Both the position numbers and the translations under genes were made by a program. Below, in pieces: positions 1 to 64,000 of a DNA stretch of 64,000 bases (position 1 is the first letter of the stretch; each line of letters opens with the position of its first letter). The notes beneath the pieces were generated by a model. That model saw only the letters and a program-made list of their open reading frames with translations, searched no databases and had not been told where the DNA came from. This stretch comes from Pseudomonas maioricensis. Lineage in GTDB: Bacteria; Pseudomonadota; Gammaproteobacteria; Pseudomonadales; Pseudomonadaceae. Location of the stretch: the NCBI RefSeq assembly GCF_022790535.1, contig NZ_LOHG01000002.1:342254-406253 (forward strand), read 5' to 3'.

Positions 1-61
1 CCGAGCTTGCTCGCGATGCAGGCGCCTCGGTCTGGCAGGCACAGCAAGCCTCGCTCCAACA
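1..61. repeat. REP family A palindrome, left end cut by window
   Basis: The left arm GAGCTTGCTCGCGAT and a decayed right arm ending CAAGCCTCGCTCCAAC flank about 25 bases. It is the same family as the elements at 30277, 33487 and 42455. The right arm has lost part of its GGGC stem. It lies just after the stop codon of polA. Confidence 0.75.
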
Positions 62-87
62 GGATTTGGATCGACTCAGCGCCCCGA

Positions 88-2850
88 TCAGTGCGCCTCG
101 TCCCAGTTATCGCCCACACCGACTTCGACCAGCAGCGGCACATCCAGCTGCGCTGCGCCGCTCATGTACGGACGAATCTGCTCGCTGATCTGCTCGACCA
201 GATCTTCGCGAACCTCCAGCACCAGTTCATCGTGCACCTGCAGGATGACCCTTGCGTCCAGCTTCGATTCTTCCAGCCAGCCATTTACCGCCACCATGGC
301 CTTCTTGATGATGTCTGCCGCCGTGCCCTGCATCGGCGCGTTGATCGCCATGCGCTCTGCGCCTTTGCGCAAGGCCTGATTCTTGGCGTTGATGTCCGGC
401 AGATACAGACGACGGCCGAAGATGGTTTCAACGAAGCCTTGCTCGGCTGCCTGCGTACGGGTGCGCTCCATGTAATCGAGCACACCTGGGTAGCGGGCGA
501 AATAGCGGTCCACATAGGCCTGAGACTGCTTGCGATCAACACCGATCTGCTTGGCCAGACCAAATGCGCTCATGCCGTAGATCAGGCCGAAGTTGATTGC
601 CTTGGCGCTGCGGCGCATGTCGGTGGTGACGTTTTCAAGCTCGACACCGAAGACTTCCGCAGCCGTTGCCCGGTGCACGTCCAGGTCATTACGGAAGGCG
701 TGCAACAGACCTTCATCCTTGGCCAGATGGGCCATGATGCGCAGTTCGATCTGCGAGTAGTCCGCCGCCAGCAGCTTGTAGCCCTTGGGCGCGACAAACG
801 CCTGACGGATACGCCGCCCTTCAGCGGTACGGATCGGGATGTTCTGCAGATTCGGGTCGCTTGAGGACAAACGACCTGTCACCGCTACTGCCTGGTGATA
901 GGAGGTGTGAATGCGACCAGTACGTGGGTTGATCTGCTCTGGCAGGCGGTCAGTGTAAGTGCTCTTGAGCTTGCTCATCGAGCGGTACTGCATCAACACC
1001 TTGGGCAGCGGGAACCCTTGCTCGGCCAGTTCAGCGAGCACCGCTTCGGCAGTCGAGGCCTGCCCTTTGGCAGTTTTGCTCAGGATCGGCATGCCGAGTT
1101 TTTCATACAGGATCACGCCCAACTGCTTCGGCGAACCCAGATTGAATTCTTCACCGGCAATCTCGAACGCCTCGCGTTCAAGGGCAACCATCTTGTCGCC
1201 CAGCTCGACGCTTTGAATGCCCAGCAGCTTGGCGTCCACCAGCGCACCCTGGCGTTCGATACCAGCCAACACGGGCACCAGCGGCATTTCAATTTCGTTG
1301 AGCACCGGGGCCAGGCTTGGGATTGCAGCGAGCTTCGCCTGAAGCGCTTCGTGCAAGCGCAGCGTTATGTCAGCTTCTTGAGCAGCGTACTGCGCGGCCA
1401 GTTCCAGAGAAATCTGGTCGAACGTCAGCTGTTTCACGCCTTTGCCAGCGATGTCCTGGATATTCCCGGCGGCATGCCCCAAGTATTTCAGCGCAAGGCT
1501 TTCGCGATCGTGACGCGTCGCCGTGGAATCCAGCACATAGGATTCAAGCATGGTGTCGTACAGCAACCCCTGAACTTCAATGCCCTGACTCTGATCGCCA
1601 TCAATGGCGCAGTTAGCGAGGATATTGATATCGAACTTGGCGTGCTGACCGACTTTGATTTTGCTCGGGTCTTCCAGCAGCGGCTTGAGCTGCTTGAGTA
1701 CGTGATCACGGTCCAGTTGCTGCGGCACGCCCATGTAGGAGTGAGTCAGCGGGATGTAAGCGGCTTCGTGAGTCTGCACGGCAAATGACAACCCCACGAG
1801 CTGCGCACGCTGGGCGTCCAGCCCATTGCTCTGGGTCACGAACGCCACCAGCTTCGCATCGCTGAGCTTCTTCAGCCAGGTATCGAGCTGATCTTGCTCA
1901 AGGATGGTTTCGTAGCGGGACTCTGCCGGGGCCGGGGCTTCTTCGATGGCGATTTCCAGACCGACACGCTTGGCGTCGCGGTGCAGGTCTTCAATCCAGC
2001 TCTTGAATTCCAGTTCGGCATACAGCTCAAGCAACGCTTCACGATCAGGCTCGGTGCAGTGCAGTTGATCCAGTTCGATGTCCAGCGGGACGTCGATCTT
2101 GATCGTCGCCAACTCGTACGACAGGAACGCCATCGCCCGGTGCTCTTCGAGCTTGGCAGCCAGGGTTTTCGCGCCACGGATCGGCAGCGTCGCGACCATT
2201 TCGAGGTTTTCGTACAGTTCTTTCAGACCACCGCCCACGCCCACCAGCAAGCCCACGGCAGTCTTTTCGCCAACACCCGGCACGCCTGGAATGTTATCGA
2301 CCTTGTCGCCCATCAGTGCCAGATAATCGATGATGTGCTCAGGGCCGACGCCGAACTTCTCTTTCACGCCTGCCACGTCCTGCACGCTGCCGGTCATGGT
2401 GTTGACCAGCGTGATGTGCCCGTCGACCAACTGCGCCATGTCCTTGTCGCCGGTGGAAATGATGACCGGTCGGTCCGCCGCCGCGCTGCTGCGCGCCAAG
2501 GTGCCAATCACGTCATCGGCTTCGACCCCGTCCACGCACAGCAGCGGGTAACCCAAGCCTTTTACGCAGGCATGCAACAGGTCGATCTGCACACGCAAAT
2601 CGTCCGGCATGCTCGGGCGATTGGCCTTGTATTCGGCATACAGGTCATCACGGAACGTGCCGCCCTTGGCGTCGAACACCACCGCAAACGGGCTGTCCGG
2701 ATATTGCCGACGCAGGCTTTTGAGCATATTCAACACGCCCTTCACGGCTCCGGTAGGCAAACCTTTGGACGTGGCGAGTGGCGGCAGCGCGTGAAAAGCG
2801 CGGTACAGGTAAGAAGAACCGTCCACCAGGACGAGGGGAGCTTGGCTCAT
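88..2850 (-). CDS. polA: DNA polymerase I
   Basis: DNA repair and Okazaki-fragment polymerase of 920 residues, the usual length. An N-terminal 5'-3' exonuclease domain (about 1-290) is followed by a 3'-5' exonuclease fold (about 310-510) and the polymerase domain: motif A DYSQIELR near 697, motif B RRSAKAINFGLIYG near 746, motif C QVHDE near 871. The start at 2850 (MSQAPL) is preferred to an ATG four codons upstream because it fits the family. Odd point: in motif ExoI the two carboxylates of E. coli Pol I (D355, E357) are Val and Gln (AFVTQSNGLD, residues 336-345), while the ExoII Asp (KFD) and the ExoIII Tyr/Asp (YAAQEAD) are kept. Proofreading is therefore probably weak or lost, by inference. 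The gene is divergent from the DUF2782 gene. Confidence 0.97.
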   Translation of the reverse strand: MSQAPLVLVDGSSYLYRAFHALPPLATSKGLPTGAVKGVLNMLKSLRRQYPDSPFAVVFDAKGGTFRDDLYAEYKANRPSMPDDLRVQIDLLHACVKGLGYPLLCVDGVEADDVIGTLARSSAAADRPVIISTGDKDMAQLVDGHITLVNTMTGSVQDVAGVKEKFGVGPEHIIDYLALMGDKVDNIPGVPGVGEKTAVGLLVGVGGGLKELYENLEMVATLPIRGAKTLAAKLEEHRAMAFLSYELATIKIDVPLDIELDQLHCTEPDREALLELYAELEFKSWIEDLHRDAKRVGLEIAIEEAPAPAESRYETILEQDQLDTWLKKLSDAKLVAFVTQSNGLDAQRAQLVGLSFAVQTHEAAYIPLTHSYMGVPQQLDRDHVLKQLKPLLEDPSKIKVGQHAKFDINILANCAIDGDQSQGIEVQGLLYDTMLESYVLDSTATRHDRESLALKYLGHAAGNIQDIAGKGVKQLTFDQISLELAAQYAAQEADITLRLHEALQAKLAAIPSLAPVLNEIEMPLVPVLAGIERQGALVDAKLLGIQSVELGDKMVALEREAFEIAGEEFNLGSPKQLGVILYEKLGMPILSKTAKGQASTAEAVLAELAEQGFPLPKVLMQYRSMSKLKSTYTDRLPEQINPRTGRIHTSYHQAVAVTGRLSSSDPNLQNIPIRTAEGRRIRQAFVAPKGYKLLAADYSQIELRIMAHLAKDEGLLHAFRNDLDVHRATAAEVFGVELENVTTDMRRSAKAINFGLIYGMSAFGLAKQIGVDRKQSQAYVDRYFARYPGVLDYMERTRTQAAEQGFVETIFGRRLYLPDINAKNQALRKGAERMAINAPMQGTAADIIKKAMVAVNGWLEESKLDARVILQVHDELVLEVREDLVEQISEQIRPYMSGAAQLDVPLLVEVGVGDNWDEAH

Positions 2851-2924
2851 GAGCAGAATCAACCTTTTCGGCGGGGTCGGCGCTAGAATGCGAGGACCAT
2901 TGACGACAAAGGGACAAGGTTATC

Positions 2925-3212
2925 ATGCGCACAACAAATCGCCTGTTGCTGGCTGGCCTGTTTGCACTCTGCCCGCTGATTGCTGTTGCTGCCGATGACG
3001 CACCGTCAGGAGACCCGGAGGTTACAATCCGCACCGAAGGGGACAAGACGATTCAGGAGTACCGCCAGAATGGCTTCCTGTATGCCGTCAAAATCACCCC
3101 AAAAGGCGGCAAGCCTTACTTCCTGGTGCGCGCCGATGGTACAGACGCCAATTTTATTCGTTCAGACCAACCGGATATGCTGATTCCGTCGTGGAAAATA
3201 TTCGAGTGGTAA
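2925..3212 (+). CDS. DUF2782 periplasmic protein
   Basis: Small secreted protein of 95 residues with a signal peptide at about 1-22 (hydrophobic LLLAGLFALCPLIAVAA, then cleavage after AVA-A). The rest matches the DUF2782 family, which in pseudomonads sits between polA and thrB: a charged segment, then a beta-rich core ending in PSWKIFEW. The function of the family is unknown. It is 74 bases from polA, divergent, and 36 bases before thrB in the same direction, so it may be cotranscribed with thrB. The ATG at 2925 follows an AAGG-type ribosome site. Confidence 0.9.
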   Translation: MRTTNRLLLAGLFALCPLIAVAADDAPSGDPEVTIRTEGDKTIQEYRQNGFLYAVKITPKGGKPYFLVRADGTDANFIRSDQPDMLIPSWKIFEW

Positions 3213-3248
3213 GGTCTCACATTCACCCTTTTTGCTGGCAGCCCTGAT

Positions 3249-4199
3249 ATGTCCGTATTTACCCCCCTGGCTCGGCCCGAGCTGGAAACATTCCTCGCCC
3301 CTTACGGGCTAGGCCATCTACGTGACTTTCAAGGCATTGCCGCTGGAAGCGAAAACACCAACTACTTCATTAGCCTGGAGCAGGGTGAGTTCGTGCTGAC
3401 GCTGGTGGAGCGCGGTCCGGTTCAGGAAATGCCGTTCTTCATCGAGCTGCTGGACACCCTGCACGACGCTGATTTACCCGTACCATATGCGCTGCGCACC
3501 ACGGACGGCAGCGCATTGCGCGAGCTGGCGGGTAAACCGGCGCTACTGCAGCCACGCCTGCCGGGCAAACACATCAGCGACCCGAATAATCAGCACTGCG
3601 TGCAGATCGGCGAGCTACTGGGTCATCTGCATCTGGCAACACGCGACAAAGTGTTGGAGCGCAAGACCGATCGCGGCCTGGACTGGATGCTGGCAGAAGG
3701 CGCAACGCTGATTTCTCATCTGGATGCTGCGCCGAGTGCATTGCTCAAAGCGGCGCTGGAGGAAATCGAGCGCCTGAAGCCGAAGATCATGGCATTGCCC
3801 CGGGCGAACCTGCATGCCGATCTGTTCCGCGACAACGCGCTGTTCGAAGGCACGCACCTGACCGGGCTGATTGACTTTTACAACGCCTGCTCCGGGCCAA
3901 TGCTTTATGACCTGGCTATCGCGCTGAACGATTGGTGTTCGGACGAAGAGGGCAAGATCGACGCACCACGCGGTCGAGCCCTGCTGGGCGCTTACGCAGC
4001 ACTGCGCCCGTTCACCGCTGCCGAGGCCGAATTGTGGCCAACCATGCTGCGCGTTGGGTGCGTGCGTTTCTGGCTGTCACGGCTGATTGCTGCGGAGTCC
4101 AACGCAGGCCAGGACGTACTGATCCATGACCCGATGGAATTCCAGAAGCGCCTGGAACAACGGCAGGAAACGCACCTGCCGCTGCCGTTTGCGTTGTAA
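3249..4199 (+). CDS. thrB: Homoserine kinase
   Basis: Phosphorylates L-homoserine to O-phosphohomoserine for threonine synthesis. The 316-residue protein belongs to the aminoglycoside phosphotransferase/choline kinase fold type used by pseudomonads, not to the GHMP kinase type of E. coli. Visible signs are the N-terminal nucleotide-binding start GIAAGSENTNYF, the catalytic-loop motif NLHADLFRDN (about residues 183-192) and the metal-binding Asp in GLIDFYNAC. The neighbours (polA and the DUF2782 gene upstream) match the usual Pseudomonas order. A family A palindrome follows the stop codon. Confidence 0.93.
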   Translation: MSVFTPLARPELETFLAPYGLGHLRDFQGIAAGSENTNYFISLEQGEFVLTLVERGPVQEMPFFIELLDTLHDADLPVPYALRTTDGSALRELAGKPALLQPRLPGKHISDPNNQHCVQIGELLGHLHLATRDKVLERKTDRGLDWMLAEGATLISHLDAAPSALLKAALEEIERLKPKIMALPRANLHADLFRDNALFEGTHLTGLIDFYNACSGPMLYDLAIALNDWCSDEEGKIDAPRGRALLGAYAALRPFTAAEAELWPTMLRVGCVRFWLSRLIAAESNAGQDVLIHDPMEFQKRLEQRQETHLPLPFAL

Positions 4200-4207
4200 C
4201 GGGGATC

Positions 4208-4295
4208 TGTAGGAGCGCGCTTGCCCGCGATAAAGACGACGCGATCTGAAGGATACACCGCGGTGCTCTTATCGCGGGCAAGCACCGCTCCCACA
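4208..4295. repeat. REP family A doublet
   Basis: Inverted pair: left arm TGTAGGAGCGCGCTTGCCCGCGA, right arm ATCGCGGGCAAGCACCGCTCCCACA, separated by about 40 bases. It lies after thrB. Confidence 0.85.
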
Positions 4296-4378
4296 TAAAA
4301 GTCGTATTTATTCAGCGACGTGAACTCTATTTGATGAGGGTGGACCTGCTCGCGATGGTAGGCCACGCAGCCGCCGTC

Positions 4379-4455
4379 GGTAGGAGCGAACTTGTTCGCG
4401 AGGCGACAGACTGAGTCGCCGCTTCAAGCCTTCTCGCCAACAAGTTGCCTCCTAC
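4379..4455. repeat. REP family A doublet, GAAC/GTTC subtype
   Basis: Left arm GTAGGAGCGAACTTGTTCGCGAG with inner stem GAAC-TT-GTTC. The right arm is degenerate (TCTCGCCAACAAGTTGCCTCCTACC). A stray half-element (GACCTGCTCGCGATGGT) precedes it near 4346. It lies between thrB and the 3' end of znuA. Confidence 0.8.
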
Positions 4456-4477
4456 CAGACGAGCCACTACAAGTCAG

Positions 4478-5419
4478 TTACAGACTCTCCAGGCACCCCA
4501 CAAGATCATCGCCCAGCTTGTTCAGCAGTTGCTCATACCCCGTCGCGTTCGCCGGGGTCTCACCGCCCAGCGCATCCAGCTCAGCCAGTTTTGCAGGCAG
4601 CCCGGCCGTCAGGGTTTCGGCAAGACGCGGACGCAATGGCGGCTCGCTGAACACGCAGGTCTTGCCCACTTCCGTCAGCCGTGCACGCATCGCCGCAACG
4701 TGCTGAGCGCCCGGCTGTACCTCGGCAGCAACGCTGAACACGCCCGCATGCTTGAGGCCGTAAGCGTCTTCGAAGTAATCAAAAGCCTCGTGAAACACGA
4801 AGTACGGCTTGCCCGCGATGCCGGCTACCCGGCTCTTGAGGCGCGCATCAAGCGCATCAAGACGCGTATTGAATGCCTTGGCATTACTCGTATACCGCAC
4901 AGCGTTGGCAGGATCGGCAGCACTTAAATCACTCGCCATTTTTGCCGCAATCACCCGGGCGTTTACTGACGACAGCCACAAGTGCGCGTCCAGACTTCCA
5001 GGACGATGGTCATGATCATGCTCGTCGTGGCCGTCTTCATCGCCTTCTTCGTGAGACGCGCTGTCCGCACCGAAGTGACGCAGCTTCAGTCCCGGCAGCG
5101 ATTGCACGGCCACGACCGGCAACGTCCGGCTTTTCAGGACACGTGGCAGGAAGCCTTCCATGTCCGGACCGATCCAGTAGAGCAAATCGGATTGCTGCAC
5201 GCGCCGTACGTCGGATGGTCGCAAAGCATAGTGGTGAGGCGAGGCGCCCGGAGGCAAAAGCACCTCTGGTGTACCGACGCCGTCCTGCACAGCCGCCGCA
5301 ATCAACTGCAGGGGCTTGATGCTGGTAAGGACCCGGACTTCGGCCTGAACCGGGGAAATTATCAGCAAACTGGCGGTTAAAACGATAAAAAGAGCAAAAA
5401 GACGATGCACGTGGGCCAC
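4478..5419 (-). CDS. znuA: Zinc ABC transporter substrate-binding protein
   Basis: Periplasmic zinc receptor of the ZnuABC importer, 313 residues from the GTG at 5419; a second GTG at 5410 is also possible. A signal peptide covers about residues 1-26. A His/Asp/Glu-rich loop at about 122-138 (HEEGDEDGHDEHDHDH) is typical of zinc-specific cluster A-I receptors. Candidate metal ligands are His in SPHHYALRPSD, DAHLWLS and FVFHEAFDYF. It is divergent from zur, with 58 bases between the starts holding a candidate Zur site, so it is probably repressed by Zur with zinc. Confidence 0.95.
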   Translation of the reverse strand: MAHVHRLFALFIVLTASLLIISPVQAEVRVLTSIKPLQLIAAAVQDGVGTPEVLLPPGASPHHYALRPSDVRRVQQSDLLYWIGPDMEGFLPRVLKSRTLPVVAVQSLPGLKLRHFGADSASHEEGDEDGHDEHDHDHRPGSLDAHLWLSSVNARVIAAKMASDLSAADPANAVRYTSNAKAFNTRLDALDARLKSRVAGIAGKPYFVFHEAFDYFEDAYGLKHAGVFSVAAEVQPGAQHVAAMRARLTEVGKTCVFSEPPLRPRLAETLTAGLPAKLAELDALGGETPANATGYEQLLNKLGDDLVGCLESL

Positions 5420-5438
5420 TCATTGAAGGCGGGAACGG

Positions 5439-5451
5439 GTAACATAATAAC
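5439..5451. promoter_or_regulatory. Candidate Zur operator
   Basis: GTAACATAATAAC is an imperfect AT-rich inverted repeat in the short gap between the divergent znuA and zur genes. It resembles the half-sites of gamma-proteobacterial Zur boxes. The assignment comes from position and partial match only. Confidence 0.45.
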
Positions 5452-5477
5452 GTCTCTAGCAAATATCGTCGCCGCCC

Positions 5478-5960
5478 ATGCCTATTACACCGTTGGCCAG
5501 TCGCCCTCACGACCACTCCCATTGCGTGCATACCGCGCTCTCCGAAGCCGATGTGCTGTGCGCCCAGAAAGGCTTGCGCCTGACCGCTTTGCGCCGTCGC
5601 GTACTGGAACTGGTCTGGCAAAGCCATAAACCGTTGGGTGCCTATGACATCCTCGCCGTACTCAGCGAAGAAGACGGCCGCCGCGCCGCACCGCCTACTG
5701 TTTACCGGGCCCTGGATTTCCTCCTGGAAAACGGCCTGGTACACCGCATTGCTTCGCTGAACGCCTTCACTGGCTGTAACCACCCGACTCACGCGCATCA
5801 GGGCCAGTTCCTGATTTGCCGTGAATGCCACGCCGCCATCGAGCTGCAAAGCCCGACCATCAGTGACGCCGTCACAGGCGCCGCCGCCGAAGTCGGTTTC
5901 GCCGTCGAAGGCCAGACCGTGGAAATCATCGGGGTATGTTCCGGCTGCAAGGCGGCCTGA
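5478..5960 (+). CDS. zur: Zinc uptake transcriptional repressor, Fur family
   Basis: Fur-family repressor of 160 residues that senses zinc and shuts off zinc uptake. It has an N-terminal winged helix (about 20-95, with [21 protein letters not shown]) and a C-terminal dimer/metal domain. Two CxxC pairs (C114/C117 and C154/C157) form the structural zinc site. The N-terminus carries extra HDHSHCVH residues. It is the first gene of the zur-znuC-znuB operon: its TGA overlaps the znuC ATG (TGATG). It faces znuA across the probable operator and likely represses both units. Confidence 0.95.
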
Positions 5961-6757
5961 TGAGCAACGCGTTGATCAAACTTGAGCGCGTCGGCGTCGC
6001 CCTTTCCGGGCAGAACGTGCTGGAAAACATTCACCTGAGCGTCAAGCCTGGGGAAATCGTCACCCTGATCGGCCCCAACGGCGCAGGTAAGACAACGCTG
6101 GTGCGCGCAGTGCTTGGCTTGCTCAAGCCGGATTCCGGCAGCGTGTGGCGCAAACCGAAGCTACGTGTTGGCTACATGCCGCAAAAGCTCCATGTTGACC
6201 CGACGCTACCGCTGTCCGTGTTGCGTTTCCTGCGTCTGGTTCCCGGTGTAGATCGTGCGGGGGCGCTGGCAGCCCTGGTTGAAGTGGGTGCAGAGAAAGT
6301 CATCGACAGTCCGCTACAAGGTATTTCCGGCGGTGAAATGCAGCGCGTTCTGCTGGCTCGCGCCCTGTTGCGCGAACCGGAACTGCTGGTCCTGGATGAG
6401 CCTGTGCAGGGCGTCGATGTAGCGGGGCAGGCTGAGCTGTATAGCTTGATCACCCGCCTGCGCGATCGCCATGGTTGCGGCGTGTTGATGGTCTCTCACG
6501 ATCTGCACCTGGTGATGAGCACAACGGATCAAGTGGTATGCCTCAATCGCCACGTCTGCTGCTCCGGCCACCCGGAACAGGTCAGTCACGACCCTGCGTT
6601 TGTTGAGCTGTTCGGCAAGAACGCACAAAGCCTGGCGATTTATCACCACCATCACGACCACGCTCATGATCTGCATGGCGAAGTCGTCGAGGACGCCGCC
6701 GATTCGGTCGGCTCCACCCACACACACGTTCACGGAGACAGCTGCAAGCATGGCTGA
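5960..6757 (+). CDS. znuC: Zinc ABC transporter ATP-binding protein
   Basis: Cytoplasmic ATPase of ZnuABC, 265 residues. Walker [10 protein letters not shown] (about 38-46), signature GISGGEMQR (about 121-129), Walker B LLVLDEP (about 142-148) and the switch His in MVSHD (about 180) are all present. The C-terminus has a histidine-rich tail at about 228-265 ([21 protein letters not shown]) that could bind zinc on the cytoplasmic side; that role is inference. The start at 5960 overlaps the zur stop by one base, and the end overlaps znuB by eight bases, which points to translational coupling. Confidence 0.96.
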
Positions 6758-7538
6758 TTTTCTTCTTTACGCCTTGCTTGCTGGCCTGGCTTTGGCGTTG
6801 GTTGCCGGCCCTCTGGGCTCGTTCGTGGTCTGGCGACGCATGGCCTATTTTGGCGACACCCTTTCCCACGCGGCTTTGCTGGGTGTGGCGCTGGGGTTTC
6901 TGCTGGATGTCAGCCCGACGATTGCAGTGACAGTCGGCTGCCTGCTGTTGGCGATTCTATTGGTTACGTTGCAGCAACGTCAGCCGTTGGCGTCGGACAC
7001 TCTGCTCGGGATACTCGCACCCAGCACTTTGTCCCTCGGGCTGGTGGTGCTGAGTTTCATGCATGACGTGCGCATCGACCTGATGGCTTATCTGTTCGGG
7101 GACTTGTTGGCGATCAGCGCCAATGATCTTGTCTGGATACTCGGCGGCTCGCTGGCAGTGCTAGGGTTACTGGTAGTGCTCTGGCGTCCGCTGCTGGCAA
7201 TCACGGTGCATGAAGAGCTGGCAAAGGTTGAAGGTCTGCCGGTCGCGGGCCTGCGCATGGCGCTGATGCTGTTGATCGCTGTCGTGATCGCTGTAGCAAT
7301 GAAAATCGTCGGGGTTTTGTTAATTACTTCGCTGCTTATCATTCCAGCAGCTGCGGCACAGCGTCACGCCCGCTCGCCGGAGCAAATGGCACTGGGTGCG
7401 AGCGTGCTGGGCGTAGTAGCTGTGTGCCTTGGGCTGTCGATGTCCTGGTTCAAGGACACCCCGGCAGGGCCATCAATTGTGGTTTCAGCAGCGGCTTTGT
7501 TTCTGCTGAGTTTTGTCCTACCCAAACGAGCGGTGTAG
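6750..7538 (+). CDS. znuB: Zinc ABC transporter permease
   Basis: Inner-membrane permease of ZnuABC, 262 residues, ABC-3 family. It shows many hydrophobic segments, starting with [21 protein letters not shown], and the typical [21 protein letters not shown] stretch near residues 28-48. The start at 6750 lies inside the end of znuC. The stop codon sits in the loop of an intrinsic terminator (7525-7554), so the zur-znuCB transcript should end right after this gene. Confidence 0.95.
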
Positions 7539-7554
7539 ACTTGCTCGTTTTTTG
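7525..7554 (+). terminator. Intrinsic terminator of zur-znuCB
   Basis: Stem AAACGAGC (7525-7532) pairs with GCTCGTTT (7544-7551) and runs into TTT. The znuB TAG at 7536-7538 is within the loop. Confidence 0.75.
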
Positions 7555-7575
7555 CGCAATTAGAGAATCGCAGGA

Positions 7576-8292
7576 ATGAAGCCGTTCGCATCCCGTTATC
7601 TGCTGCTTGCCGCATTTTCCGTCCTGTTGGCTGCCTGTCAAAGCGCGCCAACGGTAGACACGCCTGTGCCCGCGACCGAGCCAGACGGTTTCGCCCAGCT
7701 TGAGCAGAGCATTACCACCAATGAACTGGCCACCGCCGAAGATCAGTTGGCAAAGCTGCAAGCAGCAGCGCCGACAGATATTCGTCTTGAGCCGTTCCAG
7801 CGTCGCCTGGCTGAGGCCTATTTGAGCCGCAGCCAGATTGGCCTGCAAAAGGGTGACGTCAACGCCGCCGCGACGGCTCTGAGCCGCGCCCGAGCCCTGA
7901 TGCCCAAGGCTCCGGCATTGACCAGTGGCGTCAATGGCGCCATCGCCCATGCCCGTAAAGCCGAGCTGGACAAAGCCGAAGCAGAATTGAAGGCAGCTGA
8001 AGCGAAGCGTGTTGCCAAGTTGATCGATCCATCGGCAGAAAGCACCACCATCGAGTTGAAGATCGGCGATATGGCGCAACTACGTCGACAACTGGATGCC
8101 ATCGCAGCCGATACCGTCGCATTCAATTGCGTCGTGCTGCTGCAAGTCCCACGCACGGATGACTACCCATGGCTGGCCACATTGCTGACCAAACGGGTGA
8201 ATAAGATCAATCCGGATTTCGAGCTGGAACTGCGTCGCAAGATCGAGCGCAATGAGAAGGCGACAGTGGTTCTGAAGCCAGCACAGCAATAG
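7576..8292 (+). CDS. Predicted lipoprotein with helical repeats, function unknown
   Basis: Protein of 238 residues with a lipoprotein signal (hydrophobic start, lipobox LLAAC at about 17-21). The mature part is mostly alpha-helical and Ala/Glu-rich. A region at about 50-115 looks like TPR-type helix pairs (AEDQLAKLQAAAP, AEAYLSRSQIGLQKGDVNAAATALSRARAL). The C-terminal third is more globular (VAFNCVVLLQVPRTDDYPW). Homologues sit after znuB in other pseudomonads (PA5502 in P. aeruginosa, from memory). I do not know its role. It has its own start 37 bases after znuB, beyond the terminator. Confidence 0.85.
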   Translation: MKPFASRYLLLAAFSVLLAACQSAPTVDTPVPATEPDGFAQLEQSITTNELATAEDQLAKLQAAAPTDIRLEPFQRRLAEAYLSRSQIGLQKGDVNAAATALSRARALMPKAPALTSGVNGAIAHARKAELDKAEAELKAAEAKRVAKLIDPSAESTTIELKIGDMAQLRRQLDAIAADTVAFNCVVLLQVPRTDDYPWLATLLTKRVNKINPDFELELRRKIERNEKATVVLKPAQQ

Positions 8293-8303
8293 TCTGTAGG
8301 AGT

Positions 8304-8376
8304 TGTAGGAGCTGCCGAAGGCTGCGAAGGCGATGTATCAGATAAACCGGTTCGCAGCCTTCGGCAGCTCCTACAG
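8304..8376. repeat. REP family B doublet
   Basis: Inverted repeat with left arm TGTAGGAGCTGCCGAAGG and the complementary right arm CCTTCGGCAGCTCCTACAG, 73 bases in all. A short extra copy of TGTAGGAGT precedes it. It lies between two convergent genes. Confidence 0.9.
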
Positions 8377-8383
8377 GTAAAAC

Positions 8384-8407
8384 AAGGCGCCATCCATGGC
8401 GCCTTTT
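8384..8407. terminator. Bidirectional intrinsic terminator
   Basis: Stem AAGGCGCCA/TGGCGCCTT with a 4-base loop. It is followed by TTTT on the plus strand and by GTTTTA on the minus strand. It should end both the lipoprotein gene and katE. Confidence 0.75.
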
Positions 8408-8411
8408 CGTA

Positions 8412-10562
8412 TCAAGCAGGAATCGCTTTAGCCTTCGGCTCACGATCCCATACCCGGTGCTGGGCTATCGCAGCGAAGAAAGCCTTGAATGAGCTACTAT
8501 CAGACACTTCCAGCAGTCCGGCATCCTTGTCCAGATGCAACAGATCAATGATCTGCTTGGCCTCACCGCTCACAGAAATTGCCTTCAGGTGTTTGTACGC
8601 TTCGAGCACGTAGTGCAGCGCGACACCGTCGCCGCTCAATGCTTTCACCGAAGCAGCGCCCCCCGGAATGAATACCGCGTCAAACGCTACTGACGGTAAA
8701 CCTTCCATGGATGCATCAACCGGCAGACTCGCACCGCTAGCCGTTTTCACTGGCGCGGAGGTCGGGCCGAGCACCTTGGCGTGGGCGCCTTCAGCTTCCA
8801 GCGCCGCTTTCATGGCCGCTACAGCCTTGTCGTCCACACCATTGGCAACCAGGATCGCTACTTTGCGCGACACGATGTCCCCGGCGAGCAGGTTCATCTG
8901 ACTGAGCAGAGGCGACTCTTTGAGCGATTGCTGTTTGGCTGGCACGGTCGGTGCGGTTGGCGCAGGCAGACCCAGGTTGGCGGCAACACGGCCAGCCAGC
9001 TCCAGATCGATATTGGCCAGAATCTCATTCACCTGACGTGCACGGATGTGTTCACGATCCACTTTGCCCAACTCGAAGCTGTAAGCCGCGATGATGTGCT
9101 CTTTCTCGGCATGGCTCATGCTGTTGAAGAACAGCGTCGCTTGCGAGAAATGATCGGAGAACGACTCGCTGCGCTGACGAACCTTGTGCGCCTCGATACG
9201 CTCGGGATAGCTCTCGAAGCCGCCATCCACCGGGCCAGCAGGGGTTTCCTTCGGCCAGCCGCCATCAATCGAGTTCGGCTCGTACGAAGCACGGCCTTTG
9301 TCGATAGTCGTGCGGTGCTGAGCGTCGCGCTGACCGTTGTGATTAGGCGCCACAGGACGGTTTATCGGGATCTCGTGGAAGTTAGGCCCACCCAGACGGC
9401 TGATTTGCGTGTCGGTGTAGGAAAACAGACGACCTTGCAGCAGCGGATCATTGGAGAAGTCGATACCCGGCACGACATGACCAGGGCAGAACGCGACCTG
9501 CTCGGTTTCCGCGAAGAAGTTATCCGGGTTGCGGTTAAGCACCATCTTGCCCAGCGGCGTCACCGGCACCAGCTCTTCAGGGATAATCTTGGTCGGATCG
9601 AGAATATCGAAGTCGAACTTGTGCTCGTCTTCTTCCGCCACAATCTGCACGCCCAGTTCCCACTCAGGGTAGTCACCGGTTTCGATGGATTCCCACAGGT
9701 CGCGGCGGTGGAAGTCGGTATCTTTACCGGCCAGCTTCTGCGCTTCGTCCCACACCAGTGAGCACACGCCAAACTTGGGCTTCCAGTGAAATTTCACGAA
9801 GGTCGATTTGCCTTCAGTGTTGATCATGCGGAACGTGTGTACGCCAAAGCCTTGCATGGTGCGCAGGCTTTTAGGAATAGCACGGTCGGACATGGTCCAC
9901 AGCACCATGTGAGCCGACTCAGGCACCAGCGAGACAAAGTCCCAGAACGTGTCGTGCGCCGAGCCACCGGTAGGAATTTCGTTATGCGGCTCAGGTTTCA
10001 CCGCGTGAACGAAATCCGGAAATTTGATCGCATCCTGGATGAAGAACACCGGCATGTTGTTGCCGACCAGGTCGTAATTACCTTCATCGGTGTAGAACTT
10101 CACCGAGAAGCCACGCACGTCGCGGACGGTATCGCCTGAGCCACGCGGACCTTGCACGGTGGAGAAGCGCACAAACACCGGGGTTTTCTTGCCGGGATCA
10201 CGCAAGAAGCCCGCCTTGGTCAGTTCGGCGTGGTCTTCGTAAGTCTGGAAATAACCATGAGCCGCCGTGCCGCGCGCGTGAACGATGCGCTCCGGGATAC
10301 GCTCGTGGTCAAAGTGCGTGATTTTTTCACGCATGATGAAGTCTTCGAGCAGTGACGGGCCGCGGTCACCGGCCTTCAAGCTGTTCTGATTGTCGGAGAC
10401 TTTGACACCATGGTTGGTGCGCAGCGCTTGCTGGGTAGGATCAGAGCGAAACTGCTCCAGGCTTTCCAGCTTGGCGTTGGTGTTGCCGCGATCCAGAGTG
10501 TCGGTTCCTGCTAGTTCGCTTTTAGATCCATCGGGTGCATTCGTTGGTTTCTTCGTAGCCAT
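8412..10562 (-). CDS. katE: Catalase HPII, large-subunit monofunctional heme catalase
   Basis: Breaks down hydrogen peroxide to water and oxygen in the cytoplasm. At 716 residues it is a clade 2 large-subunit catalase. The distal His lies in [14 protein letters not shown] (His near 95), the distal Asn region in [17 protein letters not shown], and the proximal heme Tyr in [14 protein letters not shown]. The C-terminal ~150 residues form the extra DJ-1/PfpI-like domain ([27 protein letters not shown]). A strong ribosome site (CTGAGGAG) precedes the ATG. It is a single gene with its own terminator. Family members are usually RpoS-controlled; a CTATAGT -10-like element lies at 10746-10752 on this strand. 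Confidence 0.96.
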
Positions 10563-11021
10563 CAGACAAAAACTCCTCAGTAACAGGCTGCCCTTTAGCC
10601 AGGAACGGCATGGGGCTTATTAAGCAGAATTCCCTGGTAAGGGCCTCAGGGAAGTCACGGCGCTAAGAAAGTGACTGAGAAGAAAAACAGGCGTTCCGTG
10701 TTTTTTCTGAAGATCTGGCGGGTGGTAACAGATCACCGGCCCCGCACTATAGCGGAGCACACAATTGTAGGAGCTGCCGAAGGCTGCGAGACTTTTTTCC
10801 TGATGTACCGCTATCGCAGCCTTCGGCAGCTCCTACAGAAGCCCATTTCAAACCATCCATCGCCTTATTCCATTTCAGCAGGTCTGTTATGAAATAAATG
10901 CTAAATACCATCCAGCGGACAGGCTAAAATGCGCGCCCGGCCTATCCAGCCGGTGCGAATCAGCCGGTGCGCGTCCTGCCGCTGCGCTGAATTTTTAACG
11001 CGCCCCCACAAGGTTCGCTAA
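10563..11021. other. Intergenic region between divergent katE and metN
   Basis: 459 bases without a supported gene. It holds the katE leader, a minus-strand CTATAGT motif (10746-10752) that could be a sigma-S type -10, a family B REP doublet (10766-10838), a plus-strand TAAAAT (10924-10929) that may be the metN -10, and an 11-base direct repeat CAGCCGGTGCG at 10947-10957 and 10961-10971, 14 bases apart. I see no riboswitch fold I can name. Confidence 0.5.
10766..10838. repeat. REP family B doublet
   Basis: Inverted repeat of 73 bases with arms TGTAGGAGCTGCCGAAGG and its complement. It is located between divergent katE and metN, an unusual place since most copies here lie after genes. Confidence 0.9.
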
Positions 11022-12029
11022 GTGATCGAGTTCCATAACGTCCATAAAACCTACCGGGTGGCAGGCAAGGAAATTCCGGCCCTGCACCCCACCAGCCTGC
11101 GCGTCGAAGACGGCCAGGTATTCGGCCTGATCGGCCATTCAGGGGCTGGCAAAAGTACCCTGCTGCGCCTGATCAACCGCCTGGAAACCCCGAGCGGCGG
11201 GCAGATCGTTGTCGACGAAGACGACGTCACCGCCCTTGACGCCAATGGCTTGCGGCGCTTCCGTCAGCAGGTCGGGATGATCTTCCAGCACTTCAACCTG
11301 CTGTCTTCCAAGACCGTGGCCGACAACGTCGCCATGCCGCTGACCCTGGCCGGTGATATGTCCCGCGCAGAGATCGATCAGCGCGTAGCGGAACTGCTCG
11401 CCCGGGTTGGCTTGTCCGACCACGCGAAGAAATACCCTTCGCAGCTGTCCGGTGGGCAAAAGCAGCGTGTCGGCATTGCCCGCGCCCTGGCCACCAAGCC
11501 AAAGATTCTGCTCTGCGATGAAGCGACCAGCGCCCTGGACCCGCAAACCACTGCGTCGGTCCTGCAACTGCTGGCCGAGATCAATCGTGAGCTGAAGCTG
11601 ACCATCGTTCTGATCACCCATGAAATGGACGTGATCCGCCGTGTCTGCGACCACGTCGCCGTCATGGATGCCGGCGTAATCGTCGAGCAAGGCAAGGTCG
11701 CTGATGTATTCCTGCATCCACAGCACCCGACGACCAAACGCTTTGTTCAGGAACACGAGCAAATCGACGAAAACGAACAGCGCGATGACTTCGCACACGT
11801 TGAAGGCCGCATCGTCCGCCTGACCTTCCAGGGTGAGGCGACTTACGCACCGCTGCTCGGTACCGTAGCGCGGGAGACCGGCGTGGATTACAGCATCCTG
11901 GCCGGACGCATTGATCGCATCAAAGACACGCCTTACGGGCAACTGACCCTGGCTATCACTGGCGGCGACATGGACGCCGCCTTCGCTCGCTTCACCGCCG
12001 CGGATGTTCATATGGAGGTGCTGCGCTAA
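11022..12029 (+). CDS. metN: Methionine ABC transporter ATP-binding protein
   Basis: ATPase of the D/L-methionine importer MetNIQ, 335 residues from a GTG start. Walker [10 protein letters not shown] (about 38-46), signature LSGGQKQR (about 141-148) and Walker [14 protein letters not shown] (about 163-175) are present. The C-terminal region (about 255-335) matches the NIL regulatory domain that binds methionine and gives trans-inhibition in the family. The TAA overlaps the metI ATG by one base (TAATG), so the two are coupled. Confidence 0.95.
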
Positions 12030-12703
12030 TGGACGCTCTACTGACTTTATTCCCCAACGTCGACTGGGCGGAAATCTGGGTCGCCACGCTTGATACCCTG
12101 AACATGCTGGTCGTGTCTCTGGGCTTCACCGTGTTGCTGGGCTTGCCGCTGGGCGTAATCCTGTTCCTCACCTCACCACGCCAGTTGCTCGAAAACAAAG
12201 GCCTGTATTCAGTTCTGGCAGTCATCGTCAACTTGCTGCGGGCCTTGCCCTTCATCATCTTGCTGATCGTGATGATGCCGGTGACCGAGATCATCACCGG
12301 CACTACGCTGGGTATTCTCGGCACCTTGCCGCCGCTGATCGCAGGCGCAACTCCATTCTTCGCTCGCCTGGTAGAAACCGCGCTGCGTGAAGTGGATCGC
12401 GGCATTATCGAGGCGACTCAGGCGATGGGTGCCACCACCCGGCAGATCATCGTCAAGGCGCTGCTGCCTGAAGCACGCCCCGGCATCCTCGCTGCCATTA
12501 CCGTTACGGCCATTGCGCTGGTGTCGTTCACCGCCATGGCGGGCGCTGTTGGCGCAGGTGGGCTGGGTGATCTGGCGATTCGCTACGGTTACCAGCGTTT
12601 CCAGAACGATGTGATGTTCGTGACGGTCGTATTGCTGCTGGTGCTGGTGCAAATCCTGCAAACCATCGGCGACAAACTGGTCGCGCACTTTTCCCACCGC
12701 TAA
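12029..12703 (+). CDS. metI: Methionine ABC transporter permease
   Basis: Inner-membrane permease of MetNIQ, 224 residues, the usual size. Five or so hydrophobic segments are visible, with the permease EAA-type loop near 135-155 (REVDRGIIEATQAMGATTRQII). It starts within the metN stop codon. A gap of 63 bases with a hairpin separates it from metQ. Confidence 0.95.
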   Translation: MDALLTLFPNVDWAEIWVATLDTLNMLVVSLGFTVLLGLPLGVILFLTSPRQLLENKGLYSVLAVIVNLLRALPFIILLIVMMPVTEIITGTTLGILGTLPPLIAGATPFFARLVETALREVDRGIIEATQAMGATTRQIIVKALLPEARPGILAAITVTAIALVSFTAMAGAVGAGGLGDLAIRYGYQRFQNDVMFVTVVLLLVLVQILQTIGDKLVAHFSHR

Positions 12704-12728
12704 GTTATTGGCCGATTTCGTCGGCAAA

Positions 12729-12749
12729 GGCCCGTCACGATGGCGGGCC
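12729..12749 (+). promoter_or_regulatory. Hairpin between metI and metQ
   Basis: Stem GGCCCGTCA/TGGCGGGCC (nine pairs, one G-U) with loop CGA and no T-tract. It is followed by the strong metQ ribosome site AAAGGAG. Such hairpins often protect the mRNA of the binding protein so that it is made in excess; that is inference here. Confidence 0.5.
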
Positions 12750-12766
12750 CTCAAAGGAGTTGATGT

Positions 12767-13540
12767 ATGAAGAAGCTGTTGGCCGTATTTGCCGCCGTTG
12801 CCGCATTGTCCGCGCATGCCGATGAAACCCTCACCGTTGCGGCCAGCGCCGTGCCTCACGCCGAGCTGCTCGAGTTCGTGAAGCCGACCCTGGCCAAAGA
12901 AGGCGTAGACCTGCAGATCAAGGTCTTCAATGACTACGTGCAGCCCAATGTACAGGTTGCTCAGAAGCGTCTGGATGCCAACTTCTTCCAGCACCAGCCG
13001 TATCTGGATGAGTTCAACAAGGGCAAAGGTACTGATCTGGTCAGCGTCGCCAAGGTTCACGTAGAACCGTTCGGGGCTTACTCGGACAAGTTCAAGACCC
13101 TGGCCGACCTGCCAGACGGTGCCAACGTTGCGCTGCCTAACGATGCCACCAACGAAGGCCGCGCTTTCCTGTTGCTGGCCAAAGCGGGTCTGATCACTCT
13201 GAAAGATCCAACCAGCATCCTCGCCAAGCCGAGTGACGTGCTGCAGAACCCGAAAAACCTGAAGTTCCGCGAGCTGGAAGCTGCAACCCTGCCACGTGTG
13301 CTGACTCAGGTTGACCTGGCGCTGATCAACACCAACTACGCGTTGACTGCCAAGCTTGATCCCACCAAAGACGCGCTGATCATCGAAGGTGCCGAGTCGC
13401 CTTACGCCAACATTCTGGTAGCCCGCCCGGACAACAAGGATTCGGACGCCATCAAAAAGCTGGTCGCTGCGCTGCAAAGCCCGGAAGTAAAAGCGTTCAT
13501 CGCCGAGAAGTACAAAGGCGCTGTGGTTCCGGCTTTCTAA
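12767..13540 (+). CDS. metQ: Methionine-binding protein, NlpA family
   Basis: Substrate-binding protein of the methionine importer, 257 residues. The signal peptide covers about 1-18 (KKLLAVFAAVAALSAHA). There is no Cys at the cleavage site, so it looks periplasmic and soluble rather than a lipoprotein, unlike E. coli MetQ. The NlpA/MetQ core is clear: LTVAASAVPHAELLEFVKP, FNDYVQPNVQV, ANFFQHQPYLDEFN, and INTNYALTAKLDP. It follows metNI after a hairpin and strong ribosome site, and is followed by a family B REP doublet. Confidence 0.95.
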   Translation: MKKLLAVFAAVAALSAHADETLTVAASAVPHAELLEFVKPTLAKEGVDLQIKVFNDYVQPNVQVAQKRLDANFFQHQPYLDEFNKGKGTDLVSVAKVHVEPFGAYSDKFKTLADLPDGANVALPNDATNEGRAFLLLAKAGLITLKDPTSILAKPSDVLQNPKNLKFRELEAATLPRVLTQVDLALINTNYALTAKLDPTKDALIIEGAESPYANILVARPDNKDSDAIKKLVAALQSPEVKAFIAEKYKGAVVPAF

Positions 13541-13592
13541 GCTGATCCCGCTCTCCTACAGCGAATTCATCCTCGGAAGGGAATGTATTCTC

Positions 13593-13666
13593 TGTAGGAG
13601 CTGCCGAAGGCTGCGAAGCATTCAGTGCTGACACACCGCCATCGCAGCCTTCGGCAGCTCCTACAG
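13593..13666. repeat. REP family B doublet
   Basis: Inverted repeat of 74 bases with the standard TGTAGGAGCTGCCGAAGG arms. It lies between the convergent metQ and SCO genes. Confidence 0.9.
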
Positions 13667-13685
13667 TTCACTCGTTAGCCGCGTC

Positions 13686-14318
13686 TCACTCCCGCTCCAA
13701 CAACCCCGGCAACTGCGCCAGCAGCTTCTGATTGTTGAACGGCGCCCTGATAAAACCACGCTGATGACCATCAGGCCCGAGCAACGCAAGGTTGCCGCTG
13801 TGATCTACCGTGTAACCCGGTTTGCTGGTGTCGGCGGGAATAAACGGAATGCTCACCCCGTTGGCCAGCTTTTGAATGTCCGGCACGGCTCCCGTCAAAC
13901 CCACGAAATCCTTATCGAAATAGCCCAGATACTGCTTGAGCTGCTGCGGCGTGTCGCGGTTGGGATCAACGCTGACCAACACCACCCGTAATTTGCTCAA
14001 TGCCTCTTCGGGCAGCTCGCTCTTGATCTGGCGTAATTGGGCAAGCGTGGTCGGGCAGATGTCCGGGCAATAGGTGTAGCCGAAAAACAGCAGCGTCCAC
14101 TTGTCCTTGAATTCGTTGATCTGCACCGGCTGGCCGTCCTGATTGGTCATCGTCAAGTCCGGCAACTTGCGGCTTTGCGGCAGCAGAATGATCCCAGCAT
14201 CGATCAACGCCGTCTGGTCGCCAGAGCCTTTGCCCGACAACACGCGATTGACGGTCAGGCCAAGGATCAAAGCGACGATGGCAACCAGGATGAAAACGGT
14301 TTTCTGAGTTCGAGTCAT
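13686..14318 (-). CDS. SCO1/SenC copper chaperone for cytochrome oxidase
   Basis: Membrane-anchored thioredoxin-fold protein that delivers copper to the CuA site of subunit II. It has 210 residues: an N-terminal anchor (about 8-26), the Cys pair in CPDICP (CxxxC, near 80-84) and a downstream His in YTVDHSGN (near 170) that completes the copper site. The start at 14318 (MTRTQKT) is chosen over an ATG nine codons upstream because it places the anchor normally. It is the last gene of the minus-strand oxidase assembly cluster. In relatives a heme O synthase gene sits between this gene and ctaA; here there are only 68 bases. Confidence 0.92.
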   Translation of the reverse strand: MTRTQKTVFILVAIVALILGLTVNRVLSGKGSGDQTALIDAGIILLPQSRKLPDLTMTNQDGQPVQINEFKDKWTLLFFGYTYCPDICPTTLAQLRQIKSELPEEALSKLRVVLVSVDPNRDTPQQLKQYLGYFDKDFVGLTGAVPDIQKLANGVSIPFIPADTSKPGYTVDHSGNLALLGPDGHQRGFIRAPFNNQKLLAQLPGLLERE

Positions 14319-14386
14319 AGGGTCAACAATAGTAGTTTTGAACACGCTGATTGCAGCATGTGGTTGAGGTCACGGTACAGCACATC

Positions 14387-15568
14387 TCACGTTTTGTTTC
14401 CAAACACACCCTCGGCAGCTCTCATCAAACGGCGCATAACGATGTGAAATCGTAGGACCGGTTTTAGCCGGGAGGGCGTCGGTACATTCAACCCATCTGA
14501 TGCGTCAGTCATACTGCCCTCGCGGCTAAAGCCACTTCTACGGATTTCACATATCCGGGAAAGACTCCGCACAGGGGCTCTTTGAACGACCCGCGCTCGC
14601 ACCCGATAATTGATCATCACCAAACTCACCATCAACCCCGCACCACAGGCGCTATGGGCCATGGCGGTCATCAGCGGCAGATGAAACAGTACATTGCTGA
14701 TCCCGAGGCCTATCTGCGCCGAGAGCACCGTCACCAACAGCATCGCCATGCCTGCGAGCCCTGACTTTTTCAGTTGCCAGGCCAGACTCAGCAGCGACAG
14801 CGTGACCAGCAAAGCGCCGACACGATGAGTCAGGTGAATCGCAGTACGCGCCTCACTGTCGAGCTTGCCGCCCAGATAATTGGGCCCGATGTGTTGGGTC
14901 AGATGAAAGCCATTGGTGAAGTCTGCATCAGGCCACCATTGGCCCTGACAGGTCGGCACATCGGTACAGGCCAACGCGGCATAGTTGGCACTGACCCAGC
15001 CACCCAGCGCGATCTGCACTGCAACCAGAAACAGGCCGATGGCAGCCAGACGCTGAAGCCTTGTGGGCAACGGCGACCTTACAACGAAGGCACCACTCAG
15101 ACGTAGCGTCAGCAGAAACAACAGGCTCAGTGTCGCTACCCCGCCCAGCAAGTGCGCCGTCACCACTTGCGGCCAAAGCTTGAGGGTGACGGTCCACATG
15201 CCGAATGTGGCCTGTGTAAACACCACGCCTAGCAGCAACAAAGGCAGCTTCAGCGGTCGCCCCTGTTGCGATCGGCGCCGCCAGGCCTGAGCGGCTAATA
15301 GCATGATCAGTAGCGCCAGCCCTCCCGCGAAGTAGCGATGAAGCATCTCGCTCCAGCCCTTGGCGGCATGCACTGGCGCGCCGGGAAAGTGCAGCTCTGC
15401 GTGGGCCAGTTGCAGATCGTTGCCCGGCACGCTGATGAATCCATAGCAGCCTGGCCAATCCGGGCAACCAAGCCCCGCATGGGTCAGACGGGTATAAGCG
15501 CCCAATAAAACCACGAACAGCGCCAGCAGCGTGGCAAGCAGAGCAAGACGAAATCCGGGCCTGGTCAT
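14387..15568 (-). CDS. ctaA: Heme A synthase, with REP-derived C-terminal tail
   Basis: Membrane enzyme that oxidises heme O to heme A for the oxidase. It has eight or so hydrophobic segments; conserved parts include TRLTHAGLGCPDWPGCYG near 27-44, ELHFPGAP, HRYFAGG, TAHLLGG, LTQHIGPNYLGG and LTHRVGALLV, with the His residues that bind heme. The family homology seems to end near residue 330 (MINYRVRAR). The last ~60 residues are read through an inverted repeat (14444-14550) and continue to a chance stop at 14387. This suggests that the original 3' end and the following cyoE gene were deleted. The membrane core looks intact, so activity is likely. Confidence 0.9.
   Translation of the reverse strand: MTRPGFRLALLATLLALFVVLLGAYTRLTHAGLGCPDWPGCYGFISVPGNDLQLAHAELHFPGAPVHAAKGWSEMLHRYFAGGLALLIMLLAAQAWRRRSQQGRPLKLPLLLLGVVFTQATFGMWTVTLKLWPQVVTAHLLGGVATLSLLFLLTLRLSGAFVVRSPLPTRLQRLAAIGLFLVAVQIALGGWVSANYAALACTDVPTCQGQWWPDADFTNGFHLTQHIGPNYLGGKLDSEARTAIHLTHRVGALLVTLSLLSLAWQLKKSGLAGMAMLLVTVLSAQIGLGISNVLFHLPLMTAMAHSACGAGLMVSLVMINYRVRARVVQRAPVRSLSRICEIRRSGFSREGSMTDASDGLNVPTPSRLKPVLRFHIVMRRLMRAAEGVFGNKT
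14444..14550. repeat. REP family D inverted repeat inside the 3' end of ctaA
   Basis: Left arm GTGAAATCGTAGGACCGG plus TTTTAGCCGGGAGGGC; right arm GCCCTCGCGGCTAAAGCC plus ACTTCTACGGATTTCAC. The only copy of this type in the window. It is translated as part of the ctaA reading frame. Confidence 0.85.
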
Positions 15569-15577
15569 AGCGACCTC

Positions 15578-16171
15578 CTAGCCGATGTTCGATAGCTTCA
15601 GCAGTTGCCGCAGGTCCTTGAGCAAATCCTTACCGTTAACATCAGCGCCGTAGCGCAACACGAGATTGCCATGAGGATCGACGATCCATAATTGAGGCAC
15701 TTCAATGCCGGGCGCAGCCTTTTGATACTGCGCAAGCTCCAGCGGATAGCGCTGCAGCTGTGGATATTCCCGGCTCAGTTTTGCGTCGTAATCAGCACTC
15801 AGCGGTTGTGCGCTGGCCAGCGCGTGACTGGCACGAGAGGCATCACGCCCCAGGCCGATCTGGATTTGCCGCGCCAGATACACCAGTTGCTGGCAATCGA
15901 CGCCGCAGCTTGCTGGTGCGCTGACCAACAGCTGCCAACGCGACTCTTTGACCTGAATACCCAGATCAGCGCGACTTTGACCAGTGCCGATCAATTCGCC
16001 ATGAAAGCTGCGATTGTCCGGCACCCAGAACTTGAACCGATACATGCTGGTGGCCAGGATCATGGGGCCGATGGCAACCAGCAGCACCAATAGCAACTGC
16101 AACCGCCCCCTGCGCCGGTTCGGCGGCGGCCGCTGTTCAGACGTGCCGACTGGATTGATGGTTATTCCCAT
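15578..16171 (-). CDS. Cytochrome oxidase assembly protein, thioredoxin-like, membrane-anchored
   Basis: Protein of 197 residues with one N-terminal membrane segment (about 25-45, LLLVLLVAIGPMILATSMY) and a periplasmic domain with a SCO/thioredoxin-like end (PQLWIVDPHGNLVLRYG near 160-176). There is no CxxxC pair of the SCO type; Cys occurs only in ASCGVDCQQ near 87-93. Genes of this kind always sit between SURF1 and ctaA in pseudomonads, so a role in oxidase maturation is inferred. A strong GGAGG precedes the ATG, which lies inside the 3' end of the SURF1 gene (35-base overlap). Confidence 0.85.
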   Translation of the reverse strand: MGITINPVGTSEQRPPPNRRRGRLQLLLVLLVAIGPMILATSMYRFKFWVPDNRSFHGELIGTGQSRADLGIQVKESRWQLLVSAPASCGVDCQQLVYLARQIQIGLGRDASRASHALASAQPLSADYDAKLSREYPQLQRYPLELAQYQKAAPGIEVPQLWIVDPHGNLVLRYGADVNGKDLLKDLRQLLKLSNIG

Positions 16172-16892
16172 GAGGGTCCTCCGGTCTTTTCTTGTTGTTT
16201 TTTGCCTGATGCCAACCGAGATACAGATAAAGCCCGACCAGCGCCGTCGCCATGGCGAACCACTGCACGGCGTAGCCCAGATGTTTTGCCGGACTCATCG
16301 CGACGACCGGCCAATCAACCCGGTAAGCACCCGGCCCTGACTCGATGCGCAGCTCCTGACGGAAACCCTCGCGCCCCAACTCCGCCCATAGCATGTCAGG
16401 CTGCACGGCCGTAATCAGGCGTGGCCAAGAGGCGCTGGCAGCGTCTGCGCGTAACTGGAAGGTGGCAGGCACCACGTAAACCCGGCTCAGCAAGCTGATC
16501 GTTTGCAGCGGGGTGGTGTAAAGCGGTGGCACGCGCCGGTCTGGCCACGGCAACCAGCCGCGATTCACCCAGACCCAGATACCACTGGCCTCATCCTGAA
16601 ACGGCTGGATCAATTCCACACCGGCTTTCCCCTCGCGGATGCTGTTATCCAGCAGCAGGCTATGCTGCGGATCGAAATGCCCGCGCACCTGCACGCGACG
16701 ATAAGCCAGGTCGGCGCTGTTCAATATCTGATCAACTGCAACAGGGGCCTCAGCCCTGCGCTCGGCATGAGTGGCAAGCATGACGCGCTTTTCTTCACCT
16801 CGACCAAGCTGCCAGAAACCGAGAGTTACCAGCACCGGTAGCAAGATCATGACCACCAACGTAGGCAACACACCGGGAGTGAAGTGCTTCAT
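16137..16892 (-). CDS. SURF1 family oxidase assembly protein
   Basis: Membrane protein needed for full insertion of heme a in aa3-type oxidases. It has 251 residues with one transmembrane helix at each end (about 5-25, TLVVMILLPVLVTLGFWQLGRG; about 215-235, YAVQWFAMATALVGLYLYLG), the classic SURF1 layout. Conserved motifs are GFWQLGRGEEKR, YRRVQVRGHFDP and VNRGWLPW. The start at 16892 (MKHFTPG) has an upstream GGGGCAGG; an ATG 14 codons earlier is possible. The 3' end overlaps the next assembly gene. Confidence 0.93.
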   Translation of the reverse strand: MKHFTPGVLPTLVVMILLPVLVTLGFWQLGRGEEKRVMLATHAERRAEAPVAVDQILNSADLAYRRVQVRGHFDPQHSLLLDNSIREGKAGVELIQPFQDEASGIWVWVNRGWLPWPDRRVPPLYTTPLQTISLLSRVYVVPATFQLRADAASASWPRLITAVQPDMLWAELGREGFRQELRIESGPGAYRVDWPVVAMSPAKHLGYAVQWFAMATALVGLYLYLGWHQAKNNKKRPEDPHGNNHQSSRHV

Positions 16893-16961
16893 CACCTGCC
16901 CCGCCAGACGGATCGAGCCCCACCTATACTCCATTGCATCGCCGTTGCTCCTGGAGTTGTC

Positions 16962-17150
16962 ATGCTCAAAATAGCGATTGTGCTCATGCTGTTCGCCACG
17001 GTGATCTGCCTGTTCAGTGGCCTGTTTTTTCTAGCCAGAGACGGCGGTCATTCAACCCGTCTGCTCAAAGCCCTGACCCTGCGCGAGAGCCTGGCGGTGG
17101 TGACTCTGGCGCTGATCGCGTGGGGGTTTTATAGCGGCCAGTTGGTTTGA
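16962..17150 (+). CDS. DUF2909 twin transmembrane protein
   Basis: Small membrane protein of 62 residues with two hydrophobic helices (about 1-22 and 42-60) joined by a short basic loop. It fits the twin transmembrane protein family (DUF2909) found in cox clusters of pseudomonads. The role is unknown. It lies on the opposite strand to the oxidase genes, divergent from SURF1 and convergent with coxC. The ATG at 16962 is preceded by CTGGAGTTGTC. Confidence 0.85.
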   Translation: MLKIAIVLMLFATVICLFSGLFFLARDGGHSTRLLKALTLRESLAVVTLALIAWGFYSGQLV

Positions 17151-17198
17151 AACGGCCCTGTTAGAGAGACCGCACTGTTACGCCGCAAAGACAGGACT

Positions 17199-17271
17199 TG
17201 TAGGAGCTGCCGAAGGCTGCGATCGCGGCGTGTCAGGATGAATGCTTCGCAGCCTGCGGCAGCTCCTACAG
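17199..17271. repeat. REP family B doublet with an arm mismatch
   Basis: 73-base inverted repeat. The right arm reads AGCCTGCGGCAGCTCC, where the left arm would require TTCGG; one base of the stem is therefore unpaired. It lies after two convergent genes. Confidence 0.85.
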
Positions 17272-17320
17272 AGATGTATTCCAATTCAGTGGCTCCCACA
17301 GGTTTAATAAAACTCCAGAT

Positions 17321-18208
17321 CTAAACCACGTAAACAAATACAAACAACCCGACCCACACCACGTCCACAAAATGCCAATACCAGCTAGCAGCTTCAAAAC
17401 CGAATTGGTGCTGCACATCGAAGTGCCCACGCAGGATGCGCATCAGCATCACGAACAGGATGATCGTACCGATGGTCACGTGGGCGCCATGAAAGCCCGT
17501 GAGCATGAAAAAGGTCGCACCATAGATGCCGGAGCCCAGCGTCAGGCCCAGTTCCTTAAAGGCGTGAACGTATTCCTCAACCTGTAGCGTCAAGAAACTC
17601 AGACCCAGCAAAACCGTGATCGCCATCCATATCTTCAACGCGCCACGATGACCGCGTTTCAAGGCGTGGTGAGCAAGGGTGATGGTCACACTGGAGCTGA
17701 CCAGCAGAATCGTGTTGATCAGCGGCAACTTCCACGGGTCGATGACGCCTTTGGGCGCGGGATAAAGTTTCGGGTCCGGCGTATCCAGCATAGGCCAGGT
17801 GTACTGGAAGTTCGGCCACAGCATATTCGCGATACCTTTCGAGCCTTCGCCGCCCAGCCAGGGCCCGGACCAGTAGCGGATGTAAAACAGCGCGCCGAAG
17901 AACGCGATGAAGAACATCACCTCAGAAAAGATGAACCAGCTCATGCCCCAGCGAAAAGAGCGATCCATTTGCGCGCTGTACAGCCCGGCGCGACTCTCTT
18001 TGATCACCGTGCCGAACCAGCCGAACAGCATGTACGCCACTAACAAACCGCCCACGATGAGGATCCATGGCCCATGGGAGTCCGGACGTGCGGCTTTAAG
18101 ATCATTGAACCAGGTGCCAAGGCCGTACATCGTCACCAACAGCCCGACGGTGGCGATAATCGGCCATTTGCTTTGTGCCGGAACGTAGTACTGCTCGTGA
18201 GTGGCCAT
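17321..18208 (-). CDS. coxC: Cytochrome c oxidase subunit III
   Basis: Subunit III of the aa3-type oxidase, 295 residues with seven membrane segments. Conserved residues are seen in WFGTVIKESRAG, FIFSEVMFFIAFFGALFY (the Glu that faces the proton path) and FYMLTGFHGAHV-like FFMLTGFHGAHVTIG. It is the last of the four structural/assembly genes coxB-coxA-ctaG-coxC; the gap to ctaG is 13 bases. The ATG has an AGGAGAG ribosome site upstream. Confidence 0.95.
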   Translation of the reverse strand: MATHEQYYVPAQSKWPIIATVGLLVTMYGLGTWFNDLKAARPDSHGPWILIVGGLLVAYMLFGWFGTVIKESRAGLYSAQMDRSFRWGMSWFIFSEVMFFIAFFGALFYIRYWSGPWLGGEGSKGIANMLWPNFQYTWPMLDTPDPKLYPAPKGVIDPWKLPLINTILLVSSSVTITLAHHALKRGHRGALKIWMAITVLLGLSFLTLQVEEYVHAFKELGLTLGSGIYGATFFMLTGFHGAHVTIGTIILFVMLMRILRGHFDVQHQFGFEAASWYWHFVDVVWVGLFVFVYVV

Positions 18209-18221
18209 CAGGCTCTCCTCG

Positions 18222-18770
18222 CTAACCCCCGCTTTTCGCAGCGGGCGGTTTGCTGGCGGTAACGTTGAACAGGGTGTAACCCAGCGTCAGGTGTTTCACG
18301 TCCTTGGGCAGGTCGCGGTCGACAATGAAACGCACCGGCATTTCGATGCGCTCGCCCGGCTGCAGCACTTGCTGGGTGAAGCAGAAGCATTCGGTCTTAT
18401 GGAAGTACACCGCCGCTGAACCCGGTGAAATGCTCGGCACCGCCTGAGCAGTCATGGGCCGGTCCGTCGGGTTCTGGGCAACAAACAACATCTCGTTGAC
18501 GGCACCGGGATGCACTTCCAGTTGATCAGCCTTGGGATAGAAACCCCAGACCATGTCCACAGCATTGGTCGACAGAAACTGCACACGCACCTGCCGGCTC
18601 TCATCCACCATTTGCGACCCCTGGTAGGCATCACCCGTCTTGCCATTGATACCGAAGGCTTTGCACATCACGTCGTAAAGCGGCACCAGTGCAAAGCCGA
18701 AGGCGAACATCACAACGACGACCAGCAGGAGACGAGTTATCAGCTTTTTCTGAGAGCGAGCTTCATTCAT
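18222..18770 (-). CDS. ctaG: Cytochrome c oxidase assembly protein CtaG/Cox11
   Basis: Copper chaperone that builds the CuB centre in subunit I. It has 182 residues: one N-terminal membrane helix (about 12-34, TRLLLVVVVMFAFGFALVPLYD), then an immunoglobulin-like domain with the copper motif ECFCFTQQ (about 117-124). The start at 18770 (MNEARSQ) is chosen; the reading frame is open further upstream only through a REP doublet. Genes on both sides are structural oxidase genes. Confidence 0.94.
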   Translation of the reverse strand: MNEARSQKKLITRLLLVVVVMFAFGFALVPLYDVMCKAFGINGKTGDAYQGSQMVDESRQVRVQFLSTNAVDMVWGFYPKADQLEVHPGAVNEMLFVAQNPTDRPMTAQAVPSISPGSAAVYFHKTECFCFTQQVLQPGERIEMPVRFIVDRDLPKDVKHLTLGYTLFNVTASKPPAAKSGG

Positions 18771-18799
18771 GCCAACGCACCCTCGACTTGGAATGCGGC

Positions 18800-18892
18800 C
18801 CTGTGGGAGCCGGGCTTGCCCGCGATGCAGATGCCACATTTCGCAGGCTCACCGCGTTATCGTTTATCGCGGGCAAGCCCGGCTCCCACAGG
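18800..18892. repeat. REP family A doublet, GGGC/GCCC subtype
   Basis: Nearly perfect arms: CCTGTGGGAGCCGGGCTTGC and GCAAGCCCGGCTCCCACAGG. It sits in the 144-base gap between coxA and ctaG inside the operon. Confidence 0.9.
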
Positions 18893-18914
18893 GTCAGCAT
18901 CAAGGCACGCATCT

Positions 18915-20507
18915 TCATTTCACCTCCGGCGGCGTGGTGAAGGTGTGGTAGGGCGCAGGCGAGGGGATGCTCCACTCCAGGCCTTCGGCGCCGTCCCAGG
19001 GTTTTGCCGGTGCCGGTGCACCGCCGCGAATAGTCTTGATCACGATGAACAGGAAGAAGATCTGCGTCGCGCCAAAGGTAAATGCACCTATCGATGACAC
19101 CATATTGAAGTCGGCAAATTGCAGGTTGTAGTCCGGCACACGTCGCGGCATGCCCGCCAGGCCAACGAAGTGCATAGGGAAGAACGCCATATTCATGCCA
19201 ACAAAGGATAGCCAGAAATGTAGCTTGCCCAGAGTTTCGTCGTACATGTGCCCCGTCCACTTGGGCAGCCAGTAGTAAGCCGAGGCGAAAATGCCAAAGA
19301 TCGCACCGGGCACCAACACGTAATGGAAATGCGCGACCACGAAATAAGTGTCCTGATACTGAAAGTCGGCGGGAGCGATGGCCAGCATCAATCCGGAAAA
19401 ACCACCAATGCTGAACAGAATCACAAACGCCACAGCAAATAGCATCGGTGTTTCGAACGTCAGCGAGCCTTGCCACATGGTGCTGACCCAATTGAACACC
19501 TTCACACCGGTCGGCACTGCGATGAGCATAGTCGCGTACATGAAGAACAACTCGCCCACCAATGGGATGCCCACGACAAACATGTGGTGCGCCCAAACCA
19601 TGAACGACAGGAAGGCGATGCTCGCCGTTGCGTAGACCATTGAGGTGTAGCCAAACAGCGGCTTGCGGGAAAAAGCCGGAATGATTGAACTGACCGCGCC
19701 GAACGCCGGAAGGATCATGATGTAGACCTCCGGGTGGCCGAAGAACCAGAACACATGCTGGAACAGCACCGGATCGCCGCCGCCCGCAGCATTGAAGAAG
19801 CTGGTACCAAAGTGGATGTCCATCAGCATCATCGTCACGCAACCTGCCAGCACCGGCATTACTGCTATCAGCAGGAACGCGGTGATCAGCCAGGTCCACA
19901 CGAACAAGGGCATTTTCATCAGGGTCATGCCCGGCGCGCGTAGATTGAGGATAGTCGCGACCACGTTGATAGCCCCCATGATCGAGCTGATACCCATCAT
20001 GTGGATGGCGAAGATAAAAAACGTGACGCTTTCGGGGGCGTAGGTCGTGGACAAAGGCGCGTAGAACGTCCAGCCGAAATTGGGACCGCCACCAGGGGTG
20101 AGCAGGGTTGAAATCAATAGGCCGAATGCGGCAGGCAGCAGCCAGAAACTGAAGTTGTTCATGCGCGGCAAGGCCATGTCCGGCGCGCCGATCATCAACG
20201 GGATCATCCAGTTGGCCAGCCCGACAAAAGCGGGCATCACCGCACCAAAGACCATAATCAGGCCGTGCATGGTGGTCATCTGATTAAAAAACGCCGGCTC
20301 GACGATTTGCAGGCCCGGCTGAAACAGCTCGGCACGGATCACCATCGCAAAGGAGCCGCCCAGCAGAAACATTGTGAAGCTGAACCACAGGTACAGCGTG
20401 CCGATGTCCTTGTGGTTAGTGGTGAGCAGCCAACGCATCAGGCCTTTGGCGGGACCGTGTGCAGCGCCATGATCCGCTACACCATGCTCGTCGATGACGG
20501 TGCTCAT
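18915..20507 (-). CDS. coxA: Cytochrome c oxidase subunit I
   Basis: Catalytic subunit I (also called ctaD), 530 residues with twelve membrane helices. Heme a ligand His81 lies in MTTMHGLIMV. The CuB/Tyr cross-link motif GHPEVYI is at 257-263, followed by HH at 307-308. The heme ligands lie in VVAHFHYVLV near 388-397. The Glu in GHPEVY marks a type A (A1) heme-copper oxidase. It follows coxB, separated by a family C REP doublet, and precedes ctaG. Confidence 0.97.
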   Translation of the reverse strand: MSTVIDEHGVADHGAAHGPAKGLMRWLLTTNHKDIGTLYLWFSFTMFLLGGSFAMVIRAELFQPGLQIVEPAFFNQMTTMHGLIMVFGAVMPAFVGLANWMIPLMIGAPDMALPRMNNFSFWLLPAAFGLLISTLLTPGGGPNFGWTFYAPLSTTYAPESVTFFIFAIHMMGISSIMGAINVVATILNLRAPGMTLMKMPLFVWTWLITAFLLIAVMPVLAGCVTMMLMDIHFGTSFFNAAGGGDPVLFQHVFWFFGHPEVYIMILPAFGAVSSIIPAFSRKPLFGYTSMVYATASIAFLSFMVWAHHMFVVGIPLVGELFFMYATMLIAVPTGVKVFNWVSTMWQGSLTFETPMLFAVAFVILFSIGGFSGLMLAIAPADFQYQDTYFVVAHFHYVLVPGAIFGIFASAYYWLPKWTGHMYDETLGKLHFWLSFVGMNMAFFPMHFVGLAGMPRRVPDYNLQFADFNMVSSIGAFTFGATQIFFLFIVIKTIRGGAPAPAKPWDGAEGLEWSIPSPAPYHTFTTPPEVK

Positions 20508-20540
20508 GGTTTATCTCCAGAGATGCTGACACATCTTCTC

Positions 20541-20630
20541 TGTAGGAGCGCACGAGCAACGCGAGGCCGCGATGGCGGTGTGTCAGGCAGATCGCTATCG
20601 CGGCCTCGCGTTACTCGTGCGCTCCTACAG
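20541..20630. repeat. REP family C doublet
   Basis: Arms TGTAGGAGCGCACGAGCAAC and GTTACTCGTGCGCTCCTACA, 90 bases in all, with inner GCGAGGCCGCGAT/ATCGCGGCCTCGC. It sits between coxB and coxA. Confidence 0.9.
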
Positions 20631-20646
20631 CATTTGTGTTGATTGT

Positions 20647-21771
20647 TCATTTCTGCGCCTCTTTCAGCGCCAGCACATCCTTGGGCGTAACCATGTCGTT
20701 GGTGTTGTTGCCCCAGGCATGGCGCTCGTAGGTGATCACCGCCGCGATATCGACTTCCGATAGCTGCTTGCCGAACGCCGCCATTGCGGTCCCGGCTTTG
20801 CCTTTGAACACGATATTGAGGTGCGCTTCTTTGGGGCCGGTGGCGATTTTCGAGCCCTTGAGCGCCGGGAACAGCGGCGGCAGGCCTTGGCCTTCAGGCT
20901 GGTGACAGGCCACGCAGGTGGTGTGATAAACCTTGTCGCCCCGCGCAACCAGTTCTTCCAGGGTCCACTCCTTGCTGGTCAGCTCTTTGAGCCTGGCGCT
21001 CTCTTCTTTGCGGCCGGCCAGCCAGGTGTCGTAATCAGCCTTGCTCCGGGCTTCAACCACAATCGGCATGAAGCCATGGTCCTTGCCGCATAACTCCGTG
21101 CATTGCCCACGGTAAATTCCAGGCTTGTCGATGCGGGTCCAGGCCTCATTGACGAAGCCTGGAATAGCGTCACGCTTGACCGCAAAGGCTGGTACCCACC
21201 AGGAATGGATGACGTCAGCACCGGTCACCAGAAAACGGATTTTCTGCCCAACCGGGACTACCAGCGGCTGGTCCACCTCCAGCAGGTAGTGCTCGCCTTT
21301 CTCATCGCGGTTGTGAATCTGCTCGGTGGTAGTCGCCAGATTGCTGAAGAATTCGACGTCCTGGCCCAGATATTTGTAATGCCACTTCCACTGATAGCCA
21401 GTGATCTGGATATCCAGATCCGACTCAGTGTTGTCGTACATTTCGATGAGGGTTTTGGTCGCAGGAATAGCCATCACCACCAGAATCAGCAAAGGCACGA
21501 GGGTCCAGATGATTTCTACGGTGGTGTGTTCGTGAAAGTGCGCAGCCACCTGGCCGGTAGAGCGCCGGTGAACGATCATGGACCAGAACATCGCGCCGAA
21601 CACCACGACGCCGATCACCACACAGATCCAGAAAATGATCATGTGCAGATCAAATACCGCATGACTGACCTGTGTTGCTCCAGGCGCCATATTCGTTGTC
21701 CAGGCACCGTGTGCCTGATCGAATACCGAACACAACAGGAGCAACATCCAGACGCGTGGATGTCGCCTCAT
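20647..21771 (-). CDS. coxB: Cytochrome c oxidase subunit II with fused cytochrome c domain
   Basis: Subunit II of 374 residues with a signal peptide (about 1-22), two membrane helices (about 43-65 and 86-106), the CuA cupredoxin domain and a C-terminal cytochrome c domain. CuA ligands are His189, Cys224, Cys228, His232 and Met235 (GQCTELCGKDHGFM). The heme c site is CVACH (about 286-290) with a possible axial Met in GTAMAAF. This makes a caa3-type oxidase. The start at 21771 is preferred to an ATG five codons upstream because GGGGAAG lies at the right distance. A promoter-like element lies 120 bases upstream. Confidence 0.95.
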   Translation of the reverse strand: MRRHPRVWMLLLLCSVFDQAHGAWTTNMAPGATQVSHAVFDLHMIIFWICVVIGVVVFGAMFWSMIVHRRSTGQVAAHFHEHTTVEIIWTLVPLLILVVMAIPATKTLIEMYDNTESDLDIQITGYQWKWHYKYLGQDVEFFSNLATTTEQIHNRDEKGEHYLLEVDQPLVVPVGQKIRFLVTGADVIHSWWVPAFAVKRDAIPGFVNEAWTRIDKPGIYRGQCTELCGKDHGFMPIVVEARSKADYDTWLAGRKEESARLKELTSKEWTLEELVARGDKVYHTTCVACHQPEGQGLPPLFPALKGSKIATGPKEAHLNIVFKGKAGTAMAAFGKQLSEVDIAAVITYERHAWGNNTNDMVTPKDVLALKEAQK

Positions 21772-21786
21772 TGCGAGCTTCCCCAT

Positions 21787-22123
21787 TGTTCTTATTTCCG
21801 TAGGTCAAGACCTGCGGTTGGGGAGTGGGCTGCCACTTCAGTTACACCGAGCCGCACAAGCGACCATCAGCCAACTTCCGTCAGAACCGAGTATAGACAG
21901 GCACCGGATGCGTGCAACGCACTGGCAAAATCCGGAAAATGGTCTACACAGATGCGCAGCCTCGACAAATAAAGAGGCAACAATGGCGCAAATGGCGTTT
22001 TTAATAGCCAATGCACATATATGTGAATTTGTTATGACAAATACGTCTTAGCCTTTCGCTTAAGCAGGCTAACGTATGGTCTCCCCCTTTCCGTACCTGG
22101 TTTTTCCGCCTTCAGGAGCGTTC
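21787..22123. other. Divergent intergenic region between coxB and an unknown gene
   Basis: 337 bases without a supported gene. It holds the minus-strand promoter at 21890-21917 and two adjacent palindromes, CACATATATGTG (22014-22025) and ATTTGT-TATG-ACAAAT (22027-22042), in an AT-rich patch about 90 bases before the ATG of the plus-strand gene. Confidence 0.55.
21890..21917 (-). promoter_or_regulatory. Candidate coxB promoter
   Basis: On the minus strand TTGCAC, 16 bases, then TATACT preceded by TC (CTATACT). The -10 resembles the sigma-S form. The P. aeruginosa cox genes are reported to depend on RpoS, which fits; the assignment is by motif only. Confidence 0.5.
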
Positions 22124-22768
22124 ATGAACACCGCCGCTTTGCGCGAGCAGATCCAACGTGCCCACCAGCACGAGGCCGAGACTGGCCAATTATTGCGTCA
22201 ACTCGAAACCCAGTTACCGCACCTGCACCCAGCCATCCATTTACCGGAAGTTGATGCACGCGGCGTGCTGACGCGCTTCGTCACCGCCTACATTGATCTG
22301 GTGCCGGATTTGCTGGACGCCGCCCATCAGGTCGCGGTTGAAGCCGGCATCGAAGGGCAGGTCAAACCTGTGTTGAAAATCGCCGAGCACTTCTTTACGA
22401 CGCCTCCCGCGATCATGGACGGACATGAGGGGCTCGACAGCCTGTTGGATGAGGCTTATCTGGCGCATCGGCTGGTTGAGGAAGTGAATGACCTGTACAT
22501 CAAGCATTTCGCCCGCCCGCTGATCCCTTCGAACACCGTGGTGGCCAGCGTCATTGCTCACCAGTTGATTGGTGAATCGTTCGCCAACCAGCTGGATGAA
22601 GCGGTGCACCATGCGGTCGATCAGTTGCTTGATGAAGAAAGCTTCGAGCTGGAGTCAGTGGAAGCCTATCGCGACCGCCTGAACAGCCCCGACACCGAAG
22701 CCGCCTGGAAGCGCTGGCCGTGCCTGTCACGGCAGTTGGGGCTTGGTCTGGATCTGGATCGGGGCTAA
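22124..22768 (+). CDS. Unrecognised helical cytoplasmic protein
   Basis: Protein of 214 residues that I cannot place in a named family. It has no signal peptide or membrane helix and is predicted largely alpha-helical, with acidic stretches (DEAYLAHRLVEEVNDLY, DEAVHHAVDQLLDEESFELESVEAYRDRL). Residues 1-35 look like a short coiled coil. The start at 22124 follows CAGGAGCGTTC. A homologue seems to occupy the same place beside coxB in P. aeruginosa (PA0104, from memory), so the position is conserved. It is divergent from coxB and convergent with the SulP gene. Confidence 0.8.
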   Translation: MNTAALREQIQRAHQHEAETGQLLRQLETQLPHLHPAIHLPEVDARGVLTRFVTAYIDLVPDLLDAAHQVAVEAGIEGQVKPVLKIAEHFFTTPPAIMDGHEGLDSLLDEAYLAHRLVEEVNDLYIKHFARPLIPSNTVVASVIAHQLIGESFANQLDEAVHHAVDQLLDEESFELESVEAYRDRLNSPDTEAAWKRWPCLSRQLGLGLDLDRG

Positions 22769-22786
22769 GAAAGACCCCATAAATCC

Positions 22787-22876
22787 TGTAGGAGCTCACG
22801 AGCAACGCCAGGCAGCGATAGCGTTCTGCCTGACACACCGCCATCGCGGCCTCGCTTTGCTCGTGCGCTCCTACAG
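22787..22876. repeat. REP family C doublet
   Basis: Arms TGTAGGAGCTCACGAGCAAC and GCTTTGCTCGTGCGCTCCTACA. The left inner arm is altered (GCCAGGCAGCGAT). It lies between two convergent genes. Confidence 0.85.
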
Positions 22877-22903
22877 GGTCGGGTTCAGTTGATGTTCACA
22901 ACC

Positions 22904-24442
22904 TCAAGCCTGCGACGCCGCCGATCCAATCCCGGTGGTGGTCGTCAGCCGGCCTTCCAGCCTGCGTTTCAACCCACGAGACTCGATGCTTAGACGCGAG
23001 CCCTGAGCAGCGTTGGCGCGCCCCCATTCCTCCAGCAGCTCCAGGCAGGAATGGTCGATGTAACTCAGGTTGCTCAACGGCACATAAACCGTGCTGCCCG
23101 CCGGAATAGTCTCCAGCACTTTAGTCAGCGCCGGGACTTTCAAGAAGGTGGCCGAGCCGACCATGCGCAGCTCAAACTCGCCTTCAGCTTCCATCGGCAC
23201 GAGGTTGATCTTCAATCGTGCAGCTTGCAGCGCCAGCTTGACCAGGGTCAGGCCGAAACCGACCAATACACCGGTGAGCAGATCCGTGAAGATGATCGCA
23301 GCAGCGGTTGCCGCGTAAGTGAACATCGGCATCCGGCCATAACGGCCCAGGCCACGAAACGCCTTGAGGTCGACCAGCTTGCAACCGGTGTATACCAACA
23401 CACCCGCCAGACTCGCCACCGGAATGCTTTGCAGCACGCTGGACAGCAGCAACACGAACGCCAGCAACCACAAGCCGTGGAACATGGCGGACATGCGTGT
23501 TTTCGCGCCCGCCTGAACGTTGGCCGAACTGCGCACGATCACACCCGTCATTGGCAATGCGCCCACCAGACCGCACAGGACGTTACCCACACCTTGAGCG
23601 CTTAGCTCTTTATCGAAGTCTGAGCGTTGACCGTCATGCATACGGTCTACTGCAGCCGCCGACAGCAAGGTTTCGGCGCTGGCAATAAAGGCCACCGCGA
23701 AGGCTGCAATCAGAATCGCTGGATCAGCAAGGTTCATCAGATCTGCAGGGCGCAGCCAGTCAATGGCTTCAGCCAGGTTATCCGGCACTTCCACACGCTT
23801 GACCTGCATCGCCAAAGCGATACTGGCAAACGTCGCCAGGCCGACACCCAGCAGGGCGCCCGGAACGAAGCGCAGCGACTGAGGACGAAACTTGTCCCAC
23901 ACCCACATCACCAGAATCGTACCCAGACCAAGAGCACCGGCCTGCATGCCGCTGCCCGGGCCGATAGCCTGGATCAGGGTAGAAGGGAAGGCAACGAGGT
24001 TATCCAGGCCGGAAGGTTTGGGCCCGCCATCAAACATGACGTGCGCCTGAGAGAGCACGATCAGTACACCGATACCGGCGAGCATGCCGTAGACCACCGC
24101 TGGAGCCGTCACCCGGAACCAGCAACCGAGCTTGAAACGCCCGGCAAGAATTTGCAGCACACCGGCGAGCAAGAGGATTGGGCCGAGCATGGCCATACCG
24201 TGCTCACGCACCACCTCGAAGACTAATACCGCAAGACCTGCAGCCGGGCCGCTGACTTGCAGCGGTGAACCTGCCAACCAACCCACCACCAGGCCGCCGA
24301 TGATGCCGGTGATCAGTCCTTTGGCCGGTGGCATACCGGAAGCGATAGCGATCCCCATGCACAGGGGCAATGCAACCAGAAACACTACTACGGAAGCGAG
24401 CAGCTCTCTGGGCAAAACGGATTTCAATTGACCTAGGCCCAT
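22904..24442 (-). CDS. SulP-family anion transporter with STAS domain
   Basis: Inner-membrane transporter of 512 residues. The SulP signature region is near the N-terminus (LCMGIAIASGMPPAKGLITGIIGGLVVG, about 27-54); about eleven hydrophobic segments follow. A C-terminal STAS domain (about 400-495) includes YVPLSNLSYIDHSCLELLEEWG. Members move sulfate or bicarbonate. Because the next gene upstream on the same strand encodes a beta-carbonic anhydrase 92 bases away, bicarbonate is the likelier substrate here; this is inference from context. Confidence 0.9.
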   Translation of the reverse strand: MGLGQLKSVLPRELLASVVVFLVALPLCMGIAIASGMPPAKGLITGIIGGLVVGWLAGSPLQVSGPAAGLAVLVFEVVREHGMAMLGPILLLAGVLQILAGRFKLGCWFRVTAPAVVYGMLAGIGVLIVLSQAHVMFDGGPKPSGLDNLVAFPSTLIQAIGPGSGMQAGALGLGTILVMWVWDKFRPQSLRFVPGALLGVGLATFASIALAMQVKRVEVPDNLAEAIDWLRPADLMNLADPAILIAAFAVAFIASAETLLSAAAVDRMHDGQRSDFDKELSAQGVGNVLCGLVGALPMTGVIVRSSANVQAGAKTRMSAMFHGLWLLAFVLLLSSVLQSIPVASLAGVLVYTGCKLVDLKAFRGLGRYGRMPMFTYAATAAAIIFTDLLTGVLVGFGLTLVKLALQAARLKINLVPMEAEGEFELRMVGSATFLKVPALTKVLETIPAGSTVYVPLSNLSYIDHSCLELLEEWGRANAAQGSRLSIESRGLKRRLEGRLTTTTGIGSAASQA

Positions 24443-24534
24443 GATGACTCTCCGGTATTCTTCAGACGTGACGACGCCTCACGGCGCGCCATGAGCGCAC
24501 CGTCAGGTGTCTGAACGAGGTGAAAGTCGCGTTT

Positions 24535-25266
24535 TTAGTAGCGAGACTTCGGCGTGGCCTTCGGCGTCGGATGGTCGCCATCCAGAGCCAGGAAGCGGCC
24601 TTGTTCGGCGTCGTAGGCTTTAATGCCACAGGTTTCGATGTCGTACACCCAGCCGTGGATGAACAACTCACCGCTAGCCATTTTCGACGCTACCGATGGG
24701 TGGGTACGCAAGTGTTGCAGCTGCGCGATGACGTTCTCTTCGGTGAGCACGTGCATCGTTTCTTTTTCGCCGGTGCAATGGCAGTTGTCTTCAACCACAG
24801 TGCGGGCCACTTCGGCATGGCGCAGCCAGGCTTTGACCGTCGGCATTTTTTCCAGCGTATGCGGGTTGAGAACAGCGCGCATGGCACCGCAATCGGAATG
24901 GCCGCAAACGATGATGTGATGAACGCCCAATGCCATGACGGCATATTCGATTGCGGTGGAGACACCGCCGTTCATAGGGCCATATGGAGGGACCACGTTA
25001 CCGACGTTACGCGTCACGAACAGGTCGCCAGGCGAGCTGTTGGTGATGAGCTCCGGCACAATCCGGGAGTCGGCACAGGTAATGAACATGGCACGCGGCT
25101 GCTGGGCCGTTGCGAGTTTCTTGAACAGTTCTTCCTGTTCGGGGAAGACTTCGCTGCGAAAACGTTTGAAGCCTTCAACAATGTGAGCCAGCGCTACGTC
25201 GGAAGTTTCGGCCTCAGGCTTAACGTCTACCGACGTAGCTGAAACCTGCTTATCCATGTCACTCAT
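24535..25266 (-). CDS. Beta-class carbonic anhydrase
   Basis: Cytoplasmic zinc enzyme that interconverts CO2 and bicarbonate, 243 residues. The zinc site is CADSR (Cys-x-Asp-x-Arg, near 75-79) and HSDCGA (His/Cys, near 133-138), both intact. An extra N-terminal ~25 residues (MSDMDKQVSATSVDVK) are low in complexity. The start at 25266 has AGAGGA upstream and is preferred to a codon 25 residues earlier. It precedes the SulP transporter on the same strand, so the two probably form one unit for bicarbonate supply. Confidence 0.94.
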   Translation of the reverse strand: MSDMDKQVSATSVDVKPEAETSDVALAHIVEGFKRFRSEVFPEQEELFKKLATAQQPRAMFITCADSRIVPELITNSSPGDLFVTRNVGNVVPPYGPMNGGVSTAIEYAVMALGVHHIIVCGHSDCGAMRAVLNPHTLEKMPTVKAWLRHAEVARTVVEDNCHCTGEKETMHVLTEENVIAQLQHLRTHPSVASKMASGELFIHGWVYDIETCGIKAYDAEQGRFLALDGDHPTPKATPKSRY

Positions 25267-25482
25267 GTCTAATCCTCTTTGACGGATTGATGTGGATTTA
25301 TTTGCTGCAACCCTAACTACAGGCACCGCGTCCAAATCCATTTGCCCGCGCCCAACGGGGTGATGCAGATTTACAGGCTAACCGTCAAAACTTAACTGAA
25401 ACTGAATGTAGCGCTCTGGATCAAGGGTTACAGCCCAACGGCACTAGTGGCGTTTGAATGGCCTGAAACCCTGATTTTGCCC

Positions 25483-26682
25483 TTATCCCTCGCAAACGCT
25501 ACTGAAAGCCTCGACGACCTTCGGCAGATTTTGCTCGTTCAAGCCAGCCATGCAAACACGGCCACTGCTGATCAGATAAACGGCGTGTTCATTTCTCAGT
25601 CGGTCAACCTGTGCACTGCTGAAACCTGTGTAACTGAACATGCCACTTTGCGTGAGGATATAGCTGAAGTCACGTTGTGGCATTTTTTCCTTGAGAGCGG
25701 CCACCAGTTTTACCCGCATGTCGATGATGCGCACGCGCATCGCCTCGACTTCAGACAGCCATTGGTTGCGCAGCGTCACGTCGTTAAGCACGGCCGAAAC
25801 CACTAGCGCACCATGTTTCGGCGGGCTGGAATAGTTACGGCGCACGGTAGCCTTGAGCTGGCCCAGGACTTTGTCGGCCATGGCCGCGTCAGGGCACACG
25901 ATAGACAAGCCACCGACCCGCTCGCCATACAACGAGAAGATTTTCGAGAACGAGTTACTGACCAAAACCGTCAGCCCGGCATCAGCCATGGCCCGAATTG
26001 CATAAGCGTCTGCACTCATGCCAGCACCGAAGCCTTGATAGGCGGTGTCCAGGAAAGGAATCAGCTTGCGCGCGCCGATCAGTTCGATGAGCTGATCCCA
26101 CTGCGCCGGGGTCAGGTCCGCGCCTGTCGGGTTGTGGCAGCACGGGTGCAGCAGCACAATGCTGTGCGCGGGCAACGCCTGCAGAGAGGCAAACATGCCA
26201 TCGAAATTCACGCCGCCAGTAGCGGCATTGAAATACGGATAGGTATTGACCTTGAAGCCTGCGCCGCCGAACAACGCGTGGTGGTTCTCCCACGTCGGGT
26301 CACTGACCCATACTTGGGAATCCGGGTAGGCCGACTTGAGAAAGTCCGCACCGACTTTCAAGGCACCCGAGCCGCCGACCGTCTGGATCGTTGCGATACG
26401 CCCCGCCAGCAACGCCGGATGCTGATCGCCGAACAGCAATGCCTGGACGCCCTGGCGATAAGAAGCAAGGCCTTCCATAGGCAGGTAAACACACGGAGCC
26501 TGCTGGCCTTCAAGCAATTGGCGCTCAGCTTCTACAGCAGCGGCCAGACGCGGGATTCGCCCTTGCTCGTCGTAGTAGAGACCGATACTGAGATTGACTT
26601 TATCTGCGTTGGGATCTTTCTGATAAGCATCCATCAACGACAGAATCGGATCACCGGCATAGGACTCAACGTGGGCAAACAT
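25483..26682 (-). CDS. Aromatic/aspartate-type aminotransferase
   Basis: PLP-dependent class I aminotransferase of 399 residues, tyrosine/aspartate aminotransferase subgroup (TyrB/PhhC-like). Conserved features are the Trp/Gly region [14 protein letters not shown] (near 132-145), [11 protein letters not shown] (Asn-Pro-Thr-Gly near 183-190), DTAYQGFG (near 217-224) and the PLP lysine in [15 protein letters not shown] (near 250). The start at 26682 has AGGAG upstream. The neighbouring Lrp regulator and aromatic permease suggest catabolism of phenylalanine and tyrosine; substrate choice cannot be settled from the sequence. Confidence 0.9.
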
Positions 26683-26915
26683 GACAGACAACTCCTGATG
26701 AAAAGGGCACGGGTATAACTCGGGTGCGACATAACGGGGTAAGCGAGCATCTGGCGAACGCTGCCAAATCTCACATAACAAGCGCGCATGCTACACAATT
26801 CACAATGATCACGCATATAAAGCTATAGCGCGCACAAATCGCGCAAAGACCGGACTAAAAACGCATCAACCGTGTACAAAGCCTTAATAATGAATCAATA
26901 CAGTGCAACTCGCCC

Positions 26916-27380
26916 TCAGGCCGTGCCGATATTGTTTTCCTTCAAACGCTCCAGCACCACCGAAGTTTTAAGGTGCGAAATACAGTTGGTCGCAGAAATC
27001 CTCGCCATCAGTTGATTGAGACTGGCAAGGTCGGCCACGGCTGCCTTCAGGTTGTAATCCGCATCGCCGGTAGTCTTGTACGCATCGATGATTGCAGTCT
27101 CGCTGGCAATAAACCCCTGAAAGCCTTCCGAGTGTTCCGGACGATGGCTGATCAACTTGACCTCGACCATCGCCACGACCTCCAGATTCATGGCCTGTGG
27201 CGCCAGACGCGCATGGTAGCCGAGGATCAACTGCGCCTGCTCCAGACCGATCCGACGCCGCGAGCACTGCGATGCGGACAACCCGATCAGGTCACTGAGC
27301 TCTTGATTGGTCAGGCGCCCATTGGCCTGCAAGAGGGTCAGGATCTTCAAATCAAAATCGTCGATCTCGTTGACTTTCAT
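26916..27380 (-). CDS. Lrp/AsnC-family transcriptional regulator
   Basis: DNA-binding regulator of 154 residues. An N-terminal helix-turn-helix (about 8-60: DFDLKILTLLQANGRLTNQELSDLIGLSASQCSRRR) is followed by a RAM ligand domain (about 65-150). It lies between the aminotransferase (same strand, 233 bases on) and the divergent aromatic permease (215 bases between starts), so it probably controls one or both in response to an amino acid. Which amino acid is not visible. Confidence 0.9.
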   Translation of the reverse strand: MKVNEIDDFDLKILTLLQANGRLTNQELSDLIGLSASQCSRRRIGLEQAQLILGYHARLAPQAMNLEVVAMVEVKLISHRPEHSEGFQGFIASETAIIDAYKTTGDADYNLKAAVADLASLNQLMARISATNCISHLKTSVVLERLKENNIGTA

Positions 27381-27595
27381 GAGTGTGTAATCCGTCGGAA
27401 TTCAAAGGCTTCGGACGCAAAGCCTAACAGTTTATGCTTGACGCTTGGCCAATGCCGGGTAGCCTGCGTCATCCTTTTGCAGCACATGAAAAATCCGACT
27501 GCTGACGTGTGGCATCTGTTTTGCAAAATGCTCCCCACAACCAGCGATTGGCGGCATATCTCCAGTCGGTATCCTTACCTGGGTCAGGACCTTTT

Positions 27596-28969
27596 ATGAA
27601 CCAACAAAAATCTGCCGCTCACCTGCATCGCGGGCTCAAGAATCGGCACATCCAGCTGATCGCTCTCGGCGGCGCTATCGGCACCGGTCTGTTCCTGGGC
27701 ATTGCGCACACCATCAATATGGCCGGCCCTTCGGTGATCCTCGGTTACGCCATCGCTGGCATGATCGCGTTTTTCATCATGCGCCAGCTGGGTGAAATGG
27801 TTGTAGAAGAGCCTGTCGCAGGTACCTTCAGCCACTTTGCCAATCGTTACTGGGGTCGTTTTGCGGGTTTCATGTCCGGCTGGAACTACTGGGTACTTTA
27901 CGTTCTGGTGGGCATGGCGGAACTGACCGCCGTGGGTCAGTACGTGCAGTATTGGTGGCCCGAGACGCCAACCTGGGTCTCTGCCGCAATCTTCTTTGTG
28001 GCCATTAACCTGATCAACCTGACCAGTGTGAAGGTCTTCGGCGAGATGGAGTTCTGGTTCTCCATGATCAAGATCGTCGCGATTATCAGCATGATCGTGT
28101 TTGGTGCCTGGCTGCTGGCCAGCGGCACGGGCGGACCTGATGCAAGCGTCGCCAACCTGTGGCAATACGGCGGTTTCTTCCCGAACGGTATCAGCGGACT
28201 GGTAATGGCGATGGCCTTCATCATGTTTTCGTTCGGAGGCCTGGAGCTGGTCGGCATTACGGCTGCAGAGGCCGAAAATCCTAAAACCAGCATTCCCAAG
28301 GCAACTAATCAGGTGATCTACCGCATCCTGATTTTCTATGTGGGCGCGCTGGCCATCCTGCTCTCTCTGTACCCTTGGCAGAAAGTCGTGACCGGCGGCA
28401 GCCCGTTCGTGCTGATTTTTCACGCGCTGGACAGCAATTTGGTCGCCACCCTCCTGAATGTGGTGGTGCTGACGGCTGCACTGTCGGTCTATAACAGCTG
28501 CGTTTACAGCAATAGCCGCATGCTGTTCGGTCTGGCCATGCAGGGCAATGCCCCCAAGGCCCTGCTCAAAGTGAACCGTCGCGGCGTTCCATTGCTGGCG
28601 TTGGGCGTATCGGCTACTGCTACCGGTCTGTGCGTGCTGATCAACTATGTGATGCCCGGCAAAGCCTTCGAGTTACTGATGGCGCTGGTGGTGTCCGCAC
28701 TGGTGCTGAACTGGGTGATCATCAGCATCACCCACCTGAAATTCCGCAAGGCCAAGCGCGAAGCCGGTGAAGTCACCGAATACCAAAGCTGGGGCTACCC
28801 GCTGACCAACTACGTGTGTCTGGTATTCCTGCTGGGTATTCTGGCGATCATGTACTTCACGCCGGGCATTTCGTTGTCGGTATTCCTGCTCCCGGCGTGG
28901 CTGGTTGTTCTGGGAGTGGCTTACCGGATCAAGATGCGTAAGGCCAAAGCATTGGCAGCAAGGATTTGA
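27596..28969 (+). CDS. aroP: Aromatic amino acid permease, APC family
   Basis: Inner-membrane amino acid/proton symporter of 457 residues with twelve hydrophobic segments. The family start is clear: HRGLKNRHIQLIALGGAIGTGLFLG (residues about 10-34). The substrate loop TSIPKATNQVIYRILIFY and the Ser/Gly region FSFGGLELVGITAAEAE are present. The sequence is closest to AroP/PheP-type permeases. The start at 27596 follows CAGGACC. It is divergent from the Lrp gene and next to an aromatic aminotransferase. Confidence 0.88.
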   Translation: MNQQKSAAHLHRGLKNRHIQLIALGGAIGTGLFLGIAHTINMAGPSVILGYAIAGMIAFFIMRQLGEMVVEEPVAGTFSHFANRYWGRFAGFMSGWNYWVLYVLVGMAELTAVGQYVQYWWPETPTWVSAAIFFVAINLINLTSVKVFGEMEFWFSMIKIVAIISMIVFGAWLLASGTGGPDASVANLWQYGGFFPNGISGLVMAMAFIMFSFGGLELVGITAAEAENPKTSIPKATNQVIYRILIFYVGALAILLSLYPWQKVVTGGSPFVLIFHALDSNLVATLLNVVVLTAALSVYNSCVYSNSRMLFGLAMQGNAPKALLKVNRRGVPLLALGVSATATGLCVLINYVMPGKAFELLMALVVSALVLNWVIISITHLKFRKAKREAGEVTEYQSWGYPLTNYVCLVFLLGILAIMYFTPGISLSVFLLPAWLVVLGVAYRIKMRKAKALAARI

Positions 28970-29008
28970 GCTGAAATCGCATAAGTCTTGAGTTGCAATG
29001 CAGCCCTT

Positions 29009-29040
29009 GTGGGAGCTGAGCTTGCTCTGCTCCCACAGGG
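29009..29040. repeat. Shortened REP-like hairpin
   Basis: TTGTGGGAGCTGAGCTTG and CTCTGCTCCCACAGG fold into a single hairpin, like a family A doublet that lost its spacer. It lies after aroP and may act as a transcript end. Confidence 0.6.
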
Positions 29041-29075
29041 GATGGCATTCCAATCCGCTATTGCGCCAACTCTCG

Positions 29076-30134
29076 CTACAACAACGACATCTGCCCACCC
29101 GGTGGGCAGAATGCCTCGCAATCCAGGTTGAAGCTTTCCCGCTTGTTAAGCCCGAGGCGCTTGATCGCCATCCGATAGCGCTGGGCCAACAGATCAGCAA
29201 ACGGGCCTTCGCCGCGCATTCGCACACCAAATCGGATGTCATAAACCTCACCCCCACGCACCTGCCTGACCAGGCTCATCACATGCTCCGCACGTTGCGG
29301 GTAGTGCGCCTGTAGCCATTCTTCAAACAACGGCGCGACTTCCAGCGGCAGTCGCAACATCACGTAGCTGGCACTCAAGGCCCCGGCAGCCTTGGCTTCG
29401 CTGAGCATGGCTTCCAGTTCCATGTCGTTGATCATCGGGATGATCGGCGCACACAACACTCCCACCGGCACACCTGCATCGCGTAGCACCCGAATCGCTC
29501 GCAGCCTCGCTTTGGGCGCAGCGGCACGCGGTTCAAGTATGCGTTTGAGCTCGTCGTCCAGCGTGGTCAGGCTGATGAACACGGAGATCAGGTTCTGTTT
29601 CGCCAACTCGGCGAGCAGGTCCAGATCCCGCAGGATCAGCGCCCCCTTGGTAATGATTGTTACTGGATGGCGGTAGCGCAGCAGAACTTCGAGGACAGCC
29701 CGAGTGATTTTGTACTCACGCTCTATGGGCTGATACGGATCGGTGTTGGCCCCCAAAGTGATCGGCGCGCAGCGATAACCCGGTTTCGACAACTGCTGTT
29801 CGAGTACTGCAGCAGCGTTGGTTTTAGCGATCAGTCTGGTTTCGAAATCCAGGCCCGGCGACATGTCCCAATAGGCATGACTGGGCCGTGCATAGCAGTA
29901 AATACAGCCGTGTTCACAACCGCGATACGGGTTGATCGAGCGATCGAAGGGAATGTCAGGCGAGCTGTTGCGGGTGATGATGCTTTTGGCCGTCTCGCTG
30001 GTGACTTGCGTGCCTTGGGTCAACGGCACTTCCTGATACCACCCGTCGTCCTCAGCCAATGAACGGCTGGGGGCAAAGCGATTGTGCGGGTTGCTGGCCG
30101 TGCCCCGGCCGCGAGGCGGGAAAATCAGGGACAT
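29076..30134 (-). CDS. Radical SAM protein, PA0069/SplB-like family
   Basis: Iron-sulfur enzyme of 352 residues with the radical SAM cysteine motif in CEHGCIYCYARPSH (CxxxCxxC, near 77-84) in the order of the Elp3/SplB group. SAM-binding glycine-type strands follow (ITLGANTDPYQPIE, VTIITKGALILRD). It belongs to the PA0069 family, whose substrate is unknown; relatives include Rv2578c of Mycobacterium. The start at 30134 (MSLIFPPRG) has TAGGAG upstream. It stands alone, followed by aroP in convergent orientation. Confidence 0.88.
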   Translation of the reverse strand: MSLIFPPRGRGTASNPHNRFAPSRSLAEDDGWYQEVPLTQGTQVTSETAKSIITRNSSPDIPFDRSINPYRGCEHGCIYCYARPSHAYWDMSPGLDFETRLIAKTNAAAVLEQQLSKPGYRCAPITLGANTDPYQPIEREYKITRAVLEVLLRYRHPVTIITKGALILRDLDLLAELAKQNLISVFISLTTLDDELKRILEPRAAAPKARLRAIRVLRDAGVPVGVLCAPIIPMINDMELEAMLSEAKAAGALSASYVMLRLPLEVAPLFEEWLQAHYPQRAEHVMSLVRQVRGGEVYDIRFGVRMRGEGPFADLLAQRYRMAIKRLGLNKRESFNLDCEAFCPPGGQMSLL

Positions 30135-30276
30135 GGGAGGTTCTCCTATAGCTGTATGTGCATACAGTACAAGATATACCACTCATATCCCTAGCTTGCC
30201 CGATAGAAGGCGTAACACCGGTAGGAGCCGTCCCGTATCCCTGGCATCGCGCTGTCTCGCAGCAAACATAGAGTCC

Positions 30277-30366
30277 TGTAGGAGTGAGCTTGCTCGCGAT
30301 AGCAGTCGACCTGTAGAGAAATAACCCTCTGGCCTGGCGCTATCGCGAGCAAGCTCACCCCTACAG
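30277..30366. repeat. REP family A doublet, GAGC/GCTC subtype
   Basis: Arms TGTAGGAGTGAGCTTGCTCG and CGAGCAAGCTCACCCCTACA with GATAG/CTATC inner ends. Confidence 0.9.
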
Positions 30367-30403
30367 AAAAAGCGTTTAAATTCAGTTGTTTATTTTATAT
30401 TTG

Positions 30404-30480
30404 ATAAGAGCGAACTTGTTCGCGAGACGATATTTCTGCATGCACAGGAACATCGCATCGCGAACAAGTTCGCTCCTACC
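30404..30480. repeat. REP family A doublet, GAAC/GTTC subtype
   Basis: Arms TAAGAGCGAACTTGTTCGCG and CGCGAACAAGTTCGCTCCTA. The inner stem bases differ from the neighbour at 30277 yet still pair. Confidence 0.9.
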
Positions 30481-30491
30481 GGTGAGTCACT

Positions 30492-30779
30492 TCAATCTAA
30501 ATCAACCGGCTTTTTCAGCTTCGGATTCGGGAAGAACTGCACGCCCTGCACCTTAGGGTCTACGGCCTTGACCGCGATCTTGTTGACCCGCGTACCGAGC
30601 TCCTTAGGCACCGAATTACCCTGCTCATTGAGGGTATCGCTGTAGCCACAGCCTACGCACTCACGGTGGGGAACGTCGTTTTCGCTCCACATCATGAGTT
30701 TGTCGGGCTCGCTGCACGCCGGGCAGACAGCCCCGGCGATGAAGCGCTTCTTGGTAATGATTACCGGTGTTTCGGTCAT
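30492..30779 (-). CDS. yheV: YheV-family zinc ribbon protein
   Basis: Small protein of 95 residues. Two CxxC pairs (CPAC near 19-22 and CVGC near 41-44) make a zinc ribbon of the YheV family (DUF2387). In E. coli and pseudomonads it follows prlC. Its ATG overlaps the prlC stop (ATGA), so it is translationally coupled to prlC. The C-terminus is basic and extended. The function is not established. Confidence 0.9.
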   Translation of the reverse strand: MTETPVIITKKRFIAGAVCPACSEPDKLMMWSENDVPHRECVGCGYSDTLNEQGNSVPKELGTRVNKIAVKAVDPKVQGVQFFPNPKLKKPVDLD

Positions 30780-32827
30780 GCTGCCGCATCCTCACTCAGG
30801 CCACTGTGGCGTAAGAGTGCGTCAATCGAAGGCGCACGTCCGCGGAAGTCGACGAACAACACCATCGGCGCCTGCGAACCACCGCGAGCCAGGATCGCCT
30901 CACGGAAGGCGCGACCGGTCTCGGCATTAAGCACGCCGTCCTCTTCGAATTTGGAGAACGCATCGGCAGACAAGACTTCAGCCCACTTGTAGCTGTAGTA
31001 ACCGGCGGCATAACCGCCTGCGAAGATGTGAGCAAAGCCATTCGGGAAGCGGTTGTAAGCAGGCGGACGCATCACTGCCACTTCATCACGAATGTCATCC
31101 AGAACCTGCACTACGCTGCGGCCATCGCCGTGGGTAGCGTGCAACTCGAAGTCGAACAACGAGAACTCCAGTTGACGAACCATCATCAACCCGGACTGGA
31201 AATTCTTCGCGGCAAGCATTTTTTCCAGCAGGTCCTGGGGCAGTGCTTCACCGGTCTGGTAATGGCCGGAAATCAGCGCCAGCCCTTCCGGCTCCCAGCA
31301 CCAGTTCTCCATGAACTGGCTCGGCAACTCCACAGCATCCCACGCCACACCGTTGATGCCAGATACACCCGCATGCTCAACGCGGGTCAACAAGTGATGC
31401 AGCCCGTGGCCGAACTCGTGAAACAGGGTGGTCACTTCATCGTGAGTCAGCAACGCAGGCTGGCCAGGGGAGGCCGGGGTGAAATTGCAGACCAGGTTGG
31501 CCACCGGGCTCTGCAGTTGACCTTCAGCCGTACGACGACGGTCGCGGGCGCCGTCCATCCACGCACCGCCACGCTTGTTGGCGCGGGCATAAAGATCGAA
31601 GAAGAAACGCCCGACGTGCTGACCGTTTTCCTTGATCTCGAACAGACGCACGTCCGGATGCCAGGTATCGAAGCCTTTCTGCTCGGCGATTTCGATGCCG
31701 TACAGACGCTGAACAATAGCAAACAGGCCGCCCAGCACCTTGTCGATCGGGAAGTAGGCACGCAACGCTTCCTGAGAAACGCTGTAGCGCTGCTCACGCA
31801 GTTTCTCGCCATAAAAGCCGCTGTCCCAGCTTTGCAGATCCGGGCAGCCCTGTTCGGCCGCGTAAGCCCTGAGCTGTTGCAGATCCTGCGCGGCAAACGG
31901 CTTGCTGCGCTTGGCCAGATCGCGCAGGAACGTCAGTACCTGATCGCTGGACTCAGCCATCTTGGTCGCCAGGCTCAGCTCGGAGAAGCTCGCAAACCCC
32001 AACAGTCTGGCCAGCTCCTGACGCAAATCGAGGATTTGCTCCATCACCGGGCCATTGTCGTTCTTGCCAGCATTCGGGCCTTGGTCAGACGCACGGGTGC
32101 AGTAAGCCGCATAGACCTCTTCACGCAGGGCGCGGTCTTCGGCGTAGGTCATTACCGCGTAGTAGCTCGGGAATTCCAGGGTGATCAGGAAACCGTCCAG
32201 ATCCTTAGCCTTGGCGGCCGCCGCCATTTGTTGCTTGGCCGACTCGGTCAGACCCGCCAGAGAGGCTTCGTCGGTGACCAGTTTGGTCCAGGCCTGAGTG
32301 GCATCGAGCAACTGGTTGGAAAACTGGCTGCCCAGCTCCGACAGCTTGCTCTGCACCTCGGCATAACGTTTTTGCTGCTCGGGCGGCAAGTCGATACCCG
32401 ACAGACGGAAGTCACGCAGCGATTGTTCAAGAATGGTTTTCTGCGCCACATCAAAACCAGCCGCTTCAGGGCTGTTGGCCAGCGCTTCAAACGCCTGAAA
32501 CAGCTCGCGGTTCTGGCCCATTTCAGTGGAATAGGCGCTCAGCGCTGGCAGGCACGACTCGTAGGCTTCACGCAGTTCGGCGCTGTTGCACACGGCGTTC
32601 AAGTGGCTGACCGGGCTCCAGGCTGCGCCGAGGCGGTCATTGAGTTCGTCCATCGCCAATACAAGCCCGGCCCATGTAGGCTGCGAGCCTTGCTTGACGA
32701 GGATCTCGGCAATCGCTGCGCGGTTGTCGGCAAGAATCTGTTCAATGGCAGGTTTGACATGCTCGGCACGAATCGCCGAAAAAGGTGGCAGGTCGTAGGA
32801 TTGCAGAAGCGGGTTGTTCGCGCTCAC
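30776..32827 (-). CDS. prlC: Oligopeptidase A
   Basis: Cytoplasmic zinc metallopeptidase of family M3 that degrades short peptides, including signal peptide fragments. It has 683 residues from the GTG at 32827 (VSANNPLLQSYDLPPF), with AAGGTG upstream; an ATG 12 codons earlier exists but lacks family support. The zinc motif HEFGHGLHHLL (about 467-477) and the downstream Glu region are intact. It forms a two-gene unit with yheV through an ATGA overlap, and is divergent from the gamma-carbonic anhydrase gene. Confidence 0.95.
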   Translation of the reverse strand: MSANNPLLQSYDLPPFSAIRAEHVKPAIEQILADNRAAIAEILVKQGSQPTWAGLVLAMDELNDRLGAAWSPVSHLNAVCNSAELREAYESCLPALSAYSTEMGQNRELFQAFEALANSPEAAGFDVAQKTILEQSLRDFRLSGIDLPPEQQKRYAEVQSKLSELGSQFSNQLLDATQAWTKLVTDEASLAGLTESAKQQMAAAAKAKDLDGFLITLEFPSYYAVMTYAEDRALREEVYAAYCTRASDQGPNAGKNDNGPVMEQILDLRQELARLLGFASFSELSLATKMAESSDQVLTFLRDLAKRSKPFAAQDLQQLRAYAAEQGCPDLQSWDSGFYGEKLREQRYSVSQEALRAYFPIDKVLGGLFAIVQRLYGIEIAEQKGFDTWHPDVRLFEIKENGQHVGRFFFDLYARANKRGGAWMDGARDRRRTAEGQLQSPVANLVCNFTPASPGQPALLTHDEVTTLFHEFGHGLHHLLTRVEHAGVSGINGVAWDAVELPSQFMENWCWEPEGLALISGHYQTGEALPQDLLEKMLAAKNFQSGLMMVRQLEFSLFDFELHATHGDGRSVVQVLDDIRDEVAVMRPPAYNRFPNGFAHIFAGGYAAGYYSYKWAEVLSADAFSKFEEDGVLNAETGRAFREAILARGGSQAPMVLFVDFRGRAPSIDALLRHSGLSEDAAA

Positions 32828-32917
32828 GGTTTTGCACCTTGGCTGGAAGAAACACCCACGCATCTTAATTACAATCGGCGCGGTCCGCAGCTATCAGCGC
32901 CAAAGAAGGAGACTATC

Positions 32918-33466
32918 GTGGCGATCCGCACGTTTCAGAACCACACGCCAGCACTTGGCGACCGGGCTTTTGTCGACCATTCGGCGGTTGTGCTCGGCGA
33001 TGTCGAGATCGGTGCTGACAGCTCGGTCTGGCCGCTGACCGTGATTCGCGGTGACATGCACCGCATCCGCGTTGGCGCGCGTACCAGCGTGCAGGACGGC
33101 AGTGTGTTGCACATCACCCACGCAGGCCCTTTCAACCCTGATGGCTTCCCGTTGCTGATCGGTGACGAGGTGACCATAGGCCACAAAGTGATGCTGCACG
33201 GCTGTGTCGTCGGCAATCGCATCTTGATCGGCATGGGCAGCACCATCATGGACGGCGCGGTGGTTGAAGACGAAGTGATCATTGGCGCAGGCAGTCTGGT
33301 GCCGCCGGGCAAAGTATTGGAGAGTGGTTTTCTTTATGTTGGCCGCCCGGTGAAACAGGTTCGTGCATTGACCGAGAAAGAGATCGCCTTCTTTCCGTAC
33401 AGCGCCGCAAATTATGTGAAGCTCAAGGACCTGCATCTGGCTGAGGGTTACGACAAGCCCTGTTAA
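32918..33466 (+). CDS. Gamma-carbonic anhydrase family protein
   Basis: Left-handed beta-helix protein of 182 residues built of hexapeptide repeats (about 12-150). Gamma-class zinc His residues occur at HITHAGPF, IGHKVMLHGC. It starts at a GTG (32918) with a good AAGAAGGAG ribosome site. Members (YrdA/PaaY-like) are annotated as carbonic anhydrases or thioesterases; activity varies. It is divergent from prlC by 90 bases, and is followed by a family A doublet. Confidence 0.9.
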   Translation: MAIRTFQNHTPALGDRAFVDHSAVVLGDVEIGADSSVWPLTVIRGDMHRIRVGARTSVQDGSVLHITHAGPFNPDGFPLLIGDEVTIGHKVMLHGCVVGNRILIGMGSTIMDGAVVEDEVIIGAGSLVPPGKVLESGFLYVGRPVKQVRALTEKEIAFFPYSAANYVKLKDLHLAEGYDKPC

Positions 33467-33486
33467 TTCGCTGCCAACACAGGACC

Positions 33487-33577
33487 TGTAGGAGTGAGCT
33501 TGCTCGCGATAGCGTTCTGCCATCCAATACATATATCGCCTGTGCGAACGCCATCGCGAGCAAGCTCACTCCTACAG
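33487..33577. repeat. REP family A doublet, GAGC/GCTC subtype
   Basis: Arms TGTAGGAGTGAGCTTGCTCG and CGAGCAAGCTCACTCCTACA with perfect pairing. It lies between the gamma-carbonic anhydrase gene and the HAD gene. Confidence 0.9.
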
Positions 33578-33647
33578 ACGCGCATTTCACACCAGAAAAG
33601 TTGGTTTTGATCAAAAGCGATGCCCGAAATAACCCATGGGAGTTTGC

Positions 33648-34298
33648 ATGCACTACCAAAATATCCTGTTCGACCTGGACGGCACCCTGACTGACCCTCG
33701 CCAGGGGATAACCCGTTCGATTCAATTCGCGTTGAAGCAGCTGGATATCGACGAGCCGGACCTGGCCCAACTGGAACACTTCATCGGCCCGCCGCTGTTA
33801 CAGCAATTCATGCATCAATACGGCTTTGACGAAGCCAAAGCCTGGGAAGCCGTAGGCTTTTATCGCCAACGCTTCAAGGTCACCGGGCTCTACGAGAACC
33901 TGGTGTTCGACGGTGTATTCGAGCTGCTGGATGCGCTGGTTGATCAAGGCCGAAATCTGTTCATCGCGACCTCCAAACCTTGGGTGTTCGCCCATGAGAT
34001 CGCCCGCCACTTCGACTTTGCCCGGCATTTCAAAGTGATTTACGGCAGCGAACTGGACGGCACCCGCACCGACAAAGTCGAACTGATCGCCCACCTGCTC
34101 GCCGAAGAAAAACTCGATCCCAAACAGACCCTGATGATTGGTGACCGCAAGCACGACCTGATCGGCGGCCTGCGCAACGGGCTGGATGTTGCTGCGGTCG
34201 GGTATGGTTTTGGTAGCCATGAGGAATTGCAGGCTGAGTCGCCGACCTACCATTTCGCAACACTGGCGGAGTTGCATAAGGCGTTTTTGAAGGGTTGA
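33648..34298 (+). CDS. HAD-family hydrolase, phosphoglycolate phosphatase-like
   Basis: Phosphatase of 216 residues with the HAD motifs: motif I LFDLDGTLTD (about 6-15), motif II ATSKP (about 106-110), the motif III Lys, and motif IV GDRKHDLIGG (about 164-173), with a small helical cap between. Most like the Gph/YjjG type; the substrate is unknown. The start at 33648 is preferred to the ATG at 33636 because GGGAG is at the right distance. It stands alone between REP-rich gaps. Confidence 0.9.
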   Translation: MHYQNILFDLDGTLTDPRQGITRSIQFALKQLDIDEPDLAQLEHFIGPPLLQQFMHQYGFDEAKAWEAVGFYRQRFKVTGLYENLVFDGVFELLDALVDQGRNLFIATSKPWVFAHEIARHFDFARHFKVIYGSELDGTRTDKVELIAHLLAEEKLDPKQTLMIGDRKHDLIGGLRNGLDVAAVGYGFGSHEELQAESPTYHFATLAELHKAFLKG

Positions 34299-34431
34299 TC
34301 AATCTCACAGGGAATCGCGCTCCCACATTTCAGACCGCGTTTCCAGCTTCACCGATGCAGCAAAACCAATAGAACCCCGGTCCAACCTCCATCAATAACG
34401 GCTCAATCCAATAAAAGTCCCGGAGGACCCG

Positions 34432-36375
34432 ATGCCGCAGTCCTGCTCCATTGATCAAGCGGTCGCTCATGTCATTGCCCGGCTACCGACACATATTCAC
34501 ATGGGTATCCCGCTGGGTCTGGGCAAGCCAAACCGGTTCGTCAACGCGCTGTATGAGCGGATCAGGCAGATGCCCGAGCGGCAACTGACGATCTATACTG
34601 CGCTGAGTCTGGGGCGCCCGCCCACTGGCGATGGTCTTCAAGGACGCTTTCTGGAACCGTTTCTGGATCGGGTGTTTGACGACTACCCTGAGCTGGAATT
34701 CCTGACCGACCTGCACCGTGACAGCCTGCCGAGCAATATCCGGGTTCAGCAGTTTTTCATGCAGCCAGGCAGCCTGCTCAACAGCGCACCCGCTCAGCAC
34801 GATTACATCAGCAGTAATTACAGCCATGCCGCACGGGACATCAACGCCAGCGGCTTGAATCTGGTCGCGCAACTGGTTGCCCGGGATGAACAGCGCCCCG
34901 GCAAGCTGAGCCTGAGCTGCAACCCCGATGTCACCCTCGACTTGTTGCCCATGATCGCCAAGCGGCGGGCGGCCGGGGAAACCATTTTGATGCTGGGCCA
35001 GGTTCACGCGGATTTGCCCTACATGCCGGGCGATTCGGAGCTGGATGCCGAGGACTTCGACTTCCTGATCGATGAAGACGAGCGCAGCACGCTGTTTTCC
35101 ACGCCGAACATGCCGGTGGGTTTTCAGGACCATTTCATTGGTTTGCACGCCAGCACTCTGGTGCGTGATGGCGGCACCTTGCAGATCGGCATCGGCTCCA
35201 TGGGAGATGCTTTAACCGCAGCGCTGCTGGCTCGACAGGCCGACAACGATACCTATCGCGCACTGCTCGCAGAGTTGAACCTCAGCGACTGGCAAACCCT
35301 GATCGACCGCGAAGGCGGTGTGCAGCCCTTCGTCTCCGGGCTTTACGGGTGCAGCGAGATGTTCGTCAACGGCTTGCTGGTGCTGGCCGACGCCGGGATT
35401 ATTCGGCGCAAGGTCTACCCCGATGCAACACGCCAGCGTGAGGCAAACGACGGCACCCTTGACGAATCCGCCTACACGGACGGCACTATGATTCATGGCG
35501 GGTTCTTTCTCGGTCCGCAGAGCTTTTATCAGCGTTTGCGAGAGTTTTCCCTGGAGCGTCTTGGCGACTTCAACATGACCGCCATCAGCTACATCAACGA
35601 GCTGTACGGCGATGAAGAACTCAAACGCCTGCAACGCCGCGATGCGAGGTTCATCAACAGCGCGTTCACAGTTACCCTGATGGGCGCTGCGGTGGCCGAC
35701 CAACTGGAGGACGGCCGGGTGGTGAGCGGTGTAGGCGGCCAATACAACTTCGTGGCCCAGGCGCACGCTCTGGAAGACGCACGCTCGATCATGATTCTGC
35801 GCAGTTGGCGCGAGTCCGGCGGCGAAACCAGCTCCAATATCGTCTGGGAATATGGTCACACCACGATTCCGCGCCATCTGCGAGACATCGTGGTCACCGA
35901 ATACGGCATCGCCGACCTGCGCGGCAAAACCGATTCGGCCGTGATCGAAGCGATGCTCAACATCAGTGACTCGCGTTTTCAGCCTGGCTTGATCGAGCAG
36001 GCGCAAAGAGCGGGCAAGCTGCCCAAGGACTTCAAACTGGACCCGCGCTTCGCTCACAACACCGCTGAGCGCTTGCAGGCCATCGCTGAGCAGTATTCGC
36101 AGCTGTTTCCCGAATACCCCCTGGGTTGCGACTTCAACAGCGAGGAGCGCGATCTGCTGCGGGCGCTGCACTGGCTTGAGAGCAAGTTCAAGCTCACCGA
36201 AATCATCGAGCTGGGCAAGGCAACGCTGGATGCACCGGACCCATCCGCTTTTCCGGTGCACCTGGAACGCATGCAACTGGACCAGCCACAGGGTTTGAAG
36301 GAAGAGCTGTATCAGCGGCTGCTGTTGGCGGGGTTGCAGAATACGGCTCGGGTTGATGCGGCGCCGAGCGCCTGA
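34432..36375 (+). CDS. Acetyl-CoA hydrolase/transferase family protein
   Basis: Protein of 647 residues in the acetyl-CoA hydrolase/CoA-transferase family (class I-type, two domains). The C-terminal domain carries GVGGQYNFVAQA (about 437-448), where the family keeps a Gly-rich CoA site, and EYGIADLRGKTD (about 490-501). At 647 residues it is longer than the ~500 of typical acetyl-CoA hydrolases, from an extended middle section. The start is preceded by CGGAGG. It would transfer or release CoA from acyl-CoA; the substrate is open. Confidence 0.88.
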   Translation: MPQSCSIDQAVAHVIARLPTHIHMGIPLGLGKPNRFVNALYERIRQMPERQLTIYTALSLGRPPTGDGLQGRFLEPFLDRVFDDYPELEFLTDLHRDSLPSNIRVQQFFMQPGSLLNSAPAQHDYISSNYSHAARDINASGLNLVAQLVARDEQRPGKLSLSCNPDVTLDLLPMIAKRRAAGETILMLGQVHADLPYMPGDSELDAEDFDFLIDEDERSTLFSTPNMPVGFQDHFIGLHASTLVRDGGTLQIGIGSMGDALTAALLARQADNDTYRALLAELNLSDWQTLIDREGGVQPFVSGLYGCSEMFVNGLLVLADAGIIRRKVYPDATRQREANDGTLDESAYTDGTMIHGGFFLGPQSFYQRLREFSLERLGDFNMTAISYINELYGDEELKRLQRRDARFINSAFTVTLMGAAVADQLEDGRVVSGVGGQYNFVAQAHALEDARSIMILRSWRESGGETSSNIVWEYGHTTIPRHLRDIVVTEYGIADLRGKTDSAVIEAMLNISDSRFQPGLIEQAQRAGKLPKDFKLDPRFAHNTAERLQAIAEQYSQLFPEYPLGCDFNSEERDLLRALHWLESKFKLTEIIELGKATLDAPDPSAFPVHLERMQLDQPQGLKEELYQRLLLAGLQNTARVDAAPSA

Positions 36376-36426
36376 CACATAGCTGTACCCGTAGGAGACT
36401 CAATGCTCGCCTGCAAATGCAATTTT

Positions 36427-36517
36427 CTGTGGGAGCGAGGCTTGCCCGCGATAAGAGCAACTCGGTCCATCTGTCGGATCGCAGTGCCTGCATCGCGGGC
36501 AGGCACCGCTCCAACAG
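36427..36517. repeat. REP family A doublet
   Basis: Left arm CTGTGGGAGCGAGGCTTGCC, right arm GGGCAGGCACCGCTCCAACA. Inner GCGATAAG/GCATCGCG shows some mismatches. Between two convergent genes. Confidence 0.85.
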
Positions 36518-36536
36518 GTTTCTACAAAGGTCGGGC

Positions 36537-37421
36537 TCACAGCGTATTCAGCGGAATCTTCAGATACCGCACGCCATTGTCTTCGGGCTCGGGAAGGTGG
36601 CCCGCACGCATGTTGATCTGCACGGATGGCAAGATCAGCACCGGCATTTCCAGCGTCGCATCCCTGGCTTCACGCATCAGTACAAATTCGCTTTCATCAA
36701 TCCCTTGCCGGATGTGGATATTGTTGGCGCGCTGTTCGGCAACTGTTGTCATGTACTGCAACTCGCGGCCGTCGGGCTGGTAGTCGTGACACATGAACAG
36801 GCGTGTGGAGTCGGGCAGGGCGAGGATTTTCTGGATCGACTGATACAACGTGCGCGCATCCGCACCCGGGAAGTCGCAGCGCGCCGTGCCGTAATCCGGC
36901 ATGAACAGCGTATCCCCGACAAAAGCCACACTTTCACCGCCAATCTCGAACACATAGGTCATGCATGCCGGAGTGTGCCCCGGCGTGTGCATGGCCCGCG
37001 CCTCAAGGGTGCCGACGTTAAAGGTCGCGCCGTCGTTCAATAACACGTCGAACTGGCTGCCATCCCGGGCAAACCCATCCGGTGCATTGAACAGCTCGCC
37101 GAACACGTTTTGCACCGCCGTGATGTGGCTGCCAATCGCGATTTTTGCGCCCAGCTTGTCTTTGAGATAAGCCGCTGCGGACACATGATCGGCGTGGACA
37201 TGGGTTTCAAGGATCCACTGCACCGAAGCGCCCAGCTCACGCACTCGAGCGATCAACTGATCGGCGGACTGCGTGCTGGTGCGTCCCGATTTGGGATCGA
37301 AGTCCAGCACGCTGTCGATCAGCGCGCAGTGCCTGGTCTGTACATCCATGACCAGATAACTGAGCGTCGATGTATGGGTGTCGAACAGGCCTTCAATGTG
37401 AAGACGGTCGGCGATGATCAT
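36537..37421 (-). CDS. MBL-fold hydrolase, persulfide-dioxygenase-like
   Basis: Metallo-beta-lactamase fold protein of 294 residues. The metal motif THVHADHVSA (His-x-His-x-Asp-His, near 74-79), HTPGHTPACM (His near 128), GDTLFMPDYG (Asp near 154) and CHDY (His near 197) are intact. It belongs to the ETHE1/Blh-type group, which oxidises glutathione persulfide to sulfite using one iron. The extra C-terminal ~60 residues are typical of the Blh subgroup. It lies between an acyl-CoA transferase-type gene and an orphan binding protein; no sulfide regulator gene is near. Confidence 0.88.
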   Translation of the reverse strand: MIIADRLHIEGLFDTHTSTLSYLVMDVQTRHCALIDSVLDFDPKSGRTSTQSADQLIARVRELGASVQWILETHVHADHVSAAAYLKDKLGAKIAIGSHITAVQNVFGELFNAPDGFARDGSQFDVLLNDGATFNVGTLEARAMHTPGHTPACMTYVFEIGGESVAFVGDTLFMPDYGTARCDFPGADARTLYQSIQKILALPDSTRLFMCHDYQPDGRELQYMTTVAEQRANNIHIRQGIDESEFVLMREARDATLEMPVLILPSVQINMRAGHLPEPEDNGVRYLKIPLNTL

Positions 37422-37448
37422 GGAGTCTCCGACAGTATGTGGGTTTGC

Positions 37449-37535
37449 TGTAGGAGCGCGCTTGCCCGCGAAAAGGCTGGACGCGATTCTGTATAGATCG
37501 CGGTGTTCTTATCACGGGCAAGCACCGCTCCCACA
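37449..37535. repeat. REP family A doublet
   Basis: Left arm TGTAGGAGCGCGCTTGCCCG, right arm CACGGGCAAGCACCGCTCCCACA. It lies between the persulfide-dioxygenase-like gene and the 3' end of the peptide-binding protein gene, both on the minus strand. Confidence 0.9.
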
Positions 37536-37570
37536 TGGGGGCGTATTCCAATTCGAATCCTGTGTTGCTG

Positions 37571-39160
37571 CTACTTAACCTGCACCTTGAAGAAGTCCTG
37601 ACGACCAAATGGGCTGACCTGATAACCGCTCACATCCTTGCGGGTCAGGGCGGCGGCGGTCGGGTGCGCCAGTGGCAACCAGAGTGCCTGCTGTTGAATC
37701 TGCTGCTGAGCCTGGTGATAGAGCTTGCTGCGCGCAGCCTGATCACTGGTGGCTTTGCCTTCACTGATCAGCTTGTCCAGCGTGGCATCGCAATAACGGG
37801 CAAAGTTGGTACCGGACTTCACGGCTGCGCAGGAGAACTGCGGCGTCAGGAAGTTATCCGGGTCACCGTTATCACCGGCCCAGCCCATGAACAACAGATC
37901 ATGCTCGCCAGCCTTGGCACGGCGGATCAGTTCGCCCCATTCGATGACTTTGATTTCAGCGTTGATGCCAACTTTAGCCAGGTCCGCCTGCAGCAACTGC
38001 GCACCCAGGTTCGGATTGGGGTTGAGCAGGCTGCCGGTTGGGCGAGTCCAGATAGTGGTTTTAAAGCCGTCCTTCACGCCCGCCTTTGCCAGCAGCGCTT
38101 TGGCCTTGGTCACATCTTGCTTATACCCAGGCAAATCTTTCGCGTAGCTCCAGGTATTCGGCGGATAAGGGCCGTTGGCCGCTTCGGCGGTGCCTTCAAA
38201 AACGGCCTTGAGGTAGCTGTCCTTGTCGAACGCCAGATTGACCGCTTGCCGCACTTCAGCCTTGTCGAACGGCGGGTGCTGGCTGTTGATCGCCAAAAAC
38301 GCGGTCATGAACGCTTCGGTTTTTTCGACTTTCAGGTTTGGATCTTTGGCCGCTTCCTGAATATCAAGCGGCTTGGGTGAAAGGGTGATCTGGCACTCAT
38401 TGCGACGAATGCGCTGCAAGCGAACGTTGGCATCAGGGGTGATGGCGTAGATCAGCTTGTCGACGCCAGGCTTGCCCGCGAAGTAATCCGCGTTGGCTTC
38501 GTAGCGCACCACGGCATCTTTCTGGAAGCGTTCGAACACGAACGGCCCGGTGCCGATCGGCTGGCTGTTGAGCTTATCCGGGGTCCCGGCCTTGAGCAGC
38601 TGCGCGGTGTACTCAGCCGAGTAGATCGAGGCAAAGCCCATGCTGAGCGTCGCGAGGAACGTGGAGTCCGGATGATCCAGGGTAAAGCGCACAGTCAGCG
38701 GATCCGGTGCGTCGATCTTCTTGATCAGCGTAGGCAACTGCATCGATTGAGCGTGGGGAAAGCCGCTCTGAGCAACCTTGTGCCACGGGTTCTGCGGGTC
38801 AAGCATGCGCTGGAAGCTGAACACCACGTCATCCGCGTTCAACTCGCGGCTCGGAGTGAAATAGGCAGTGTGGTGAAACTTCACGCCTTTGCGCAGCTTG
38901 AAGTCGTAGGTCAGACCATCAGACGAAACGGTCCAGCTCTGCGCCAGGCTGGGCACCAGCTTGCCGCTCTGGGCGTCGAAATCCACCAAACGGTTCATCA
39001 GCACATCGGCGGAGGCATTGGTGGTGGTCAGCGAGTTGTACTGCACCACATCGAAACCTTCCGGGCTGGCTTCGGTACAGACGCTCAAGGCTGTCGCGGC
39101 GTGAGCCATTGCCGGGAACAGCAGAGGAGCTAGCAAAAACGGTATCGCAGCAAGACGCAT
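37571..39160 (-). CDS. Dipeptide/oligopeptide ABC transporter substrate-binding protein
   Basis: Periplasmic SBP family 5 protein of 529 residues. A signal peptide covers about 1-21 (LAAIPFLLAPLLFPAMAHA). The mature part has the family features: VCTEASPEGFDVVQYNS near the start, LADVVFSFQRMLDPQNPW-like segment, and a C-terminal GWAGDNGDPDNFL stretch. It resembles DppA. It has no permease or ATPase genes beside it, so it probably feeds a transporter encoded elsewhere. Its start faces the rpmB leader region. Confidence 0.92.
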   Translation of the reverse strand: MRLAAIPFLLAPLLFPAMAHAATALSVCTEASPEGFDVVQYNSLTTTNASADVLMNRLVDFDAQSGKLVPSLAQSWTVSSDGLTYDFKLRKGVKFHHTAYFTPSRELNADDVVFSFQRMLDPQNPWHKVAQSGFPHAQSMQLPTLIKKIDAPDPLTVRFTLDHPDSTFLATLSMGFASIYSAEYTAQLLKAGTPDKLNSQPIGTGPFVFERFQKDAVVRYEANADYFAGKPGVDKLIYAITPDANVRLQRIRRNECQITLSPKPLDIQEAAKDPNLKVEKTEAFMTAFLAINSQHPPFDKAEVRQAVNLAFDKDSYLKAVFEGTAEAANGPYPPNTWSYAKDLPGYKQDVTKAKALLAKAGVKDGFKTTIWTRPTGSLLNPNPNLGAQLLQADLAKVGINAEIKVIEWGELIRRAKAGEHDLLFMGWAGDNGDPDNFLTPQFSCAAVKSGTNFARYCDATLDKLISEGKATSDQAARSKLYHQAQQQIQQQALWLPLAHPTAAALTRKDVSGYQVSPFGRQDFFKVQVK

Positions 39161-39523
39161 GGCTATATTCCTGTCAGAAAGGGCCCCATCTGCTGGCGCA
39201 GTCTGGTGAGTGAGTTACCCTAGACCATGCATCAGCCTAGAACAATGGTTGCAAACCGACCGACGGTAGATTTGCCACCACCCCCGTAACCACCCGACCG
39301 CTAGGCTGAACACGTTGCGTGATGTTGGGGTAAAGTGCTTTGCCTGTTGTGACGGCAAACCCTTTCTGGTATAAAGCAGCGCTCTTTTCTAGGGGCCCGG
39401 TTCCTTCACTGTAGGTGTAGCCGGTAAGACCCTTAAAGAAACGCGGCGCCTGGCGCCAAATGACTGAGAGATTAAGCGGCCAACCCATGCCGGGTTGGGC
39501 ATGTGGTTTTAGAGGGCTGAGGC
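39161..39523. other. Leader and promoter region of rpmB
   Basis: 363 bases with no supported gene between the divergent binding protein gene and rpmB. It holds the rpmB promoter (39347-39375) and a leader of roughly 140 bases with two small hairpins: GGCG/CGCC around 39445-39457 and CCAACCC/GGGTTGG (39480-39498). A weak open frame on the minus strand (39237-39488) has no ribosome site and is not called. Confidence 0.55.
39347..39375 (+). promoter_or_regulatory. Sigma-70 promoter of rpmB-rpmG
   Basis: TTGTGA, 17 bases, TATAAA. Close to consensus and about 145 bases before the ATG of rpmB. Confidence 0.7.
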
Positions 39524-39757
39524 ATGTCGAGAGTCTGTCAAGTTACCGGTAAGGGTCCGGTGACTGGGAATAACATTTCCCACGCAAACAACAAAACCCG
39601 TCGTCGTTTCCTGCCAAACCTGCAGCATCACCGCTTCTGGGTTGAAGAAGAGAAACGTTTTGTTCGTCTGCGCGTATCTGCTAAAGGCATGCGTATCATC
39701 GACAAGCGTGGCATCACTGTAGTGCTCGCTGAACTCCGTCGCGACGGCAAAATTTAA
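39524..39757 (+). CDS. rpmB: 50S ribosomal protein L28
   Basis: Structural protein of the large ribosomal subunit, 77 residues, the standard length. The family signature is clear: [11 protein letters not shown] at the start and [11 protein letters not shown], then [14 protein letters not shown]. The start at 39524 follows GGGCTGAGGC. It forms an operon with rpmG, 11 bases away, as in most bacteria, read from the strong promoter at 39347. Confidence 0.97.
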
Positions 39758-39768
39758 GGGAGAAGATC

Positions 39769-39924
39769 ATGCGTGAATTGATCCGATTGATTTCTAGTGC
39801 TGGTACCGGTCACTTCTACACGACCGACAAGAACAAGCGCACCACTCCGGACAAAATCGAAATCAAAAAATTCGATCCGGTTGTTCGCAAGCACGTGATC
39901 TACAAAGAAGGCAAAATCAAGTAA
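39769..39924 (+). CDS. rpmG: 50S ribosomal protein L33
   Basis: Structural protein of the large ribosomal subunit, 51 residues. It reads [19 protein letters not shown] and goes on to [15 protein letters not shown]. The zinc-binding Cys pairs found in some L33 proteins are absent, so it is the Cys-free form. A GGGAGAAG ribosome site precedes the ATG. A strong terminator follows 18 bases after the stop. Confidence 0.97.
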
Positions 39925-39942
39925 TTGATTTTTCTTCTTGTG

Positions 39943-39978
39943 AAAAAGGCCCGTATCCTCACGATACGGGCCTTTTTT
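39943..39978 (+). terminator. Intrinsic terminator of rpmB-rpmG
   Basis: Stem AAAAGGCCCGTATC/GATACGGGCCTTTT with a five-base loop and a following T-run. The stem is long and perfect. Confidence 0.9.
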
Positions 39979-40019
39979 ATTTGTATTGGAATCTGGCACC
40001 GCAGGGCGCGATTCCTGGC

Positions 40020-40223
40020 TCAGCCGAAACTGAATCCCTGAACAAGATTGGCGCCATCGACATCAACCGTTACACGGTTGATGTCGAACTCTCTGGTCAC
40101 GAAGTCCTTTGAACTGACAACGCGTTCACGACCCGTCAACTCACTGATGTAAGTCTTGATGGTTGGCACATAACGGCTGCCGATCAGATACTGAAGCTGC
40201 TTGATGATCTCTTCATTGGTCAT
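40020..40223 (-). CDS. Small protein resembling the I78 peptidase inhibitor family
   Basis: Protein of 67 residues with no signal peptide or Cys. The C-terminal half (KDFVTREFDINRVTVDVDG) resembles the I78 inhibitor core, where a short acidic strand NRVTVDVDG is typical. The N-terminal half is helical (NEEIIKQLQYLIG). The match is by eye and partial, so it should be treated as hypothetical. It follows the rpmG terminator on the opposite strand, and lies 84 bases from the cupin gene on the same strand. Confidence 0.6.
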   Translation of the reverse strand: MTNEEIIKQLQYLIGSRYVPTIKTYISELTGRERVVSSKDFVTREFDINRVTVDVDGANLVQGFSFG

Positions 40224-40307
40224 GAATTTATTCCTTTATAAAAGTTGAATGTCCTCCTTGGACGTCATCAGCATCCTCCCCGCAAACTGATCATGTGCAC
40301 TACATAG

Positions 40308-40670
40308 TTATGCCTTCTTCTCGAAAACCACATAGATTTTTCTGCAAGGCTCCAGCACTTCCCACGTGCCTTTAAAGCCTGCCGGGATCACAAAACGATC
40401 TCCCGCACGCAGGGTTTTCGACCCGCCCGCGTCATCGCGCAACACTGAGACGCCCTGAACGATTTCACAGTACTCATGCTCGGTGTAATTAACGGACCAT
40501 TGGCCGACCTCACCTTCCCAGACGCCCGCATTCATTTGTCCGCAAGGGCTGTTGTAGTGGTTGTAGATTGTCTGCTCCGGGTCGCCCTTGAAGATTTTTT
40601 CAGGTGCCGGGCGGTAGCGTTCAGCTTCGGTGCTGGCTTCGCTGAAATCCACGATGCTGTCGATAGTCAT
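40308..40670 (-). CDS. Cupin domain protein
   Basis: Single-domain cupin of 120 residues, of the EutQ/DUF861 type (RmlC fold). Residues 45-110 hold the cupin strands: TEHEYCEIVQGVSVL, then AGDRFVIPAGFKGTWEVLEPCRKIYVVFEK. The conserved His/Glu of metal-binding cupins appear in HEYCE. The partner substrate is unknown. It is the last gene before the kauB region and faces it (divergent), at the place where P. aeruginosa has other polyamine genes. Confidence 0.88.
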   Translation of the reverse strand: MTIDSIVDFSEASTEAERYRPAPEKIFKGDPEQTIYNHYNSPCGQMNAGVWEGEVGQWSVNYTEHEYCEIVQGVSVLRDDAGGSKTLRAGDRFVIPAGFKGTWEVLEPCRKIYVVFEKKA

Positions 40671-40929
40671 TTCTTACCCTCGCGGTAAATGCGTTGCTGG
40701 TTTGACGAAGACCTCGCTCAATAGTGCCAAAGGCACGCGTCAGCATGTTGCATAAATCGAACAAGACGGCTCCATTCGGGCCTTTATGTCAAAGATATTG
40801 GAAATCGCCAGATCACTGGTTTAGGGTGGTGAGTGCCGTTGCCTGGTGGCGGTGGATTGCAGATTGTCTGTTTTTTGCACGAGTCTACCCAACAGGCACA
40901 CCCTAATCGATAAAGCGGAGGACATACGC

Positions 40930-42423
40930 ATGACCACCCTGACCCACGCTGACTGGGAAAAACGCGCGAAGGACCTGAAGATCGAAGGCCGCGCGTTTAT
41001 CAATGGCGAATACTCCGACGCCGCTTCCGGTGAGACATTCGAATGCATCAGCCCCGTCGATGGTCGTCTGCTGGCCAAAGTCGCCAGTTGCGACGCCGCC
41101 GACGCACAACGCGCCGTTGAAAGTGCGCGCAAGACCTTCAACTCCGGCGTCTGGTCGCGGCTGGCGCCAGTCAAACGCAAGGCCGCCATGCTGCGCTTTG
41201 CCGCGCTGATCAACAAAAACGTGGAAGAACTGGCGCTGCTGGAAACCCTGGACATGGGTAAGCCCATCAGCGATTCGTACAGCATCGACATACCCGGCGC
41301 AGCCCAAGCTCTGAGCTGGAGCGGCGAAGCTATCGACAAGCTGTATGACGAGGTGGCCGCAACGCCCCATGACCAACTGGGCCTGGTCACTCGCGAACCG
41401 GTTGGCGTTGTCGCCGCCATCGTGCCGTGGAACTTCCCGCTGCTAATGGCAAGCTGGAAACTCGGCCCGGCGCTGTCCAGCGGTAACTCTGTCATTCTCA
41501 AGCCTTCGGAAAAGTCTCCGCTGACGGCCATTCGCATTGCACAGCTGGCGATTGAGGCAGGCATTCCGGCTGGCGTGCTCAACGTACTGCCGGGTTACGG
41601 CCACACCGTGGGCAAGGCGCTGGCTCTGCACATGGATGTCGACACGGCGGTGTTCACCGGCTCGACGAAAATTGCCAAGCAATTGCTGGTCTACTCCGGC
41701 GAATCGAATATGAAGCGCATCTGGCTGGAAGCTGGAGGCAAGAGCCCGAACATCGTCTTTGCCGATGCTCCGGATTTGCAGGCCGCTGCTGAATCTGCAG
41801 CCAGCGCCATCGCATTCAACCAGGGCGAAGTCTGCACTGCGGGTTCACGGCTGCTGGTAGAGCGTTCGATCAAGGACAAATTCCTGCCCATGGTCATTGA
41901 AGCCCTCAAGAGCTGGAAGCCGGGCAATCCGTTGGACCCGGCCACCACCGTTGGTGCACTGGTCGACACTCAACAGATGAACACCGTGCTGTCCTATATC
42001 GAGGCGGGCCACACCGGCGGTGCGAAACTGGTGGTGGGTGGCAAACGTATTCTCCAGGAAACTGGCGGCACCTACGTCGAGCCGACGATTTTCGACGGTG
42101 TGACCAATGCCATGAAGATCGCTCAGGAAGAGATCTTCGGCCCGGTTCTGTCGGTGTTGACGTTTGATACGGCCGAGGAGGCGATTCAGATTGCCAACGA
42201 CACGCCGTACGGCCTCGCTGCTGCCGTCTGGACCGCCAACCTGTCCAAAGCCCACCTGACCGCCAAAGCGCTGCGTGCGGGTAGCGTGTGGGTCAATCAA
42301 TACGACGGCGGTGACATGACCGCGCCGTTCGGTGGTTTCAAACAATCGGGCAATGGCCGCGACAAGTCGCTGCATGCGTTCGACAAGTACACCGAACTGA
42401 AATCGACGTGGATTAAGTTGTAG
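40930..42423 (+). CDS. kauB: Gamma-glutamyl-gamma-aminobutyraldehyde dehydrogenase
   Basis: NAD(P)-dependent aldehyde dehydrogenase of 497 residues (KauB/PuuC-like). The catalytic residues are Asn168 (VPWNFP), Glu267 (LEAGGKSPN) and Cys302 (EVCTAGSR). The glycine-rich NAD site FTGSTKIAKQL is at 242-252. It oxidises aldehydes made from putrescine, cadaverine and agmatine breakdown. The start follows GCGGAGGACATACGC. It is followed by a strong terminator (42573-42613). In P. aeruginosa the same gene order (rpmG, then kauB, then an MFS gene) is known and PauR controls it. Confidence 0.92.
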   Translation: MTTLTHADWEKRAKDLKIEGRAFINGEYSDAASGETFECISPVDGRLLAKVASCDAADAQRAVESARKTFNSGVWSRLAPVKRKAAMLRFAALINKNVEELALLETLDMGKPISDSYSIDIPGAAQALSWSGEAIDKLYDEVAATPHDQLGLVTREPVGVVAAIVPWNFPLLMASWKLGPALSSGNSVILKPSEKSPLTAIRIAQLAIEAGIPAGVLNVLPGYGHTVGKALALHMDVDTAVFTGSTKIAKQLLVYSGESNMKRIWLEAGGKSPNIVFADAPDLQAAAESAASAIAFNQGEVCTAGSRLLVERSIKDKFLPMVIEALKSWKPGNPLDPATTVGALVDTQQMNTVLSYIEAGHTGGAKLVVGGKRILQETGGTYVEPTIFDGVTNAMKIAQEEIFGPVLSVLTFDTAEEAIQIANDTPYGLAAAVWTANLSKAHLTAKALRAGSVWVNQYDGGDMTAPFGGFKQSGNGRDKSLHAFDKYTELKSTWIKL

Positions 42424-42454
42424 CTGCTATCGGTCCGGCAGGGTGGGTAGATTT

Positions 42455-42543
42455 TGTAGGAGCGGAGCTTGCTCGCGATAAGGCCGGATGCGATTTGCCT
42501 GATATCCGCGGTGCCTTTATCGCGAGCAAGCTCTGCTCCCACA
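42455..42543. repeat. REP family A doublet, GAGC/GCTC subtype
   Basis: Arms TGTAGGAGCGGAGCTTGCTC and GAGCAAGCTCTGCTCCCACA, just upstream of the kauB terminator hairpin. Confidence 0.88.
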
Positions 42544-42572
42544 AAAATTAATCCGCGCCTGAACGAAATTGT

Positions 42573-42613
42573 AAAAACAGCCGGGCTTCCCTTGGGATAG
42601 CCCGGCTGTTTCG
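42573..42613 (+). terminator. Intrinsic terminator after kauB
   Basis: Stem AAACAGCCGGGC/GCCCGGCTGTTT with a 12- to 13-base loop, then TCGTCTT. Confidence 0.7.
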
Positions 42614-42643
42614 TCTTGGCCTTTTGATCCACAGGAGCGTGGG

Positions 42644-43792
42644 ATGCGTTGGGGTACTTATTTCGCGGTGCTGGCGTCGGTGCTTTCGGTCGGGCTGGCA
42701 TTGGGTGTCAGCATGCCGCTGGTGTCCCTGCGACTGGAAAGCTGGGGTTACGGCTCGTTCGCCATTGGCGTAATGGCGGCGATGCCCGCTATTGGCGTGC
42801 TGCTCGGCGCCAGCCTGGCCAGCGGCCTTGCTGCACGCTTCGGCACTGCCGCACTGATGCGCCGCTGCCTGTGGGCCGGGGCGCTGTCTGTAGGCCTGCT
42901 CGCGCTGCTGCCGTACTACACGGTGTGGCTGGTATTACGGCTGATGCTCGGCGTGATCCTGACGATCGTCTTCATCCTCGGTGAAAGCTGGATCAATCAA
43001 CTGGTCATCGAAAAATGGCGTGGCCGTCTCGTCGCGCTGTATGGCAGCACTTACGCGCTGTGCCAACTGGCCGGACCGCTGCTGCTTGGCGCACTGCGCA
43101 CAGAGCACGACACAGGGTTTTGGGTCGGTGTAGCGCTGCTGATCATTTCGCCGTTTTTGCTGCTGGGCAGAAGCGGGGCACCGAGTGCCGATGCATGTCG
43201 CGTCACCTTCATCGACCTGTTCGCCTTTTGTCGCTCCATGCCCGCAATCGCATGGGCGGTAGCACTGTTCGCCGCCTTCGAGGCACTGATCCTGACCTTG
43301 CTGCCGATCTATTGCCTGCGCCAGGGCTTCACGCCGGAAATCGCCCTGGCAATGATCAGCACTGTGGTAGTGGGTGACGCGCTTTTGCAGTTGCCAATTG
43401 GCGCACTGGCCGACAAGGTCTCACGGCGCACGCTGTTTTCGAGCTGTGCCGTGGCGTTGATGGTTTCAAGCCTGCTGGTGCCGCTGCTGGTGAATACCGT
43501 GCTGATCTGGCCGCTGTGGGTACTGTTCGGGGCCAGCGCCGGTGGCTTGTTCACCCTGTCGCTGATTCTGATCGGAGAACGCTTCCGCGATGACGCACTG
43601 GTTCGCGCCAATGCGCACGTGGCGCAGCTGTGGGGGATCGGTTGTTTGCTGGGGCCACTGGCGGCCGGGGCAGGCAGCCAGTGGGTCAGCGGTCAGGCGC
43701 TGCCACTGTTGATGGCGGCAGGAGCATTTGGCCTGGTCGTGCTGTCGTTGCGGCGCGGGGCGTTCGGGGTTCAGCCGGTTCCAACGGCCTAG
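42644..43792 (+). CDS. MFS transporter
   Basis: Major facilitator protein of 382 residues with about twelve hydrophobic segments. The N-terminal half shows the MFS A-type loop (GLAARFGTAALMRR, about 63-76). It is a compact protein with short loops, YfkF/PA5311-like. The substrate is unknown; in P. aeruginosa the homologue sits next to kauB, so an amine or an intermediate is possible. Its stop codon overlaps that of the convergent phospholipase D-like gene (CTAG shared). Confidence 0.88.
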   Translation: MRWGTYFAVLASVLSVGLALGVSMPLVSLRLESWGYGSFAIGVMAAMPAIGVLLGASLASGLAARFGTAALMRRCLWAGALSVGLLALLPYYTVWLVLRLMLGVILTIVFILGESWINQLVIEKWRGRLVALYGSTYALCQLAGPLLLGALRTEHDTGFWVGVALLIISPFLLLGRSGAPSADACRVTFIDLFAFCRSMPAIAWAVALFAAFEALILTLLPIYCLRQGFTPEIALAMISTVVVGDALLQLPIGALADKVSRRTLFSSCAVALMVSSLLVPLLVNTVLIWPLWVLFGASAGGLFTLSLILIGERFRDDALVRANAHVAQLWGIGCLLGPLAAGAGSQWVSGQALPLLMAAGAFGLVVLSLRRGAFGVQPVPTA

Positions 43793-45384
43793 AGCATTTT
43801 CTCCAGGCCGATGACCCGGCTGAACCATGCGTTCAAGCGCCGCCAGGTATCGCCGGGCTCTTTGTACAGGGTGTGGATTTTACCGTCGTCTTCGGTGACC
43901 CACACCACCTTGCCGTCTTCCAGTTTCGCTTCATAACTCAGGGTCGGTTGCATACCTTGCAAGGCCAGTTCGCGCAGCGCTTCGGTCAGTTCCGGGCTGT
44001 CCACAAGCACGCCGACTTCGGTGTTCCACAGCACCGAGCGCGGGTCGAAGTTGAAGGAGCCGACGAACACTTTACGGCGATCGAATGTCATCGCCTTGCT
44101 GTGCAGACTGGAATCCGAACCGCCGCCAAACGTTCCGCTTTTGCTGAACAAATGAGGCCCGCTGCCACCGCTAGCACTGCCGGGATCACCCGGCTGGCGG
44201 CGCATTTCGAACAGCTTCACGCCATGCTCCAGCAACGCCTTGCGATAAGGCGCATAACCGCCGTGGACGGCTGGCACATCGGTCGCTTCAAGGGAGTTGG
44301 TCAGCAAACTGACCGAAACCCCGGCATCGGCACGCCCGGTCAGATACAGCAAACCTTCTTCACCCGGCACGAAGTAGGCGGAAACCAGTATCAGCTCCTT
44401 GTTCGCGTTGAGCAGCTCAGGTGCCAGTTGCGTGGTCAGCAGCAGATGCGGATCTGGTTCGCCCCGGGCCAGCACTTTGGTAGGTGCATCCCACAACGCC
44501 TGGTTATGCGCCCAGATCAATTCGTTGAACCAGATTCTGAGACGCGGGTTTTTCTGGTACGCCATCAGGCGGTCGTACAGCGCTTTGTGTTTGTGCTGTG
44601 ATTCTACGAGCGATGCCTCAAGACGTTTGCGCGCCTTGGCCAGATCGCGAGTCGTCGGCAGGAAATACATGAACTCGGCGATGGGTTTGCTCAGTGTGCT
44701 GTTCCAGTACTGATCGAAGCTGTGCCCGAGCTGCTCGGCCACCGGACCGACGCTAAGCATGTCGATGTCGGTAAAATTCAGGTTTTCTTCGGCATCGAAG
44801 TATTCATCACCCAGATTACGCCCACCCACAATGGCCACGCTGCTGTCGGCCAGCCACAGTTTGTTGTGCATGCGCCGGTGCTGCCGCGACAGATTCAACA
44901 GCCGCCCCACACTGCGGGTCACGCCGGTCTCGCGCCCAAGACTCTGGGGGTTGAACAGTCGAATCTGAATATTGGGATGAGCGGCCAGGGTAGCGATGGA
45001 GTGATCAAGCCCGTCGCTGGTGGTGTCGTCCAGCAGGATGCGCACGCGAACACCGCGATCAGCCGCCTTGAGCAACTCATCAATCAAGGCGCGGGTGCTC
45101 AAACCGTCATGGACGATGTAGTACTGCAAATCCAGACTGGTGCGGGCATTACGAATCAGTTCGGCACGCGCCATGAACGCTTCGGTGCTGTTAGACAGCA
45201 GGCGAAAACCCGAACGACCCTCGTGAGGCTGAGCCATCGCCTGCACAGAGCGGCCAAACGCCGAATCCGTCGGTGGCAACGCCTGACTGGGCTCGTTGGG
45301 AATGTGAACGTGCGAACAGCCGCTGATCCACGACGCGACAAACAGAAAAAAGGGCAGGGCCCAAGTCTTTTTCAAAATGATCAT
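43789..45384 (-). CDS. Phospholipase D-family lipoprotein, cardiolipin synthase-like
   Basis: Lipoprotein of 531 residues with lipobox ISGCS at about 19-23. It carries two HKD-type motifs, HNKLWLADSSVAIVGGRNLG (about 168-187) and HSKAMTFDRRKVFVGSFNFD (about 412-431), so it should have phospholipase D or phosphatidyltransferase activity, similar to ClsC. The start at 45384 (MIILKKTW) is preferred because it creates a proper signal. It lies between the MFS gene and the MocR gene, with which it is collinear (47 bases). Confidence 0.9.
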   Translation of the reverse strand: MIILKKTWALPFFLFVASWISGCSHVHIPNEPSQALPPTDSAFGRSVQAMAQPHEGRSGFRLLSNSTEAFMARAELIRNARTSLDLQYYIVHDGLSTRALIDELLKAADRGVRVRILLDDTTSDGLDHSIATLAAHPNIQIRLFNPQSLGRETGVTRSVGRLLNLSRQHRRMHNKLWLADSSVAIVGGRNLGDEYFDAEENLNFTDIDMLSVGPVAEQLGHSFDQYWNSTLSKPIAEFMYFLPTTRDLAKARKRLEASLVESQHKHKALYDRLMAYQKNPRLRIWFNELIWAHNQALWDAPTKVLARGEPDPHLLLTTQLAPELLNANKELILVSAYFVPGEEGLLYLTGRADAGVSVSLLTNSLEATDVPAVHGGYAPYRKALLEHGVKLFEMRRQPGDPGSASGGSGPHLFSKSGTFGGGSDSSLHSKAMTFDRRKVFVGSFNFDPRSVLWNTEVGVLVDSPELTEALRELALQGMQPTLSYEAKLEDGKVVWVTEDDGKIHTLYKEPGDTWRRLNAWFSRVIGLEKML

Positions 45385-45430
45385 CCGGAAATTACAGCTT
45401 GGCGATATGACCGCAAAAACCCCGGAAAAG

Positions 45431-46864
45431 TTACGAAACAGGCGTCGATTGCTCGGCAATCAGTTGTGAAATAGTTTCACCGACCGTGCGCACCGCGTTC
45501 TCGACCTCTGGAGACGGCTTGGCAGCGAAATTCATTCGCAGGCAATTACGGTATTTGCCAGAGGCGGAAAAAATACTGCCAACGGCAATCTGTACGCCCT
45601 TGGTCAACAGCGCACGATTCAGACGCAACGTATCGAAATCCTCGGCAAGCTCGACCCACAGCATGAAACCACCTTGTGGACGACTGACCCGCGTACCCGC
45701 CGGAAAGTAACGCATGACCCAGTCAATCATTTGCTCGCGACTGCGTTGGTACTGACTGCGCATGCGCCGCAGGTGCGGCTCGTAATGTCCACCCTCAAGA
45801 AATTCGGCAATGGCCAGTTGCGGCTGAGGCGCTGTTGAACCGGTGCCGATGTACTTCATGTGCAGGACACGTTCCAGATAACGGCCCGGCGCAACCCAAC
45901 CGATGCGCAGCCCTGGCGCAAGCGTCTTGGAGAACGAGCTGCACAGCAGAACCCGGCCGTCTTCGTCGAAGGATTTGATCGTCCGCGGCCGCGGATAACT
46001 GAACGCCAGATCGCCATACACATCGTCTTCGATGATCGCCACGTCAAAGCGCTGAGCCAGGGTCAGCAAGGCACGCTTGCGATTTTCCGGCATGACATAG
46101 CCCAGCGGATTGTTGCAGTTGGGCGTCAGCTGTATGACCTTGATCGGCCATTGCTCAAGCGCCAGTTCCAGTGCTTCGAGACTGATGCCGGTCACGGGAT
46201 CGGTAGGGATTTCCAGGGCTTTCATGCCCAGGCCTTTCAGCGTCTGCATGGCGCCGAAAAAGCTTGGCGAGTCCACGGCGACGATATCCCCCGGATCACA
46301 GATGGCCCGAACGCTGGCCGAAAGCGCCTCGTGGCAACCGGTGGTGATCAGCAAATCGTTGGCGGTCAGGTTGCAGCCCGAATCCAGCAACAAGCGAGCA
46401 ACTTGCTCGCGAAGTGTCTGGTTACCCTGAATGCTGTCGTAATACAGACCGGGCATTTGCTCATCGCGACTGATACGGCCAAGGGCGCGCATCAGCGGGC
46501 GCAACGTAGGGCTGCTGACGTCAGGCATGCCACGCCCCAGTTGCACAAGATTCGGCAGCGCCTTGACCCGCATAAGGTCCAGCACCTGATCCCACTGGGA
46601 GATATCCACAGGACGCTGCGCCGGACGACCAATGACCGGCAGTGCCGGAACAGCGCGGCTGACCGGCACAAAATACCCGGACTTGGGCTTGGGCAGGGCA
46701 AGGCCGCTGTCTTCCAGCACGCGATACGCCTGCTGCACCGTACTAAGGCTCACGCCATGTTCAACACTCAAAGCCCGCACAGAGGGCAGCCTGTCACCCG
46801 GCCGATAAAATCCGTTTTCGATACGTGTGCCCAGTAACTCGGCGAGGTTGACGTAGAGTGTCAT
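45431..46864 (-). CDS. MocR-type PLP-dependent transcriptional regulator
   Basis: GntR/MocR regulator of 477 residues. The N-terminal winged helix (about 1-70: GFYRPGDRLPSVRALSVEHGVSLSTVQQAYR) is followed by an aminotransferase-fold domain with the PLP Lys in SSFSKTLAPGLRIGWV (near 320) and DDVYGDL. The start at 46864 is taken rather than 46870 because GAGAG lies at a better distance. Repeated ATCTGT motifs lie in the region upstream. It may control the divergent DUF1127 gene, the amine genes or itself; targets are not proven here. Confidence 0.9.
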   Translation of the reverse strand: MTLYVNLAELLGTRIENGFYRPGDRLPSVRALSVEHGVSLSTVQQAYRVLEDSGLALPKPKSGYFVPVSRAVPALPVIGRPAQRPVDISQWDQVLDLMRVKALPNLVQLGRGMPDVSSPTLRPLMRALGRISRDEQMPGLYYDSIQGNQTLREQVARLLLDSGCNLTANDLLITTGCHEALSASVRAICDPGDIVAVDSPSFFGAMQTLKGLGMKALEIPTDPVTGISLEALELALEQWPIKVIQLTPNCNNPLGYVMPENRKRALLTLAQRFDVAIIEDDVYGDLAFSYPRPRTIKSFDEDGRVLLCSSFSKTLAPGLRIGWVAPGRYLERVLHMKYIGTGSTAPQPQLAIAEFLEGGHYEPHLRRMRSQYQRSREQMIDWVMRYFPAGTRVSRPQGGFMLWVELAEDFDTLRLNRALLTKGVQIAVGSIFSASGKYRNCLRMNFAAKPSPEVENAVRTVGETISQLIAEQSTPVS

Positions 46865-46896
46865 GAGCATACTCTCGGTGTTTTAGATGGCTAGCC

Positions 46897-46978
46897 ATAC
46901 AGATTGGAGAAAAATACAGCATTCAGCGACGTTATGAAAACATCTGTATGCATATAAATAGATTTGTTTGAATCTGTC
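46897..46978. promoter_or_regulatory. Candidate MocR operator repeats
   Basis: ATACAGAT at 46897-46904, ATCTGTAT at 46942-46949 and ATCTGTCA at 46972-46979. The last two are in the same direction, 30 bases apart, and the first is inverted. They lie between the divergent MocR and DUF1127 genes. Confidence 0.45.
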
Positions 46979-47037
46979 ATGGTTTGTCGCGTCGATTCAT
47001 CATGTGCCCACACCAGAACGAAACGAGGGTTGGGAAC

Positions 47038-47271
47038 ATGAACGGGTTGAGTGATGTGCGGTTGGCGCTTTACAGCCAGGAACTGAGCAACGGCAAAGCA
47101 GTTGTCACCAAGACAGCGAATGCACCGAAGCTCAGTCGCTGGGCGCTGTATCGCCATCGCTGGACATCACGCAGGGGGCTGCTGAATCTGACCGAAGAGC
47201 AGCTGAGTGATATCGGCCTTAGCTCCGGTCAGGCGATGCGGGAAGGGTTGAAACCGTTTTGGCGGGAGTGA
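47038..47271 (+). CDS. DUF1127 small protein
   Basis: Small basic protein of 77 residues. The C-terminal ~40 residues are the DUF1127 domain: WALYRHRWTSRRGLLNLTEEQLSDIGLSSGQAMREGLKPFW. The N-terminal ~35 residues are unrelated and flexible. Members in other bacteria have been linked to RNA binding and phosphate or growth control, but this one is untested. The start at 47038 follows GGGTTGGG. It is divergent from the MocR gene and is followed by a short hairpin. Confidence 0.88.
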   Translation: MNGLSDVRLALYSQELSNGKAVVTKTANAPKLSRWALYRHRWTSRRGLLNLTEEQLSDIGLSSGQAMREGLKPFWRE

Positions 47272-47290
47272 TCTCCAGGCTTGGTGAAAC

Positions 47291-47330
47291 CTGTGGGAGC
47301 CGCCCAGACCAAGCCCAGCTCCCACAGGAG
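47291..47330. repeat. Short REP-like hairpin after the DUF1127 gene
   Basis: CCTGTGGGAGCCGC and CCAGCTCCCACAGG pair around a short loop. It resembles a family A end pair without the inner arms and may act as a transcript end. Confidence 0.6.
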
Positions 47331-47378
47331 ACCGCAGTTTCTTGTTAGACCACAGTCGTTCATCAGCCAGCTTCAGCC

Positions 47379-48692
47379 TCAACGCAATTCCTTCAACCGA
47401 TGCCAAAGCATCCCCAGCGCCAGCAATGGTGAGCGCAGATGCTTGCCGCCGGGGAAGGTAATGTGCGGGACTTTGGCGAACAGCTCGAAACCATTGCTGT
47501 GTTGCCCGGCAATGGCTTCGCCAAGCAGCTTGCCAGCCAGATGGGTCGCGTTCAGGCCGTGTCCGGAATAGGCCTGGGCGTAGTACACGTTGGGCTGGTC
47601 CTTCAAGCGACCGATCTGCGGCAAGCGGTTGGCACCGATGCCGATCATGCCGCCCCACTGATAATCGATTTTCACTGCCGCCAACTGCGGGAACACCTTG
47701 AGCATCTTGGGCTGCATATACGCCGCGATGTCTTGCGGGTCACGCCCTGAATAGTGACAAGCCCCACCAAACAAAAGACGCCGATCCGCCGAAAGCCGGA
47801 AATAGTCCACCGTCACACGCTGATCACACACGGCCATATTCTGAGGCAGCAACTGCAAAGCCTGTTCTTCACTCAACGGCTCGGTAGCGATGATGTAGCT
47901 ACCGGCGGGTAAGACTTTGCCGCTGAGCTGCGGATTCAGATCATTCAAATACGCATTGCAGCCCAGTACCAATGTCTTGGCCTGAACCAGGCCCTGCGCA
48001 GTATGCACTTTGACCTGCGGGCCATAGTCGATGCGGGTCACCGCCGAGTGCTCGAACACTTTCACACCCAACGATTGCGCCACAGCGGCTTCGCCCAGCG
48101 CAAGATTCAGCGGGTGTAAATGCCCGGATCCCATGTCGATAAGGCCACCCACGTAGCGGTCCGAACCCACTACGCTGTGCATCTCGCTAGCCTGCAGCAG
48201 TTTTAATGAATGGCGATAACCCAAATCGCGCAGCTCATCAGCATCATCGGCCAGCCCGACGAGATCCCGAGGCTTGTTGGCGAGGTCGCAATAACCCCAG
48301 GTCAGATCGCACTCGATGCCATAACGCTCAACACGTTGACGCACGATTTCGACCGCCTCAATTCCCATCAGCTTCAACTGCCGCACGCCTTCAGCACCGA
48401 CCACGCCCGTGAATTGTTCAAGACCGTGGCCAACGCCGCGAATCAACTGCCCGCCATTACGCCCGCTGGCGCCCCAGCCAATTTTTCTCGCTTCCAGCAG
48501 CACCACGCTCAAGCCGCGCTCGACCAGTTCAATCGCCGTATTCAGGCCGGAAAAGCCGCCACCCACCACGCAAACGTCAGCCTGAATCTGGCCTTGCAAC
48601 AGCGGATAGTCCGTCTGTGGACGGCTGCTGGCGGCGTAATAAGAAGCGGCGTGCTGGTGAGCGGCGGTCGATGGTTGAACGCGGGCGTTCAT
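47379..48692 (-). CDS. FAD-dependent amine/gamma-glutamylputrescine oxidase family protein
   Basis: Oxidoreductase of 437 residues in the DAO/PuuB group. The FAD motif DVCVVGGGFSGLNTAIEL (about 39-56) and the second Gly-rich stretch GASGRNGGQL (about 74-83) are intact; GHGLNATHLAGKLLGEAI near 390 completes the fold. It probably oxidises gamma-glutamyl-putrescine or a related amine, releasing the aldehyde that KauB takes (pathway of PauB/PuuB in P. aeruginosa). It is collinear with no other gene; the next gene upstream is divergent. Confidence 0.88.
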   Translation of the reverse strand: MNARVQPSTAAHQHAASYYAASSRPQTDYPLLQGQIQADVCVVGGGFSGLNTAIELVERGLSVVLLEARKIGWGASGRNGGQLIRGVGHGLEQFTGVVGAEGVRQLKLMGIEAVEIVRQRVERYGIECDLTWGYCDLANKPRDLVGLADDADELRDLGYRHSLKLLQASEMHSVVGSDRYVGGLIDMGSGHLHPLNLALGEAAVAQSLGVKVFEHSAVTRIDYGPQVKVHTAQGLVQAKTLVLGCNAYLNDLNPQLSGKVLPAGSYIIATEPLSEEQALQLLPQNMAVCDQRVTVDYFRLSADRRLLFGGACHYSGRDPQDIAAYMQPKMLKVFPQLAAVKIDYQWGGMIGIGANRLPQIGRLKDQPNVYYAQAYSGHGLNATHLAGKLLGEAIAGQHSNGFELFAKVPHITFPGGKHLRSPLLALGMLWHRLKELR

Positions 48693-48836
48693 GGCGGGAT
48701 CCCGTTGCTTGTGTCTGAAAAATGTCCCCGAGGATAAGCCGCAGGTTCGGCGACGGGCAAGGCACTATCCAGACGGTGCTGTCTTGAACAGCCGGACTGA
48801 GGCAAAATCACGCCCATTCACAGTGGGTAAGTTTCG

Positions 48837-49190
48837 ATGAGCTGCAACAGTCAGAAAATTCGTGCGTTACGCCAGCAGATCCCTTCTTTCGAATGCGTCC
48901 CTGGCTGCCATGACTGCTGCGGCCCGGTGACCACGTCTCCGGAAGAAATGTCTCGCCTGCCGCGCAAGACTGTGGCCGAGCAGGATGCGGCCATGGACGA
49001 ACTCAACTGCGTCCACCTTGGACCCAACGGTTGCACGGTCTACGACGAACGCCCGCTGATCTGCCGCCTGTTCGGCACCACGCCGACCCTGCCATGCCCC
49101 AATGGCCGCAGGCCTGTGGAGATGATTCATCCGCGAGTCGAGAAACAGATTCACGAGTACATAGCGTCGACGCGGCAGGTGTTGGTTTAA
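48837..49190 (+). CDS. YkgJ-family cysteine cluster protein
   Basis: Small protein of 117 residues with a cluster of Cys: C3, C20, C24, C27, C28 (CVPGCHDCCGP), C58, C65, C76 and C86. It fits the YkgJ zinc/iron-chelating family (UPF0153). The function is unknown; metal or iron-sulfur binding is expected. It lies between the FAD oxidase gene (divergent) and the dadR gene (convergent), the same place as in other pseudomonads. Confidence 0.9.
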   Translation: MSCNSQKIRALRQQIPSFECVPGCHDCCGPVTTSPEEMSRLPRKTVAEQDAAMDELNCVHLGPNGCTVYDERPLICRLFGTTPTLPCPNGRRPVEMIHPRVEKQIHEYIASTRQVLV

Positions 49191-49210
49191 AAGCCGGAAG
49201 GGATTCCAAT

Positions 49211-49299
49211 TGTGGGAGCCGGGCTTGCCCGCGATGCAGGCGCCGCAATCTTGCAGATAAAACCAGTTGCCTTCATCGCGAGCAAGCTCGGCTCCAACT
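49211..49299. repeat. REP family A doublet, hybrid arms
   Basis: The left arm is the GGGC type (TGTGGGAGCCGGGCTTGCCC) while the right arm is the GAGC type (GAGCAAGCTCGGCTCCAACT). Each arm can still fold on itself. Confidence 0.88.
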
Positions 49300-49332
49300 G
49301 AAGATCCGCCATATTTCAGGACTGGCCTGGTC

Positions 49333-49821
49333 TCAATCCGCAATCGGCAGATTCAGACTCTCTTTCACCTCTTCCATCACGATATAGCTCTTGGACTCCC
49401 GTACATGGGGCAGCTTGAGCAGGATGTCGCCCAGCAATTTGCGGTACGAGGCCATTTCCGAAATACGCGCCTTGACCAGGTAATCGAAGTCGCCCGACAC
49501 CAGATGACACTCCAGCACATGGGGTAATTTCAGCACGGCGCGGCGGAACTCTTCGAAGGTATCGCCCGATTTATAGTCCAGGCTGATCTCGACGAACACC
49601 AATAGGCTAGCCTTGAGATTTTGCGGGTTGAGGCGGGCGTTGTAGCCCATGATGATGCCTTCGCGCTCCAGTCGGCGGACCCGCTCTGTGCAAGGCGTGG
49701 TAGACAAGCCCACGCGCTCGCCCAGCTCGGTGAAGGAGATCCGGCCGTCAGCCTGGAGGATGCGCAGAATGCTGCGGTCGATCTTGTCCAGCTCACGTTT
49801 GGACTGATGCTGCGTACGCAT
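49333..49821 (-). CDS. dadR: Lrp-family regulator of D-alanine dehydrogenase
   Basis: Lrp/AsnC regulator of 162 residues. The helix-turn-helix covers about 10-60 (LDKIDRSILRILQADGRISFTELGERVGLSTTPCTERVRR) and the RAM domain about 75-155. The start at 49821 (MRTQHQS) has GAGGGGA upstream. It is divergent from dadA, and homologues (DadR in P. aeruginosa) activate dadAX with alanine. The name is assigned by context and family. Confidence 0.9.
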   Translation of the reverse strand: MRTQHQSKRELDKIDRSILRILQADGRISFTELGERVGLSTTPCTERVRRLEREGIIMGYNARLNPQNLKASLLVFVEISLDYKSGDTFEEFRRAVLKLPHVLECHLVSGDFDYLVKARISEMASYRKLLGDILLKLPHVRESKSYIVMEEVKESLNLPIAD

Positions 49822-49911
49822 GGGTAAATCCCCTCTCCCAAAGGCTTTTTTAGCGAGAAATCCCGCCAAATATAGGCGCTTATACAGTGAAAAGCACTGC
49901 CCGCAGCTGCA

Positions 49912-49917
49912 TATACT
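49912..49917 (+). promoter_or_regulatory. Candidate -10 element of dadA
   Basis: TATACT about 62 bases before the dadA ATG, set inside TGCATATACTGCA, a small inverted repeat that may also bind DadR. No clear -35 is visible, as expected for an activated promoter. Confidence 0.4.
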
Positions 49918-49978
49918 GCACACATCCTTGCTTAAAACTTCAAAACGTCAGCGGATATCCGCGATGAGGTAAATCGAC

Positions 49979-51277
49979 ATGCGCGTTCTGGTCCTTGGTA
50001 GTGGTGTGATCGGTACGACGAGTGCCTATTATCTGGCACGGGCCGGCATGGAAGTGACTGTCGTTGACCGTCAGCCTGCAGTGGCCATGGAAACCAGCTT
50101 TGCCAACGCGGGCCAGGTTTCACCAGGTTATGCGTCACCGTGGGCTGCGCCCGGCGTGCCGCTCAAGGCTATCAAGTGGCTGCTTCAGCGCCATGCACCG
50201 CTGGCGATCAAAGCCACTGCCGATATCGACCAGTACCTTTGGATGGCGCAAATGCTGCGCAACTGCACGGCCAGTCGTTATGCCGTGAACAAAGAACGCA
50301 TGGTTCGTCTGTCTGAATACAGCCGCGATTGTCTGGACGAGTTGCGTGCCGAAACCGGCATCGCCTATGAGGGCCGAACGCTGGGTACGACGCAGCTGTT
50401 CCGCACTCAGGAGCAACTGGATAACGCCGCCAAGGACATCGCGGTCCTTGAGCAATCCGGCGTGCCATTCGAGCTGCTGAACCGCGACGATATTGCCCGG
50501 GTTGAGCCGGCGTTGGCGGGCGTCACCAATATCCTTGCGGGCGCACTGCGGCTGCCCAACGACCAGACCGGCGATTGCCAGATGTTCACCACGCGCCTGG
50601 CCGAGATGGCTGTGCAGTTGGGCGTCGAGTTCCGCTACAACCAGTCCATCGAGCGCATCGATTTCGCTGGCGACCGCATCAATGGCGTGTGGATCGACGG
50701 CAAGCTGGAAACCGCCGACCGTTACGTCCTGGCACTCGGCAGCTATTCGCCGCAGTTGCTCAAGCCGCTGGGCATCAAGGCTCCGGTGTATCCGCTCAAG
50801 GGCTATTCGCTGACAGTGCCGATCACCGACCCGGCGATGGCCCCGACGTCGACCATTCTCGACGAGACTTTCAAGGTGGCGATCACCCGTTTCGACAACC
50901 GTATCCGGGTTGGCGGCATGGCCGAGATTGCCGGTTTTGATCTGTCGTTGAACCCGCGTCGACGGGAAACGCTGGAGATGATCGTCAACGATCTTTATCC
51001 TCGCGGCGGTGACTTGAGCCAGGCCAGTTTCTGGACCGGTCTGCGCCCGACCACACCCGATGGGACGCCGATTGTCGGCGCCACTCCGTTTCGCAACCTG
51101 TTCCTGAATACCGGTCACGGTACGCTGGGCTGGACCATGGCCTGCGGTTCGGGTCGTTTGCTGGCAGACCTGATTGCTCGCCATAAACCCCAGATCAGCG
51201 CCGAAGGCCTCGATATTTCTCGCTACGGCAGTTCCAAGGAGATCGCAAAGAATGTCCATCCAGCGCCAGCTCACTAA
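49979..51277 (+). CDS. dadA: D-amino acid dehydrogenase
   Basis: FAD enzyme of 432 residues that oxidises D-alanine and other D-amino acids to 2-oxo acids, feeding electrons to the quinone pool from the inner membrane face. The FAD motif [16 protein letters not shown] (about 4-19) and the C-terminal [20 protein letters not shown] (about 380-399) are intact. It lies downstream of the divergent dadR and overlaps ridA by 26 bases, so translation is likely coupled. Confidence 0.96.
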
Positions 51278-51605
51278 TGAGCGCATGAGCCAAGTCGTCG
51301 TCCACAACGGCACTGTGTATCTTGCAGGCCAGGTCGGCGACGACATGGCTGCCGGGATCGAGCAGCAGACCCGCGAGACCCTTCACAGCGTCGAGCGATT
51401 GCTGGAGTTGGCCGGTACTGACAAAAGCCGCATCCTTTCGGTGACGATTTACCTGAAAGACATCGACGCCCACTTTGCCGGGATGAACAGCGTTTGGGAC
51501 ACATGGCTGCCAAAAGGCGTGGCACCTGCGCGCGCCACCGTTGAAGCCAAGCTGTGCGAACCGGAAATACTGGTTGAGCTGTCGGTTGTGGCAGCGCTTC
51601 CTTAG
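51252..51605 (+). CDS. ridA: RidA-family enamine/imine deaminase
   Basis: Reactive intermediate deaminase of 117 residues that hydrolyses 2-aminoacrylate-type imines. The family core is seen in [23 protein letters not shown] and [25 protein letters not shown], with the key Arg in ARATVE. The start at 51252 lies inside the 3' end of dadA in another frame. This placement between dadA and alr fits removal of imine products of DadA; that role is inference. Confidence 0.93.
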
Positions 51606-51619
51606 CAACATATTTCCCC

Positions 51620-51702
51620 TGTAAGAGCTGCCGAAGGCTGCGAACACTCTTGAAGTCACCTCAGCGACCAAGACCATTCGCAGCCTTCGGCAGCTCCTAC
51701 AG
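51620..51702. repeat. REP family B doublet, long spacer
   Basis: Arms AGAGCTGCCGAAGGCTGCGA and TCGCAGCCTTCGGCAGCTCC. The spacer is about ten bases longer than in the other copies (83 against 74). It lies between ridA and alr. Confidence 0.88.
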
Positions 51703-51731
51703 TTCCATTCCTTTGCCGTCAGAATCCCACC

Positions 51732-52802
51732 ATGCGTCCAGCTCGCGCTCTTATCGACCTTCAAGCCCTGCGTCATAACTACCGCCTGGCACGCGACACC
51801 ACCGGCGCGAAAGCCCTCGCGGTGATCAAAGCTGACGCTTACGGCCATGGTGCAGTGCAGGTTGCCCAGGCACTTGAGGCCGAGGCCAATGGTTTCGCCG
51901 TGGCCTGCATCGAAGAAGCACTGGAGTTACGCGCTGCCGGTATTAGCGCGCCCATTCTGTTGTTGGAAGGTTTCTTCGAAGCCGATGAGCTGGACCTGAT
52001 CGTCGAGCATGACTTCTGGTGCGTGGTGCATTCGCTGTGGCAACTGGAGGCTATCGAACAGGCCCGCGTGCATAAACCGCTGACCATTTGGCTAAAGATG
52101 GACTCGGGCATGCACCGCGTCGGGCTCCACCCGCAGGAGTTTCAGGCCGCCTATCAACGCCTTCAAGCCAGCGGCAAAGTGACGAAGATCGTGCTCATGA
52201 GCCACTTCGCACGTGCAGATGAACTGGACAGTTCCAGCTGCGCAGAACAGGTTGCCGTATTCGAAGCTGCCCGTCAGGGCATGACCGCCGAAATCAGCCT
52301 GCGCAATTCCCCGGCAGTCATGGGCTGGTCAGATGTACCCAGCGATTGGGTACGCCCCGGCATCATGCTCTACGGCGCGACACCGTTTGATCGACCACAA
52401 GCCATTGCCGATCAGTTGCAACCGGTCATGACGCTTGAATCAAAAATCATCTGTGTCCGCGATTTGCCAGCAGGCGAACCGGTCGGCTACGGCGCAACGT
52501 TCATCACTGAGCGCGCCTCCCGCGTTGGCGTGGTCGCCATGGGTTATGCCGACGGCTATCCACGCGAAGCGCCCACCGGTACACCGGTGCTTATCGATGG
52601 TCAGCCGAGTCAACTGCTGGGACGCGTGTCGATGGACATGCTTTGCGTCGACCTGAGCCATTTGCCACAGGCAGGTCTGGGAAGCCGGGTCGAGCTGTGG
52701 GGCAAGAATGTTCTGGCCAGCGACGTGGCGACCCGTGCGGGCACCATTCCGTATCGGATTTTCTGCAATCTGCGTCGTGTACCACGGATTTATCAAAACT
52801 AA
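51732..52802 (+). CDS. alr: Alanine racemase
   Basis: PLP enzyme of 356 residues that interconverts L- and D-alanine. The PLP Lys is Lys33 in [11 protein letters not shown] and the catalytic Tyr lies in MGYADGYPR (near 253). As the third gene after dadA and ridA it corresponds to the catabolic dadX type of P. aeruginosa; it may also serve cell wall synthesis. It is set apart from ridA by a REP doublet, yet likely shares the dadA transcript. Confidence 0.95.
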
Positions 52803-52832
52803 GATAGCTCTCTGAGTAGAGAAGCTTTTTTC

Positions 52833-52922
52833 TGTAGGAGCTCACGAGCACCGCGAGGCCGCGATAGCGGTGTGCCTGACACTCCGCCATCGCGGCCTCG
52901 CGGTGCTCGTGCGCTCCTACAG
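52833..52922. repeat. REP family C doublet
   Basis: Arms TGTAGGAGCTCACGAGCACC and GGTGCTCGTGCGCTCCTACA, with inner GCGAGGCCGCGAT and its complement. It lies between alr and pauR. Confidence 0.9.
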
Positions 52923-53048
52923 GGGTAATGTTTGCCAGCCGGTTCTCTGGATATTCCGTAACAGGTCCAAGTGTTGTAAATACTGAACGCTATTGCCATG
53001 ATGGCGCTCAACTCGACCTTGCCTGACCCATCTAGGAGGACTGCCGCA

Positions 53049-53597
53049 TTGGACGTCGGTGAACGACTGCAATCCATTCGTAAACTCAAGGGCCTGTCCC
53101 AACGCGAGCTTGCCAAACGAGCAGGCGTGACCAACAGCACCATCTCCATGATCGAAAAAAACAGCGTAAGCCCTTCGATCAGTTCACTGCGCAAAGTGCT
53201 CGGCGGGATTCCCATGTCCATGGTGGAGTTCTTCTCCGAAGAGCTCGAGCAGCAGAACCCGACTCAAGTGGTCTACAAAGCCAGCGAGCTGATCGATATC
53301 TCGGACGGCGCAGTGACCATGAAACTGGTAGGCAAAGCTCATCCGAGCCGCGCAATCGCTTTCCTTAACGAGATCTACCCGCCCGGTGCCGATACCGGCG
53401 AGGAGATGCTGGTTCATGAGGGAGAAGAGACCGGCATTCTGGTGGAAGGCCGTCTGGAGCTGGTAGTTGGGCTGGATACTTACATTCTTGAAGCCGGCGA
53501 CAGCTACTACTTCGAAAGCACCAAACCGCATCGCTTTCGTAACCCGTTCGACGTGCCGGCGCGACTAATCAGCGCAGCCACCCCGGCCAATTTCTAA
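53049..53597 (+). CDS. pauR: Polyamine-responsive repressor, HTH-cupin
   Basis: Regulator of 182 residues with an N-terminal XRE-type helix-turn-helix (about 1-60: LSQRELAKRAGVTNSTISMIEKN) and a C-terminal cupin (about 95-180: EEMLVHEGEETGILVEGRLELVVG). The start is a TTG at 53049 with TAGGAGGA upstream at ideal distance; the ATGs at 52998 and 53001 have no such site. It matches PauR/PuuR, which represses polyamine catabolic genes until putrescine or cadaverine is present. Here the likely targets include kauB and the FAD oxidase. Confidence 0.92.
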   Translation: MDVGERLQSIRKLKGLSQRELAKRAGVTNSTISMIEKNSVSPSISSLRKVLGGIPMSMVEFFSEELEQQNPTQVVYKASELIDISDGAVTMKLVGKAHPSRAIAFLNEIYPPGADTGEEMLVHEGEETGILVEGRLELVVGLDTYILEAGDSYYFESTKPHRFRNPFDVPARLISAATPANF

Positions 53598-53601
53598 GCT
53601 A

Positions 53602-53624
53602 CAGGCCCGGTAAATACGGGCCTG
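53602..53624 (+). terminator. Hairpin after pauR
   Basis: Stem CAGGCCCG/CGGGCCTG with a seven-base loop. There is no T-run, so it may end transcription weakly or only protect the RNA. Confidence 0.4.
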
Positions 53625-53770
53625 CGCAAACCCTACCCTCAACGCCGAGCCGTCGGATAATAACCTTTCTGATTGAAGGGTTGTTTCGGTACCTCAGGCG
53701 AGGGGCTATACTTTCGCGGCCTGCTAAACCGTGGCAGGCGAGCGTGAATAGTCACCATGAGGGTGTAAGC

Positions 53771-54193
53771 GTGAACCTGACTAATAAGATTCTGGCCGTT
53801 GCCGCCGCATTAACTTTTTGGGCGTTCAACGCTCAGGCAGCGACCCATGAAGAGATCGCCAAGCGGCTGGAGCCGGTCGGCCAGGTCTGTGTCCAGGGCA
53901 AGGAGTGCGCGGGAATGGAAGTCGTCGCATCCACTGGCGGCGGAGCGGCCAAAAGCCCCGACGACATTATTGCCAAACACTGCAATGCCTGCCACGGCGC
54001 TGGGCTGTTGAACGCGCCGAAAATTGGTGACGCCGCCGCCTGGAAAGAGCGAGCCGATCATCAGGGCGGCCTTGATGGCCTGCTGGCCAAGGCAATCACA
54101 GGCCTTAACGCCATGCCGCCCAAAGGCACCTGCGGCGACTGCTCGGACGACGAGCTCAAGGGCGCGATTCAGAAGATGTCGGGGTTGAAGTAA
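53771..54193 (+). CDS. Cytochrome c5 family protein
   Basis: Periplasmic mono-heme cytochrome of 140 residues from a GTG start (53771). The signal peptide covers about 1-24 (ILAVAAALTFWAFNAQAA). The heme-binding motif is CNACH near 78-82, with an axial Met in LNAMPPKGTC near 121; an extra Cys pair (CGDC) is typical of cytochrome c5. It carries electrons, probably to terminal oxidases. It follows pauR, as in P. aeruginosa (PA5300). Confidence 0.92.
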   Translation: MNLTNKILAVAAALTFWAFNAQAATHEEIAKRLEPVGQVCVQGKECAGMEVVASTGGGAAKSPDDIIAKHCNACHGAGLLNAPKIGDAAAWKERADHQGGLDGLLAKAITGLNAMPPKGTCGDCSDDELKGAIQKMSGLK

Positions 54194-54210
54194 CAACCTG
54201 CATCATCCCC

Positions 54211-54284
54211 TGTAGGAGCTGCCGAAGGCTGCGAATAGCGGTGTTTCAGGACCAATCTTTCGCAGCCTTCGGCAGCTCCTACAG
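54211..54284. repeat. REP family B doublet
   Basis: Standard arms TGTAGGAGCTGCCGAAGG and complement, 74 bases. Between two convergent genes. Confidence 0.9.
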
Positions 54285-54294
54285 AGAATTATGT

Positions 54295-55359
54295 TTACTC
54301 AGACCTACCCACCAACCTCTGCAACTCAGCCCGGCGCTGCGCGATCGGCAATTCGCCCAAGCGCTCCACCTGTGCATAAAACGCCTGCCAGTCCCCGTTC
54401 ACGTTTTTGAACAGCCTTGCAAAAGCTGGCACCCATTGGTCATAGAGCCCAAAGGGCAGCAATCTGGCGTTGTTCATGGGCGCGTTGATCCAGGCGTCAT
54501 AACGCTTGTCGCCCGACCACTGCTGGTCACGCAGCACACGGTAGTCATTGCGCAGTCTTTCGAATTCCGCAGCCTTGCGCTCGCGCATCAGCTTAACGCT
54601 CAGCGGTTGTCGATAAAGCTTTTTCAAACGCTCCCGGGTAGCCAGCACCAAGCGGGTAAGCTCATCCCGCTGCTTTGACTGCGTTAGCCGCTGCGGATCA
54701 AGACCACGCGCAACGCGCCATTGACGGGTGCCTTCCTGCTCGACGAAGCTGGCGTAAGACTCGTTGAACTCAGTGTCGTCCTTCACATAGAAACGCTGAT
54801 GAGCCAGTTCGTGAAAGATCAAGGTCGCCAGACGCTCATCGTCCCAACCCAGCATCGAACTCAGAATCGGGTCGTTGAACCAACCAAGGGTGGAATAAGC
54901 TTCAACTCCGCTGACGTATACGTCTTTCCCTTCCTGGCGCTGTAATGCCGCTGCGCCCCTCGCACCGCCAACGCTGTAGTAGCCGCGATAGGCGACACAG
55001 CCCGCGATAGGGAAGCAATGCGTAACAGGCTCCAGTGAGAACTCGTCCGTGGCGAACACATTCCAGACCACGTAGGGACGACCAAGGTCGGCATAGAGCC
55101 GGTAGCTTTTATTGTCTGGTAGATGCAGCTGGCTGCTGGCGAAAGTCCGCGCTTGTTGGGACAGAGTCAAACGCTGGCGAAGTTTCGGATCGCGGGTTTG
55201 ATCCGCAATCACATCCTCGACCGGCTCACGGGCTCGCAACAACTGAAACTGGCCGCTCACTAGCTGGTCGTAATAGCTGAGGCTAGAACAGCCACCCAGC
55301 AACAAGATCGCCAAAAAAGGCCAACTGCGCCACAGGCATAAAACGTTGAGACTCCGCAT
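54295..55359 (-). CDS. Putative zinc aminopeptidase lipoprotein
   Basis: Protein of 354 residues in the aminopeptidase family of PF10023 type. A lipobox (LLGGC, near 20-24) suggests a lipoprotein. The zinc motif is IFHELAHQRFYV (HExxH, near 180-184), with a downstream Glu in NESYASFVEQEG (near 198). The rest is helical and rich in charged residues. It is a single gene, opposite to the next lipoprotein gene, whose start is 95 bases away. Confidence 0.85.
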   Translation of the reverse strand: MRSLNVLCLWRSWPFLAILLLGGCSSLSYYDQLVSGQFQLLRAREPVEDVIADQTRDPKLRQRLTLSQQARTFASSQLHLPDNKSYRLYADLGRPYVVWNVFATDEFSLEPVTHCFPIAGCVAYRGYYSVGGARGAAALQRQEGKDVYVSGVEAYSTLGWFNDPILSSMLGWDDERLATLIFHELAHQRFYVKDDTEFNESYASFVEQEGTRQWRVARGLDPQRLTQSKQRDELTRLVLATRERLKKLYRQPLSVKLMRERKAAEFERLRNDYRVLRDQQWSGDKRYDAWINAPMNNARLLPFGLYDQWVPAFARLFKNVNGDWQAFYAQVERLGELPIAQRRAELQRLVGRSE

Positions 55360-55454
55360 GGACAGCCTTTAAAGTTGCACACATGGCGCGTTATGCCGGA
55401 CAGCACCGGCCTTTCGCAACTACTATCGCCACCTTGAAGCCGAGCCGACTGACT

Positions 55455-55868
55455 ATGCGCCCTTTACTGATGCTCCTGGCACTGACCACTCTGGCTGGCT
55501 GCGCGGGACCAATGCCAGCCGTTGACCCGGCACAGGCATGGGTCGATATGCGCACCATGACTGGCAAGCTGGTCATGGCTGACAAAGTGGACGGCAAAAC
55601 CACCTACGACGGCCGCTACTTCCAGATATCACCGGGCAACCATCGACTGCAGGTTCGCTATGACTATGAAGTCCACTACGGCGGCTTTACAGCGATGGGC
55701 GACGAGTACACCGAGCTGACGTGTTATGTAGAACTGCATTACCCGAATTTCACAGCGGGGCAGCGCTACATGATCGAAGTCCGCTCGCTGGCCAACAACG
55801 TGAGCGCCGAACTGCTGGATGCCCAACGTAAAGTCCTCGCCACCGAGGACCATGTTTCGTGCATCTGA
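55455..55868 (+). CDS. Small lipoprotein, function unknown
   Basis: Lipoprotein of 137 residues with lipobox LAGC at about 12-15 (LMLLALTTLAGCAG). The mature part is beta-rich: RYFQISPGNHRLQVRYDYEVHYGG followed by ELHYPNFTAGQRYMIEVRSLANNV, similar to small PEGA-like or ribose-like periplasmic domains. No family is recognised. The start at 55455 is chosen over an ATG 24 codons upstream because it gives a normal signal. It is convergent with the DUF1161 gene, whose stop is 3 bases on. Confidence 0.8.
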   Translation: MRPLLMLLALTTLAGCAGPMPAVDPAQAWVDMRTMTGKLVMADKVDGKTTYDGRYFQISPGNHRLQVRYDYEVHYGGFTAMGDEYTELTCYVELHYPNFTAGQRYMIEVRSLANNVSAELLDAQRKVLATEDHVSCI

Positions 55869-55871
55869 CGA

Positions 55872-56105
55872 TCAGCGGTCGTTTTTCTGATAAATGATTT
55901 TTCGCGTGCCGTTATCGCAACTCCCGATCACCATGTTCTGGTCGTGAACCTCGTCATTGGTGACGATTTCCAGCGTGTAGGAGCTGACATTGTTGGCCTG
56001 GATCTTGGCTTCGATTTCGATCTTTAGCTCCTCACAATCTTTGGGCGCAGCCATGGCACCAGAGGCCAACGAGACACCCAATACTGCCAATGCGAAACGT
56101 TTCAT
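55872..56105 (-). CDS. DUF1161 periplasmic protein, copy 1
   Basis: Small secreted protein of 77 residues. Signal peptide about 1-20 (KRFALAVLGVSLASGAMAA), then the DUF1161 core CEELKIEIEAKIQANNVSSYTLEIV, with a second Cys in GSCDNGTRKIIY. The two Cys probably form a disulfide. The start at 56105 has AAGGAG upstream. A paralogue lies at 58890, about 2.8 kb away on the same strand. Confidence 0.9.
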   Translation of the reverse strand: MKRFALAVLGVSLASGAMAAPKDCEELKIEIEAKIQANNVSSYTLEIVTNDEVHDQNMVIGSCDNGTRKIIYQKNDR

Positions 56106-56275
56106 GCCCAACTCCTTCATACCTCGCATACGACACGCGCCAGACTGATTCTCACGCTGCGCCGTAGCCCTTCATAGACATTAGCCAGCATCCGCAAGTT
56201 CGGCACTCGTCAGTCGGGTCGAACTTCTTTGTGCGCGCTTCATCACATCCTGACGATTAACTGACTGAGTGATGT

Positions 56276-56935
56276 ATGAACGCACCTTTCATCCAATGGG
56301 TTATCCAGTACAAGGACGCCCTGACGGTCCTTATCAGCATCGGTACGCTGATCGTCTGGGTGCTTTACGCACAATTGCTGTTGAACAATTACCGCCGCCA
56401 GCGCAGGCCTCGGATCATCATCAACCGGGGAGCCGGGAAAGGCATTGGCTCGCTATGCCTGATCAGCAATATGAGTGCCGAGCCAATCTTCATTAATCAG
56501 ATTGTGCTGGTACTCAACACCAACCAAGGTGAGTTGTGTTGCGATGTCACTGACATTCGTGAGGAAAGCAAAGGCGAGATCGAACAGGATCTGATCCTGC
56601 ACAACGCCACCCGCCAAGGACCGTTGGGTACCGGCGACTTCACTCACATTGGTTCCTTTGCCTCCCTTATCCAGCGTCTGGCCCTGCTTCATGCGATCCC
56701 CATGCAAGGCCACAAGCCAACACAGGACTGGGTCTTTTCCAGCCTGGAAGTGCGAGTGATCGCGTTCTACGGCTCGGATAAGCATGCCATTGGGGCGAGC
56801 CGTGGATTCACGTTAGGGACTGCCGAAGAGGGCGGCTGCCAGCTGATTGCCCAGGCGCGCGAAAGCCGTCAATACAACTCGGCCTGGCATCGTCGAAAGG
56901 TTCGTCGCAAATGGATGCTGGATGTGGAGGGGTAG
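56276..56935 (+). CDS. Membrane-anchored protein, not recognised
   Basis: Protein of 219 residues with one N-terminal membrane helix (about 12-36, ALTVLISIGTLIVWVLYAQLL) and a soluble part predicted beta-rich and cytoplasmic if the following basic stretch (RRQRRPRI) stays inside. I do not recognise a domain. It contains LCLISNMSAEPIFINQIVLVL and ends in a basic helix (WHRRKVRRKWMLDV). It stands alone; a family B REP follows. Confidence 0.8.
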   Translation: MNAPFIQWVIQYKDALTVLISIGTLIVWVLYAQLLLNNYRRQRRPRIIINRGAGKGIGSLCLISNMSAEPIFINQIVLVLNTNQGELCCDVTDIREESKGEIEQDLILHNATRQGPLGTGDFTHIGSFASLIQRLALLHAIPMQGHKPTQDWVFSSLEVRVIAFYGSDKHAIGASRGFTLGTAEEGGCQLIAQARESRQYNSAWHRRKVRRKWMLDVEG

Positions 56936-56960
56936 GGAGAGTCGACCCTACGCCGAACAC

Positions 56961-57034
56961 TGTAGGAGCTGCCGAAGGATGCGAAAGCGATAGTCCTGAG
57001 ACTCCGCTATCGCAGCCTTCGGCAGCTCCTACAG
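56961..57034. repeat. REP family B doublet
   Basis: Arms TGTAGGAGCTGCCGAAGG and complement; one left-arm base differs (GGATGCGAA). 74 bases between convergent genes. Confidence 0.9.
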
Positions 57035-57057
57035 GTCAATCATCTGTCCTGCCCCGA

Positions 57058-57489
57058 TCAGCTAAGCAGCGTAGCGTCCAGGGTGATTTTCGCGTTCAGG
57101 ACTTTCGACACCGGGCAGCCTTCTTTGGCCGCGGCGGTCAGCTTGTCGAACTGCTCTTGAGTCGCACCCGGCACTTTGGCTTTCAGCGTCAAGTGGACAG
57201 CGGTAATCGCAAAGCCGCCATCAACCTGGTCCAGGGTGACATCAGCGGTGGTATCGATGCTTTCTGCAGTCAGGTTCTCACCGCCCAGAATCATCGACAG
57301 GGCCATCGAGAAGCAGCCCGCGTGCGCTGCGCCGATCAATTCTTCAGGGTTGGTGCCTTTACCGCCTTCGAAGCGAGCCTTGAAGCCGTATGGCGCTTCA
57401 CGCAATACGCCGGTCTCAGTGGAGATGCTGCCGATGCCAGTCTTAAGGTCGCCTTCCCAGTGGGCCGATGCTTTTTTGACAATGCTCAT
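57058..57489 (-). CDS. osmC: OsmC-family peroxiredoxin
   Basis: Thiol peroxidase of 143 residues that reduces organic hydroperoxides. The two catalytic Cys are in [10 protein letters not shown] (Cys near 59) and EGCPVSKVL (Cys near 125), the pattern of OsmC. The N-terminus [14 protein letters not shown] matches the OsmC subgroup rather than Ohr. The gene starts with ATGAGCATTG behind GAGGAGACACC. It is probably stress-induced; promoter not identified. It is divergent from the luciferase-like gene. Confidence 0.93.
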
Positions 57490-57734
57490 GGTGTCTCCTC
57501 ATGGATAAGTGCGGTTTCGCACGGGGTTAAGGGTTCTGAGGATAGCTCGCTCTGGAAAGTTCAACGGAAGGAAGACCCGAAAATAAAGTAGCATTTTTCT
57601 ACTTTAGGGATTGAATCTGAAGCATATGCCCTTATCCTCTTTAACAACCGTGGGTTTCGGTCATCAGCGTTTTCTTCATCTGACGGGTCATGTACCAAGC
57701 CTGCAAAAACACTTTCGAGGATCGTTGACGACCT

Positions 57735-58733
57735 ATGAAACGTTTAGCTGATGTGAAGATTTCTACGCTTGATCTGGTTCCCGTACGCCACGACAAGGGC
57801 CCTGCAGAATCGCTGCGCAACTCCCTGAATCTGGCACAACACGTCGAGAAACTGGGCTACAACCGTTTCTGGGTGGCCGAACACCACAATATGGATGGCA
57901 TCGCCAGTTCGGCGACCTCTGTGCTGCTTGGCTACCTGGCGGGCGGCACTTCGACGATTCGCGTGGGAGCGGGTGGTGTGATGCTGCCTAACCACGCTCC
58001 ACTGGTGATTGCCGAGCAGTTCGGCACCTTGGCAAGCCTGTATCCGGGTCGCATCGATCTGGGCCTTGGCCGTGCGCCCGGCTCTGACCAGATGACCGCT
58101 CGCGCCTTGCGCCGCGAGCGCTCTGGCAGCGCCGATGATTTCCCGGAGGATGTGGCAGAGCTCATGGCCTATCTCGGCCCACGCACGCCCGATCAACGAG
58201 TCATCGCCGTTCCTGGCACCGGTACCAACGTACCGATCTGGTTGCTCGGCTCAAGCCTGTTCAGTGCTCAACTCGCCGGGCAACGCGGCTTGCCTTACGC
58301 GTTCGCTTCGCACTTTGCGCCGCGTTACATGCATGAAGCCATTCGGGTTTATCGCAATCACTTCGAACCTTCGGCGGTACTCGACAAGCCATACGTAATG
58401 CTCGGCGTGCCTCTGGTGGCGGCCGATACGGACGAGCACGCTGAATATCTGGCGACGTCGCTGTATCAACGCATTCTTTCGCTGATGCGCGGCCAGAGCC
58501 TGGTGCAGAAACCACCTGTGAAAAGCATGGAAGGCCTGTGGCTGCCTCACGAGAAGGCCGCCGTAGCTGACTTCCTTGGTTTGGCGATGGTTGGCAGCAA
58601 AGAGAAAATCCGCGCCAGGCTGGATGTCTTGCTGGAGCAGACTGATGCTGATGAACTGATCTTCACCTGCGATATGTATGAGCATGCAGACCGGTTGCGC
58701 TCATATGAAATTCTGGCTGAGGCTCGAGGTTGA
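57735..58733 (+). CDS. Luciferase-like monooxygenase (LLM class)
   Basis: Flavin-dependent monooxygenase family protein of 332 residues with the bacterial luciferase TIM-barrel core. Family signs are [24 protein letters not shown] (about 28-52), [33 protein letters not shown], and [14 protein letters not shown] (about 96-109). It is the MsnO8/YhbW type (TIGR03558). The substrate is unknown. It ends before a shared terminator with the DUF1161 gene. Confidence 0.92.
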
Positions 58734-58737
58734 TTCT

Positions 58738-58826
58738 TGTTGGAGCGAGGCTTGCCCGCGAAGAACGATAACGCGGTTTGCCTAGGCATATGTACGGGGT
58801 AATTCGCGGGCAAGCCTCGCTCCAAC
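58738..58826. repeat. REP family A doublet, GGGC/GCCC subtype
   Basis: Arms TGTTGGAGCGAGGCTTGCCC and GGGCAAGCCTCGCTCCAACG, near-perfect pairing. Between the luciferase-like gene and the terminator. Confidence 0.9.
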
Positions 58827-58842
58827 GGAACTGAGCAGACAC

Positions 58843-58874
58843 AAAAAAACCGACTTCAACGAGTCGGTTTTTTT
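58843..58874. terminator. Bidirectional intrinsic terminator
   Basis: Stem AAAAAAACCGACT/AGTCGGTTTTTTT with a six-base loop. T-runs on both strands serve the luciferase-like gene and the DUF1161 gene. Confidence 0.85.
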
Positions 58875-58889
58875 GTATCTGCAACATGA

Positions 58890-59114
58890 TCAGCCGCGCT
58901 GATACACGATTTCCTTGGTGCCGCCTTCACAGCTGCCGACAACGGTCTTGTCGGTCACGCTGCCTTTATCGACGACTTCAAGCGTGTAGGACGAAGCGCC
59001 TTTAGCCTGGATCTTTGCGTCAATTTCCGCCTTCAACTCTTCGCACGGCTTGCCAGCCGCCAGGGTGGTCCCGGCGATGCTCAGCAAACATACCGCCAAT
59101 AGAAACTTCTTCAT
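58890..59114 (-). CDS. DUF1161 periplasmic protein, copy 2
   Basis: Small secreted protein of 74 residues, paralogue of the protein at 55872. Signal peptide about 1-19, then CEELKAEIDAKIQAKGASSYTLEVV and a second Cys in GSCEGGTKEIVY. Core residues are shared with copy 1, while the middle loop differs. The start follows AAGGAG. It lies upstream of a shared terminator. Confidence 0.9.
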   Translation of the reverse strand: MKKFLLAVCLLSIAGTTLAAGKPCEELKAEIDAKIQAKGASSYTLEVVDKGSVTDKTVVGSCEGGTKEIVYQRG

Positions 59115-59263
59115 TGGTCAAACTCCTTCGTCAGGCCAAAACAGGTCATCAGCTCAGCAGATAACTTGAAAGAATTAACCACGCCGACGATCGTTCGCCG
59201 CACCGGGCTCTATCTGTGTAGCGGAGGATATGGCATTCAGCCAGTGCGAAAGTTCAGCAATGG

Positions 59264-59479
59264 TCAGCTGTTGGCAATTCGGAAGCCCACTTTCAGAGTC
59301 ACTTGATAGTGCGCAACCTTGCCATCTTCAATGTGGCCACGGGTCTCAGCGACCTCAAACCATTCAAGATGCTTGATGCTTTTACTGGCTTCGGCCAACG
59401 CATTATTGATCGCGTCTTCGATAGTGGTGGTAGACGAGCCAACCAGCTCGATCTTCTTGTACGTGTGATGATCAGTCAT
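59264..59479 (-). CDS. Dodecin family flavin-binding protein
   Basis: Small protein of 71 residues that forms dodecamers binding FMN/riboflavin or CoA. The dodecin pattern is present: YKKIELVGSSTTTIEDAINNALAEASKSIKHLEWFEVAETRG, with the flavin-stacking Trp in HLEWFEV, and the C-terminal strand YQVTLKVGFRI. The start at 59479 (MTDHHTY) has AGGAGAACTGCC upstream. Single gene. Confidence 0.93.
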   Translation of the reverse strand: MTDHHTYKKIELVGSSTTTIEDAINNALAEASKSIKHLEWFEVAETRGHIEDGKVAHYQVTLKVGFRIANS

Positions 59480-59660
59480 GGCAGTTCTCCTAAAGGTCTT
59501 TACGAGCGTAGCAGTCACTTCGCTCCTTACCTCTGTGGGGAAAAGCGGCCTAAAAGTTCAGCACTTTGTGAAAACACAACTTTGCGAAAAACAAACGCAC
59601 TTTCTGAAAAGCGTGTAGTCGGAAGCAACACACGCCACTCACCATTGCAGGAGAAACATC

Positions 59661-59987
59661 ATGGCTAGCACTTCACTACGTAAAGCCTCGCTTCAAAGCA
59701 TGGAAGCGGAAATCGAAAGTCTGCTGAAATCGCTGGAAAGCCTGAAATCCGATGCTTCGGACGAATCACGCAGGACTCTCAAAAATTTGAAAGCCAACGC
59801 TGAAAGCGCGCTGAGCCACTCGCGCAGCCTGCTGAGCGATGTCTACGAAGACGTCAAAGTCAAAACCCGTGAAACCAGCGTTGCTACCCGCGACTACGCG
59901 CAAGAGCATCCATGGACTACAGCCGGTGTTGCAGTCGGTGCGGTTGGCCTGTTGGCTGCCTACCTGCTGTGCAAACGCGGCAACTGA
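59661..59987 (+). CDS. DUF883 family (ElaB/YqjD-like) membrane protein
   Basis: Protein of 108 residues. A long N-terminal helical part, rich in Ser/Ala/Glu (about 1-80), is followed by a C-terminal membrane segment (about 86-104, AGVAVGAVGLLAAYLLCK). The motif HPWTTAGVAVGAVGLLAAYLL is typical of the YqjD/ElaB family, which in E. coli binds ribosomes at the membrane. The start follows GCAGGAG. It ends 10 bases before the convergent trpI stop. Confidence 0.9.
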   Translation: MASTSLRKASLQSMEAEIESLLKSLESLKSDASDESRRTLKNLKANAESALSHSRSLLSDVYEDVKVKTRETSVATRDYAQEHPWTTAGVAVGAVGLLAAYLLCKRGN

Positions 59988-59996
59988 TCAAACAGC

Positions 59997-60896
59997 TCAG
60001 GGTCGTCCCGAACGTTTCAGCTCGTTCTTTAGCCACTTGGCCAATGATTGAGCGCGCCCGTCAGCGGCACGTTTGGGAACCCACAAAGCCAGTTGCGCCG
60101 GGGTTTCAGTAAAACCCCACGGCGCAACCAGGCGACCAGCCCGCAGGTCATCTGTCACCAGCGGCTCAGGCGCAATTGCGACACCCAGGCCTGCAACGGC
60201 CGCCTCCAGCAAATAATACAGATGCTCAAAACCCTGCCCATATTGCAGCGCCTTCGGGTCGATGCCGTTTTGTTCCGCCCAACTGGGCCAGGCTTGTGGC
60301 CGCGAGGTGGTTTGCAGAAGGGTTTCGTTGAGTAACTCGTGCAGCGGAGCTTGCTGCAACTGTGCATAACGGGCGAAGTGCGGACTTAACACCGGACCAA
60401 TTCGCTCACTCGCCAACTCGAACACCTGCATATCCGCAGGCCACGGCGGCTCAGCGAACACCAGCAACGCATCCAGCCCGGGGCGACGCGGATCCAGATC
60501 GCCTTCACCCGCTGACAAGTGCAATCGCAGATCCGGCAGGTCCGCATTCAATCGGCCCAGGCGTGGAATAAACCAGCGCGCCAGCAGGCTCCCGGAACAA
60601 CCCAATACAAACGGGGCATCCGCATTGCCCTGGCTTAGCTCGGCACACACAACGCGCAGACGGTCAAACGCGTCGCCGCTGGCGTCTCGCAGGCGAATAC
60701 CCGCATCTGTGAGTTTAAGGCCACGGCCGTCCTTGACGAACAAGGCGACGCCCAAGTGTTCTTCAAGCACTTTCAACTGCCGACTCACGGCACCGTGTGT
60801 AACGTGCAGCTGTTCAGCCGCCTGACTGACGCTGTTCAAGCGCGCAGTAGCTTCAAAGGCCCGCAATGCGTTTAACGGAGGAAGGTCCCGGCTCAT
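59997..60896 (-). CDS. trpI: LysR-family activator of trpBA
   Basis: LysR regulator of 299 residues. The N-terminal winged helix is about 5-64 ([39 protein letters not shown]), with a periplasmic-binding-like effector domain after about 90. It activates trpBA with indoleglycerol phosphate as signal in P. aeruginosa and P. putida. It is divergent from trpB, and the known TrpI site lies right between. The protein start is 6 bases from the site. Confidence 0.95.
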
Positions 60897-60902
60897 GATA
60901 TC

Positions 60903-60919
60903 TGTGAGTTTTCCTGACA
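60903..60919. promoter_or_regulatory. TrpI binding site I
   Basis: TGTGAG, five bases, CTGACA exactly matches the TrpI site I motif reported for P. aeruginosa and P. putida. It lies between trpI and trpBA, 102 bases before the trpB ATG. Confidence 0.8.
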
Positions 60920-61020
60920 GGTTGCCGAGATCTTATCGGTTTTCAGAAGGGTTGGCTCTGGTTAAAGTGTGTTCATTGCCGATCCGGCTCACTCATTCGC
61001 TTTTCGACCCTGGAGGTCAC

Positions 61021-62250
61021 ATGACCCAGACCAACTTCAGTAATGGCCCAGATGCCAATGGCCTGTTCGGTTCGTTCGGCGGCCGTTACGTTGCCGAAAC
61101 CCTGATGCCCTTGGTACTCGACTTGAACCGCGAGTACGAAGCGGCGAAAGCCGACCCGGAATTCGTCGAGCAACTCGCCTATTTCCAGCGTGATTACATC
61201 GGTCGCCCCAACCCTTTGTACTTCGCCGAGCGCCTGACCGAGTTCTGCGGCGGCGCCAAAATCTACTTCAAGCGCGAAGAGCTTAATCACACCGGCGCGC
61301 ACAAGATCAATAACTGTATCGGCCAGGTTCTGCTGGCCAAGCGCATGGGCAAAAAGCGCCTGATTGCTGAAACCGGCGCTGGCATGCACGGCGTGGCCAC
61401 GGCCACTGTTGCAGCACGTTTTGGCCTGCCTTGCGTGATCTACATGGGCGCTACCGACATCGAGCGTCAGCAAGCCAACGTATTTCGCATGAAGTTGCTG
61501 GGCGCCGAAATCGTGCCCGTGACCTCCGGCACCGGCACCCTTAAAGACGCTATGAACGAAGCACTGCGTGACTGGGTAACCAACGTCGATGACACCTTCT
61601 ACCTGATCGGCACTGTGGCTGGCCCGCACCCTTATCCAGCGATGGTCCGTGACTTCCAGTCGATTATCGGCAAGGAAACCAAGGTTCAGATGCAGGAAAA
61701 AGAAGGTCGTCTGCCAGACAGCCTGATCGCTTGCGTCGGCGGCGGTTCCAACGCCATGGGTTTGTTCCACCCGTTCCTGGATGACAGCAGCGTGGAAATC
61801 GTTGGCGTCGAAGCAGGTGGCCATGGCGTGGATACCGACAAACATGCCGCCAGCCTCAACGGTGGAGTGCCAGGTGTACTGCACGGCAACCGCACTTACT
61901 TGCTGCAGGACAACGACGGTCAGATCACTGACGCGCACTCGATTTCCGCCGGTCTGGACTACCCGGGCATTGGCCCGGAGCACGCTTACCTGCACGAAGT
62001 GAAACGCGTCGAATACGTCAGCATCACCGACGAAGAAGCGCTGGAAGCCTTCCACCACTGCTGCCTGCTCGAAGGCATCATCCCGGCGCTGGAAACCGCT
62101 CACGCCCTGGCCGAAGCCATGAAGCGTGCGACCAACCTGCGCGATGACCACCTGATGGTCGTATGCCTTTCGGGTCGTGGTGACAAAGACATGCAAACCG
62201 TCATGAATCACATGGCCGCCGCCGAACAGAATCAGGAGAAGCTGGTATGA
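61021..62250 (+). CDS. trpB: Tryptophan synthase beta chain
   Basis: PLP enzyme that joins indole and serine to make tryptophan, 409 residues. The PLP Lys is Lys95 in HTGAHKINN; the phosphate loop is [10 protein letters not shown] (near 239-248). The start at 61021 has TGGAGG upstream and is preferred to an earlier codon 42 residues away. It overlaps trpA by four bases (ATGA). The pair is controlled by TrpI. Confidence 0.97.
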
Positions 62251-63059
62251 GCCGCCTCGAACAACGTTTCGCCCAGCTGAAAACCGAAGGCCGCGCGGCA
62301 CTGGTGACGTTCATCACCGCTGGCGATCCTGGCTATGACGCCTCGCTGAAAGTGCTCAAGGGCCTGCCCGCAGCCGGTGCAGACGTGATCGAACTCGGCA
62401 TGCCGTTCACCGACCCGATGGCTGACGGTGTAGCCATCCAGCTGGCGACACTGCGCGCTCTGGACGCCGGTCAGACGCTGCTGAAAACCCTGCAGATGGT
62501 CAGCGAGTTCCGCGTCGACGATCAGACCACGCCGATCGTGCTGATGGGTTACTACAACCCGATCCATCGTTTTGGTGTTGAGAAATTCGTCGCCGCTGCC
62601 AGCGAAGCAGGCGTCGATGGTTTGATCATCGTCGACTTGCCGCCGGAGCATGACGCCGAACTGGCGACGCCTGCCCAGGCCTCGGGTATCGACTTCATCC
62701 GCCTGACCACACCGACCACCGACGATGCGCGTCTGCCGCGTGTTCTTGAGCGCAGTTCCGGCTTCGTTTACTACGTGTCGGTTGCGGGCGTGACAGGCGC
62801 TGGCTCGGCAACAACAGAACACGTCGAAGGTGCGATCGAGCGTCTGCATCGTCATACCAGCCTGCCAATCTGTGTCGGCTTCGGTATCCGTACACCGGAG
62901 CAGGCAGCCGCCATCGCTCGCCTCGCGGACGGCGTAGTGGTCGGCTCGGCACTGGTGGACAAGATCGCCAATGCCGCGTCGCCAGAGCAGGGCGTCGACG
63001 ACGTGCTGAGCCTGTGTGCAGCCTTGGCCGAAGGCGTTCGTAAAGCTCGTGTGAGCTGA
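62247..63059 (+). CDS. trpA: Tryptophan synthase alpha chain
   Basis: TIM-barrel subunit of 270 residues that splits indoleglycerol phosphate to indole. Catalytic residues are in [13 protein letters not shown] (Glu near 49, Asp near 60), and the phosphate site in [10 protein letters not shown] and [11 protein letters not shown]. It starts inside the trpB stop, so it is translated with it. An intrinsic terminator lies 60 bases after the stop. Confidence 0.97.
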
Positions 63060-63120
63060 AGGTAAAGTTCCTGATACAGAGGAATCAAAGCGCAAACGCC
63101 TGTACTAAGTAGTCAGGCAG

Positions 63121-63155
63121 AGGGGTTCAAGGTTCATGCCTTGACCCCCTTTTTG
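63121..63155 (+). terminator. Intrinsic terminator of trpBA
   Basis: Stem AGGGGTTCAAGG/CCTTGACCCCCT with one G-T wobble and a six-base loop, followed by TTTTT. Confidence 0.8.
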
Positions 63156-63182
63156 CTGCATTGAATTTTTCAGGAGCAACAC

Positions 63183-63683
63183 ATGAAACTGCCAAACCGT
63201 TTGATTGCCGGGCTGGGTATCTTGATGATCAGCGCCAGTCCGCTGTTGCAAGCAGCACCGCAAGATCAGCGCGGTGGCCCTGACGATAACCGTCAAGGTC
63301 AGCAGCAAGGTCCAGGCCCACAGAGCAAAGGGGGCCACGACCAGGGCAACCAGGGCCAGGGCCGCGGCAATCAAAATCGCCCGCAACAAGCGCATCAGGA
63401 AAACCGCGGCGGCAACCGCCCACCTGAAAATTTTGACGGTGTGCGTAACACCATCCAGCAGCACCGCGATGTGATCGGCCGTGGTCAGCCGCTACCGCCG
63501 AATATTCATGTCGTCAAAGGCCGTCCTCTGCCACCAGGCTACGGTAAGCGCCTGGACGCTCGTTCGCTGCAACACCTGCCACGTTATGACGGCTACGAGT
63601 GGCGTCGTATGGGCACTGACGTGGTGTTGATCGCTGTCGGTACCGGGATTGTTTACGCGATTCTGGATGGCGTTTTGAATTAA
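63183..63683 (+). CDS. CigR/RcnB-like periplasmic protein
   Basis: Secreted protein of 166 residues. Signal peptide about 1-24 (LIAGLGILMISASPLLQAA), then a low-complexity Gln/Gly/Asn/Pro-rich stretch (about 26-85). The folded C-terminal part (about 88-166) is of the RcnB/CigR type: VVKGRPLPPGYGKRLDARSLQHLPRYDGYEWRRMGTDVVLI. It ends in a hydrophobic strand (VGTGIVYAILDGVL). In Salmonella, CigR moderates virulence; the role here is unknown. A REP doublet follows. Confidence 0.82.
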   Translation: MKLPNRLIAGLGILMISASPLLQAAPQDQRGGPDDNRQGQQQGPGPQSKGGHDQGNQGQGRGNQNRPQQAHQENRGGNRPPENFDGVRNTIQQHRDVIGRGQPLPPNIHVVKGRPLPPGYGKRLDARSLQHLPRYDGYEWRRMGTDVVLIAVGTGIVYAILDGVLN

Positions 63684-63695
63684 TCAAAACCTGAC

Positions 63696-63769
63696 TGTAG
63701 GAGCTGCCGAAGGCTGCGAAACGGTACTTCTGACACACCGCCATCGCAGCCTTCGGCAGCTCCTACAGG
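63696..63769. repeat. REP family B doublet
   Basis: Standard arms TGTAGGAGCTGCCGAAGG and complement, 74 bases, between convergent genes. Confidence 0.9.
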
Positions 63770-63783
63770 TACAGTGTTCATCT

Positions 63784-64000
63784 TCACCGCTTGAACATCC
63801 CCAGATTCAAAGGCCGTACCGCGCCCATCCAGATGGCGTGCTCGGTATGATCCGCCAACTCATCGCCAGTCAGCGGATGGGTAAACACCACCAGACCATT
63901 ACGATTCAGCGCCAGCCACAGCATCACATCGGCAAATTGCTGATGATCAAACGCCAACTGACAGCTCCAGTCGGTGTGCGGGCCAACCGGTCGCTCGTGA
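63784..64000 (-). CDS. DOPA 4,5-dioxygenase family protein, 5' end cut by window
   Basis: The frame is open from the window end to a TGA at 63784-63786; 71 residues of the C-terminal part are visible. It reads HERPVGPHTDWSCQLAF at the cut, then WLALNRNGLVVFTHPLTGDELADH and ends in WMGAVRPLNLGMFKR. These fit the DOPA 4,5-dioxygenase family (PF08883), with metal-binding His in PHTDW and FTHPLTGDELADH. The N-terminus lies outside the window. Confidence 0.85.
   Translation of the reverse strand, partial: HERPVGPHTDWSCQLAFDHQQFADVMLWLALNRNGLVVFTHPLTGDELADHTEHAIWMGAVRPLNLGMFKR

Follow-up and report, generated by a model that had tools for sequence, protein, structure and literature searches.

Does the DNA polymerase I encoded at this locus still proofread and, if not, is the loss peculiar to one genome or shared among its relatives? 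The 64,000-nucleotide stretch of Pseudomonas maioricensis DNA analysed here (the window) carries polA on the minus strand at 88..2850, where open reading frame, Pfam and NCBIfam evidence agree on a product of 920 amino acids counted from an ATG. The reading frame as listed begins slightly upstream, at a TTG at 2862. The whole protein matches the NCBIfam DNA polymerase I model with 1162 bits, above the cut-off, and four Pfam families are found, all above theirs. PF02739 and PF01367 mark a 5'-3' exonuclease (FEN-like) domain (2038..2835, minus strand; residues 5-270), PF01612 a 3'-5' exonuclease domain (1330..1914, minus strand; residues 312-506; 91.8 bits) with a retained fold and a seemingly lost active site, and PF00476 a polymerase domain (97..1221, minus strand; 538 bits) with the active-site motifs ADYSQIE and VHDEL intact. 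The columns of these two motifs show no variation across a 38-row alignment, and the protein classifies as a Pol I orthologue (PolA1). In the AlphaFold model (mean pLDDT 88.6) most blocks of the exonuclease domain reach 90 or more and the best PDB matches are Klenow fragments; together with PF01612 this identifies a DnaQ-like fold, and the model indicates with high confidence that the 3'-5' exonuclease fold is kept. The divergent neighbour of polA, thrB (homoserine kinase; 3249..4199, plus strand; NCBIfam 372 bits, cut-off 271), provides a linked species marker.

Within this well-preserved fold, the catalytic residues have changed. At ExoI (1831..1839, minus strand) the bases from 1839 down to 1831 read GTG ACC CAG and encode Val338-Thr339-Gln340, numbered from Met1, in place of the Asp355-Thr-Glu357 of E. 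coli, just as a sequence-only reading of this DNA had claimed. The alignment behind that claim holds as well: phmmer lays these residues without a gap on the ExoI strand of Klenow, whose chain numbering agrees, and the spacing of 69 residues to the ExoII Asp is the same in both proteins. Immediately after the motif, Ser-Asn aligns with the Thr-Thr of E. coli 358-359 (1825..1830, minus strand), and the Asn at 359 recurs in a second exo-dead group, described below. The same reading took the ExoII Asp and the ExoIII Tyr and Asp to be kept, which by the alignment is correct for Asp424 (GAT, 1630..1632, minus strand) and Tyr497 (1387..1389, minus strand) and mistaken for Asp501, where a Glu (GAA, 1375..1377, minus strand) gives ExoIII the motif YAAQEAD versus YAAEDAD in E. 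coli. Ile is aligned with E. coli Phe473 (1459..1461, minus strand). Three of the four carboxylates are replaced (Asp355 by Val, Glu357 by Gln and Asp501 by Glu), and the ExoI strand, KLVAFVTQSNG, contains no other acid. Of the DEDDy residues expected of a proofreading enzyme, both ExoI acids are absent, ExoII Asp424 is present and ExoIII retains the Tyr without its Asp; an exonuclease fold with substituted DEDDy residues is what defines an exo-inactive Pol I. Asp355 bridges both metals, and its loss together with Glu357 and the Asp501Glu change removes most of the two-metal site. D355A/E357A and D424A are the exo-minus laboratory mutants of Klenow. The substitutions themselves are read directly; from them, from the lack of a substitute acid on the ExoI strand and from the relaxed constraint on the domain described below, we infer that the 3'-5' proofreading site is dead, which supports the earlier suggestion that this Pol I copies without proofreading.

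The proposal to establish whether the change is clade-wide or specific was taken up in 398 Pseudomonas genomes, in 397 of which PolA was found. One or both ExoI carboxylates are lost in 67 of the 398: 29 genomes of the window's P. syringae-type group (group A), 36 of a P. brassicacearum/mandelii-type group (group B) and two singletons. Since all 29 group-A genomes have it, the change is group-wide. ExoI is intact in 328 genomes, and three are without a call, owing to no PolA match (G217), a truncated one (G329) or a fragment (G365). All five residues (355, 357, 424, 497 and 501) were read in 113 genomes (29 A, 36 B, 2 singletons and 46 intact); the other 282 genomes with intact ExoI were scored on the codon pattern of that motif only, and as a reversed control pattern matches in 5 of 398, about 1 in 100 of the intact-pattern genomes may be a chance match. 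The intact-type codon pattern occurs in 327 genomes, the group-B type in 31 and the group-A type in 35, the last comprising 29 group-A PolA, five matches outside polA and one group-B PolA (G106) that has additionally gained Gln357. Ten genomes without any pattern match were then read, yielding four further members of group B (G123, G200, G268, G289), one intact site (G160), two new losses and the three without a call. Both singletons retain Asp355, one combining Glu357Lys with Asp501Glu (G319) and the other Glu357Arg with Asp501Val (G155). The 29 group-A genomes divide into 21 with V,Q,A,Y,E, five with V,Q,D,Y,E, two with V,K,D,F,D and one with V,Q,D,F,D. Among 80 named loci, 68 read D,E,D,Y,D, four belong to group A (P. 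viridiflava p23.C6, P. syringae GAW0119, Pseudomonas sp. KUIN-1 and P. californiensis) and eight to group B, including P. mandelii, P. violetae, P. lini and P. brassicacearum. P. aeruginosa PolA lies outside the rows read.

By their motifs, the other proofreading polymerases of the window's genome appear intact and Pol I is the one affected. Its DnaQ (L197), above the cut-off for the NCBIfam DNA polymerase III subunit epsilon, carries DTE, HNAAFD and HGALLD; its Pol II (L205; NCBIfam DNA polymerase II) carries DIE, FD and YNLKD, and the four acids of Pol II are present in 20 of 20 genomes read. Polymerases were also surveyed in an 80-genome subset of the 398, chosen among genomes of known Pol I state. 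All 24 group-B, both singleton and all 32 intact genomes have PolB, as do 20 of the 22 in group A, and the two group-A genomes without it are the sole departure in the survey. Y-family polymerase domains occur in all 80 genomes whatever the Pol I state, counting matches that include fragments.

The active site seems to have decayed in steps. All 33 group-A loci share Val355, Gln357 (Lys in two), Ser358 and Asn359, and beyond this common core Ala424 is found in 23, Glu501 in 30 and Phe at the Tyr497 position in three. In group B, Val355 is accompanied by Asn359 in all but L154, Glu357 is retained in all but G106, Asp501 is retained, and position 424 is mostly Glu. Activity loss is less certain for group B, where Glu357 and Asp501 are mostly kept, and for the singletons, where Asp355 is kept, than for the window's enzyme. 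Positions 361 and 473, which we take to be DNA-contact residues of the Klenow exonuclease site, drift in both groups; among 101 intact rows the former is Leu, Ile or Val in 100 and the latter Phe in all. Lineage-specific residues of both groups are concentrated in the exonuclease domain: for group A they occupy 20 of 194 columns there, 9 of 414 in the polymerase and 5 of 311 in the 5'-nuclease domain, and for group B 16, 4 and 7 columns of these three domains, respectively.

Branch lengths were compared on a topology fixed from the other domains, with 179 rows and the five active-site columns excluded; three P. cichorii-type rows were left out, as the extremely long stem of their polymerase domain splits group A. 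The ratio of exonuclease to polymerase branch length is 1.02 in intact lineages (5-95% of 40 bootstraps, 0.76-1.33), 5.0 on the stem of group A and 2.1 within it, 6.9 on the stem of group B and 1.7 within it, and 3.4 and 2.7 on the singleton branches. Relative to intact lineages the ratio is raised 2.12-fold in A (1.65-2.64) and 1.71-fold in B (1.26-2.28). For the 5'-nuclease, intact lineages give a corresponding ratio of 0.85, group A gives 0.99 internally and 1.85 on its short stem, group B gives 0.83 internally and 0.45 on its stem, and the singleton branches give 1.01 and 0.25. Constraint on the exonuclease domain was relaxed after the loss, as the tree-based estimate clearly shows; the pairwise estimate does not, since exonuclease/polymerase dN ratios for dead (1.95-2.89) and intact (1.41-2.18) sites overlap and separate the groups poorly. 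Furthermore, dN/dS of the dead domain is 0.03-0.09, far below 1, so a constraint of another kind must still act on it, which would fit an exonuclease fold that is still required as a scaffold.

The two large groups probably reached their shared changes separately. Once the exonuclease domain is removed, A and B lie far apart, B being nested among intact P. fluorescens-type rows, and a joint clade, that is, a single origin shared by A and B, is rejected outside this domain (p-AU 7e-8). For the exonuclease segment alone the joint clade is not rejected (its likelihood is 3.4 lnL units better, p 0.63). That clade is more likely to reflect shared relaxed sites, because nucleotide identity in the segment is no higher between A and B (0.737) than between A and its near, intact relatives (0.741). 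Asp355Val and Thr359Asn thus probably arose twice, once in each group, as far as these trees can tell. The alleles also seem to be mobile. Relationships of exonuclease segments inside group A differ from those of the remaining polA, which indicates that segments moved within the group. In group B, polA forms one clade, whereas three tested genomes do not in rpoBC (p 5e-5) or recA (p 3e-10), and the eight named loci do not in thrB (p 0.016), a conflict that probably reflects the transfer of entire polA alleles from one group-B species to another.

The case of P. cichorii and P. capsici raises the prospect that a lost site can return. PolA of P. cichorii reads D,E,D,Y,D (L069, L075, L144). Marker trees were built from 10.6 kb of rpoBC in 29 genomes, 3.3 kb of the recA locus in 30, a 10.4-kb concatenation of 11 genes around recA in 20, and polB in 20, a single cichorii-type genome being among these last. 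These place P. cichorii as sister to the group-A subgroup VQAYE with support of 100, 99.9, 100 and 99.9, and reject a group A without P. cichorii with p-AU of 4e-78, 2e-94, 6e-57 and 5e-54, values to which other A rows contribute in part, since both the rpoBC and the polB tree place the VQAYE2 subgroup outside A plus P. cichorii, and polB does the same for G249. The thrB topology likewise joins P. cichorii to VQAYE, and here group A without P. cichorii is not rejected (p 0.12). As the recA locus overlaps the 11-gene set, the marker regions number four; thrB adjoins polA. Five single-gene trees from the 11-gene set recover P. cichorii with VQAYE in three cases and reject it in none; one of the five rejects A without P. 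cichorii at 0.05 (p 0.015).

The polA of P. cichorii itself appears to be a mosaic. Codons 1-260 and 840 to the end are A-like, and those from about 270 to 840 look foreign: codons ~300-500 resemble intact rows outside A, and ~520-840 are close to nothing sampled. A clade of P. cichorii with VQAYE is rejected in the exonuclease segment (p 0.00095) and not in the polymerase segment (p 0.18). When the two ends of the gene are combined, the tree contains this clade with low support (41), a P. cichorii placed outside A is weakly rejected (p 0.043) and a group A without it is not (p 0.165); with codons 1-260 on their own, none of the alternatives is rejected. These segment tests are rough, because several free searches missed better trees. 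With P. cichorii inside the exo-dead group by outside markers and its polA mosaic, proofreading was probably regained by recombination. On balance, these sequences favor a loss that preceded the split of P. cichorii and a later recovery through recombination, though by no means decisively.

Taken together, the explanation that best accounts for these observations, and in which we place high confidence, combines a dead Pol I exonuclease site, repeated loss, loosened constraint and a likely restoration in P. cichorii. The polA product would be an otherwise normal Pol I, with 5'-3' nuclease, retained 3'-5' exonuclease fold and polymerase, in which the change of metal-binding Asp355, Glu357 and Asp501 to Val, Gln and Glu would leave the 3'-5' site dead. 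Mismatched 3' ends arising while Okazaki-fragment gaps are filled or excised stretches repaired would then be left uncorrected by Pol I, and their removal would depend on mismatch repair or on further exonucleases, those of DnaQ and Pol II among them. The loss is shared across the P. syringae group and, as the trees show, came about separately in group B and in two further species and was followed by loosened constraint on the domain. In P. cichorii and P. capsici, recombination replacing the middle of polA most likely restored an intact site, a step that is supported rather than proven. The full chain of events, in which proofreading was lost at least four times in Pseudomonas (twice through Asp355Val with Thr359Asn), dead alleles passed between species and the activity was regained once, in exo-dead-descended P. 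cichorii/P. capsici by importing the middle of polA, seems to us somewhat better than an even bet.

Other readings have to be weighed against this one. That the substitutions reflect an assembly error or a pseudogene, or are compensated by a second, intact Pol I, has a negligible chance of being right and is refuted by an unbroken frame of 920 codons, the occurrence of just one PolA match genome-wide and repetition of the state in independent assemblies; indeed, the four nearest genomes (L003-L006) share V,Q,D,Y,E, which, with Val355 in 33 of 33 group-A loci, speaks against chance and sequencing error. A more subtle proposal is that Asp424, Glu501 and nearby acids hold one metal and sustain a weak but useful exonuclease. 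The window's subgroup does retain Asp424 and Tyr497, and Glu501 is an acid that could bind metal. However, Asp355 is absent from all A and B rows read, Asp424 is itself gone from most group-A loci, and the drift at 361 and 473 and the relaxed constraint on the domain run counter to a preserved activity, so that residual proofreading strikes us as very improbable.

Greater weight attaches to two evolutionary alternatives. P. cichorii may simply have retained the ancestral site, with the dead segment spreading by recombination among other P. syringae lineages or with several losses having occurred. Exonuclease-only and polymerase-only trees place it outside A, exonuclease segments have evidently moved inside A, and its phylogroup, like that of P. 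viridiflava, is counted as early-branching (PMC6317194; also PMC5725466 and PMC4153583), the order of the two going unstated in the text consulted. Moreover, forcing A and P. cichorii together is not rejected for the exonuclease (p 0.55) or the polymerase (p 0.36) segment. Against this, rpoBC, the recA region and polB put P. cichorii inside A, as does thrB with less force, the residues at 355 and 357-359 form a core common to every A locus, and the foreign-looking stretch of its polA lies between A-like ends; ancestral retention is a possible but rather unlikely history. Alternatively, the loss could be adaptive, a Pol I without proofreading extending mismatches and bypassing lesions and thereby raising mutability or damage tolerance, as others have argued for H. 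pylori (PMC3121766). The same pair of changes, Asp355Val and Thr359Asn, was taken independently by two large groups, and there are precedents in H. pylori (PMC3121766) and B. subtilis (PMC12926913). Still, the Y-family domains found in every genome surveyed leave no obvious need for a bypass role, a site that goes on decaying is more readily explained by relaxed constraint than by a new function under maintenance, and P. cichorii has apparently reverted, all of which leaves adaptation a doubtful account. A dead site under loosened constraint, repeatedly lost and probably once restored, remains the preferred reading.

About half of bacterial Pol I dispense with proofreading, in a published pattern that is largely phylum-wide (PMC12926913). 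Intact close relatives, independent repeats and a probable natural reversal would allow mutation rate, lagging-strand errors and lesion bypass to be compared directly within Pseudomonas. In E. coli, Pol I exonuclease mutants are reported to have a mutator phenotype biased towards the lagging strand (PMC3121766, which cites Makiela-Dzbenska 2009). The P. syringae group, including the plant-associated species of the window, and several soil pseudomonads would have a Pol I unlike the E. coli model. Literature searches, from which most subscription journals were missing, returned no paper reporting that the Pol I of P. syringae or of another pseudomonad has lost proofreading and no published mutation rate for P. 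syringae; the word Pseudomonas is absent from the main text of PMC12926913, whose supplements may list the loss. Exo-inactive Pol I is already known as a kind from that survey. What is probably new here is recent, repeated loss within one genus, along with a probable regain.

Among known systems, the best solved relative by both sequence and fold is E. coli Pol I, or its Klenow fragment, which shares the same three domains. E. coli Pol I has Asp355, Glu357, Asp424 and Asp501, three of which are replaced in the window's enzyme, and the exo-minus laboratory mutants of Klenow alter the same positions. A natural parallel is the Pol I of H. pylori (HP1470), described as lacking Asp355, Asp424 and Asp501 and, when purified, 3'-5' exonuclease activity (PMC3121766). 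There too the exonuclease fold is judged to be kept and metal-binding residues are missing; for the window's protein the matching loss of activity is predicted from sequence. The parallel is incomplete, as H. pylori Pol I also lacks the Asp424 that the window's PolA keeps, and H. pylori has no translesion polymerases, whereas Y-family domains are present in the Pseudomonas genomes surveyed. On a broader scale, an inactive proofreading domain is reported in about half of PolA1 across more than 3000 species, in a largely phylum-specific manner (PMC12926913). The inactive-DEDDy PolA1 of Firmicutes, Tenericutes and Actinobacteria exemplify the same kind of loss, but in Pseudomonas it has occurred within one genus, several times and beside intact sister species. 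Finally, the APEX/PolA2 proteins of Actinobacteria also have an inactivated 3'-5' exonuclease domain (PMC12926913). They have no 5'-3' nuclease domain, however, and the window's PolA, which does, is not one of them.

The polA gene of the P. cichorii type, present in P. cichorii (locus L069), P. capsici (L075) and genome G018 (L144), has an intact exonuclease site within a mosaic gene. Codons ~520-840, in the polymerase domain, are unusually divergent from those of every pseudomonad sampled, on a stem of 0.42-0.61 according to the data used, unlike the two ends of the gene, which are ordinary. This stretch was likely imported from an unsampled donor.

Members of group A, the P. syringae-type lineage, have probably exchanged exonuclease segments as well. 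The subgroup VQAYE2 (loci L021-L030) has Ala424 and several exonuclease-domain residues in common with the VQAYE subgroup, but its species markers fall at differing positions, and it is this discrepancy that argues for movement. The PolA sequences of the records labeled P. viridiflava p13.H9 (L078) and Pantoea sp. Cy-639 (L064) cluster with other Pseudomonas lineages, so both labels look wrong.

Within group B, the P. brassicacearum/mandelii-type lineage, the PolA of G106 (L152) keeps Asp424 but has acquired Gln at 357, a substitution that group A also carries and that arose here independently. Two more isolated losses in the proofreading site occur in G319 (L193) and G155 (L194), in each of which the exonuclease domain evolves faster than the polymerase domain. 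Two group-A genomes, G298 and G125 (L018 and L020), encode a PolA with Lys at 357 and Phe at 497. As the PolB search of these genomes detected none in either, both would be predicted from sequence to lack proofreading by Pol I and Pol II alike.

In a separate observation, RecA is matched twice at full strength in one group-B genome, the second time at G038:C11:69113-69895 (473 bits).

Adjoining polA in the window is a zinc-uptake cluster (4478-6757), recognized through NCBIfam matches. Its binding protein and regulator best match ZnuA and Zur, respectively, each under the curated cut-off, and its ABC ATPase is ZnuC, over the cut-off.
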